Source: Rhodococcus sp. OK519
Lineage (GTDB): Bacteria; Actinomycetota; Actinomycetes; Mycobacteriales; Mycobacteriaceae
Reading direction: 5' to 3'
NCBI RefSeq assembly: GCF_003051005.1
Contig: NZ_QAOW01000016.1
Span: forward strand, 1 to 32,252
DNA length: 32,252 nucleotides
Shown: positions 1 to 32,252 of the stretch, in pieces
How positions within the stretch are numbered: position 1 is the stretch's first letter
Layout: each line of letters begins with the position of its first letter
The notes under the pieces: model-generated
Database searches by the model: none
Told to the model about the DNA's origin: nothing
The model's input: only the letters and a program-made list of their open reading frames with translations
Position numbers and translations under genes: made by a program

Positions 1-276
1 CGTGCATGCCAGGAGTACGCCAGCGAAGCACATCCGCGCGGATGCCTCGTCAACAGCGCACCCGAGCTCACCGGCAATCGCAACCAGAACCGCGCAATCA
101 CCGCAGATCAACTACGGAAAGTCGCAATCGACACGGAAACGAGCATCGACGCCGAAGCACTCGCCGCCTTCACCCACGCTCTGCTCGTGGGCCTGTCGTC
201 CTACGCTCGCGACGGCGCCGATGAGGAGCAGCTGCGCCGCGTGGCCGAGCTGGCCATGCGCGTGACGAGGGCGTGA
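1..276 (+). CDS. TetR-family regulator, C-terminal part (cut by window edge)
   Basis: The reading frame is open from base 1 to a TGA at 274-276. It encodes about 91 residues that read like the ligand-binding C-terminal half of a TetR/AcrR repressor: an early HPRGCLVNSAPEL stretch, typical of the 'HPRGCLV' segment in this family, and an amphipathic last helix ending AELAMRVTRA. The DNA-binding N-terminus lies outside the window, so neither operator nor target can be inferred. Codon use is normal for a high-GC actinomycete and I see no frameshift in the visible part. The family call rests on the HPRGCLV-like segment and overall helix pattern only. Confidence 0.6.
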   Translation, partial: RACQEYASEAHPRGCLVNSAPELTGNRNQNRAITADQLRKVAIDTETSIDAEALAAFTHALLVGLSSYARDGADEEQLRRVAELAMRVTRA

Positions 277-380
277 GCGGTACCCCTTCTACCTCGCCGC
301 CGCGGTTCTGAATGCAGCCTGAAAGTTCCGTATGAAGTGCACCCGGAAGCGCTGCCACGAAGCACCACTGAACTGTTGTG

Positions 381-974
381 TCACAGCAGCTTCAACCCGG
401 CATGCGCTTCAGAGACGACCAGGTGCCCTCCCGACAGACCGCGTCCCCGCAACCCGACCAGGAACTCACGCCAGAACTCGAACGACTCCGAGTCGCCGAC
501 CGCAGTCCCGAGGACCCCCCGGGTGCCGTCGATGACATCCCCGTCGCCACCACCAAGGCATGGGAGACCACATGCGCCCCGACCCGCATGTTGGCAATAG
601 GTCGCGTCGAGGTCGAGGAGGTCGTCGACGCTGCGGGTTGAGATGCCGTGCACATACGCATCCATGACCACCGCATGCAGGGCCTTGTCGATCCGCCGGC
701 GGCGTTCGAGCAGCGACGGGACGATCCCGCGCGGAGCTTGAGATCTTCAGGTCGACGTCGCCGCTGGTCGTCGACATCGTCTTCGACCGGTGCCCGTTGC
801 GATGCGTGATCTGGCCCTCGGTGCGTTCGTAGCGGCCGTCGCCCAACGTTTCGGTGGCCTCGGTCTCGATCAGTTCTTGCAGGCCGGCGCGGATCAGTTC
901 GGCGAACACGGACGCCACATCGGCGCCCTTGAGGGCGTTGAGGCGGGCCAGCAGTGCAAATGCTCATGGGTCAT
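381..974 (-). pseudogene. IS256-family (Mutator) transposase remnant, reverse strand
   Basis: Pieces of one transposase are spread over three frames. The N-terminal part (about 955-745) contains ADVASVFAELIRAGLQELIE and YERTEGQITHRNGHRSKT, a typical IS256 N-domain. A piece near 671-620 reads VVMDAYVHGISTRSVDDL. The last piece has LDATYC, then GDSESFEFWREFLVGLRGRG and VVSEAHAGLK. An ATG at 974 could be the old start, but the frame shifts soon after it. About 35-45 residues that normally separate VDDL from the LDATY strand are missing, so there is an internal deletion near 620. The first catalytic Asp (LDATY) is kept; the second, normally SDAH, reads SEAH. The final third with the catalytic Glu is absent. 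It is clearly non-functional. Confidence 0.82.
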
Positions 975-1124
975 CGAGTGGTCCTTCGAGTCGAGTCACT
1001 TTGGTCGGTAACTCGTTCACCTCTACGCGGTGGCCCATCCTCGGTGCGGGACCGACACGCGGCATATCCTGCCGATCAGGGCCTCAACCGATGCCCACCA
1101 TCCCAGAGGACTCTCCCCTGCGTG

Positions 1125-2005
1125 CAGGGAGGCGCCCCCACCGACAAGGCGCTCGCCGAGATGACCGAATGGGCAGCATGACTGTTGGATTCGGTGTATC
1201 CGGCGGAAGTTCATCGATGCCATCCACGTCAAGGTCCGCGACGGCCAGGTCACGAACCGGCCGGTCTATGTGGCGATCGGGGTGAGCGTGGACGGGCACC
1301 GCGACATCCGCGCCCAAACACTGCGTGCAGTGAGGGACCCCCGGGGACTGTGGGCCGGTGACGGCGGCAAGGGCGCGAAGTTCTGGCTCGCCGTGCTGAC
1401 GGAGATCAAGAACCGCGACACCGGGGACGTGTGCACCGTGGTCTGCAACGGGCGGAAGGGTTACCCAGGGCGATCACCAAGTTCTGGGAGCTAGCGCTCG
1501 TCCAGACCTGCGGGATCCACCTGCTCCGCAACACCTTCCGCTATGCATCACGCTGCTGTTGGGACGAGATGTCGCGGGAACTGCGTCCGGTCTGCGCCGC
1601 AGCCATCGAGGCCGCGGCGCAACAGCGGTTCGACGAGTTCGTCACCAACTGGGGCCCGCGATACCCGGCGATCGTCCGGCTGTGGCGCAGCGCCTGGAGC
1701 GGGTTCGTGCCGTTCCTCGACTACGACCCGGAAATCAGGCGAGTCATCTGTAGTATTAACGCGATCGAGTTGATCAACGCGAGATATCGGCGTGCGATCC
1801 GCGCCCGCGGGCACTCCCCCAACGAGCAAGCCGAGATCAAGTGCCTGTTTCTGGCGACACGGGCACTGCACCCGGGACAGGAAGACCACGATGGGCAGCA
1901 GGGTGGAAGCCTGCACTCAACGAATTCGCCATCACGTTCGAAGGCGGGGTCGCCCCGGGTGAGACTAAACCGATGCACCAGAACCGGATCCACCGGAAAA
2001 ACTGA
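1125..2005 (+). pseudogene. IS256-family transposase remnant, forward strand
   Basis: This is a second, distinct IS256-family transposase. The frame begins near TDKALAEMTEW (about 1135), hits a stop, and resumes with FIDAIHVKVRDGQVTNRPVY (about 1206), which carries the first catalytic Asp. Further frameshifts lie near 1310-1345 (about 11 extra residues before GLWAGDGG), 1450 and 1885. The C-terminal half is well preserved: WELALVQTC, IHLLRNTFRYASR, FLDYDPEIRRVIC and NAIELINARYRRAIRARGH with the catalytic Glu. The tail LNEFAITFEG is in another frame and ends at TGA 2003-2005. The second catalytic Asp, normally VCDG, reads VCNG. It faces the reverse-strand remnant head to head, so the pair cannot be one simple insertion. 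Confidence 0.85.
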
Positions 2006-2143
2006 CACGACCTACGGGCACTGAGCAGGCGTCTTCGGACCCAGGTTCGGCGGGCAACTTGCCGGCGCCGACCCATGGCCAGCCAAAAGTTCCCGCGACT
2101 ACAACGGATTCTGGGTCCGGTGCGGCACCTGCGGTGCTATCAG

Positions 2144-3019
2144 TCAAGGGCCGGCAACCAATGTCGGTCGCGTCGAAGGGGACGGATCGGTCGAGATTTC
2201 GCCTAGCCCCTCTGCCGTTTTCTCAAGTGCTGCAACAGTTTCTGAATAGAATCGCCACGCCAGCACCGTTGTGATGCGCGGTGCGTCGACAACGGGTACC
2301 GCAACGTGATCCGGCCACTGCCACGCCCTGCTCGACGCCGGAATGACAATTACGGTCCTGCCGAGCGACACCAACTGCGCCAAAGCGGATTGCGTGTGAA
2401 TTTCGGGTCCCGGTCCGTCGGGGTAACTGCCGTCCAAGCGTGGCCACCGCGCCATCGGTAGATCAGGCACCGAGCTGACCTCTGCCAGAGTCAGTTCAGT
2501 CCGTGAGGCGAGCGGGTGTCTGCCGGGGAGTATTGCAACCTGGCCCTCGGTGACGAGGTCTCGGTATCGACAGCCGGTCAGATCGTCGACAGGACGATGC
2601 ATGATCGCCACGTCCGCGCTGCCGTCACGCAGCAAACCCGCTTGTTCGCCAACCTCGCACAGCAGAACATCGATCGGGTCGGGATGCTGTTCGAGTAGTC
2701 GTTGCAGCAGACCATGGGACGCCCCTGCTTTCGTGGCCAGAACAAGAGGTGTCGACGCCCGAACGGTCAGCCGCCCGGCAGCGGCGACTGCATCCAAAGC
2801 GATACGCGCCTCCCGATGGAGCACAGATCCGGCTTCGGTGAGCGAGACACCGCGACGGTCACGCACGAACAACTGAACTCCGAGTTGATGTTCGAGCTGT
2901 CGGATCGCCCTCGACAACGGAGGTTGAGCGATGTGCAGCTTGTCGGCGGCTCGTCCGAAGTGGAGAGCCTCGGCGACGGCAAGGAAGTAGCGCAGCTGAC
3001 GTGTCTCGAGATCCTCCAC
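2144..3019 (-). CDS. LysR-family transcriptional regulator
   Basis: This is a 291-residue protein of normal LysR length. The N-terminal winged HTH is clear: LRYFLAVAEALHFGRAADKLHIAQPPLSRAIRQLE (written here as a description of residues 9-43), followed by LGVQLFVRDRRGVSLTEAG. The rest forms the periplasmic-binding-protein-like effector domain with two lobes, and has segments such as DVAIMHRPVDD and VSLGRTVIVIPAS. The start is a GTG at 3019; the HTH begins at the usual distance behind it. It is divergent from the SDR gene starting at 3095, with a LysR-type dyad in the 75-base gap. The usual arrangement is that such a regulator controls the divergent neighbour in response to a small molecule; that is inferred from family behaviour. 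Confidence 0.9.
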   Translation of the reverse strand: MEDLETRQLRYFLAVAEALHFGRAADKLHIAQPPLSRAIRQLEHQLGVQLFVRDRRGVSLTEAGSVLHREARIALDAVAAAGRLTVRASTPLVLATKAGASHGLLQRLLEQHPDPIDVLLCEVGEQAGLLRDGSADVAIMHRPVDDLTGCRYRDLVTEGQVAILPGRHPLASRTELTLAEVSSVPDLPMARWPRLDGSYPDGPGPEIHTQSALAQLVSLGRTVIVIPASSRAWQWPDHVAVPVVDAPRITTVLAWRFYSETVAALEKTAEGLGEISTDPSPSTRPTLVAGP

Positions 3020-3031
3020 TCGACCACCTTA

Positions 3032-3046
3032 ATACCCGGTAGGTAT
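3032..3046. promoter_or_regulatory. Putative LysR box (ATAC-N7-GTAT)
   Basis: The 15-bp dyad ATACCCGGTAGGTAT has ATAC and GTAT arms separated by 7 bases, and fits the T-N11-A rule for LysR-family recognition sites. It lies 13 bases upstream of the lysR start and 49 bases upstream of the SDR start, the expected place for a site governing both divergent genes. Confidence 0.55.
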
Positions 3047-3094
3047 CACCATCGCCGGAAAGGGTAATGGACAGCTGCGCCCCAGGCATCGAAC

Positions 3095-3808
3095 ATGGCT
3101 GTCGTGAACGATACGAAAACTGCGCTGGTCACCGGCGCGAACAAGGGAATCGGTTTCGCCATCTCCGAGGGCCTCAGCAGACTCGGCTTCAAGGTCGTGA
3201 TCGGTGCACGCGACGAGGAGCGAGGCAACACCGCTGCGGCACAGCTGAGAGAGCGTGGACTCGATGCAGTGGCGGTGGTGCTCGATGTGACGGACGCCGA
3301 CAGTGTCTCCGCAGCCGCGGAGAAGTTCGATCGTCTCGATGTTCTCGTCAACAATGCCGGGATCGGTGGCCGGACCAGTTCCGGCGCGCAGAATCCGACC
3401 ACCCTCGATCACGACGTTCTACAAACAGTTCTGGATACCAACGTGTTCGGTGTCATACGAGTGACCAACGCATTCGTCCCGTTGTTGCGTCGATCACCCG
3501 CACCACGGATCGTGAATGTTTCAAGCAACATGGGATCACTTGCACTGCAGACGGGTCCGCAGATGGCCGCCTATGCGCCGTCGAAGACGATGCTCAACAG
3601 CATCACGGCACAGTACGCGCGAGAACTCGCCGACACCGGCATCATCGTGAACGCGTGCTGCCCGGGTTACGTCGCCACCGACTTCACCGGACACCAATCT
3701 ACGCGGACGCCCGAGGAGGGCGCCGCTATTGCGATCAGGCTCGCAACCCTCCCCGATGACGGACCACGCGGAGGATTCTTCGACGACAACGGAATCGTGC
3801 CGTGGTGA
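3095..3808 (+). CDS. Short-chain dehydrogenase/reductase
   Basis: This is a classical SDR of 237 residues. The Rossmann motif TGANKGIG lies at 13-20, the structural NNAG at 86-89, the catalytic Ser in NVSSNMGS at 143-144, and YxxxK at Tyr160/Lys164. The ARDEER segment after beta-2 favours NADPH over NADH. The C-terminus GGFFDDNGIVPW matches the carbonyl-reductase-like SDRs with a 'FFDR/DGxxxPW' ending. The substrate cannot be told from sequence; aldehydes or ketones are plausible. ATG 3095 is chosen because it places the Rossmann strand at the usual distance; the ribosome site before it is weak. It is transcribed away from the LysR gene and probably controlled by it. Confidence 0.92.
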   Translation: MAVVNDTKTALVTGANKGIGFAISEGLSRLGFKVVIGARDEERGNTAAAQLRERGLDAVAVVLDVTDADSVSAAAEKFDRLDVLVNNAGIGGRTSSGAQNPTTLDHDVLQTVLDTNVFGVIRVTNAFVPLLRRSPAPRIVNVSSNMGSLALQTGPQMAAYAPSKTMLNSITAQYARELADTGIIVNACCPGYVATDFTGHQSTRTPEEGAAIAIRLATLPDDGPRGGFFDDNGIVPW

Positions 3809-4188
3809 AGCACCACACGCTGTCGCGAACACCCCTACCATCAAATGAAGTGAGATTTCACGTTGCCACGCCTATGCCACGTACGTGAAGAACTACCCAC
3901 TCAACGACACTGACTGCGCCCGATCGTTCGAAGGAACTGAGCAGGGTCGACCAAGCGCCCGCCCACTCCCCACCGGGACCCTAAGAGATGAAACCATTAC
4001 CCGCTTCGGCTACAACGCCATACAGCTCGCAGGCCGGCGGGTGTGCAGCCCGCGGACGGCCGGCCCCCACAAAGAACTGGGCGGGGCACCTGCAACGTTC
4101 GTGATGGAGACGTTCGTGATGGAAGTGGTGGCGCTACTCGCCGTCGTCATCTGGCGGAAGTCCTCTCCGACGAGGACGCCTCTAGTGG
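3809..4188. other. No gene recognised
   Basis: I see no convincing coding sequence in this stretch. It contains a small GTGA-N4-TCAC dyad near 3850 and a 15-base unit starting ACGTTCGTGATGGA that occurs twice in tandem at 4095-4123. The stretch leads into the ABM gene remnant on the reverse strand. Confidence 0.5.
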
Positions 4189-4353
4189 GTGGGGCCGGAA
4201 CGGTCGGAGCAGCCGGATGCCGTCCTCGATGGAACCGTCGATCAATTCGAGCATCTGCGGGAAGAGTTCCCGCATCCGCAGTGCCCCCAGATGGGCGTCG
4301 AGCAGCTCGCGCTGCTCGTAGCGCTCGTAGATGATGAACGTGCCAGGCTCGCA
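4189..4353 (-). pseudogene. ABM (antibiotic biosynthesis monooxygenase) gene remnant
   Basis: About 55 residues on the reverse strand, from GTFIIYERYEQRELLDAHLG through MRELFPQMLELIDG to GIRLLRPFRPHP, are nearly identical to the C-terminal half of the intact ABM protein encoded at 12764-13087 (FVIYERWETRAHLDAHL, MRELIPQMLELIDG, GIRLLRPFRPAH). The N-terminal half, which holds the first strand of the dimeric ferredoxin-like fold, is missing, and the frame runs into unrelated sequence on both sides. It is therefore a broken second copy, in the opposite orientation to the intact gene, and lies less than 400 bases from the first copy of the duplicated leader. Confidence 0.85.
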
Positions 4354-4404
4354 TGCAGTAGTTGGTGCCGACGGGGACGCCATCGATGAACGGATGGGGC
4401 TGGT

Positions 4405-4608
4405 CGTCCGGCACCACCGAGCTGTTTGGGGTGGCCCAGCGCGCGGGCGGCGGAACCGAAGCGCACGGCGATGCTCACCGCGGTGATGCGGAACATGGAG
4501 GAGAAGGCGACCGACGAGGCCCTGGACCTGTTCCAGGTCCTGATGGCCACCCGGTTGCTAAACACCGCGAAACGGAAGACGGAGGAGGAGCGGCTGTCGA
4601 CGCTGTAA
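4405..4608 (+). pseudogene. Tn3-family transposase fragment
   Basis: About 60 residues read AAEPKRTAMLTAVMRNMEEK, then DEALDLFQVLMATRLLNTAKR and KTEEERLSTL before a TAA. This matches, from my memory of the family, the helical segment of Tn3-type TnpA proteins that carry the DUF4158 N-domain ('EPKRTA.L.AV.R.LE..A.DDALDLF..LM.T.L...A.R.....RL.TLP'). Only this small internal piece of a roughly 1000-residue protein remains, with no catalytic residues. It marks an old transposon passage next to the ABM remnant. The family call is from motif recall and deserves a profile search. Confidence 0.6.
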
Positions 4609-4753
4609 CCATGGCATCCCAGCACCTCCGCCGAAGAGACGACACGACACCTCGTCCCCGCCGCGAAACACCGCCCCACACCTGAACAGCGGAAACACGC
4701 CCGCCATTCTCGGAAAGACAACGGCTTCTAAGCGAGCCGTCAGCCGGATGTCA

Positions 4754-4781
4754 GTCAGCTGACGGAGGCTGTCGGCACGGT
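4754..4781 (+). promoter_or_regulatory. Palindromic operator and putative promoter, copy 1
   Basis: GTCAGCTGAC at 4754-4763 is a perfect 10-bp palindrome, and two further bases on each side (TC...GA) also match across one mismatched pair. CACGGT at 4776-4781 lies where a -10 element would be (TACGGT in the other copy). A -35 at 17-18 bases spacing would fall at the start of the palindrome, so a bound regulator could cover it. The palindrome is directly visible; the promoter assignment is inference. Confidence 0.5.
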
Positions 4782-4793
4782 CGCCGAGCCATT

Positions 4794-4842
4794 CTCGTGG
4801 AGACATCGAAACCGCCCGGTACCCGGGCGAGACCACGAGGAG
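4794..4842 (+). promoter_or_regulatory. Leader hairpin covering the ribosome-binding site, copy 1
   Basis: Two nested stems are visible. The inner stem is CGCCCGG (4813-4819) with CCGGGCG (4823-4829) and a 3-base loop. The outer stem is CTCGTGG (4794-4800) with CCACGAG (4833-4839), plus a U.G pair at 4793/4840. The right outer arm overlaps the Shine-Dalgarno GAGGAG at 4837-4842, six bases before the ATG. If transcribed from the putative promoter, this RNA would mask the ribosome site until it is opened. No ligand or sensor type can be named. Confidence 0.6.
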
Positions 4843-4848
4843 CACACC

Positions 4849-6306
4849 ATGAACACCATCGCGCAGCACTGGATCAACGGACAGTGGACCGGCTCCGGCT
4901 CTGTTCTGGAATCGATCAACCCGGCCGACGGCACAGTCGTCGGCTCGTTCTACGACGGTGGCGAGGCGGAGGCCTCGGCCGCAGTGGACGCCGCCGCCGC
5001 CGCGTTCGAGACCACCGAATGGCCGCGTAATCCCTCGCTTCGGGCGACCGCACTCAGTCGACTGGCCGACGCCCTCGAGGCCCGGGTGCCCGAGGTTGCG
5101 GCCATGTTGTCCCGGGAGAACGGCAAGCTACTGGGTGAGACCACATGGGAAGTCAGCGGCGCGGTCGGGTGGCTGCGGTACGCGGCGGCCTCTGCGCACA
5201 CCCAGAACACCGGGCGCGCCGCCGAGACGGCACCTGGCCAGTACACCCACACGGTGCCCGAGCCGCTCGGTGTCGCCGGGATCATCTCTCCCTGGAACTC
5301 CCCCATCATGCTGACCGTGCGGGCACTGGGCCCGGCGCTGGCCGCCGGCTGCACTGTCGTCGTCAAGCTTCCGGCTCAGACGGCGCTGACCAATGAGCTT
5401 TTCGCGCAGGTCCTGGCCTCGGTCACGGAGATCCCGGCGGGCGTGCTCAGCGTGTTCACTGAGTCCGGCAACACCGGGGCACCGTTCCTAGTCTCCTCGG
5501 ACAAGGTCGACGTGATCAACTACACCGGCAGCACGCCGGTCGGGCGTCGTATCGCGGCCGCAGCCTCCACCACGCTCAAGCGGCTCGGGCTGGAACTGGG
5601 CGGCAAGGCTCCGATGGTGATCTTTCCCGACGCCGATCTGGACATGGTGATCCCGACCGTGGTGCAGTCGCTGGTGCTGATGAACGGGCAGTTCTGCTGC
5701 ACCGGCTCCCGTGTACTGGTTCACCGGGACATCGCCGACCAGGTGCGCACCCGACTCACCAACGCGCTCGCGCAGGTGCGGCTCGGCTCGGGCGACGACA
5801 AGGATGCCCAGCTCGGCCCGGTGATCGACAGGGCGTCCGCCCAGCGGATGGACGCGATCGTCGAGGAAGCCACCTCGTACGGCACGGTACTGCTGCGCGG
5901 CGGCGTGGTCACCGACGGCCCCCTGGCCGCCGGTGCGTTCTACCGGCCGAGCCTGATCGAGGTGGACCGCACCGACGTCCGGATCGTGCAGGAAGAGGTC
6001 TTCGGTCCGGTCCAGACGTTCGAGATCTTCGACGACGAGGACGACGCCGTGGCCAAGGCGAACGCCACCATCTACGGCCTGGCCGCCTCGGTGTTCAGCT
6101 CGGACTCGATGAAGGCCCGCCGGATCGCCCGGCGCATCCGTACCGGCACTGTATGGATCAACACCTGGGGAGCCATCAGCGAGGACTTTGAGGAGGGCGG
6201 CGTCAAGGGCAGCGGTTACGGCTATCTGTGCGGCCCGCGAGCGATTGAGGAGTTCCAGGCCCTCAAGGTGTATGTGGAGCAGGACCACACCCAGTCCACT
6301 CACTGA
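4849..6306 (+). CDS. NAD(P)-dependent aldehyde dehydrogenase
   Basis: This 485-residue protein is full length for the ALDH superfamily. Signature features are SPWNSPIML (the PWN anchor), the cofactor-loop region GSTPVGRRI, the general base Glu249 in LELGGKAP, the catalytic Cys283 in GQFCCTGSR, the EEVFGPV motif and the C-terminal GSGYGYLCG segment. It oxidises an aldehyde to its acid with NAD(P)+; the substrate is not readable from sequence. The ATG at 4849 has a strong GAGGAG ribosome site six bases upstream. It is the first gene after leader copy 1 and is followed by an SDR stub with its own ribosome site. The likely role is oxidation of a reactive aldehyde under control of the duplicated leader. 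Confidence 0.95.
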   Translation: MNTIAQHWINGQWTGSGSVLESINPADGTVVGSFYDGGEAEASAAVDAAAAAFETTEWPRNPSLRATALSRLADALEARVPEVAAMLSRENGKLLGETTWEVSGAVGWLRYAAASAHTQNTGRAAETAPGQYTHTVPEPLGVAGIISPWNSPIMLTVRALGPALAAGCTVVVKLPAQTALTNELFAQVLASVTEIPAGVLSVFTESGNTGAPFLVSSDKVDVINYTGSTPVGRRIAAAASTTLKRLGLELGGKAPMVIFPDADLDMVIPTVVQSLVLMNGQFCCTGSRVLVHRDIADQVRTRLTNALAQVRLGSGDDKDAQLGPVIDRASAQRMDAIVEEATSYGTVLLRGGVVTDGPLAAGAFYRPSLIEVDRTDVRIVQEEVFGPVQTFEIFDDEDDAVAKANATIYGLAASVFSSDSMKARRIARRIRTGTVWINTWGAISEDFEEGGVKGSGYGYLCGPRAIEEFQALKVYVEQDHTQSTH

Positions 6307-6371
6307 TCAGATCATGACCCGGTCGGCGCCCGCCGGGCCCGGGCCCGGGCTCCGCACAAGGAGGCCGCACC

Positions 6372-6515
6372 ATGCCGTCGATTCTGATCACCGGCGCGAC
6401 GAATGGTCTTGGTCTCGTTCTGGCAGAGGAGCTTGCGGAAGCCAGGCACCGGTTTGCTTCTGCGCGATCGCAACCCGCAGTAACCGGTGCCGATCGCGCA
6501 ACGTTTCAGGGCTGA
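6372..6515 (+). pseudogene. SDR N-terminal remnant
   Basis: A strong AAGGAGG ribosome site precedes ATG 6372. The product begins MPSILITGATNGLGLVLAEE, a textbook SDR Rossmann start (TGxxxGxG), and then turns into non-SDR sequence ending at TGA 6513-6515 after 47 residues. The remaining 200 or so residues of a dehydrogenase are absent, and the next 225 bases hold no recognisable gene. It lies 65 bases behind the aldehyde dehydrogenase, so the operon once held ALDH and SDR together. The segment just before the ATG is very GC-rich with a GGGCCCGGGCCC self-complementary run. Confidence 0.75.
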
Positions 6516-6740
6516 GCAATACAACGCCGAGTTGTCCGCTCCGGCCGAAGACCCAGCGACATGCGGCCGAAGTGGGGGCGAGACACCAGCGGCGGCGGGC
6601 GGTGAACCATCTAGTCCTGTGCTGTTCAGCTGGCACTGCTGCCGCTGTTGCACAGGCAGTCCATCACGCAGCGCCAGCATCGCCTCGGTTGTGCAAGAAC
6701 CGATGGAATCAGAACGCAGCATTTCGATTTGGAGTGGTCG

Positions 6741-7100
6741 ATGAACGAGAGAATTGTTTCCCATGCCTACGGTGCCGATAGTCCTGGGCTGCCAAGCCCA
6801 CCGGCAGGGACAGACATCCGGGACACGCTCCGGGAGCAGAGCCGGAACGCGTTCGCGAACGCCGAATCCCGGCTCGGCCCCACCGTTCCGGCCGCCGTCC
6901 GGCGTTGGAAGCTGTGGTTGCTCACCGTGTGCGCTATCTACCCCACCATCGTCCTTCTGGGCCTGGCCACGAACCCTGTTCTGGAGGATGTGTACCTGCC
7001 GGTGCGTCTCGCTGTTCTCGTCCCGGCGGCGGCAGCGGCGATGGTCTGGCAGATCAATCCCCGACTGCAGCGGCATTTCGGAGCTTGGCTCAGCAGATGA
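6741..7100 (+). CDS. Small two-TM membrane protein (ABM-tail-like)
   Basis: This is a 119-residue protein with an N-terminal soluble stretch of about 55 residues, then TM1 (about 57-77, LWLLTVCAIYPTIVLLGLA) and TM2 (about 87-104, PVRLAVLVPAAAAAMVW), ending in NPRLQRHFGAWLSR. The two-helix part resembles the C-terminal membrane tail found on some antibiotic-biosynthesis-monooxygenase proteins, which also have a 'YPT.VLL' first helix and a short 'P.L.R.F..WL' end. Here the ABM domain itself is not present. The start is ATG 6741 with GGAG nine bases upstream. Its TGA overlaps the ATG of the LtrA gene (ATGA), so the two are probably translationally coupled and act together in the membrane. Confidence 0.7.
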   Translation: MNERIVSHAYGADSPGLPSPPAGTDIRDTLREQSRNAFANAESRLGPTVPAAVRRWKLWLLTVCAIYPTIVLLGLATNPVLEDVYLPVRLAVLVPAAAAAMVWQINPRLQRHFGAWLSR

Positions 7101-8338
7101 CAAGCAGCCCGGCTCCGCCGCCGGTGTGCTCCGCGGCGCCCGCACACCCCAGACCGCTGCGCAGGCTCACTGCGCGAGGACGCGACGAGACCCACCGCGG
7201 CGTCTCCTCACTGGAACTCTTCTTCGACCTGTGCTTCATCGTGGCTATAGCCCAGGTAGGCGCCCAGTTGGTGCACGCCATAGTCGAGGGACACACGGGC
7301 GAGGGGATTCTCAACTACTTGATGATCTTCTTCGCCATCTGGTGGGCGTGGATGAACTTCACGTGGTTCGCCTCGGCTTACGACAACGACGACGTGCTGT
7401 ACCGGATCGTCACGCTGATCCAGATAGCCGGCGTGCTCGTCCTGACGGCGGGCGTCTCCCAGGCGTTCGAAGAACACGCGTACCCGGTCGTCATCCTGGG
7501 CTATGTGATCATGCGGCTCGCCATGACGGCGCAGTGGCTGCGCGTGGCGCGGTCGAGCCAGGGCCCCGAGCGAACGATGGCGCTGCGGTACGCCATCGGG
7601 CTGTGCCAGATCGGCTGGCTGGGGCTACTGGCCCTGCCGGAGGCAGACCGCCCGTGGGTCTTTCTGGTGATGGCGCTGTTGGAGATGGCCGTACCGCTGT
7701 ATGCGGAGCGAGCCCACCCGACGCCCTGGCACCCCCATCACATCGCCGAACGGTACGGGCTGCTCACGCTCATCGTGCTCGGCGAGACCATCGCAGCGGC
7801 CACCGTCGCCGTGAAGTCGGGGATCGACGAGCACGAGGCCCTGGGTGAGTTGGTGCCCATCGCCGCCGGCGGACTGCTGATCATCTTCGCCGCCTGGTGG
7901 GTGTACTTCGCGGTCCCCATCCACGGGCACCTGCGGTCCAACCGGCAGTCCTTCCTATGGGGCTACGGCCATTACCTGATCTTCGTCTCAGGTGCCGCGA
8001 TTGGGGCCGGCCTGGAGGTGGCGGTGGAGCAGGCGGTGGGCAAGGCGCACCTTTCGGCGCTGTCGGCGTCGGCGGCGGTGACACTGCCGACAGCGCTGTT
8101 CCTGCTCACGGTGTGGGCGCTGCACTCGCGCTTCTACAAGGTGGGGATCGCGCAGCAGTCGGTGCTGCCGGCCACGGCTCTGCTGGTGGTCGTCTGTACG
8201 TTCCTGGGCAACTGGGCGGTGCTCGCGGCGGGGCTGGTGGCGGCGCTGGCGGTGGCAGCCGGGGTGACGCTGACCGCGCTCGGGGCGAGCCCGGAGCGTG
8301 GGAAGGGCGGGGAAAGCGCCGCGGTGCCAGTTCTGTGA
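7097..8338 (+). CDS. LtrA-family membrane protein (low temperature requirement A type)
   Basis: This 413-residue integral membrane protein has about ten or more hydrophobic helices. The LtrA signature near the start is clear: ETHRGVSSLELFFDLCFIVA. Other family features are the aromatic ILNYLMIFFAIWWAWMNFTW helix, ERYGLLTLIVLGETI and the WWVYF segment. The family takes its name from a Listeria locus needed for growth in the cold; its biochemical function is unknown. The start is ATG 7097, inside the stop of the upstream two-TM gene, and this removes the long, unlikely upstream extension of the frame. The gene ends 626 bases before the LAL regulator. Confidence 0.9.
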   Translation: MTSSPAPPPVCSAAPAHPRPLRRLTARGRDETHRGVSSLELFFDLCFIVAIAQVGAQLVHAIVEGHTGEGILNYLMIFFAIWWAWMNFTWFASAYDNDDVLYRIVTLIQIAGVLVLTAGVSQAFEEHAYPVVILGYVIMRLAMTAQWLRVARSSQGPERTMALRYAIGLCQIGWLGLLALPEADRPWVFLVMALLEMAVPLYAERAHPTPWHPHHIAERYGLLTLIVLGETIAAATVAVKSGIDEHEALGELVPIAAGGLLIIFAAWWVYFAVPIHGHLRSNRQSFLWGYGHYLIFVSGAAIGAGLEVAVEQAVGKAHLSALSASAAVTLPTALFLLTVWALHSRFYKVGIAQQSVLPATALLVVVCTFLGNWAVLAAGLVAALAVAAGVTLTALGASPERGKGGESAAVPVL

Positions 8339-8964
8339 GGGAACCCTCGCCGCCTCGGGAGCTTGGCCGGCACGGTGTACGAGGGTGCCCGTACCGTGCG
8401 CTCGGTGCACCTGCTCGACGACGGCGGCACGTTGTTCACGTCGAAGACGCGGACGCACCCGCTGGCCCTGGACGACATCCTCACGGAGCCTCCGGCTCCG
8501 CAGCAGGGCCACGTCACCATCAACGAGGCAGACCTGATCGTTGCCGACAAGCCCTTCCCGGTCCTCGAGCGCACTCCTGCGGTTCGGTCGCTGCGCCCAT
8601 GTGCCCGGCAGGGTCTGCCGCTGGAGCCGCCGTCCGATGACGCCGACTTCCATCAGCACTGCGGGCTGAATGTCGGGAAGGCTGCCGGCGGAGGCGCCCA
8701 TATCGTCCGGGTATTTGCCGGACGGGGGATGACGGCGCGATGATCCGCGTGACCTTCGTGCTGTCGCTGCGGTGAGGCTGAAACGCCCGGCTGTGTTCTG
8801 CGTGATCTTCGTCTGGGGGCTGCGAGTGTCGGCGAAGCGAATGGCTTGACGGTTCGTTTGCCAGTGGATGCGACAATTGCTGGTCAGGTGCGCGGCTGGT
8901 GGTTCGACTGCTTCGCGCGGTACGACGAAGGACGCGGCGGATGTGGGCGAAGTCAAGGGCAGGC
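8339..8964. other. Long gap with coding-like but unassigned sequence
   Basis: No gene is recognised with confidence. The forward frame at 8363-8743 has plausible composition early on (GTVYEGARTVRSVHLLDDGG, then SKTRTHPLALDDILTEPP and INEADLIVADKPFPVLERTP), then becomes unconvincing. It could be the tail or middle of a lost gene. No ribosome site precedes its first ATG. The last 150 bases before the LAL regulator show no clear promoter. Confidence 0.35.
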
Positions 8965-11724
8965 ATGAGCGTCGGCCCGGCCGGACTGGTCGGTCGGGAG
9001 GGCGAGCTCGCCGAGCTTGCGGCGTTCCTGGACATGGCCGGGACGAACGGAGCCGCCCTGCTGCTCACCGGTGATCCGGGTGTGGGGAAGACTGCGCTCC
9101 TGGACGCGACAGCCGAGCTGGCGGTGGCGAAGGGAGTGCGGGTCGTCTGCGGGAGCGGCGTCGAGTACGAGACTGACATCAGCTTCGCGGGGCTTCATCA
9201 GCTCGTCGGTTCGCTGGCGGACGAGCTTGGTCGTCTGCCGCGTTCCACGCGGGAGGCTCTTGAGGTCGCCCTCGGTGTCGCCGCCGGGCCCGTGGGGAGC
9301 CGGATCGCCGTCCTGAACGCGGCACTGGCCCTGTTCGACGAGGCTGCGAAGGACCGGCCGTTGTTACTGGTGGTCGATGACCTTCATGCCGTCGACGAGG
9401 CGAGCCAGGCTGCGGTGGGTTTCGTCGCCAGACGACTTGGCGGTCGCCGCATCGGGCTGCTCGGAGCACAGCGAGACGAGTCCGACGAATCCTTCCGGCC
9501 CACCGGTCTGCCAGAGCTCGAGATCGCGCCGCTGGACGACGCGGACGCCCTGCGACTGCTGTCCCGGCGCTTCGCCCACCTTCCCCGCCGGGTCCTTTCG
9601 GCCGTGGCGCACGAGGCACAGGGAAACCCCCTTGCTCTGCTTGAGTTTGCCGGGTCCACGGAGGCGTCCGGCGAAAACCAACACGGCCTAGGGGCGGGGT
9701 GGGCGAGCGGCCCGGGGCGGGACGTGCGCGCTCTGTACGGCGCCCGCGTCGGACGATTGCCGCGGAGAACGCGCGAGGTACTGCTCCTCGCGGCTCTCGA
9801 GGGTTCCGGCGACATCGGCATTCTCGAGGCTGCCGGTGGGCCGGGCAGCCTCGAGCAACTCGCCCCGGCGGAGCGTGACCACCTGGTCATGGTCGCGGAG
9901 AACGGCCGCGCGGTGCGCTTCAGGCACCCGCTGGTCAGGTCCGCGGTGGTCGACGGTTCCACCGGCGACCAGCGGCGCAGCGCCCACAGCCGACTGGCCG
10001 ACGCGCTGGGCGACCAGCCCGAGCGGCGCGGTGATCACCTCGCGAGAGCCACGACGGCGCCCGTCGAGACGGTCGCCGTCGTTGTGGAGTCGGCGGCCTG
10101 GAGCAGCCTGCAACGCGGTGACGCCGACGGCGCGATCGCGAGGCTGCGGCGCGCGGCCGAACTGAGTCCCGACCGAGAGGTCCGCAGGCGCCGCCTGTCG
10201 AAGGCCGCCTACGTCGCTGCCTGGGTCGCGGGCCATCTGGAGGTCAGCCACGAGATCATGCGTGAGGTGGAGGGCGATCCGGCGGCTCGGTCGCTCTCGG
10301 CGGCCGCGGCGGCCGGCTTCCTCGTGCTCGTCACGGAAGGCGATGCCGATACGGCGCACGCGCTCCTGATGGAGGCGGTCGGGCAGGCCTCGGTGATGCC
10401 CGAACCACCGCAGGAGTTGGAGACCGCGCTCTTCACTCTCACCCTCGCCAGCCAGTACTCGGGCCGGCCCGAACACTGGCAGCCTCTGGTCGATGTGCTC
10501 GACCGGTTCCCCAAGGCATCGCCCGCCGCCGCGGCATCGCTGGGGTGCGTTCACCACGACCTCGGTTCCGTCACTGACGTCATGCTGCGCCGCCTGGACG
10601 AGGAGATCTCGCGGCTGAGGGACCAGAGTGACGCCGACGTGGTCGTTCGCACCGCCCTGACCGCCTCGTACCACGACCGGCTTCCGGGCTGTCGTGAGGC
10701 CGTGTCCCGGGTCATACGCGACGGCGGCGCGGTGGGGTCGAGCATGCCGGCCCTGATGTTCGTCGCCCTGGACAACCTGTACGCCGGCCGGTGGCAGCCG
10801 GCGGCCGACGCCGCGGACGAGCTCATCGCACTGTCCGAGGAGACGGGATACCACTTGTTCGCCCAAGTGGGACACTACGTCGCCGCAATGACCGCGGCCC
10901 AGCGCGGCGACCTCGACGCGTGCCGCCGCCACTGTGAAGCAGTCTGGGCGTGGTCGAGGCCCAGGGGACTGCAACGGCTGGAGAACTGCGCCCACCAGGC
11001 GGCGGCCCGGGCAGCCCTCGGCGCCGCCGACTTCGAGACGGCCTTCCGGCACGCCACAGCGATCTGCGCCCCGGGTGTGCTGCCGCCGTTCAACCCCGAG
11101 GCCGTGTGGTCCGCGCCAGACCTCGTCGAGGCCGCCGTGCGCACCGGGCGGCACGCGGAGGCGCGACGGCACGCGGACGCGCTGCGCGACGCCGGTGTCG
11201 GCCACCTCTCGTCGCGACTCGCGCTGAGCTCGGCCATGGTCACGGCGATGACATCAACTGCCGAGGACATGGTCCGGTGCTTCGAGGAGGCACTCGGACT
11301 GCCGGGCGTCGAGCAGTGGCCCTTCGAGGTCGGCCATGCTCGTCTGGCGTACGGCGAAGCGCTTCGCCGGCAAGGACTCAACCGTGACGCCCGGGTGCAG
11401 CTGGCCTCCGCCCGTGACCGCTTCGAGGAACTCGGGGCCCGTTCGTGGGAGGCCCGGGCCGCTGCGGAGCTCCGCGCCACCGGCATGACGCGGACCGGCC
11501 GGGGCAAGGCCGGTGAGGCCCTCACCCCCCAGGAGCTGGAGGTCGCCAGGCTGGCGGCGACGGGGCTGTCCAATCCGCAGATCGCGTCGCGTCTGTTCCT
11601 TTCGCCGCGGACCGTCTCGTCGCATCTCTACCATGTGTTCCCGAAGCTGGGGATCACGTCGCGGGCCGAACTCCGCGAGGCTCTGGAGGCGCTGCCACCC
11701 GCGCCTTCGGCCACGCAGCCGTGA
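8965..11724 (+). CDS. LAL-type LuxR transcriptional regulator (AAA ATPase with C-terminal HTH)
   Basis: This 919-residue protein is of the large ATP-binding LuxR (LAL) class. The Walker A GDPGVGKT lies at about 36-43, and a Walker B-like LLLVVDDLH at about 133-141. A long middle region of alpha-helical repeats (TPR-like, Ala-rich) follows, and the C-terminal LuxR HTH is at about 853-908 (LTPQELEVARLAATGLSNPQ, then SPRTVSSHLYHVFPKLGI). Such proteins usually activate transcription in response to a ligand or partner bound by the helical region. I choose ATG 8965 (MSVGPAGLVGRE), because the VGRE start of the NTPase domain follows at once and GGGCAGG lies before it; ATG 8941 or GTG 8899 are possible. 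It sits between the two leader-driven operons and is a natural candidate controller. Confidence 0.92.
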   Translation: MSVGPAGLVGREGELAELAAFLDMAGTNGAALLLTGDPGVGKTALLDATAELAVAKGVRVVCGSGVEYETDISFAGLHQLVGSLADELGRLPRSTREALEVALGVAAGPVGSRIAVLNAALALFDEAAKDRPLLLVVDDLHAVDEASQAAVGFVARRLGGRRIGLLGAQRDESDESFRPTGLPELEIAPLDDADALRLLSRRFAHLPRRVLSAVAHEAQGNPLALLEFAGSTEASGENQHGLGAGWASGPGRDVRALYGARVGRLPRRTREVLLLAALEGSGDIGILEAAGGPGSLEQLAPAERDHLVMVAENGRAVRFRHPLVRSAVVDGSTGDQRRSAHSRLADALGDQPERRGDHLARATTAPVETVAVVVESAAWSSLQRGDADGAIARLRRAAELSPDREVRRRRLSKAAYVAAWVAGHLEVSHEIMREVEGDPAARSLSAAAAAGFLVLVTEGDADTAHALLMEAVGQASVMPEPPQELETALFTLTLASQYSGRPEHWQPLVDVLDRFPKASPAAAASLGCVHHDLGSVTDVMLRRLDEEISRLRDQSDADVVVRTALTASYHDRLPGCREAVSRVIRDGGAVGSSMPALMFVALDNLYAGRWQPAADAADELIALSEETGYHLFAQVGHYVAAMTAAQRGDLDACRRHCEAVWAWSRPRGLQRLENCAHQAAARAALGAADFETAFRHATAICAPGVLPPFNPEAVWSAPDLVEAAVRTGRHAEARRHADALRDAGVGHLSSRLALSSAMVTAMTSTAEDMVRCFEEALGLPGVEQWPFEVGHARLAYGEALRRQGLNRDARVQLASARDRFEELGARSWEARAAAELRATGMTRTGRGKAGEALTPQELEVARLAATGLSNPQIASRLFLSPRTVSSHLYHVFPKLGITSRAELREALEALPPAPSATQP

Positions 11725-11788
11725 AAGCTACCGCTCGGGTCTCAACACTGCCCCGGCACTGACGTAAGCGATCCGCCGGCGGATGTCA

Positions 11789-11816
11789 GTCAGCTGACGG
11801 AAGCTGTCGGTACGGT
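11789..11816 (+). promoter_or_regulatory. Palindromic operator and putative promoter, copy 2
   Basis: The perfect palindrome GTCAGCTGAC at 11789-11798 is identical to that of copy 1. TACGGT at 11811-11816 is a better -10 match than the CACGGT of copy 1, so this copy may be the stronger promoter. The spacing is the same in both copies. Confidence 0.5.
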
Positions 11817-11827
11817 GGCCGAGCCAT

Positions 11828-11877
11828 CCTCGTGGAGACATCGAAACCGCCCGGTACCCGGGCGAGACCACGAGGAG
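11828..11877 (+). promoter_or_regulatory. Leader hairpin covering the ribosome-binding site, copy 2
   Basis: The outer stem is CCTCGTGG (11828-11835) with CCACGAGG (11868-11875), eight Watson-Crick pairs. The inner stem is CGCCCGG (11848-11854) with CCGGGCG (11858-11864). The right outer arm covers the GAGGAG ribosome site (11872-11877). The fold is the same as in copy 1 and slightly more stable. Confidence 0.6.
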
Positions 11878-11883
11878 CACACC

Positions 11884-12708
11884 ATGCCGTTCGTCACCGT
11901 CAGCGACGGAACCGAAATCTTCTACAAGGACTGGGGCTCGGGCCGGCCGGTCATGTTCCACCACGGCTGGCCGCTGAGCTCGGACGACTGGGACGCCCAG
12001 CTGCTGTTCCTCGTCCAGCGGGGCTACCGTGTCATCGCCCACGACCGCCGCGGGCACGGGCGCTCCGCCCAGGTCGGCGACGGGCACGACATGGACCACT
12101 ATGCGGCGGACGCCGCCGCCGTGGTGGCGCACCTCGGCCTGCGCGAGGTCGTCCACGTCGGCCACTCCACCGGTGGTGGAGAGGTCGCCCGGTACGTCGC
12201 CAGGCACGGTGCGGGGCGGGTCGCCAAGGCCGTCCTCATCGGAGCGGTCCCGCCGCTCATGGTCCAGACCGAATCGAACCCAGGAGGGCTGCCGGCCGAG
12301 GTCTTCGACGGCTTCCGCGAGGCCGTGGCCACCAACCGCTCCCAGTTCTACCTCGACCTCGCCTCCGGGCCGTTCTACGGGTTCAACCGCCCGGGCGCGG
12401 ATATCTCCCAGGGCGTCATCCAGAATTGGTGGCGTCAGGGAATGACCGGCAGTGCGCAGGCGCACTACGAAGGGATCCAGGCGTTCTCGGAGACCGACTT
12501 CACCGACGACCTCCGGGCGATCGACGTGCCCACGCTCATCATGCACGGCGACGACGACCAAATCGTCCCGATCGCCAACTCCGCCGAGACAGCGGTCACG
12601 CTGGTCAAGAACGCGCGTCTGAAGGTCTACACGGGGCTGTCGCACGGCATGTGCACCGTGAACGCCGACACCGTCAACGCCGACCTCCTCGACTTCATCG
12701 AGAGCTGA
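11884..12708 (+). CDS. Alpha/beta hydrolase (non-haem chloroperoxidase / esterase type)
   Basis: The 274 residues are the usual length for the bacterial cofactor-free chloroperoxidase/arylesterase group. The oxyanion region is HHGWPLSSDDWD. The nucleophile is Ser95 in GHSTGGGE, the acid is within HGDDDQIVP (about 223-225), and the base is His254 in GLSHGM. Family members hydrolyse esters or lactones and show perhydrolase/haloperoxidase activity in vitro; the true substrate is unknown. The start is ATG 11884 with GAGGAG six bases upstream, part of leader copy 2. The intact ABM gene follows after 55 bases and a broken SDR after that, so the three formed one operon. Confidence 0.93.
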   Translation: MPFVTVSDGTEIFYKDWGSGRPVMFHHGWPLSSDDWDAQLLFLVQRGYRVIAHDRRGHGRSAQVGDGHDMDHYAADAAAVVAHLGLREVVHVGHSTGGGEVARYVARHGAGRVAKAVLIGAVPPLMVQTESNPGGLPAEVFDGFREAVATNRSQFYLDLASGPFYGFNRPGADISQGVIQNWWRQGMTGSAQAHYEGIQAFSETDFTDDLRAIDVPTLIMHGDDDQIVPIANSAETAVTLVKNARLKVYTGLSHGMCTVNADTVNADLLDFIES

Positions 12709-12763
12709 CACCGGCCCGGTACCGACACACAGCCTGTCAGCACGGAACAGAAAAGGAATCATT

Positions 12764-13087
12764 ATGACCGCAACACCCACCAGCTACGTGACCGTCGTCT
12801 GGGACGCGAAGGCCAAGGCCGGCAAGGAGGCCGACCTCAAGACGTTCATCACCGCCGCCGTCACCCCCTCACGCAACGACCCGGGCAACATCGACTACGA
12901 GGCATACGAAGTCGAGGGCAAGCCCTGCGAATTCGTCATCTACGAACGCTGGGAGACCCGCGCCCACCTCGACGCCCACCTCGCCGCGCCCCGAATGCGG
13001 GAACTCATCCCGCAGATGCTCGAACTGATCGACGGATCCATCGAGGACGGCATCCGCCTCCTGCGCCCGTTCCGTCCCGCCCACTAG
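12764..13087 (+). CDS. ABM-domain protein (putative quinol/antibiotic biosynthesis monooxygenase)
   Basis: This is a 107-residue single-domain protein with the dimeric ferredoxin-like ABM fold pattern: an initial strand YVTVVWDAKAKAGKEADLK, then TPSRNDPGNIDYEAYEV, CEFVIYERWETRAHLDAHL, and a last helix MRELIPQMLELIDG. Such proteins are cofactor-independent monooxygenases acting on quinols or polyketide aromatics, or members with no known reaction. The ATG has an AAAGGA ribosome site. It lies between the alpha/beta hydrolase and the frameshifted SDR and is followed by two strong RNA hairpins. A broken reverse-strand copy of the same gene exists at 4189-4353, so it has been duplicated along with the leader. 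Confidence 0.9.
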   Translation: MTATPTSYVTVVWDAKAKAGKEADLKTFITAAVTPSRNDPGNIDYEAYEVEGKPCEFVIYERWETRAHLDAHLAAPRMRELIPQMLELIDGSIEDGIRLLRPFRPAH

Positions 13088-13132
13088 CGCTGGACGCCCG
13101 CCGGCACCGGCGCCGGCGGGCCGCACCAGCGC
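13087..13132 (+). terminator. Strong hairpin after ABM gene
   Basis: It has an inner stem GCCCGCCGGC (13096-13105) with GCCGGCGGGC (13112-13121), and an outer stem GCGCTGG (13087-13093) with CCAGCGC (13126-13132). It begins at the ABM stop codon. There is no U-tract, so it could be a terminator of the high-GC type or an RNA stabiliser. Confidence 0.5.
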
Positions 13133-13143
13133 GAACCTACCCC

Positions 13144-13182
13144 GCGGGTGCTCCCGGCGACCGCTTCTGCGGGAGCACCCGC
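13144..13182 (+). terminator. Second hairpin between ABM gene and SDR pseudogene
   Basis: The arms GCGGGTGCTCCCG (13144-13156) and CGGGAGCACCCGC (13170-13182) form a perfect 13-bp stem with a 13-base loop. It lies 12 bases after the previous hairpin and about 30 bases before the SDR start. It lacks a U-tract. Confidence 0.5.
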
Positions 13183-13211
13183 TCCGACGTCACGCATAGG
13201 AGAGACACGAT

Positions 13212-13871
13212 GTGACCACCACAATGATCACCGGCGGCAACAGGGGCTCGGCCCCGAGATCGCGCGCGGACTTGTCCAGGCGGGCAAGACGGGTTGGATC
13301 GGAGCCCGGGACGCCGAGAACGGACGCAAGGCCGCCGACCGGCTCGGCGCCGACTTCGTCCAGCTGGACGTGACCGACGACGCGTCGGTCAAGACGCTGC
13401 GCGCGGATTGGCCACCTGGACATTCTCGTCAACAACGCCGGCATCCTCGGTGAAGTGACGGCCCCCGAGGACATGATGGCCGACCAGATCCGCCACGTCT
13501 ACGACGTCCTCGGACTGGTCCGCGTCACGCACGCGTTCCTGCCGCTGCTGCGGAAAGCGGCCGCCCCGTCCGTCGTCAACGTCACCCGCGGCCTCGGCTC
13601 GTTCACGCTGACCCCACGACCCGGAGCGGGGTCGAGTCGCAGTATCCGTTCGCTGCCTACGGCTCGTTAAAGAGGGCGGTCACCATGCTGACCACGCAGT
13701 ACGCCAGGACGATCCCCGACGTCCGCTTCAACGCGGTAGACCCCGGCCAGACCGCGACCGAGTTCACCGGCCGCATCGGGCAGAGCGTCGAGGCGGCAGT
13801 GCGTATCGCCGCCCTTGGGCCCACACGCCCACCGGCACGGGGTGACCGACCGCACCGGCGTGCTCCCCTGA
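13212..13871 (+). pseudogene. Short-chain dehydrogenase, broken by several frameshifts
   Basis: Reading through three frames gives a nearly complete SDR: MITGGNRG then GPEIARGLVQAGKT, GARDAENGRKAADRLGADF, LDILVNNAGI, VTHAFLPLLRKAAAPSVVNV, then YPFAAYGSLKRAVTMLTTQYA, VDPGQTATEFTG and finally GVTDRTGVLP with a TGA at 13869-13871. Frameshifts lie near 13250, 13405, 13615 and 13825. At the start, an ATG at 13210 is followed directly by TGA, and the GTG at 13212 is the usable alternative, so even the start seems damaged. A good AGGAGAG ribosome site remains. The protein resembled the intact SDR at 3095. Either it is a true pseudogene or this stretch has base-calling errors; flanking genes are intact. 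Confidence 0.88.
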
Positions 13872-13949
13872 TGACGGCGGCAGACCCGACGCCTGGAGAG
13901 GCTTGTCAACCGCCCTCGCCCGTACCGCACTTCCCGGGCGCGGGCCGCA

Positions 13950-14621
13950 TCAGCTGCTGAGCGTCTCTCTCATCGATCGCTCCTGCCCGCCTGATTCCTT
14001 TGCCGCGCCTCCGTGCGCGTTCGGCGAGCCTGTTGATGTGCCCGTTACGCGGGGCGAAGGAGGCATCCCGACACCACGACTGACCGCGAACGAGTCGACG
14101 TCGCCGTCGCTCACATTCCAGATGCCGCTGTGTGTGCCCTGCTCGGCGTTGGTGGCCTGGGTGAGGATCATGCTGGGTGTTGCTGACTCCGGCGATGTGT
14201 TCTTTACGGTGACCGGGAAGTAGACGCTCACGGGATTCCGAGGCAGGTCAAACGGGATGATCGCGAACTCACTCAGCTCGAACTCGACCGGAGCGCCCAC
14301 GGTGGTCTCCAGCTGTAACTCGCCCGACCGCGCCCTTCTGCTGTAGATCGCGGTCTGGCCGAACTTGCATGGATCACTGAACAGTCCAGTCGTGTCGCAG
14401 ATCATCGCGTCAGCCGACGACGAGGGTTCCGCTTGCAACTCCTGGGCGGGCTGCGGGGACTGCTCGGCGTTCGCGGCCGCTACAGCATCGGCCGTGGACG
14501 GATCGCTGTCGTCTTCCAGTATCGCCCCGACGGTCATGATTCCGGCCAGGATGACACCGACGCCGCCGAGTGCGGCCCACAATCGCCAGGGGGTCTTCGA
14601 CTTTGGTCGACGGAAGGTCAT
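13950..14621 (-). CDS. Membrane-anchored extracytoplasmic protein (main part of an interrupted gene)
   Basis: This 223-residue ORF has a short basic start (MTFRRPKSKTPWR), one TM helix (about 15-34, LWAALGGVGVILAGIMTVGA), an Ala/Gln/Glu/Ser-rich linker and an extracytoplasmic beta-rich domain with FPVTVKNTSPESA, which recalls DUF4352-like immunoglobulin-type domains. The last 40 residues are Gly/Ser/Pro-rich and less convincing. No ribosome site precedes ATG 14621. The frame continues upstream through one TAG into a conserved segment starting at 14756, which has a good ribosome site. The full gene is therefore probably 13950-14756 with an amber stop. Function unknown. Confidence 0.6.
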   Translation of the reverse strand: MTFRRPKSKTPWRLWAALGGVGVILAGIMTVGAILEDDSDPSTADAVAAANAEQSPQPAQELQAEPSSSADAMICDTTGLFSDPCKFGQTAIYSRRARSGELQLETTVGAPVEFELSEFAIIPFDLPRNPVSVYFPVTVKNTSPESATPSMILTQATNAEQGTHSGIWNVSDGDVDSFAVSRGVGMPPSPRVTGTSTGSPNAHGGAAKESGGQERSMRETLSS

Positions 14622-14756
14622 CGTGGTTCGCAGGCCGCCCTTCTGCTGGGTGACCAGCTCCCAGCCCTCCTACTGCTTGTTTGTGATCGTTCTCGACTCA
14701 GTGCCCCGAATCGCCTTGATCTCAGTGACCTCGTACCGTGTTCCCTCGCCGGTCAT
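14622..14756 (-). pseudogene. 5' part of the same gene, cut off by an in-frame TAG
   Basis: From ATG 14756, preceded by GGGAAGAGGC, the frame reads MTGEGTRYEVTEIKAIRG, ESRTITNKQ, then TAG (14670-14672), then in the same frame EGWELVTQQKGGLRTTMTFR, running directly into the ORF at 14621. Actinobacterial proteins of this type carry an uninterrupted 'AIRGxEARTI....GWELV.Q..G.LRT...FRRPK' start before the TM helix. Homology on both sides of the TAG shows that one codon, probably CAG, AAG or GAG, became a stop. Confidence 0.65.
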
Positions 14757-15186
14757 GCCTCTTCCCGTTCTTCGATAGCGGTGTTGTGGGTGAGCCCGTG
14801 CCCAAGGACGGGGGAATCCAGGTGCAGTTTGCACTATCCGGTCGGCGTCTCCGATGCCATCCAAGGAACGACCGCTACTTCACCGCCCGCCTGCTCGACC
14901 ACTGCTGAGCCGTGTGTGGCGCCAATCGCCAAGTGAGGGGGCGGACGGTCGTGAGCCGATAGCGCCGCCCGACTCGCCGACCGGAACACCTCAGTCTGGG
15001 CGAGTACGTCTGCGTAGGCGACGACGTAGTTGAATGAGCAGCCTCGGAAATGCTCAGTTGCGGCAGGCTTCGTAATGTCCCGACCGTGGCCTGGCATGAA
15101 CGGATTCAACGTTCCACCGCCCGAGGTTCTTCGAGATTCCACCCGCACCTCGCGGGTTCGCTAAACACGCTGTGCTGCAATGTTCT
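14757..15186. other. No gene recognised
   Basis: A reverse frame at 14834-15148 (104 residues, starting MRVESRRTSGG and including FNYVVAYADVLAQTEVFRSA) is open, but it has no ribosome site I can see and no family I know. It might be a real small protein or the remains of one. Otherwise the stretch shows no structure. Confidence 0.35.
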
Positions 15187-15606
15187 TCAGCGAAGTTCGT
15201 CGGGCATCTGGGTTCCGTAGACGCCGAGAGGGTCTCCATCGAGCCACTGCTGGTTCTGAATCTCTGCGCGAGCTGCTATTTCACTGTTGAGCAGGCGTTG
15301 TATGCCGCGCCGTTCGAAGACCGCCCACACTCCGGCACCGAGCAGTATCGCGATAGACGGCAGCGTGTTGACGTAGTGGGTTTGAATCACATTCGCCACG
15401 ATGGCAACGGCGCCGATAGCCATTGCAGCCAGGGCGGTGCCTAAGCGTCGCCGTCGCCGGACCATCGCGTCTGATGGGGTGTAGAACCGCTTGACGTGTG
15501 GAAACGCGTACCAGCCGAGGATGAATGGCCAGAACATCAACACGAGGATGATCTTCACCACCGTCGGCATCCCAGCTAAACCCGAACCACTCCCCTGCTC
15601 GCTCAT
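15187..15606 (-). CDS. Small membrane protein, three predicted TM helices
   Basis: This is a 139-residue protein with hydrophobic segments at about 15-33 (VVKIILVLMFWPFILGWYAF), 55-73 (LGTALAAMAIGAVAIVANVI) and 80-93 (TLPSIAILLGAGVWAVF). They are separated by a basic loop MVRRRRRLG, which should face the cytoplasm. The C-terminal tail AEIQNQQWLDGDPLGVYGTQ resembles the 'GDPyGxYG' tails of small actinobacterial membrane proteins. ATG 15606 has AAGGAT upstream. No function is known to me. Same strand as the 47-residue ORF upstream (15796-15939) and the amber-interrupted membrane gene downstream, so they may share a transcript. Confidence 0.65.
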   Translation of the reverse strand: MSEQGSGSGLAGMPTVVKIILVLMFWPFILGWYAFPHVKRFYTPSDAMVRRRRRLGTALAAMAIGAVAIVANVIQTHYVNTLPSIAILLGAGVWAVFERRGIQRLLNSEIAARAEIQNQQWLDGDPLGVYGTQMPDELR

Positions 15607-15795
15607 CGCGCGGATCCTTCACAGAATGAGCGCAGACGCTCCATAATTCACTCCCCCTCCCGCCGATGATATCGAAGCGCCATCGGCGGGAGACCAGTAT
15701 TCGCGCAAACCGAAGGATGAAGACCAAGACCATCGCGGGGAGCGCGTTCTTCGCGTATGTCGCTGCGATGCCCCAAAGGACCACACCTTCTCTCG

Positions 15796-15939
15796 TTAGG
15801 AGCCGGAGAAGCTGCCGAGTGATCCCGCGAACCCCTCGAGCGATGCAGCGGATGCTTGTAGCGAGCCCGAAAGCGAGCCGTTCAACGGCGTCAGGGGACC
15901 ACCATTGAAGAGGTCGTACAGCCAGAACAGGATGTCCAT
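15796..15939 (-). CDS. 47-residue Leu/Ser/Gly-rich small protein
   Basis: The small ORF begins MDILFWLYDLFNGGPLTPLN, then SGSLQASAASLEGFAGSLGS, and ends SFSGS. GGAG lies seven to ten bases before the ATG, with AAGGAG a little further up. The N-terminal third is aromatic and hydrophobic; the rest has Ser/Gly spaced about every three or four residues with Leu/Phe/Ala, as in an amphipathic helix. Similar small peptides occur in Mycobacteriales, some of which form outer-membrane pores, but I cannot assign this one. The clear ribosome site is the main reason to call it. Confidence 0.5.
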   Translation of the reverse strand: MDILFWLYDLFNGGPLTPLNGSLSGSLQASAASLEGFAGSLGSFSGS

Positions 15940-16171
15940 AGTCGACTCCGTACTCCTTGATGCGAATGACCGCCCATTCGACCACACGCATGGACTGAAT
16001 GTCCCGTAGGAGTGACGTTCAAAGCGCGAACCGCCCGCTCTTCGACGCAGTAGTGAACGTGCGCCTGACGCACCGACGAGGGGCCGCCCCGACGCCTTCG
16101 CCGGCTGCGATCGCCAATCCCGAGTACGCGGCCTACTTCGTGTTTCGCGATGGAGGAGACTTCGGCCGCAA

Positions 16172-16396
16172 CTCCTGGACGTCCTGCTGGTCATCACCAG
16201 TTTGCTGCTGATCCTGCTGATCCTGCTGCATCGCGGTAAGGGCGGCGGCCTGTCCAGCCTGTTCGGTGGCGGTGTCCAGTCGAGCCTGGCCGGATCGAGC
16301 GTCGTCGAGAAGAACCTCGACCGCATGACGGTCTTCACCGCGGCGATCTCGCTGATCGCGATCCTGGGCATCGGGCTCGAGATCAAGTTCAGCTGA
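16172..16396 (+). pseudogene. secG: secG-like gene (SecYEG translocon subunit), start missing
   Basis: About 74 residues match actinobacterial SecG: LDVLLVITSLLLILLILL (TM1), HRGKGGGLSSLFGGGVQSSL, then SSVVEKNLDRMTVFTAA (TM2 region), ending GIGLEIKFS. SecG is the two-helix accessory subunit of the protein-export channel. The frame has no ATG or GTG at the right place. An ATG at 16150 is one base out of frame, so a single-base insertion may have broken the start. The normal neighbours in actinomycetes, tpiA and ppc, are absent, which suggests an orphan extra copy or displaced fragment and not the cell's main secG. A CTG or TTG start cannot be excluded. Confidence 0.75.
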
Positions 16397-16592
16397 CGAT
16401 CCCCGGGTACACCACTCCGCCGCGAGCCCGGGTGTCGCAAGGTGGGCAATCGGCTGCACGATCTCGGGCCAACTGTCGCGCGCAATCCTCCTCGATCGTG
16501 CGGTCAGGTCCTGCGTCGGGGAACCTTTCGACTTCACAGTCGCCGATGCCCACGAAGGAGCCCACCTCGCGAACGTCATCGCAGCCGACCAC
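16389..16592 (-). CDS. Possible Cys-rich small protein
   Basis: This is a 67-residue reverse frame with six cysteines (GCDD, GDCEVERFP, EDCARQL, ADCPPCDT) and a GTG start. It lies just downstream of the MazG-like gene on the same strand, and its end overlaps the end of the secG-like gene by 8 bases. In-frame sequence continues upstream toward the MazG-like stop codon, so it might be the tail of something longer. I see no ribosome site and know no family; a chance frame is quite possible. Confidence 0.25.
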   Translation of the reverse strand: MVGCDDVREVGSFVGIGDCEVERFPDAGPDRTIEEDCARQLARDRAADCPPCDTRARGGVVYPGIVS

Positions 16593-16636
16593 GCTGTCCG
16601 CGAAGCCGCTGAGCTCCGTCGGACAGACTGCCCGCC

Positions 16637-16996
16637 CTACGCCTTTGCCGTCTTGCCAATCTCGACGTGATCGAGCCAGATTCGCTTCGTGAAGCCACCA
16701 CGGGCTGCGCGCTTCCGGTCGGCCCCGTCCTTCACCTCGGAACTCGTTATCCCGATCTCCGTCATCAAGGCGGCGGCGACTTCGAACAGATCGGCCAACT
16801 CATCGATCCGATTCTCCGGCGACGCATCCTGCAGCTCCCTAGCCTCCTCGACAAGCTTGGCCAGCAGTGCCGACGGGTAGTCCGAATCGTCGACGATAGG
16901 TCGCCAGTGCGGACGGTCACCGTTGGCGAGAATCACGTCAGGAATGTTGTCTCGGAACAGCTTCCGATGGACCTCTACCGCGTCAATGCTTCCCAT
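16637..16996 (-). CDS. MazG-like / phosphoribosyl-ATP pyrophosphohydrolase-type protein
   Basis: About 119 residues. The start VEVHRKLFRDNIPDVILANG corresponds to the 'KLVRDxIPeii' opening of this small all-alpha NTP-pyrophosphohydrolase group. The metal-binding helix pair follows: LLAKLVEEARELQDA and DELADLFEVAAALM, i.e. ExxExxD-type acidic motifs. The C-terminus has the usual RAARGGFTKRIWL. These enzymes hydrolyse nucleoside triphosphates or phosphoribosyl-ATP-like substrates to monophosphate and PPi, often as housecleaning enzymes or on phage and islands. I use ATG 16996; the frame is open to 17110 but the extra residues look non-coding. Confidence 0.75.
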   Translation of the reverse strand: MGSIDAVEVHRKLFRDNIPDVILANGDRPHWRPIVDDSDYPSALLAKLVEEARELQDASPENRIDELADLFEVAAALMTEIGITSSEVKDGADRKRAARGGFTKRIWLDHVEIGKTAKA

Positions 16997-17321
16997 CCGC
17001 TGATTCAAACATCTGGGCCGATGTGCAGGCGCCCCCCTGTTTACGGGATCGCTCCGAGCCTGCATCAGCGAGTCCAGAAGTCCTGTGAGCGGCGGCCTGG
17101 CGTGAGCCATTAGTACTCGCCGCGGGTAGGCCGAGAGCCGCGGGGTCGAGCTCGGACTCGAACTGTCGTGGCTGCCCGCCGCTCTGGCCGTAGTGGGCGT
17201 GTTCAGTCAGGTAATGCTGATGGAATCGAGAATTCCCACCCTCGATTCGTGACCGACTGCCCATATGTCAGCGTAGGGTCCCGCCTCCGAGCCGCGGTCA
17301 CCGCACAGGGCCAGTCCAGTC
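16997..17321. other. No gene recognised
   Basis: This stretch lies between the SAVED remnant and the MazG-like gene. Several frames are open, but none has a ribosome site or recognisable motif. I see no tRNA and no strong hairpin. Confidence 0.5.
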
Positions 17322-17780
17322 TCAGGCCTCGACGGTGAACGCGTGCGTGTAGTCGATGCCGCCGAGGTGTTCGTAGACGTGCGTGGTCGTTAGCCTGTTC
17401 CAGTGGTGTCCAAGGAGTACCGCTAGGCCAAGGGGACCAATCAGAAACAGATGCAGGTCGCCCTTTCGTGCATGGCGGCGGGCGAGGTCGCGAATCGCGA
17501 TGGCAAGGCTGTTTGCGGCGGCCGCGTTTGAGACGGCCTTTGGCCCTACACCTGCAATGGGTGTGACAGTAAGGATTTCGGAGACGGGGAGGGCGGACTG
17601 TCGAATCCATTCGATAGTGTCGCCTGCCGCTTCCGCCGCGACGCTGACGATGATCGCTGTGCCGGGTGCCCCGTACTTGCGGTGTGGGGTGAGAACGACG
17701 AGATCTTCGGCCCGGCCGGTGCCGAAGCTTTCCGGAGGGACGTGCCCCATGCGCGCGTCGAGTTGGTGGACGGCGGTCAC
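17322..17780 (-). pseudogene. SAVED-domain protein, C-terminal part only (CBASS-type sensor remnant)
   Basis: The 152 residues from a nominal GTG, plus in-frame sequence open further upstream to about 17961, read like the C-terminal half of a SAVED domain: DLVVLTPHRKYGAPGTAIIV, then NSLAIAIRDLARRHARKGD, then HLFLIGPLGLAVLLGHHWNR and VYEHLGGIDYTHAFTVEA. SAVED domains bind cyclic oligonucleotides in CBASS and related anti-phage systems and are normally fused at the N-terminus to a nuclease, TIR or protease effector. No effector domain and no nucleotidyltransferase gene is present here. The upstream side runs into the start of the oppositely oriented NmrA-like gene, so the protein was beheaded by a rearrangement. 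Confidence 0.68.
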
Positions 17781-17927
17781 TTTCTTCTCGAATCCAACCT
17801 CGATGAGGTTGTCCGCGTTATCGATGAGTGGCGCAGCAGCTTCTAGTTCGTCTTCTCGACGGGCGCAATTCTTTGCCGTCGCAGAAACTCGAGTCTCAGC
17901 AGGACCCTGAAGATCGAAAGGCAGTCG

Positions 17928-18602
17928 ATGAACATTTTCATCATCGGAATCACCGGACGAATCGGCCGGCTACTCACCGATCACCTGACGGATCGAGGCG
18001 ATACCGTCAGGGGCCTCACGCGGTCGACCCGCGACCAGGCCGAGTTCGCCGCCGCCGGCATCGACACGCACGTTGCTGATCTGGGCGCAATGACGCCGCA
18101 GGAGGTCGCAGCGGCTGTCGCCGACGCAGACGTGATCGTGTTCGCCGCGGGATCGAACGGCGGAGGAAGATCCGTCACCGAAGCGGTCGACCGCGACGGT
18201 GTCACCAAGACCATCGAGGCAGCTCATCTGGCCGGCGTTCGTCGAGTCGCACTCGTGTCCGTCTTCCCTGAGGCGTGGAGAGAACGCCAGCTGCCCGCCG
18301 ACGAGGAGTACTACTTCGCAGCCAAGAAGGAAGCGGAGGTCGCTCTCACCCACAGCAACCTCGACTGGCTCATCCTGCGTCCCTCCCTCTTGGCGGACGA
18401 CGCAGGCACCGGCCTCATCGCACTCGGACCTGCTGAAGCACACGGACAGATCAGTCGGGGCGACGTCGCCTCGACGCTCGCTCAAATTCTGCACGAGCCC
18501 CGTATCAACAGGCAGATCCTCGAACTCGACAACGGTGACATGCGCATCGACGTCGCCGTGTCGCGTGCCGCGCAGAACCGAGATAGGCAGGATGGGCGCT
18601 AG
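17928..18602 (+). CDS. NAD(P)-binding NmrA/SDR-a5-like protein
   Basis: This is a 224-residue atypical SDR. The N-terminal dinucleotide motif is GITGRIG (7-13) after the MNIFII strand, followed by RGLTRSTRDQAEF and VIVFAAGSNGGG. The segment VRRVALVSVFPEAW lies at the usual 'S' strand, and EEYYFAAKKEAEVAL holds a YxxxK-like motif. LDWLILRPSLLADDAGTG is typical of NmrA-like/NAD(P)H-binding proteins. Members act as redox sensors or as reductases of unknown substrate. The ATG has GAAAGG upstream. Its promoter must lie within the SAVED remnant, which runs the other way. Confidence 0.88.
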   Translation: MNIFIIGITGRIGRLLTDHLTDRGDTVRGLTRSTRDQAEFAAAGIDTHVADLGAMTPQEVAAAVADADVIVFAAGSNGGGRSVTEAVDRDGVTKTIEAAHLAGVRRVALVSVFPEAWRERQLPADEEYYFAAKKEAEVALTHSNLDWLILRPSLLADDAGTGLIALGPAEAHGQISRGDVASTLAQILHEPRINRQILELDNGDMRIDVAVSRAAQNRDRQDGR

Positions 18603-18904
18603 CGGCCTCGGGGTGCGCGGGCGATCCGGGGTCGCGCGTTGCCCGTGCCGATATCTTGGCGGACGCGACCCGGAGCGGGGCAATGAATCTGGCTGCGTTC
18701 AACCGCTCGCCGCAGTGGCCCCTAGTGTTCGTCGACGTACCGGCGCACCTTCATTTGTTGACGCCAGGCCGAAATGCGGCAGCATTCGGCGGCGCCGAAG
18801 CCTGCCGGAGTCCTCGACACGACAGAGAGCAACCTCGTCATGTCACGCCGGGGTGCCACGGCGTGCATTTCGGGTGACAGATGCTGCGCTACAACGTCAT
18901 ACGG
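18603..18904. other. No gene recognised
   Basis: This is the convergent gap between the NmrA-like gene and the two-HTH regulator. No open frame with a start signal and no obvious terminator stem was found. Confidence 0.5.
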
Positions 18905-19927
18905 TCATATTGCGGAAGGGTGCCGCGTCGGGTTGAGGGACGCTGCGCCGACGGCATGCTCGCGTGAGGCGCTCCAGGCGGCGCCGAGTGAGAATTGGCT
19001 CGACACGCCGTAGTGGCGCATGGCGTCGGCGACCCGACGCCGTCCTGTTCGGGCAGTCAATCCGAGGGCGGTCGATGCGGATTCCATCGTCATTCCCGAA
19101 TTCATCAGTCGCAGAATCGGATCCCACGGGTTCTCCCATGAGTGATTGTGTCCGGTGACCGGTACCGCTTCCTCCCAGATGCGCTCGTAGATCCACGTCA
19201 TCGTGGCTGCGAGTGTGGGGGATTGGATCGACATGACGCTGCTGGGCCATGCCTCTCCCCAGGTGAAGGGGATGCCCACACTCGTTTGGTCGAGTATCCA
19301 GAAGAAGCTCGGTGGGTTGGGGTGCATCCGAACCTGCGAGCCGGCGTCGATCTCATACGTGATCTGGCTGCGTCCGAGCTCGGAGTTTGCGTCGGCGGCG
19401 CTGACGATCATGCGGATGTCGTGGCCGGGTGCGGCGTTGTCCTCCCAGTACGAGCCGTAGTTGGCGGCGCGGAGAACTTCGAACAGTGGTCTGGTGTCGG
19501 GCAGGCACGAGTAGGAGGCGCGGGGTTTGGCGCGTGCGGCCTGCAGCCGGTACATGTCCGGGGCCGCAAACGGGCCGTGCATGACGTCGATGGGTAGGTC
19601 GTGGGCATCGGTGTTGCCGTGCTGCCAGGCCTGCAGCAGCTTCGGCAGTGTGCGGAGTATTCCTTGGGTCTTCGCAATGCTCGAGTCGAGATCATGCGAG
19701 AGGCCGGTGAGGATCTGGTGAGTGACGTCGGCGATGGTGGCGTCAGGGCGCCGATAGGTGATGACTCCGTCTGCGAGGGAGAGGAATCCGAGCTCACTGA
19801 GTCGCGAGACTTCCTGCTCCGTCGCCTCGACGCTGCGGCCTGTGGCCTCGGCGAGTTCGGCGATCGTCTCGATCCGGCGGCGCAGTGCGATGTCGAGGAA
19901 TTCTGCGAGTTCGGTGGTGCGGTTCAT
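18905..19927 (-). CDS. Two-HTH transcriptional regulator (TrmB/LuxR-like)
   Basis: The protein has 340 residues. The N-terminal domain resembles a winged HTH of the TrmB type (IETIAELAEATGRSVEATEQ, then EVSRLSELGFLSLADGVITY). The C-terminal region carries a second, LuxR-like HTH: ILRLMNSGMTMESASTALGL, then TARTGRRRVADAMRHYGVSS. The middle holds a mixed segment of about 150 residues with DIRMIVSAADANSELG, probably a sensor domain. This architecture is common in actinomycetes and mostly uncharacterised. ATG 19927 is well placed. It is divergent from the secreted pentapeptide-repeat gene across about 425 bases, but a regulatory link is only a guess. Confidence 0.75.
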   Translation of the reverse strand: MNRTTELAEFLDIALRRRIETIAELAEATGRSVEATEQEVSRLSELGFLSLADGVITYRRPDATIADVTHQILTGLSHDLDSSIAKTQGILRTLPKLLQAWQHGNTDAHDLPIDVMHGPFAAPDMYRLQAARAKPRASYSCLPDTRPLFEVLRAANYGSYWEDNAAPGHDIRMIVSAADANSELGRSQITYEIDAGSQVRMHPNPPSFFWILDQTSVGIPFTWGEAWPSSVMSIQSPTLAATMTWIYERIWEEAVPVTGHNHSWENPWDPILRLMNSGMTMESASTALGLTARTGRRRVADAMRHYGVSSQFSLGAAWSASREHAVGAASLNPTRHPSAI

Positions 19928-20352
19928 TCACAAGCTCCTGCGTCGGGGGTGGTCCTCACGGCTGCGCTGCACGGTGCATGAACGATGTATGGCCGAATGT
20001 GTCCATCGTCGAAGACCGGCCACAAATCGCACTATATCCATGTCGTCTCCGATGTTTGTTTCACTGCCCGGTTCCTCGCCGGCGGGTTTGCCGCGTCATC
20101 GAACGTGTCTTCCAACGCTCAATCCATCACTGGCTCGAGCGCGGAGTGCCTGGACAGCCATGCGCTGCCGCGATCTGCAGATGTTGGCCATTACCGGCCA
20201 AACTTGTTTCGTGGCCACTAAAGCCCTCGTTTTCACTGTTATGGTGCGAATTCGTTGGGCCGACCATCCGGTTTTCTATTCGTTTTCGTGTGCGGTCTCG
20301 GCTCTTCACCGTCTTCACCCCTGCGGACACCACCAGAGAAGGCAACACCACG
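19928..20352. promoter_or_regulatory. Divergent upstream region with a TTGGCC-N6-GGCCAA dyad
   Basis: This 425-base non-coding stretch lies between the two-HTH regulator and the pentapeptide-repeat gene. The clearest feature is a perfect 6-bp inverted repeat, TTGGCC (20184-20189) and GGCCAA (20196-20201). The part from about 20200 to 20350 is AT-richer than its neighbours, as a promoter would be. The forward frame is open here, but its sequence (a Cys-rich start) is not protein-like and has no ribosome site. Confidence 0.4.
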
Positions 20353-22992
20353 ATGACGACAACCGGACACCACCGATCCCGTAGGCGCACGGTCCACAGA
20401 CCAATCAGCGCTGCGCTCGGCGTGATAGCTCTCGCAGCCTCAATAATGTTCGGGACAGCGGTCGTACCCGCCTCGGCCCAGCCCGAGGTTCTGAACGGCG
20501 TCCAGTTCATCACCAGAGTGTGCGGAAATTACGTCGCCAACCCCACCCTCGGGAACGCGACCGATTGCACTGGCAAGGATCTCAGGAACTGGACCCTGGG
20601 CGACGTGAACCTGAACTTTGCGAAGATGACCGGCGCGGACCTGCGTGGCTCGACCCTGTACGGCGCAACCCTGATCAGCGCGGAACTGAACGGCGCGAAC
20701 CTCACCGGCACGGGCCTGACCGGCGCGGGTCTGACCAACGCATCGCTGAGCGGCGCGAACCTGACCAACGCATTGCTGGATGGCACGCACCTAGACGGCG
20801 CGAACCTGGCCGACGCGACCCTGGACGGCGCGAACCTGGGCGGCGCGAACCTGACCCGCGCGAACCTGACCGGCGCGACTCTGGCCCGCGCGAGCCTGGC
20901 CCGCGCGAACCTGACTGGCGCGAGCCTGGCCGGCGCGAACCTGACCGGCGTGAACCTGACCGATGCGAGACTGACCGGTACATCTGCAATTCCGGCCAAT
21001 ATCACTGCGACCACCGAATCCACAGACGGCGCCGTCGTCACCTGGGGCTCACCCGTCATGCCCGTCGGACTGACGTTCGGCGAGTGCGACCCTCCCTCCG
21101 GGACGATGTTCCACGTCTATCTCCCGACCGCGACCGTGACCTGCACCGTCACCAGCTCGTTCGACGGCGCTCCGACAACAGGCACCGGTACCTTCACCGT
21201 CAGGGTCGACCCCCTATTTGTCGCACCCGTCTTCACCAACCCCCCACAAGCGCCGCTGAAGGCTGGAGTCGGCGTGCCTTTCACCTACACGTTCGATGTC
21301 ACCGGAATACCCGAGCCCACCCTCGCCCTCACCGTCTACAGCCGACCCGACTGGTTCACCCTTACCGGCAGAACCCTCACCGGAACACCCGATGCTGCCG
21401 GTAGCTACCCCGTCACCATCACCGCACGTAACGGCTACGACCCGTACGGCACAGTCCTGAACTTCACCATCGAAGTCACCGTCGAGACTCCCGCCCAGAC
21501 GATTGCCAGGGTGTGTGGAAACTATGTTCCCAACCCCACACCCCAGAGTTTCACCGATTGTTCCGGTAAAGACTTGACCGGAACACGACTGAGCGACATG
21601 AACGCGAAATTGAACCTGAACTACGCGAATCTGGACAACGCGGTCCTGGCCGGCGCGAACCTGTCCTTCGCGAAACTGACCAGAGCGAGACTGACCAACG
21701 CGACACTGACCAACGCGACCCTCGACGGCGCGGACCTGGACGGCGCGACCCTGGCCGGAGCGAACTTGGCCGGCGCGAACCTGTACTTCACGGACCTGAC
21801 CGGCGCGAACCTGACCGGCGCGAGCCTGTCCGGCGCGAACCTGAACCGCGCGTACCTGACCGATGCAAACCTGACTGGCGCGAACCTGGCCGACGCGAAC
21901 CTGACCGACGCGGAACTGTCCGACGCGAACCTGACGGGTTCCTCTGTAATTCCGTCCGACATCACGGTCACCGCCGCATCCGCCGACGGCGCCGCCGTCA
22001 CCTGGGTCACCCCCGCCATGCCCACCGGACTGGCGTTCGGTATCTGCACCCCGGCCTCCGGAACAACGTTCCCGGTCGGTCGCACCTCCGTCACCTGCAC
22101 CGTTATCGGCATGTTCAACGGCACTCCGACGACAGGTTCCGGTACCGCCACCGTCACCGTCAACGCTGCCCCCGCTGCCCCCGCCTTCGCCGACAGCACT
22201 CCAGTGACGTTGTCAGGGACCGTCGGAACCGAATTGCCGCACACGTTCACCGTCACCGGAACACCTGTCCCGCAGGTCAGCGTCACTGCCGGTGAACTAC
22301 CCGACGGCTTGACCTTGAGCACTGCCGGCGTCCTGTCCGGAATACCCACTACTCCCGGACTCATCTCCTTCACGATCACCGCCGCCAACGGCACCGCCCC
22401 CGACGCGACCTTGCAGGTCAACGCGACCATCGCCCCCGCGCCCGAGACGCCCGCGCAGATCATCGCCAGGGTGTGCGGAAATTACGTTCCCAGCCCCACC
22501 CCCGAGAGCTTCACCGATTGTTCCGGTAGGGACCTGACCGGCACCAACCTCACAGGTGCAACCCTCACCGGCGCCAACCTCGCGGGCACGGATCTGACCG
22601 GTGCCGACCTGACCGCCGCAGATCTTTACCACGCCAATCTGACCGGTGCGGACCTCGAAGGCGCGACCCTCACCGGCGTCACCCTCACCGGTGCGAACCT
22701 GACGGGCACATCCGCAATGCCGGCCGACATCACCCAGACCGCCGAATCCCCTGCAGCCGCCACCACCTGGACTACCCCCACCGTGCCCACCGGACTGACC
22801 TTCGGTACCTGCACCCCGGCCTCAGGGACGGTATTCCCCGTCGGCACCACCACCGTCACCTGCACTGTCACCAGTGTGACCGGTGACGTCCTGACAACAG
22901 GTACGGGTACGTTCACCGTTACCTCGACACCGGCGGTTGAGCCGCCCGCAGCCGGGTTCCTCGGCTCACTGGGCCCGATCTTCGCAAGCTGA
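20353..22992 (+). CDS. Secreted three-module pentapeptide-repeat protein with HYR/Ig-like domains
   Basis: The protein has 879 residues. A Sec signal peptide occupies about 1-42 (twin Arg/Arg-rich start, hydrophobic core, PASA then Q). Three modules follow, each opening with a VCGNYV....P....TDC.GxDL motif at residues near 56, 386 and 706. Each opening leads into a pentapeptide-repeat run (A[N/D]L-T-G type; about 27, 25 and 12 repeats) and then an HYR-like beta domain with two Cys (FGxCxPxSGT and TVTCTV). Modules 1 and 2 add a putative Ig (He_PIG-like) domain. The runs should fold as right-handed quadrilateral beta-helices, and the paired Cys suggest disulfides outside the cell. An adhesin or surface-stalk role is inference. 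The start is ATG 20353 with AGAAGG upstream. Confidence 0.9.
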   Translation: MTTTGHHRSRRRTVHRPISAALGVIALAASIMFGTAVVPASAQPEVLNGVQFITRVCGNYVANPTLGNATDCTGKDLRNWTLGDVNLNFAKMTGADLRGSTLYGATLISAELNGANLTGTGLTGAGLTNASLSGANLTNALLDGTHLDGANLADATLDGANLGGANLTRANLTGATLARASLARANLTGASLAGANLTGVNLTDARLTGTSAIPANITATTESTDGAVVTWGSPVMPVGLTFGECDPPSGTMFHVYLPTATVTCTVTSSFDGAPTTGTGTFTVRVDPLFVAPVFTNPPQAPLKAGVGVPFTYTFDVTGIPEPTLALTVYSRPDWFTLTGRTLTGTPDAAGSYPVTITARNGYDPYGTVLNFTIEVTVETPAQTIARVCGNYVPNPTPQSFTDCSGKDLTGTRLSDMNAKLNLNYANLDNAVLAGANLSFAKLTRARLTNATLTNATLDGADLDGATLAGANLAGANLYFTDLTGANLTGASLSGANLNRAYLTDANLTGANLADANLTDAELSDANLTGSSVIPSDITVTAASADGAAVTWVTPAMPTGLAFGICTPASGTTFPVGRTSVTCTVIGMFNGTPTTGSGTATVTVNAAPAAPAFADSTPVTLSGTVGTELPHTFTVTGTPVPQVSVTAGELPDGLTLSTAGVLSGIPTTPGLISFTITAANGTAPDATLQVNATIAPAPETPAQIIARVCGNYVPSPTPESFTDCSGRDLTGTNLTGATLTGANLAGTDLTGADLTAADLYHANLTGADLEGATLTGVTLTGANLTGTSAMPADITQTAESPAAATTWTTPTVPTGLTFGTCTPASGTVFPVGTTTVTCTVTSVTGDVLTTGTGTFTVTSTPAVEPPAAGFLGSLGPIFAS

Positions 22993-23034
22993 CATGAGTT
23001 GAGTCAGCCCTTCACGAACACTTCCGGAGATACC

Positions 23035-23072
23035 GGCGATGCCCCTCACCACATGTCGTGAGGGGCATCGCC
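23035..23072. terminator. Bidirectional intrinsic terminator
   Basis: The arms GGCGATGCCCCTCAC (23035-23049) and GTGAGGGGCATCGCC (23058-23072) form a perfect 15-bp stem with an 8-base loop, followed by CTTTTG. It sits between the convergent pentapeptide-repeat gene and the alpha/beta hydrolase and can serve both. Confidence 0.85.
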
Positions 23073-23156
23073 AGCTTTTGCCGAACGGCGGTTGACTGCT
23101 TGTACAGGTGGACCGGTCGCCGCGCGAGAACTGATTGCTCCTCGCAACGTTGGTTG

Positions 23157-24269
23157 TCATCGAGTCGGGACCTGCTCCTCGAGGAACTGCTGCGTCGACT
23201 CGGCAATTGCGGCCGTGTGGGCGTGGAACAGATAGTGGTGGCTGTCCATGATCGCGACCTGCTGGATTGCCGGGTTGCTGATCGCAGCGCGATGCGCGGA
23301 TTCCCATTCCGGTTCCAGTTCGAGCGAGGAGACGGCGAGGATCGACAGGGCGGGCAGGGTGGTCGGGAACATGAAACCCTCAGCCGCTCGGACATTTTCA
23401 GCGTTCCGTGCCATCTCGTCCAGCACGGTCGGATTCAGCACCCACGAGTACGCGCGCAGGTACAGCTCCTGCTGCTCCGGGGTGTATTCGGCCGCGTCGC
23501 CGAGGCTCTCCCGGTAGTCGGCCACCAGCCCCAGGTAGTCGGTGCTGTTGTCCAGTGCGATGAGGTCTCGGGTGCCACCGACGGCGTTGACGGCGGCCAT
23601 CCACTTCGGCCAGTCCGGGGAGTCCTGGGCGCCGCCGGAGGTGTAGCGCTCGTCGTCGAGACCGACTACGGCAGCGACCTCGTTCGGGTGGTGTGTGGTC
23701 CACCACATTGCGTACAGGCCCGAAATGGAATGGGGCATGAGGACGTACGGGCCGTCGAGGTCCAGTGTCGTCAGCGCGGAACGGATCTCGTCGACGATCG
23801 CCTCGCTGGTGCGGGGAGTGTCGGTGCCGTCGCTCAGTCCCAGTCCGAAGGGTTCGACGGTGACCACCGTGTTCTGCTCAGCCAGACGCTCTGCGAGAGG
23901 GGCGAATCCGATAATCGGTTCCGGCGTGCCCAGGCCGGGCAGCAGAACGATGGTTCGCGGTCCCGAACCCTGCACCCTCACGCTCATCCGATGCCCGTCC
24001 ACCTCGACATATCGGTGTTCGGCGCCGATAAACTGCTCGATGGCCTGCTTGTCGCGCGGTGTCCGCCACCAGTGGAATCCCGCCGAAACAGTCACGGCCA
24101 CAACGATTGCCAGGACCAGTCCAGCGAACATCCATCGCACCACACGAAACAGGCGACGCTTCGGCTTCGGAGATGGCGATTCCACTGTTCCGCTTGATGA
24201 TTCGTTGTCGATCCGCCCGTCGGATGGCGTCTCGGCGACGGTTGGATCAGGCCTCCCCGGTATCCCCAT
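23157..24269 (-). CDS. Membrane-anchored alpha/beta hydrolase
   Basis: This is a 370-residue protein with a Pro/Ser/Lys-rich cytoplasmic start, one TM helix at about 44-66 and an extracytoplasmic hydrolase domain. GSGPRTIVLLPGLGTPEP gives the oxyanion-side loop. The nucleophile Ser181 sits in PHSISG, a variant of the GxSxG elbow (His in place of the usual Gly-His pair), and the catalytic His is probably in DSHHYLFHA near residue 350. It is likely a lipase or esterase acting outside the membrane; the substrate is unknown. The start is ATG 24269. A TTACTAC-N5-GTAGTAA dyad lies 41 bases upstream. It is followed by a shared terminator. Confidence 0.85.
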   Translation of the reverse strand: MGIPGRPDPTVAETPSDGRIDNESSSGTVESPSPKPKRRLFRVVRWMFAGLVLAIVVAVTVSAGFHWWRTPRDKQAIEQFIGAEHRYVEVDGHRMSVRVQGSGPRTIVLLPGLGTPEPIIGFAPLAERLAEQNTVVTVEPFGLGLSDGTDTPRTSEAIVDEIRSALTTLDLDGPYVLMPHSISGLYAMWWTTHHPNEVAAVVGLDDERYTSGGAQDSPDWPKWMAAVNAVGGTRDLIALDNSTDYLGLVADYRESLGDAAEYTPEQQELYLRAYSWVLNPTVLDEMARNAENVRAAEGFMFPTTLPALSILAVSSLELEPEWESAHRAAISNPAIQQVAIMDSHHYLFHAHTAAIAESTQQFLEEQVPTR

Positions 24270-24310
24270 GAGGCCAACCTATCCGACGTCGGCCCCGCGG
24301 CGGAGAGGTT

Positions 24311-24329
24311 TTACTACATTGCGTAGTAA
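24311..24329. promoter_or_regulatory. Inverted repeat TTACTAC-N5-GTAGTAA
   Basis: Perfect 7-bp arms at 24311-24317 and 24323-24329 lie in the 80-base gap between the IclR gene's stop and the alpha/beta hydrolase's start. The site is AT-rich in a GC-rich genome and well placed to overlap the hydrolase promoter. The TACTAC...GTAGTA core recalls operators of the BlaI/MecI type, but no such regulator is visible in this window. Confidence 0.6.
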
Positions 24330-24349
24330 TAGGAGGGCTACCGACTACG

Positions 24350-25156
24350 TCATGCAGACAGCAGGTGCACCGACGAGATCAGGGCGGCCGCAACGGCCCG
24401 TCCGGCGTCGAGTACCAGCGGCGCACACCGCTCGAGGCGTGCGGTGTCGGCGAGCGTGCCGCACAGCGACACTGCCGCGAGGGTCCCGCCGTCGACGCGG
24501 ACGGGGGCGCCGACGCAGGCGGACGTGCTCGACGATTCGGCCCGGGCGAACGCCACCCCGCGGCGGGCCCGGGTGCGGCCCAGGTCGCGGTGCAGTGCGG
24601 GCAGGTCCGCGATCGTCCGGTCGGTGCAGCGGCGCAACGGTTCGCTGCCGTACACGAGGTCGACCTGCTCGGGGACGAGGCTCGCCAGGATCGTCTTCCC
24701 GGCGGCCGTTGCATGCGCCGGAACCCGGCCCCCAACACGGGCATTCGTCGGCGAGTCGGGCCGCACCCCGATCCGGTCGAGACAGAGGGTATCGGTGCCC
24801 TCGAGCACGCCGAGGTACACGACCATGCCGGTCCGGTGGTGCAGTTCGTTGAGGACCGGCGCCGCGGCCGCGCGGATCTCGCCGTGGTGTCCCTCGCCGC
24901 TGCCGAGGCGGTGCAGGCGCGGACCCAGGTGGTAGCCGCCGGGGGAGTGCTCGACCCAGCCGAGACGCAGGAGCGAGTCGAGGATGCGGTGCACGGTCGA
25001 CCGCGGCAGGCGGGTGCGCCGGGCCAGTTCCTCGAGCGGTACGCGCGAGGAGAACCCGCCGAAGGCGTCGAGGATGACCGTCATCCGGTCGACCATCGAC
25101 GGCGGCACCGCACCGCCCACCGGTGGGATGCGAGATCCCTGATCGATTGTCGTCAC
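24350..25156 (-). CDS. IclR-family transcriptional regulator
   Basis: The protein has 268 residues. The N-terminal winged HTH is clear: VILDAFGGFSSRVPLEELAR, then RTRLPRSTVHRILDSLLRLG and WVEHSPGGYHLG. The C-terminal effector-binding (GAF-like) domain has VYLGVLEGTDTLCLDRIG, VPAHATAAGKTILASL and ending SSVHLLSA. I choose the GTG at 25156, which has AAAGGA upstream, over much longer frame-open extensions that overlap the SDR gene. It is transcribed 44 bases behind the SDR gene on the same strand, so it may control that operon. Family members sense small aromatic or acid ligands. Confidence 0.92.
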   Translation of the reverse strand: MTTIDQGSRIPPVGGAVPPSMVDRMTVILDAFGGFSSRVPLEELARRTRLPRSTVHRILDSLLRLGWVEHSPGGYHLGPRLHRLGSGEGHHGEIRAAAAPVLNELHHRTGMVVYLGVLEGTDTLCLDRIGVRPDSPTNARVGGRVPAHATAAGKTILASLVPEQVDLVYGSEPLRRCTDRTIADLPALHRDLGRTRARRGVAFARAESSSTSACVGAPVRVDGGTLAAVSLCGTLADTARLERCAPLVLDAGRAVAAALISSVHLLSA

Positions 25157-25200
25157 GATCGTTCCTTTCCGTGCTCCCCCGGTCGAATCGTGGTGCGGGG

Positions 25201-25977
25201 CTACCAGGTCTGGTCGCCGCGCAGGACGGCGTCGGCGCCACCGTCGACGAAGATCACTTGACCCGTCACGTGCGAGTTCTCGGGGGAGGTGAGCCAGGCC
25301 AGTAGCGGAGCGACCTGTTCCGGGCGGGCGTGGCCGTGCAGCGGCATCGGGACGGCGCCGTCGATGGCCTGCCGTCCGGCCTCGGTGTCGAGCATCGCCT
25401 GGATCATCGGGGTGACGATGGTGCCCGGGGCGATCGCGTTGAGCGGGATGCCCGCGCCCGCCCATTCGGGGGTGATCGCAGCGCGGCGTACCCAGCGCGC
25501 GATCGCGGCCTTCGACGAGCCGTAGACCAGGGCGCCCGCGCCGCTGTCGACCGCGGCGCGGGCCGCGTCCACCGCGGCGGCCTCGTCGCCGGCCAGGGCG
25601 GCGTCGACGATCGCGGGATCGTTCGGGTGCACCGACGCGACGGACGAGATCACGACCGCGCGCGGATCGGACCCGGCGGCGAGCAGGGGGCGCAGGCCCT
25701 CGAGCGTCGCGACCGCGCCGAAGTAGTTGACCTTGATGGTGAGGGGATCGAAGAGGGCCACGCCGGCGCATGCGACGACGCCGTCGAGGCGTCCGCCGGT
25801 GAGTTCGCGAGCCTGCTCCACGAGGGCCGCGCGACCCTCCGGGGTGGCGAGGTCGGCCGTGATGTCGGCGTCACGCAGGTCCGCGCCGATCACGTGGATG
25901 CCCTGCTCGCGCAGGTGAGCGGTGGTTGCGGCGCCGATTCCGGAGGCGCTGCCGGTGACGAGGAATGTGCGGGGCAT
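25201..25977 (-). CDS. Short-chain dehydrogenase (hydroxysteroid dehydrogenase-like)
   Basis: This is a 258-residue classical SDR with Rossmann motif TGSASGIG (8-15), cofactor Asp in GADLRD (NAD preferred), CAG in place of NNAG at 70-72, Ser at 111-112 (ISSVAS), and Tyr152/Lys156 in VYGSSKAA. The insertion of about 30 residues between the Ser strand and the Tyr helix, and a 'VVACAG' third strand, resemble the 3-alpha-hydroxysteroid dehydrogenase / coniferyl alcohol dehydrogenase group. ATG 25977 has AGGGCAGGAC just before it. It is divergent from the TetR gene across 128 bases containing tandem repeats, so TetR probably represses it; substrate unknown. Confidence 0.9.
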   Translation of the reverse strand: MPRTFLVTGSASGIGAATTAHLREQGIHVIGADLRDADITADLATPEGRAALVEQARELTGGRLDGVVACAGVALFDPLTIKVNYFGAVATLEGLRPLLAAGSDPRAVVISSVASVHPNDPAIVDAALAGDEAAAVDAARAAVDSGAGALVYGSSKAAIARWVRRAAITPEWAGAGIPLNAIAPGTIVTPMIQAMLDTEAGRQAIDGAVPMPLHGHARPEQVAPLLAWLTSPENSHVTGQVIFVDGGADAVLRGDQTW

Positions 25978-26031
25978 GTCCTGCCCTTTCGACTCGGGGG
26001 ATGGCCTGGGGGTGACCGGCCTCACGAACCA

Positions 26032-26091
26032 ATTGCCAGTCTGTGCCATATTGCCAGTCTGTGCCACCCTGCTACTGTGTGTCAAGACACA
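26032..26091. promoter_or_regulatory. Tandem 17-bp repeats and dyad in SDR/TetR gap
   Basis: ATTGCCAGTCTGTGCCA occurs twice in tandem (26032-26048 and 26050-26066, period 18). It is followed by an inverted repeat TGTGTC-AA-GACACA at 26078-26091, just before the TetR ribosome site. TTGCCA (26051) and TACTGT (26073) are spaced 16 bases apart and could be the tetR promoter, so the repeats would cover its -35. These are likely operators for the TetR or IclR protein. Confidence 0.6.
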
Positions 26092-26105
26092 TTCGGAGGT
26101 ATCTC

Positions 26106-26726
26106 GTGGAACGCGACCAGCGCGGATTGGCCGAGCGGCGGCGTGATGCTGTGCGCATGGACATTGCGAAGGCCGCCGCGAAACTGTTCATCGCCGACGG
26201 CTTCGATTCGACGTCCGTCGAGGACATCGCCCAGCGCGCGGGGATCTCGGTGCGCACGTTCTACCGGCACTGCGAGGCCAAGGAGGACACCATCACGCCG
26301 GTGCTCACCTCCGGCATCAGGGACTTCGCGGGAAACCTCGCGGGCCGTCCGGCCGACGAGTCCGTGGCGACCGCCGTGCACGAGGCCTTCGTCGAGTGCC
26401 TGCGTCAGGATCGGTACGCGGGACTCGTCTCCACCCGGGACCTCTTCGTGATCCTGACGTCCGTGCCGGGCATTCGAGCCCGGTGGATGGTCGCGGCCCA
26501 CGATCTCGCCGACGACATGCGCGCCCACCTCGCGGAGCGGGCGGGGCTGGACCCGTCGGGCATCGAGGCGAGACTGTTGTCGCACACGCTCATCGGGGCC
26601 CTCACCGTTGCTCTCGAATACTGGGTGACGTGCGACCCCGGCGATCCCGCCGGTCCCGCCGACGTCGCGGAGCTGGCGGCGTCGGCCCTCTCGGTCCTGC
26701 GTCTCGACTTCGATCGAAGCGCTTGA
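26106..26726 (+). CDS. TetR-family transcriptional regulator
   Basis: The protein has 206 residues. The N-terminal HTH reads IAKAAAKLFIADGFDSTSVE, then DIAQRAGISVRTFYRHCEAK. The C-terminal ligand-binding domain is all alpha, as in the family, with PGIRARWMVAAHDLADDMRA and a last helix ending LRLDFDRS. The start is GTG 26106, set by a strong GGAGG at 26095-26099; the frame is open a little further upstream but lacks a signal there. It is divergent from the SDR gene and is followed after 44 bases by the SRPBCC gene on the same strand, so all three probably form one ligand-responsive unit. Confidence 0.93.
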   Translation: MERDQRGLAERRRDAVRMDIAKAAAKLFIADGFDSTSVEDIAQRAGISVRTFYRHCEAKEDTITPVLTSGIRDFAGNLAGRPADESVATAVHEAFVECLRQDRYAGLVSTRDLFVILTSVPGIRARWMVAAHDLADDMRAHLAERAGLDPSGIEARLLSHTLIGALTVALEYWVTCDPGDPAGPADVAELAASALSVLRLDFDRSA

Positions 26727-26770
26727 TTTCCAACCACATCGGAAGTAGTTCACCAGAAACGGAGACACAC

Positions 26771-27196
26771 ATGGCCCGATCACTCGTACGCAGCATCACC
26801 GTCGCGGCCGACGCGGACAGCGTCTGGTCCCACATCGGCAACTTCGACGGCCTCGGCACCTGGCATCCCAGCGTTCCGCCGGCCGAAATCGAGGGCGACC
26901 CGACGCAGGTCGGTTCGATCCGCACCTTCTCGGTGGACGGCCGAGTCGTCGCGCGCGAAGAGCTCGTCGCCCGCGATCCCGAGGCACGCAGCTACAGCTA
27001 CGAGGTGCTCGATCCGATGCTGCCGATCAGCGACTACGTCGCCACACTCGCGGTGGTCCCGCAGGGCGACAAGTCCGAGATCCGTTGGAGCGCAGAGTAC
27101 AAGTCCGAGGACGAGGCAGTCGCCACCGTGGAGCAGATCTTCGGCGACGGCGTCTACGTCGCGGGCCTGCAGGCGGTGCAGGAGCACTTCGCCTGA
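26771..27196 (+). CDS. SRPBCC-family (polyketide cyclase/START-like) protein
   Basis: This is a 141-residue single-domain protein. The SRPBCC pattern is visible: VRSITVAADADSVWSHIGNF (first strand and helix), WHPSVPPAEIEG, VGSIRTF, VAREELVARDPEARSYSYEV, DYVATLAVVPQGDKSEIRWS and a long C-terminal helix. Members have a deep hydrophobic pocket and bind or convert lipids, polyketides or aromatics. The ATG has GGAG upstream. It lies downstream of the TetR gene and ends before a strong shared terminator. Context suggests handling of the same hydrophobic compound that the SDR acts on; this is inference. Confidence 0.9.
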   Translation: MARSLVRSITVAADADSVWSHIGNFDGLGTWHPSVPPAEIEGDPTQVGSIRTFSVDGRVVAREELVARDPEARSYSYEVLDPMLPISDYVATLAVVPQGDKSEIRWSAEYKSEDEAVATVEQIFGDGVYVAGLQAVQEHFA

Positions 27197-27213
27197 TCTG
27201 TTCCGGAAACCAA

Positions 27214-27260
27214 CTGAAGGGTCCCTTCACGCGCTGACCGCGCATGAAGGGACCCTTCAG
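27214..27260. terminator. Bidirectional intrinsic terminator
   Basis: The arms CTGAAGGGTCCCTTCA (27214-27229) and TGAAGGGACCCTTCAG (27245-27260) form a 16-bp perfect stem, with a GC-rich inner extension in the 15-base loop. It lies between the convergent SRPBCC gene and the conserved unknown. It ends two bases before the latter's stop codon. Confidence 0.85.
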
Positions 27261-27262
27261 CT

Positions 27263-28519
27263 CTACTCGGGGTGGGGGTCGGGATCGGGCGACGGCATCT
27301 GAAGGATCGGGACGAGGTCCCGGTTGGCTGGGTCTGCGTACGGGTCGGGTTGGATCCAGCGGACGTCGCCCCGGGTGCGGGTCTCGAGGTCCACCGATTG
27401 TGTGGTGCCGCTGGGGGATCGGGCGGTGAGCCCGCCGTGGGCGACCCACTCCGTGCCGTCGGGGCCGCGGGCGATGTCGGCCCGACGGGCGGCAGCACGT
27501 ACCCGTGCGACGGTGTCCGGGTCGTCCACTGCGGTCAGTTGCCGGTCGTCGTCGAGTACGCGGACGGGATGGGGCGGCGGGTCGACGCGCACCACCCCAT
27601 ACCGGCGGTCGAGTCGCATGTGCGGCTTGGTCGTGTCGAGTAGATACAGGCGCCCGTCGTCGACGACGCTTCGCCCGCCCTCGGTGCACACCCGCTCGAC
27701 GCTCACCGACCCGTCGTCCGCCCGATCGCAGCGGAACACGTCGTGGTCGGACGTGATCCAGCAGCCGTCGCGGTCGGCATGCACGGTGCGGGTCCAGATC
27801 ACGCGCGGCTGTTCGGCGGTCATCGGCAGTAGGTATTCGACCACCCGCGGCGGTGTCGCCGCGGTATCAACATGCAGCAGAACGGGATCGGCTCGGTCCA
27901 TCACCCACACGTCGGTCCCGGAGATCGATACCGCGCCGGCGACGAACCGGGGGTCGGTCGCGGGGACGTCGTCGAGGTCCAGGTCGACGAGTACGCCCGT
28001 CAAGACGTACGGGTCGTCCTCCGTTGCGGGCTCCTGGCTCGACCAGAAGATGCGCGGCGTCGCCTCGGCGTCGGTCAGGCGCTCGCTGCCGTGGACGAGG
28101 CGGGTGCCGGTCGGTGTCCGTTCCCGTCGGTGGCTCACCACTTGCACCTGCCGCACCCGTCCGTGCACGGGCGGGGGACTGTCGGGCCCCACGGTCAAGT
28201 CGGCGAAGAGGGTTCCGGGGACCTCGACCCGCCCGGTCGTCGGCCGGTTCGACCACCAGTTGGCAGCCCAGCCGTCGCCGGACAACTCGTGCAGCCAGCG
28301 TAGGCCGCTCTCCGGATCGCCTCCGGGCATGTGCCCGTACGCCGGACGCGCGGTGGCCCGGAAGGTCTGCGCATACGACGCGGGTGGGGTCTCCGCCTCA
28401 CCGAACGTGAGGGGTGTTTCGACGAGGTCGCCCACTGCCGGCGGGGCGAGGGATCGGTCGTCGAGGATCCAGCCGGGAACGAACACGGTGAGCGTGCGAT
28501 GGGCCGATGCGGTTGTCAT
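27263..28519 (-). CDS. Conserved actinobacterial protein of unknown function
   Basis: This is a 418-residue soluble protein, rich in Asp, Arg and Thr. I do not recognise the family. Repeated beta-strand pieces of the kind VWVMDRADPVLLHVDT, GCWITSDHDVFRCDRA, RLYLLDTTKPHMRLDR and TEWVAHGGLTARSPSG look like blades of a beta-propeller. The N-terminal quarter (TVFVPGWILDDRSLAPP, then YAQTFRATARPAYGHMPGG) is less regular. No signal peptide is seen. The start may be ATG 28519 or GTG 28537; neither has a good ribosome site. Codon use is typical and the frame is intact, so I think it is a real gene. Confidence 0.7.
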   Translation of the reverse strand: MTTASAHRTLTVFVPGWILDDRSLAPPAVGDLVETPLTFGEAETPPASYAQTFRATARPAYGHMPGGDPESGLRWLHELSGDGWAANWWSNRPTTGRVEVPGTLFADLTVGPDSPPPVHGRVRQVQVVSHRRERTPTGTRLVHGSERLTDAEATPRIFWSSQEPATEDDPYVLTGVLVDLDLDDVPATDPRFVAGAVSISGTDVWVMDRADPVLLHVDTAATPPRVVEYLLPMTAEQPRVIWTRTVHADRDGCWITSDHDVFRCDRADDGSVSVERVCTEGGRSVVDDGRLYLLDTTKPHMRLDRRYGVVRVDPPPHPVRVLDDDRQLTAVDDPDTVARVRAAARRADIARGPDGTEWVAHGGLTARSPSGTTQSVDLETRTRGDVRWIQPDPYADPANRDLVPILQMPSPDPDPHPE

Positions 28520-28620
28520 CGAAAGAACCCCGCGCACTCGGGAAGGCCGACGGGCGACGCCGTCGGGCGCGGGGGCACCTGGTCGGACCTTACACCGAAG
28601 CCTGCCGCCGAGACGTCCTT

Positions 28621-28674
28621 ATCTGGATTTAATCGTTCTTTTGACTTATTCCAGAAAAGGTGCATACTAGGTTC
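28621..28674 (+). promoter_or_regulatory. furA promoter, AT-rich, apparently leaderless
   Basis: TTGACT at 28641-28646 and CATACT at 28663-28668 are spaced 16 bases apart. A start point six to seven bases beyond the -10 falls on or next to the A of the furA ATG (28675), and no ribosome site lies close to that ATG. The AT-rich stretch 28621-28660 is where FurA binds its own promoter in mycobacteria, so autoregulation is likely. Confidence 0.6.
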
Positions 28675-29229
28675 ATGCAACAAGGAGAGCACGACTTCGA
28701 CCCGCGCGCTCGGCTTCGCGACGCCGGTCTACGGGTCACTGCTCCACGCGTTGCGGTTCTGAACACCGTTGCCGCCAATCCGCATTCGGATGCGGACACG
28801 ATCGCCACCGAGGTGCGCCGCCAGCTCGGCTCGGTCTCGACCCAGGCGATCTACGACGTGCTCGGGGCCTGTGTCCGCGTGGGGTTGCTGCGCCGCATCG
28901 AGCCCGCGGGTTCGCCGGCGCGGTACGAGACCCGCACCGCGGACAACCATCACCACCTGGTGTGCCGCTCGTGCGGCACGGTCGTCGACGTCGACTGCGT
29001 CGTCGGCCACGCTCCCTGCCTGGAGCCCTCGGACAACCACGGTTTCGAGATCGACGAGGCCGAGGTCGTGTTCTGGGGTCTGTGCGCCCAATGCCGAAGT
29101 GATTCGGCGAAAACCGGGGCGCAGGACGTTACCAGCTCACAGAATCAAGACGATGTGCCCGGATCGGGTGGGTCGATCACTTCGAAGACAGCCACAGCCC
29201 GTCAGCGCCAAGGAGGCTTCGCAAAATGA
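28675..29229 (+). CDS. furA: Fur-family peroxide/iron-responsive repressor (FurA/CatR-like)
   Basis: The protein has 184 residues. The N-terminal winged helix reads [20 protein letters not shown], with [20 protein letters not shown]. The metal-binding part shows [18 protein letters not shown] and FWGLCAQC. The tail of about 40 residues is longer than usual and rich in Ser/Gln. In mycobacteria and streptomycetes, FurA/CatR proteins repress the neighbouring catalase gene until their metal or thiols are oxidised. ATG 28675 fits the promoter position; ATG 28660 would add five residues but lies upstream of the -10. The stop overlaps the katA start (ATGA), so the two are co-translated. Confidence 0.93.
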
Positions 29230-30692
29230 CGTCCGCACAATCACGTCCGACGACGAACAACTTCGGAATTCCCGTCGCGAGTGACGACGAGTCGCTCACC
29301 GCGGGAACGCAGGGCCCGATTCTGCTGCACGACCACTACCTGATCGAGAAGCTGGCGCAGTTCAATCGCGAGCGCGTGCCGGAGCGCATCGTGCACGCCA
29401 AGGGCGGCGGCGCTTTCGGCGAACTGGTCATCACCGGTGACGTCAGCAAGTACACCAAGGCGAAGTTCCTGCAGCCCGGTAAGAAGACCGAGTCGCTGGT
29501 GCGCTTCTCCACCGTCGCCGGCGAACAGGGCAGCCCCGACACGTGGCGCGACCCGCGCGGTTTCGCGATGAAGTTCTACACCGAGGAAGGCAACTACGAC
29601 CTCGTCGGCAACAACACGCCGGTCTTCTTCATCAAGGATCCGATCAAGTTCCCCGACTTCATCCGCTCGCAGAAGCGGCTGCCGGGATCGGGCCTGCGCG
29701 ACCACGACATGCAGTGGGACTTCTGGACGCTGCGTCCCGAGACCGCGCACCAGGTGACGTGGCTGATGGGCGATCGCGGCATCCCGAAGTCGTGGCGGAA
29801 CATGGACGGTTTCGGTTCGCACACCTACCAGTGGGTGAACGCGGCCGGCGAACGCTTCTGGGTGAAGTACCACTTCAAGACCGACCAGGGCATCGAGTTC
29901 CTCACCCAGGCCGAGGCCGACACCCTCGCCGGCTCGGATCCGGACTACCACCGCGCCGACCTGTACAACGCGATCGATCGAGGTGAGTTCCCCAGCTGGA
30001 CGATGAACGTGCAGATCATGCCGGTCGCGGACGCGGAGGGCTACCGCTTCAACCCGTTCGACCTGACGAAGGTGTGGTCCCAGAAGGACTACCCGCTCAT
30101 CGAGGTCGGCAAGTGGACGCTCAACCGGAACCCGGAGAACTTCTTCGCGCAGATCGAGCAGGCGTCGTTCGAGCCGTCGAACGTGGTGCCCGGCATCGGA
30201 TTCAGCCCCGACAAGATGCTGCTGGGCCGCGTCTTCTCGTACGCCGACGCGCACCGGTACCGCATCGGCACCAACTACGCGGACCTGCCGGTGAACGCGC
30301 CCAAGGCGCCCGTGAACTCCTACTCCAAGGAGGGCGCGATGCGCTACACGTTCAACACCGCCGACACCCCGGTGTATGCGCCCAACTCGTACGGCGGGCC
30401 GCACGCGGATCCGGCGGCGGCCGGTGACGAGGGCCTGTGGGCGTTCGACGGTCATGCGGTGCGCGCCGGATACATCGAGCACCCGGAGGACGGCGACTTC
30501 ACGCAGGCCGGAACCCTGGTCCGCGAGGTGCTCGACGACGCCGCCCGCGAGCGTCTGGTGAGCAACATCGTCGGCCATGCGCTCGCCGGTGTCAGCGAGC
30601 CCGTGCTGCAGCGGGTCTTCGAGTACTGGAAGAACGTGGACGCTGAACTGGGCAAGAAGGTCGAGGAAGGCGTGCGCGCCGGCCAGAAGTGA
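29226..30692 (+). CDS. katA: Monofunctional haem catalase
   Basis: The 488-residue protein has the length of small-subunit (clade 3) catalases. The active-site His57 is in [12 protein letters not shown], the conserved Asn in VGNNTPVFF (129-130), and the proximal haem ligand Tyr339 in [14 protein letters not shown]. It converts hydrogen peroxide to water and oxygen in the cytoplasm. A strong AAGGAGG at 29210-29216, inside furA, serves ATG 29226. It is not a KatG: the pairing here is furA with a monofunctional catalase, as in Streptomyces catR-catA. It ends before a clear terminator. Confidence 0.97.
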
Positions 30693-30704
30693 CCGACTGA
30701 CGAG

Positions 30705-30743
30705 GAAGGACCCGCTCCGGAGCGTTCTCGGAGCGGGTCCTTC
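30705..30743 (+). terminator. Intrinsic terminator of furA-katA
   Basis: The arms GAAGGACCCGCTCC (30705-30718) and GGAGCGGGTCCTTC (30730-30743) form a 14-bp perfect stem with an 11-base loop, followed by GTCCTTT. It begins 12 bases after the katA stop. Confidence 0.85.
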
Positions 30744-30759
30744 GTCCTTTACTCGTCCG

Positions 30760-30822
30760 TCAGGGGAGCAGGCCGAACCAGTAGATGACCGTTGCCGCCA
30801 GCCACAGAAGCAGAGTGTCCAT
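30760..30822 (-). CDS. 20-residue membrane peptide
   Basis: This very small ORF begins MDTLLLWLAATV and ends IYWFGLLP; nearly every residue is hydrophobic, so it should span the membrane once. GGGAGGCGG lies four to twelve bases before its ATG (30822), a strong ribosome site for so short an ORF. It starts 33 bases after the stop of the truncated membrane-protein gene at 30856 on the same strand, so it was probably the last gene of that operon. Such peptides often act as small subunits of membrane complexes; the partner here has been cut by the resolvase element. Confidence 0.6.
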   Translation of the reverse strand: MDTLLLWLAATVIYWFGLLP

Positions 30823-30855
30823 AACCGCCTCCCGGGTACTAGAGCTTTGTCTCCA

Positions 30856-30985
30856 TCATGCTCCCCGTCGGCGGCCCTGGACAACGGACGCGATCGCTAA
30901 GACGGCAAGGGCGCCGACGATCCACGCGGTCAGCACGAGGATCGCGGCCGAGACGCCGTCGTCGTCGAAGCAGGTCCTGGTTGCG
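30856..30985 (-). pseudogene. C-terminal stump of a membrane protein
   Basis: The reverse frame ends DDDGVSAAILVLTAWIVG, then ALAVLAIASVVQGRRRGA and TGA (30856-30858). It is a single TM helix followed by a basic cytoplasmic tail, a normal end for a membrane permease-like protein. Upstream of about 30985 the frame runs into the resolvase remnant and loses sense. The gene's remaining part is not in this window. The family cannot be told from 40 residues. Confidence 0.55.
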
Positions 30986-31009
30986 CAGATCGTGCGCGTG
31001 CTGCGTTGA

Positions 31010-31536
31010 CGTAAGGCGGTTGGCACTCGCCGGTGGGGGAGCCAGTGGGTCCCGCAGGCAGGTCAGGTTCCCCGGCTGGAGGGCCTCGGCGATTTCGGTC
31101 TGGGGCATGCCGCCCTCGCGCATTGCGGGCCTGCCTGATCCGGCTGTCGGTCATCTTCCGGGGGCGGCCGCCGACCTTGCCCCGGGCGCGGGCTGCGGCG
31201 AGCCCGGCGGAGGTCCGTTCCCGGATGAGGTCCCGTTCGAAGCTGGCGAGGGCGCCGAAGATACTGAAGATGATTTTGCTGCCGGCGGTGGCGGTGGTGT
31301 CGCGTTCCTCGAGGTCGGTGATCGTCTGCAGCAGGTGCGGCAGGTTCCGACCGAGTCTGTCGAGCCGCCACACGACGAGGGTGTCACCGTCGCGCAGATG
31401 CGAGAACAGGCCGCCGAGTTCGGGCCGGGACGTCGTCGCGCCGCTCGGGGTGTCGGTCCAGATCCGTGAACAGCCCGCAGCGCGCAGTGCGTCGCTCTGC
31501 AGATTGAGAGTCCGAGACCCTCGCGTAGCCCAAAAG
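31010..31536 (-). pseudogene. Serine recombinase (Tn3-type resolvase) remnant
   Basis: The N-terminal LLGYARVS with the nucleophile Ser is still readable at about 31536-31513, then a frameshift leads to DALRAAGCSRIWTDTPSGA, RPELGGLFSHLRDGDTLVVW and RLDRLGRNLPHLLQTITDLE. About a dozen residues (the usual 'GVGFRSLTE' turn) are deleted before FSIFGALASFERDLIRERTS, AGLAAARARGKVGGRP and RKMTDSRIRQA. A second frameshift leads to MREGGMPQTEIAEALQ, part of the C-terminal HTH, after which the sequence is unrelated. The start codon, part of the core and the end are gone, so it is inactive. Confidence 0.88.
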
Positions 31537-31597
31537 TTCGCTGACGGGGCGCTGGCGGGGCAAGGATGTTCCATAACCTACCGACAGACGACTTTTC

Positions 31598-31753
31598 GAC
31601 GCCGAGGGTGCGCCAGTGGCGGGTCAGGACGAAGGTCAGCTCGTCGTGGGATAGGGGTCGGTAGTGGTGGGCGAACCCGACACGGCTGTAGAGCTGGGCG
31701 TGGCGGGAGAAGCGCTTTTCGATGCCGGGCATGCCGATGAGGATCAGCCCGTG
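31598..31753 (-). pseudogene. AAA-ATPase (TniB/ExeA-like transposition protein) fragment
   Basis: About 52 residues read HGLILIGMPGIEKRFSRHAQ, then LYSRVGFAHHYRPLSHDELT and FVLTRHWRTLGV. This matches the part of TniB-like AAA ATPases after Walker B ('LVLIGMPGLEKRL.RY.QLYSRVGFAH.YRPL..DE..FVL..HW..LG'), as far as I recall the family. Both ends are cut: one borders the MerR gene stop, the other the resolvase remnant. With the resolvase it indicates that a composite transposon passed here. Confidence 0.65.
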
Positions 31754-31770
31754 TGTACATCGGCCATGCC

Positions 31771-32160
31771 TTAGTCGGTGGTGTCCCCAGGGGGCTCAGC
31801 CTGGCTCGAGTGTTGTTGCGCCTGGCGGAGTTCGGTGTTGATGCGCTCAGCTTCGCTGAGTTGGTCTTCGAGGATGATGATGCGGCAGGCGGACTCGATC
31901 GGGGTGCCCTGGTCGATGAGTTCGCGGGCGCGGGCGGCGATGCGGAGCTGGTAGCGGGAGTAGCGGCGGTGACCGCCCTCGGATCGCAGCGGAGTGATCA
32001 GTTTCGCGGTGTCGAGGCTACGGAGGAAGGCTTGGGTGACACCGAGGAGTTCGGCGGCCCGGCCCATGCTGTAGGCCGGGAAGTCCTCGTCGTCGAACTT
32101 GTCTCCCGGGCTGCTGCTATCTGAGTTCGGTGGAATGTGCGTGTCGCCTTTCGTATGCAC
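31771..32160 (-). CDS. MerR-family transcriptional regulator
   Basis: About 129 residues. The winged-helix core is clear: AYSMGRAAELLGVTQAFLRS, then LDTAKLITPLRSEGGHRRYS, RYQLRIAARARELIDQG, IESACRIIILEDQL, and a short coiled C-terminus. It is the mycobacterial/rhodococcal MerR type with an acidic start (DKFDDEDFPAY) and no metal-binding Cys. The start is unsure: GTG 32160 avoids running through the upstream hairpin, the frame is open to 32199, and no good ribosome site precedes either. It is intact, right next to the transposon scar. Target unknown. Confidence 0.85.
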   Translation of the reverse strand: MHTKGDTHIPPNSDSSSPGDKFDDEDFPAYSMGRAAELLGVTQAFLRSLDTAKLITPLRSEGGHRRYSRYQLRIAARARELIDQGTPIESACRIIILEDQLSEAERINTELRQAQQHSSQAEPPGDTTD

Positions 32161-32166
32161 GGACGT

Positions 32167-32197
32167 GGGCCCCGGCGCCTGTACGGCGCCGGGGCCC
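32167..32197. terminator. GC-rich terminator-like hairpin
   Basis: The arms GGGCCCCGGCGCC (32167-32179) and GGCGCCGGGGCCC (32185-32197) form a perfect 13-bp stem with a 5-base loop. It lies nine bases after the stop of the reverse-strand gene at the window edge and just before the MerR start. There is no U-tract. Confidence 0.7.
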
Positions 32198-32205
32198 AAG
32201 GGGAT

Positions 32206-32252
32206 TCACTTGAACAGACCGGCCATCAGGCCGGGATACTTACCTGTGCCCC
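32206..32252 (-). CDS. 3' end of a gene cut by the window edge
   Basis: The last 14 codons read GTGKYPGLMAGLFK and then TGA (32206-32208), just before a strong hairpin on the reverse strand. That position and a sensible protein end are the only support. Too short to assign a family. Confidence 0.45.
   Translation of the reverse strand, partial: GTGKYPGLMAGLFK

Follow-up and report, generated by a model that had tools for sequence, protein, structure and literature searches.

The 32,252 nucleotides of Rhodococcus sp. OK519 DNA analysed here (the window) raise the question of why almost the same sequence should stand directly before two operons, and whether the duplicated element would act as a promoter, as an RNA or as both. 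The preliminary description of this DNA had reported 106-bp leaders with four differences, ungapped and alike only as far as the start codons, and the repeat finder agrees: positions 4745-4851 and 11780-11886 form a two-copy family of 107 nt (96%) with 103 of 107 bases identical, four substitutions and no gaps, and the match runs through the ATG and ends after it in both window copies. Upstream, the match extends with one gap to 123 columns in total (93.5%), so that the copied unit is slightly longer than first noted (Table 1). The same genome holds a third, diverged copy of the leader (G000:C20:8888-8988), which was absent from the first DNA search results.

Table 1. Features of the two control regions and neighbouring genes, in window coordinates (ALDH, aldehyde dehydrogenase).
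Feature	Positions	Strand	Basis or remark
Control region, copy 1, before ALDH gene	4729..4851	+	107-nt gapless repeat, 123 columns with one gap; left limit approximate
Box B, copy 1, operator-like, CAGTCAGCTGACGGAGGCTG	4752..4771	+	conserved in all clades
Palindrome GTCAGCTGAC inside Box B, perfect	4754-4763	+	sequence
Predicted -10-like hexamer CATTCT, copy 1	4790..4795	+	NANNCT spacing; predicted start ~4802
Left outer arm CTCGTGG, copy 1	4794..4800	+	shares its first two bases with the last two of the -10-like hexamer
Inner hairpin CGCCCGG-TAC-CCGGGCG, copy 1	4813..4829 (arms 4813-4819/4823-4829)	+	predicted 5' UTR
Right outer arm CCACGAG, copy 1	4833..4839	+	overlaps GAGGAG 4837-4842
ALDH gene, 485 aa	4849..6306	+	Pfam Aldedh 2.6e-132
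LAL-type LuxR regulator: N-terminal ATPase, C-terminal LuxR HTH	8899..11724	+	Pfam AAA_16 5e-20, GerE 2.5e-16
Control region, copy 2, LuxR-hydrolase intergenic region, before alpha/beta hydrolase gene	11765..11886	+	same repeat comparison
Box B, copy 2, CAGTCAGCTGACGGAAGCTG	11787..11806	+	pattern search, all-clade conservation
Predicted -10-like hexamer CATCCT, copy 2	11825..11830	+	predicted start ~11837
Outer stem 11829-11835/11868-11874 and inner hairpin 11848-11864, copy 2	11829..11874	+	sequence, folding
Alpha/beta hydrolase (esterase / cofactor-free haloperoxidase family)	11884..12708	+	Pfam Abhydrolase_1
Putative quinol monooxygenase, next operon gene	12764..13087	+	annotation of homologues on Streptomyces NBC_00334 plasmid

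The two operons had been described as unrelated, a view that did not survive comparison with other loci. Between them lie an LtrA-like gene, so named from plasmid annotation, and the gene for the LAL-type LuxR regulator, which neighbours the leaders and encodes a protein of 941 aa (its annotated start is uncertain) with an ATPase domain and a C-terminal LuxR HTH. The order ALDH, LuxR, hydrolase, with a leader ahead of each operon, recurs at eight loci: the window, plasmids of R. qingshengii JCM 15477, Streptomyces NBC_00334 and S. albogriseolus LBX-2 (where the hydrolase is reduced to a remnant), and G585, G516 (where LtrA is partial), G980 and G1229. As judged by this comparison, the two operons are parts of one conserved cluster flanking a single LuxR gene, found also on Rhodococcus and Streptomyces plasmids, and ~8.4 kb of it, 92.6-93.4% identical on the Rhodococcus and NBC_00334 plasmids, suggests that it has spread horizontally. 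The best solved relatives of the hydrolase are 1zoi, an esterase, and 4dgq, a non-heme chloroperoxidase, and the gene behind it has homologues, 81-92% identical, that likewise trail the hydrolase, the one on the NBC_00334 plasmid (91.5%) being annotated as quinol monooxygenase.

Structure-blind box pattern searches of 401 family genomes, then of 394, 315 and 260 genomes (partly overlapping), and plasmid records yielded 37 leaders. Of these, 32 are complete (25 in clade I, 4 in clade II and 3 in clade III, clades being defined here by the resemblance of LuxR and leader); in the other 5 a deletion has removed the hydrolase and some of the leader. The first box pattern gave 12 matches in 9 of the 401 family genomes and none when reversed, and each of the 12 lies either in a LuxR-linked cluster or on a contig from a genome that has such a LuxR. 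Reversed controls gave no match for the first two patterns; for the broader pattern they gave 13 against 14 real matches and 6 against 15, a real chance rate, with about as many control matches as matches dropped. Thirteen distinct matches with neither a cluster gene downstream nor a -10-like element were rejected as leaders (G533, G416, G497, G541, G779, G977, G963, G1076, G1212, G708, G1266, G1248 and G1121:C61). G541, G1266 and G1248 (L207, L228, L229) carry a similar TCAGTCAnCTGACGGAGGCG box and a CTAGCGT element near the start codon, before other genes, and that box may belong to another regulator. A contig scan with 14 fixed stem-region bases matched unrelated phyla, the pattern being too loose, and these matches were taken as chance. 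A genus DNA search at E 0.001 matched only the window's own genome, and the diverged G009 leader surfaced only in later searches; in one search, eight short pieces matched besides the window and G106 and were left out.

Other features of these loci deserve mention. A second, diverged version of the cluster occurs in the same genome (G000:C20:6112-11954, L176), with a LuxR 70% identical and a clade II leader. On the R. qingshengii plasmid (L200) and in G516 (L205) the ALDH gene has ATC at the position of the window's ATG, and the plasmid annotation places the protein start at that ATC. The SDR gene that trails the monooxygenase in relatives is matched in the window at 13212-13831 in frame 3 and then in frame 2, and looks interrupted. 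In clade III loci (L179, 9360-10949; L177, 6578-8166) LuxR and the leader are separated by an additional large ORF, which we take to resemble the DUF222/HNH repeat family. The window also contains a partial Mutator-family transposase (1431-2024, Pfam Transposase_mut) and a long ORF of many 15-base repeat units (19885-22992), presumably pentapeptide-repeat-like.

The conserved core of the 37 leaders is the box and the -10-like hexamer, not the outer stem. Box B occurs twice in the window, against 0.04 expected from shuffles of it, and CAGTCAnYTGACGGArGCT is common to all clades, the all-clade consensus being CAGTCA..TGACGGA.GCT followed by G.GC.A..CT. The hexamer NANNCT lies 23-24 bp past TGACGG in 36 of 37 leaders (34 match the strict pattern, and two have GAGT in place of GAGC), the remaining one being the deleted leader of G585:C26. 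The box tracks the regulator gene, apart from the ALDH leader of G1017 and the leader of G124, which lie on contigs with no LuxR gene in the stretch seen. Changes per site in clade I amount to 0.45 in the box and 1.71 in the spacer behind it, with 0.83 in the hexamer, 0.57 and 0.71 in the left and right outer arms and 0.14 in the right inner arm; the arms are too constrained in this clade for substitution rates alone to tell promoter from RNA. Just upstream of the G1121 leader (L230) stands a tandem array of three boxes that repeats every 28 bp. In four ALDH copies (window, G244, G516, G980), only TAAGCG is left of the upstream element CTGACGTAAG found in the hydrolase copy, so that, if it is a second box, it would be dispensable or those copies would be weaker. 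A mini-ORF in the box (ATG TCA GTC AGC TGA) was rejected, as it is lost in clade III and lies upstream of the predicted start.

LuxR proteins that act from the class II activator position use a dyad box near -42.5. The palindrome centre at 4758.5 would lie at -43.5 from a start at 4802, predicted to be this classical position and nearly that of the TpdR box described below, and the predicted 5' UTR would span ~47 nt. As -10 elements, CATTCT/GACGCT are poor, and no -35 was recognised in the leader. We infer that the LuxR regulator would bind the box and activate transcription through the -10-like hexamer from starts near 4802 and 11837. It is probable, as far as sequence can tell, that the leader is a duplicated, LAL-linked unit of operator, promoter and UTR that places both operons under the LAL regulator. 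A control region of ~120 bp, made up of the operator, an activator-dependent promoter and a short 5' UTR with a hairpin, would have evolved between the LAL-LuxR gene and the hydrolase operon and then been copied ahead of the ALDH operon in the same mobile cluster. The LAL regulator would probably bind CAGTCAnYTGACGGA as a class II activator adjoining RNA polymerase, and both operons would be switched on together once it senses its signal. The inner hairpin would stand in the mRNA ahead of the ribosome site, where it may tune translation or stability, and, with transcription beginning where predicted, most of the outer stem would fall outside the transcript.

The preliminary description had placed its emphasis on the RNA. 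Its nested fold can indeed form in both copies, where both arm pairs sit in minimum-energy folds, and the one stem mismatch, T/C at 4793/11828, turns a U.G pair extending the stem into C-G as proposed. Segments of 62 nt are more stable than their shuffles (z -3.69 and -4.84, 0 of 200 shuffles as stable), and the excess is smaller for the whole 107 nt (-1.78 and -2.47), or with 29 nt of coding sequence added (-1.89 and -3.01). An intrinsic terminator was rejected, there being no T run after the hairpin. The ribosome site, said to be covered by the right outer arm, is overlapped at GAGGAG (4837-4842) but covered only in part.

These folds could mean that transcription begins upstream of 4794 and that the outer stem masks the ribosome site until a ligand, a protein or heat releases it, the operator being a second layer of control, an RNA switch that we regard as unlikely. 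With a 5' end at 4786, AGGAGC is unpaired at only 0.08 in copy 1 and 0.06 in copy 2, as such a switch would have it. With 5' ends at 4795-4805 these values rise to 0.57-0.67 in copy 1 and 0.30-0.40 in copy 2, where unmasking is weaker because the coding sequence pairs with the ribosome site. The left outer arm overlaps the -10-like hexamer; RNA from ~4802 would lack this arm, and folding predicts that with such a start masking would be mostly gone in the ALDH copy. Masking hinges on the position of the 5' end, and it is therefore the transcription start that decides the switch question. When 13 of the 32 complete leaders (six from clade I, four from II and three from III) were compared with 300 upstream-shuffled controls, stability z ranged from -2.4 to -4.6 in clade I, from -1.7 to -3.6 in clade II and from -0.2 to -0.9 in clade III. 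The site was more hidden than in controls in W_ALDH, W_ABH, G244_ABH and G1121 (fraction at most 0.003), with G1017_ABH a borderline case (0.05), which makes five of six clade I leaders, but it was not masked beyond controls in G482 (0.68) or in any of the seven clade II/III leaders tested, the clade II site being more open than in shuffles (0.93-1.0) and that of clade III unremarkable (0.34-0.95).

The evolutionary record of the outer stem is similarly divided. All seven of its pairs form in 24 of the 25 leaders of clade I, G482 breaking a pair, and across the 21 distinct ones 99.3% of its cells are paired. One of its pairs, C4796/G4837 in the window, occurs as C-G, U-G and U-A, with the two-sided change from C-G to U-A in G244_ABH and G1121, which group apart, and the covariation score is matched by just 4 of 500 shuffles. 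This pair counts against the promoter reading, on which only chance would explain it. Against a switch, it is the single covarying pair, the two-sided pair count is matched by 125 of 500 shuffles (relatedness is uncontrolled in both comparisons), and most one-sided changes (C to U, A to G) leave pairing intact at no cost. The search for compensatory changes that the preliminary description had suggested thus found them at one outer pair in two clade I lineages, but the outer stem is not kept in clades II and III, where its homologous columns form 4-5 of 7 pairs in all seven leaders in an alignment that was not structure-fitted. Clade II leaders retain 5-6 of the 7 inner-hairpin pairs at homologous columns, clade III leaders 2-4. 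Adding the outer stem to a hairpin-only model lowered the scores of the six clade II/III leaders that were detected, by 8.5, 8.8, 8.7, 11.8, 5.2 and 1.3 bits, and neither model detected G124; within clade I, the outer stem added 1.5 bits for G1121 and cost 2.9 for G482. We compared these two structured models because a sequence-only model, ~18 bits below the hairpin model even for clade I, is uninformative on structure.

Other helices close the leader outside clade I. Clade II has a different one, UGGUGGA/UCCACCA, over the start codon (shuffle energy p 0.000-0.073), which speaks for control by RNA, and the region is closed by other helices in G124 and G359 (p 0.033-0.083) but not in G395 (p 0.158-0.269) or G363 (0.58-0.68). 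One could then imagine a portable unit whose operator, promoter and translational lock copy themselves together from operon to operon within a regulon. The operator would stay fixed and gene conversion would keep the copies of one genome alike, while each clade would have rebuilt, from a different sequence, the helix that hides its ribosome site or start codon (CTCGTGG/CCACGAG in clade I, UGGUGGA/UCCACCA in clade II, CGGUC/GACCG in some of clade III), a scheme that we think improbable. A further RNA switch, limited to clade I, is conceivable. The idea of a leader carrying both operator and translational switch is therefore retained for the operator-like box, the inner hairpin and the clade I outer stem, but not for masking or the outer stem outside that clade. 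A general cis-acting RNA unit was not borne out: Rfam gave no gathering match in the window, and none up to E 1 in 4700-4880, that would place the leader in a known structured RNA family, and the structure model, run on the whole genome, recovered both window copies and, at E 6.8e-8, the C20 copy, with no copy away from these loci below E 0.6. RNA thermometers of the fourU or ROSE type pair the ribosome site in an imperfect helix; the outer stem consists of seven perfect G-C-rich pairs, with no U run opposite the ribosome site.

The inner palindrome CGCCCGG-TAC-CCGGGCG could also be read as DNA, an operator for a second regulator such as a repressor acting past the start. Its arms are symmetric, and their variation in clade I (G.T at the loop end in three leaders, two-sided changes in none) does not favour RNA over DNA. 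The palindrome is weak in clade III, however, though the box persists there, and no candidate regulator is conserved beside it at the loci compared, so that we hold this to be very improbable.

The copies themselves indicate how the leader would have moved. In clades II and III, all leaders ahead of a hydrolase gene are of the LuxR-hydrolase intergenic locus type, and copy 2 is on this ground likely the original of the two window copies. In G363, by our reading, the hydrolase behind the clade III leader is lost, and the leader now stands ahead of an aldo/keto-reductase-like gene, the second gene in G395. With both flanks comparable, ALDH and hydrolase leaders match along 120 to 231 columns; in NBC_00334, where the record begins, the figure is 163. 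This extent points to the LuxR-hydrolase intergenic region as the source. Private variants are common to both copies of one genome, for instance CAGCCAGC in both G1229 leaders, and within-genome copies are closer than shuffled pairings (sum 45 against a mean of 58, p 0.0025, nine genomes, shared descent uncorrected), which suggests gene conversion or repeated duplication. The high identity of the window copies would also be expected if the second were a by-product of recent duplication, devoid of regulatory meaning, but the box and hexamer are kept in ten ALDH leaders across separate genomes and plasmids, and this within-genome likeness extends to nine genomes; we give that explanation hardly any credence. 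The 9,196-base contig G695:C48 holds a leader, ALDH, LtrA-like gene and LuxR between ends that share 104 identical bases, possibly a circle or tandem array formed via leader repeats, or an assembly effect.

If the leader is indeed a duplicated control region of a LAL regulon, it would supply an unstudied LAL-LuxR regulator, carried by mobile clusters of actinobacteria, with a candidate operator, a promoter and a pair of targets, and the 37 leaders, with their duplications and deletions, would form a natural series for testing the operator. Were the outer stem transcribed, it would be a rare case of an operator and a translational lock spreading as one duplicated unit. Our literature searches, with two papers available to us in part, recognised no publication describing the leader or the cluster.

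Among known systems, class II LuxR-type promoters resemble the predicted arrangement in the place of their palindromic box and in the LuxR-family HTH, but the regulator here carries an ATPase domain, which LuxR regulators of the acyl-homoserine-lactone type do not have, and its binding to the box is putative. The predicted clade I fold can pair part of GAGGAG, as thermometers and riboswitches do; it differs from them in having no Rfam match and no conserved unpaired sensor region, in its restriction to clade I and in a left arm that is perhaps untranscribed. From what we could consult of the report on the SARP-LAL regulator PimR (PMC5930380), the likeness lies in a large actinobacterial ATP-binding regulator, operators conserved between clusters and repeated sites; PimR binds heptameric direct repeats through its SARP domain and is without a LuxR HTH. 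The closest parallel may be TpdR, a LAL-LuxR activator of Rhodococcus jostii TMP1, at whose PTTMP promoter box B is mapped at -51 to -37, with starts 45 and 52 nt before the ATG and 28-nt spacing between boxes A and B (PMC6099782). In the portion of that paper available to us, TpdR differs in its box (TnnAAnnGCGGAnTC), its genes and its length (788 against 941 aa), its hairpin lies in the promoter and not in the UTR, and a duplicated leader does not figure in the description. The two systems nevertheless share, as far as that portion goes, a LAL-type LuxR gene adjoining a catabolic operon, a box that overlaps the -35 region (here with its centre predicted at -43.5), a similar start-to-ATG distance (here predicted at ~47 nt), inverted repeats near the box and, in G1121 only, the 28-nt box spacing.
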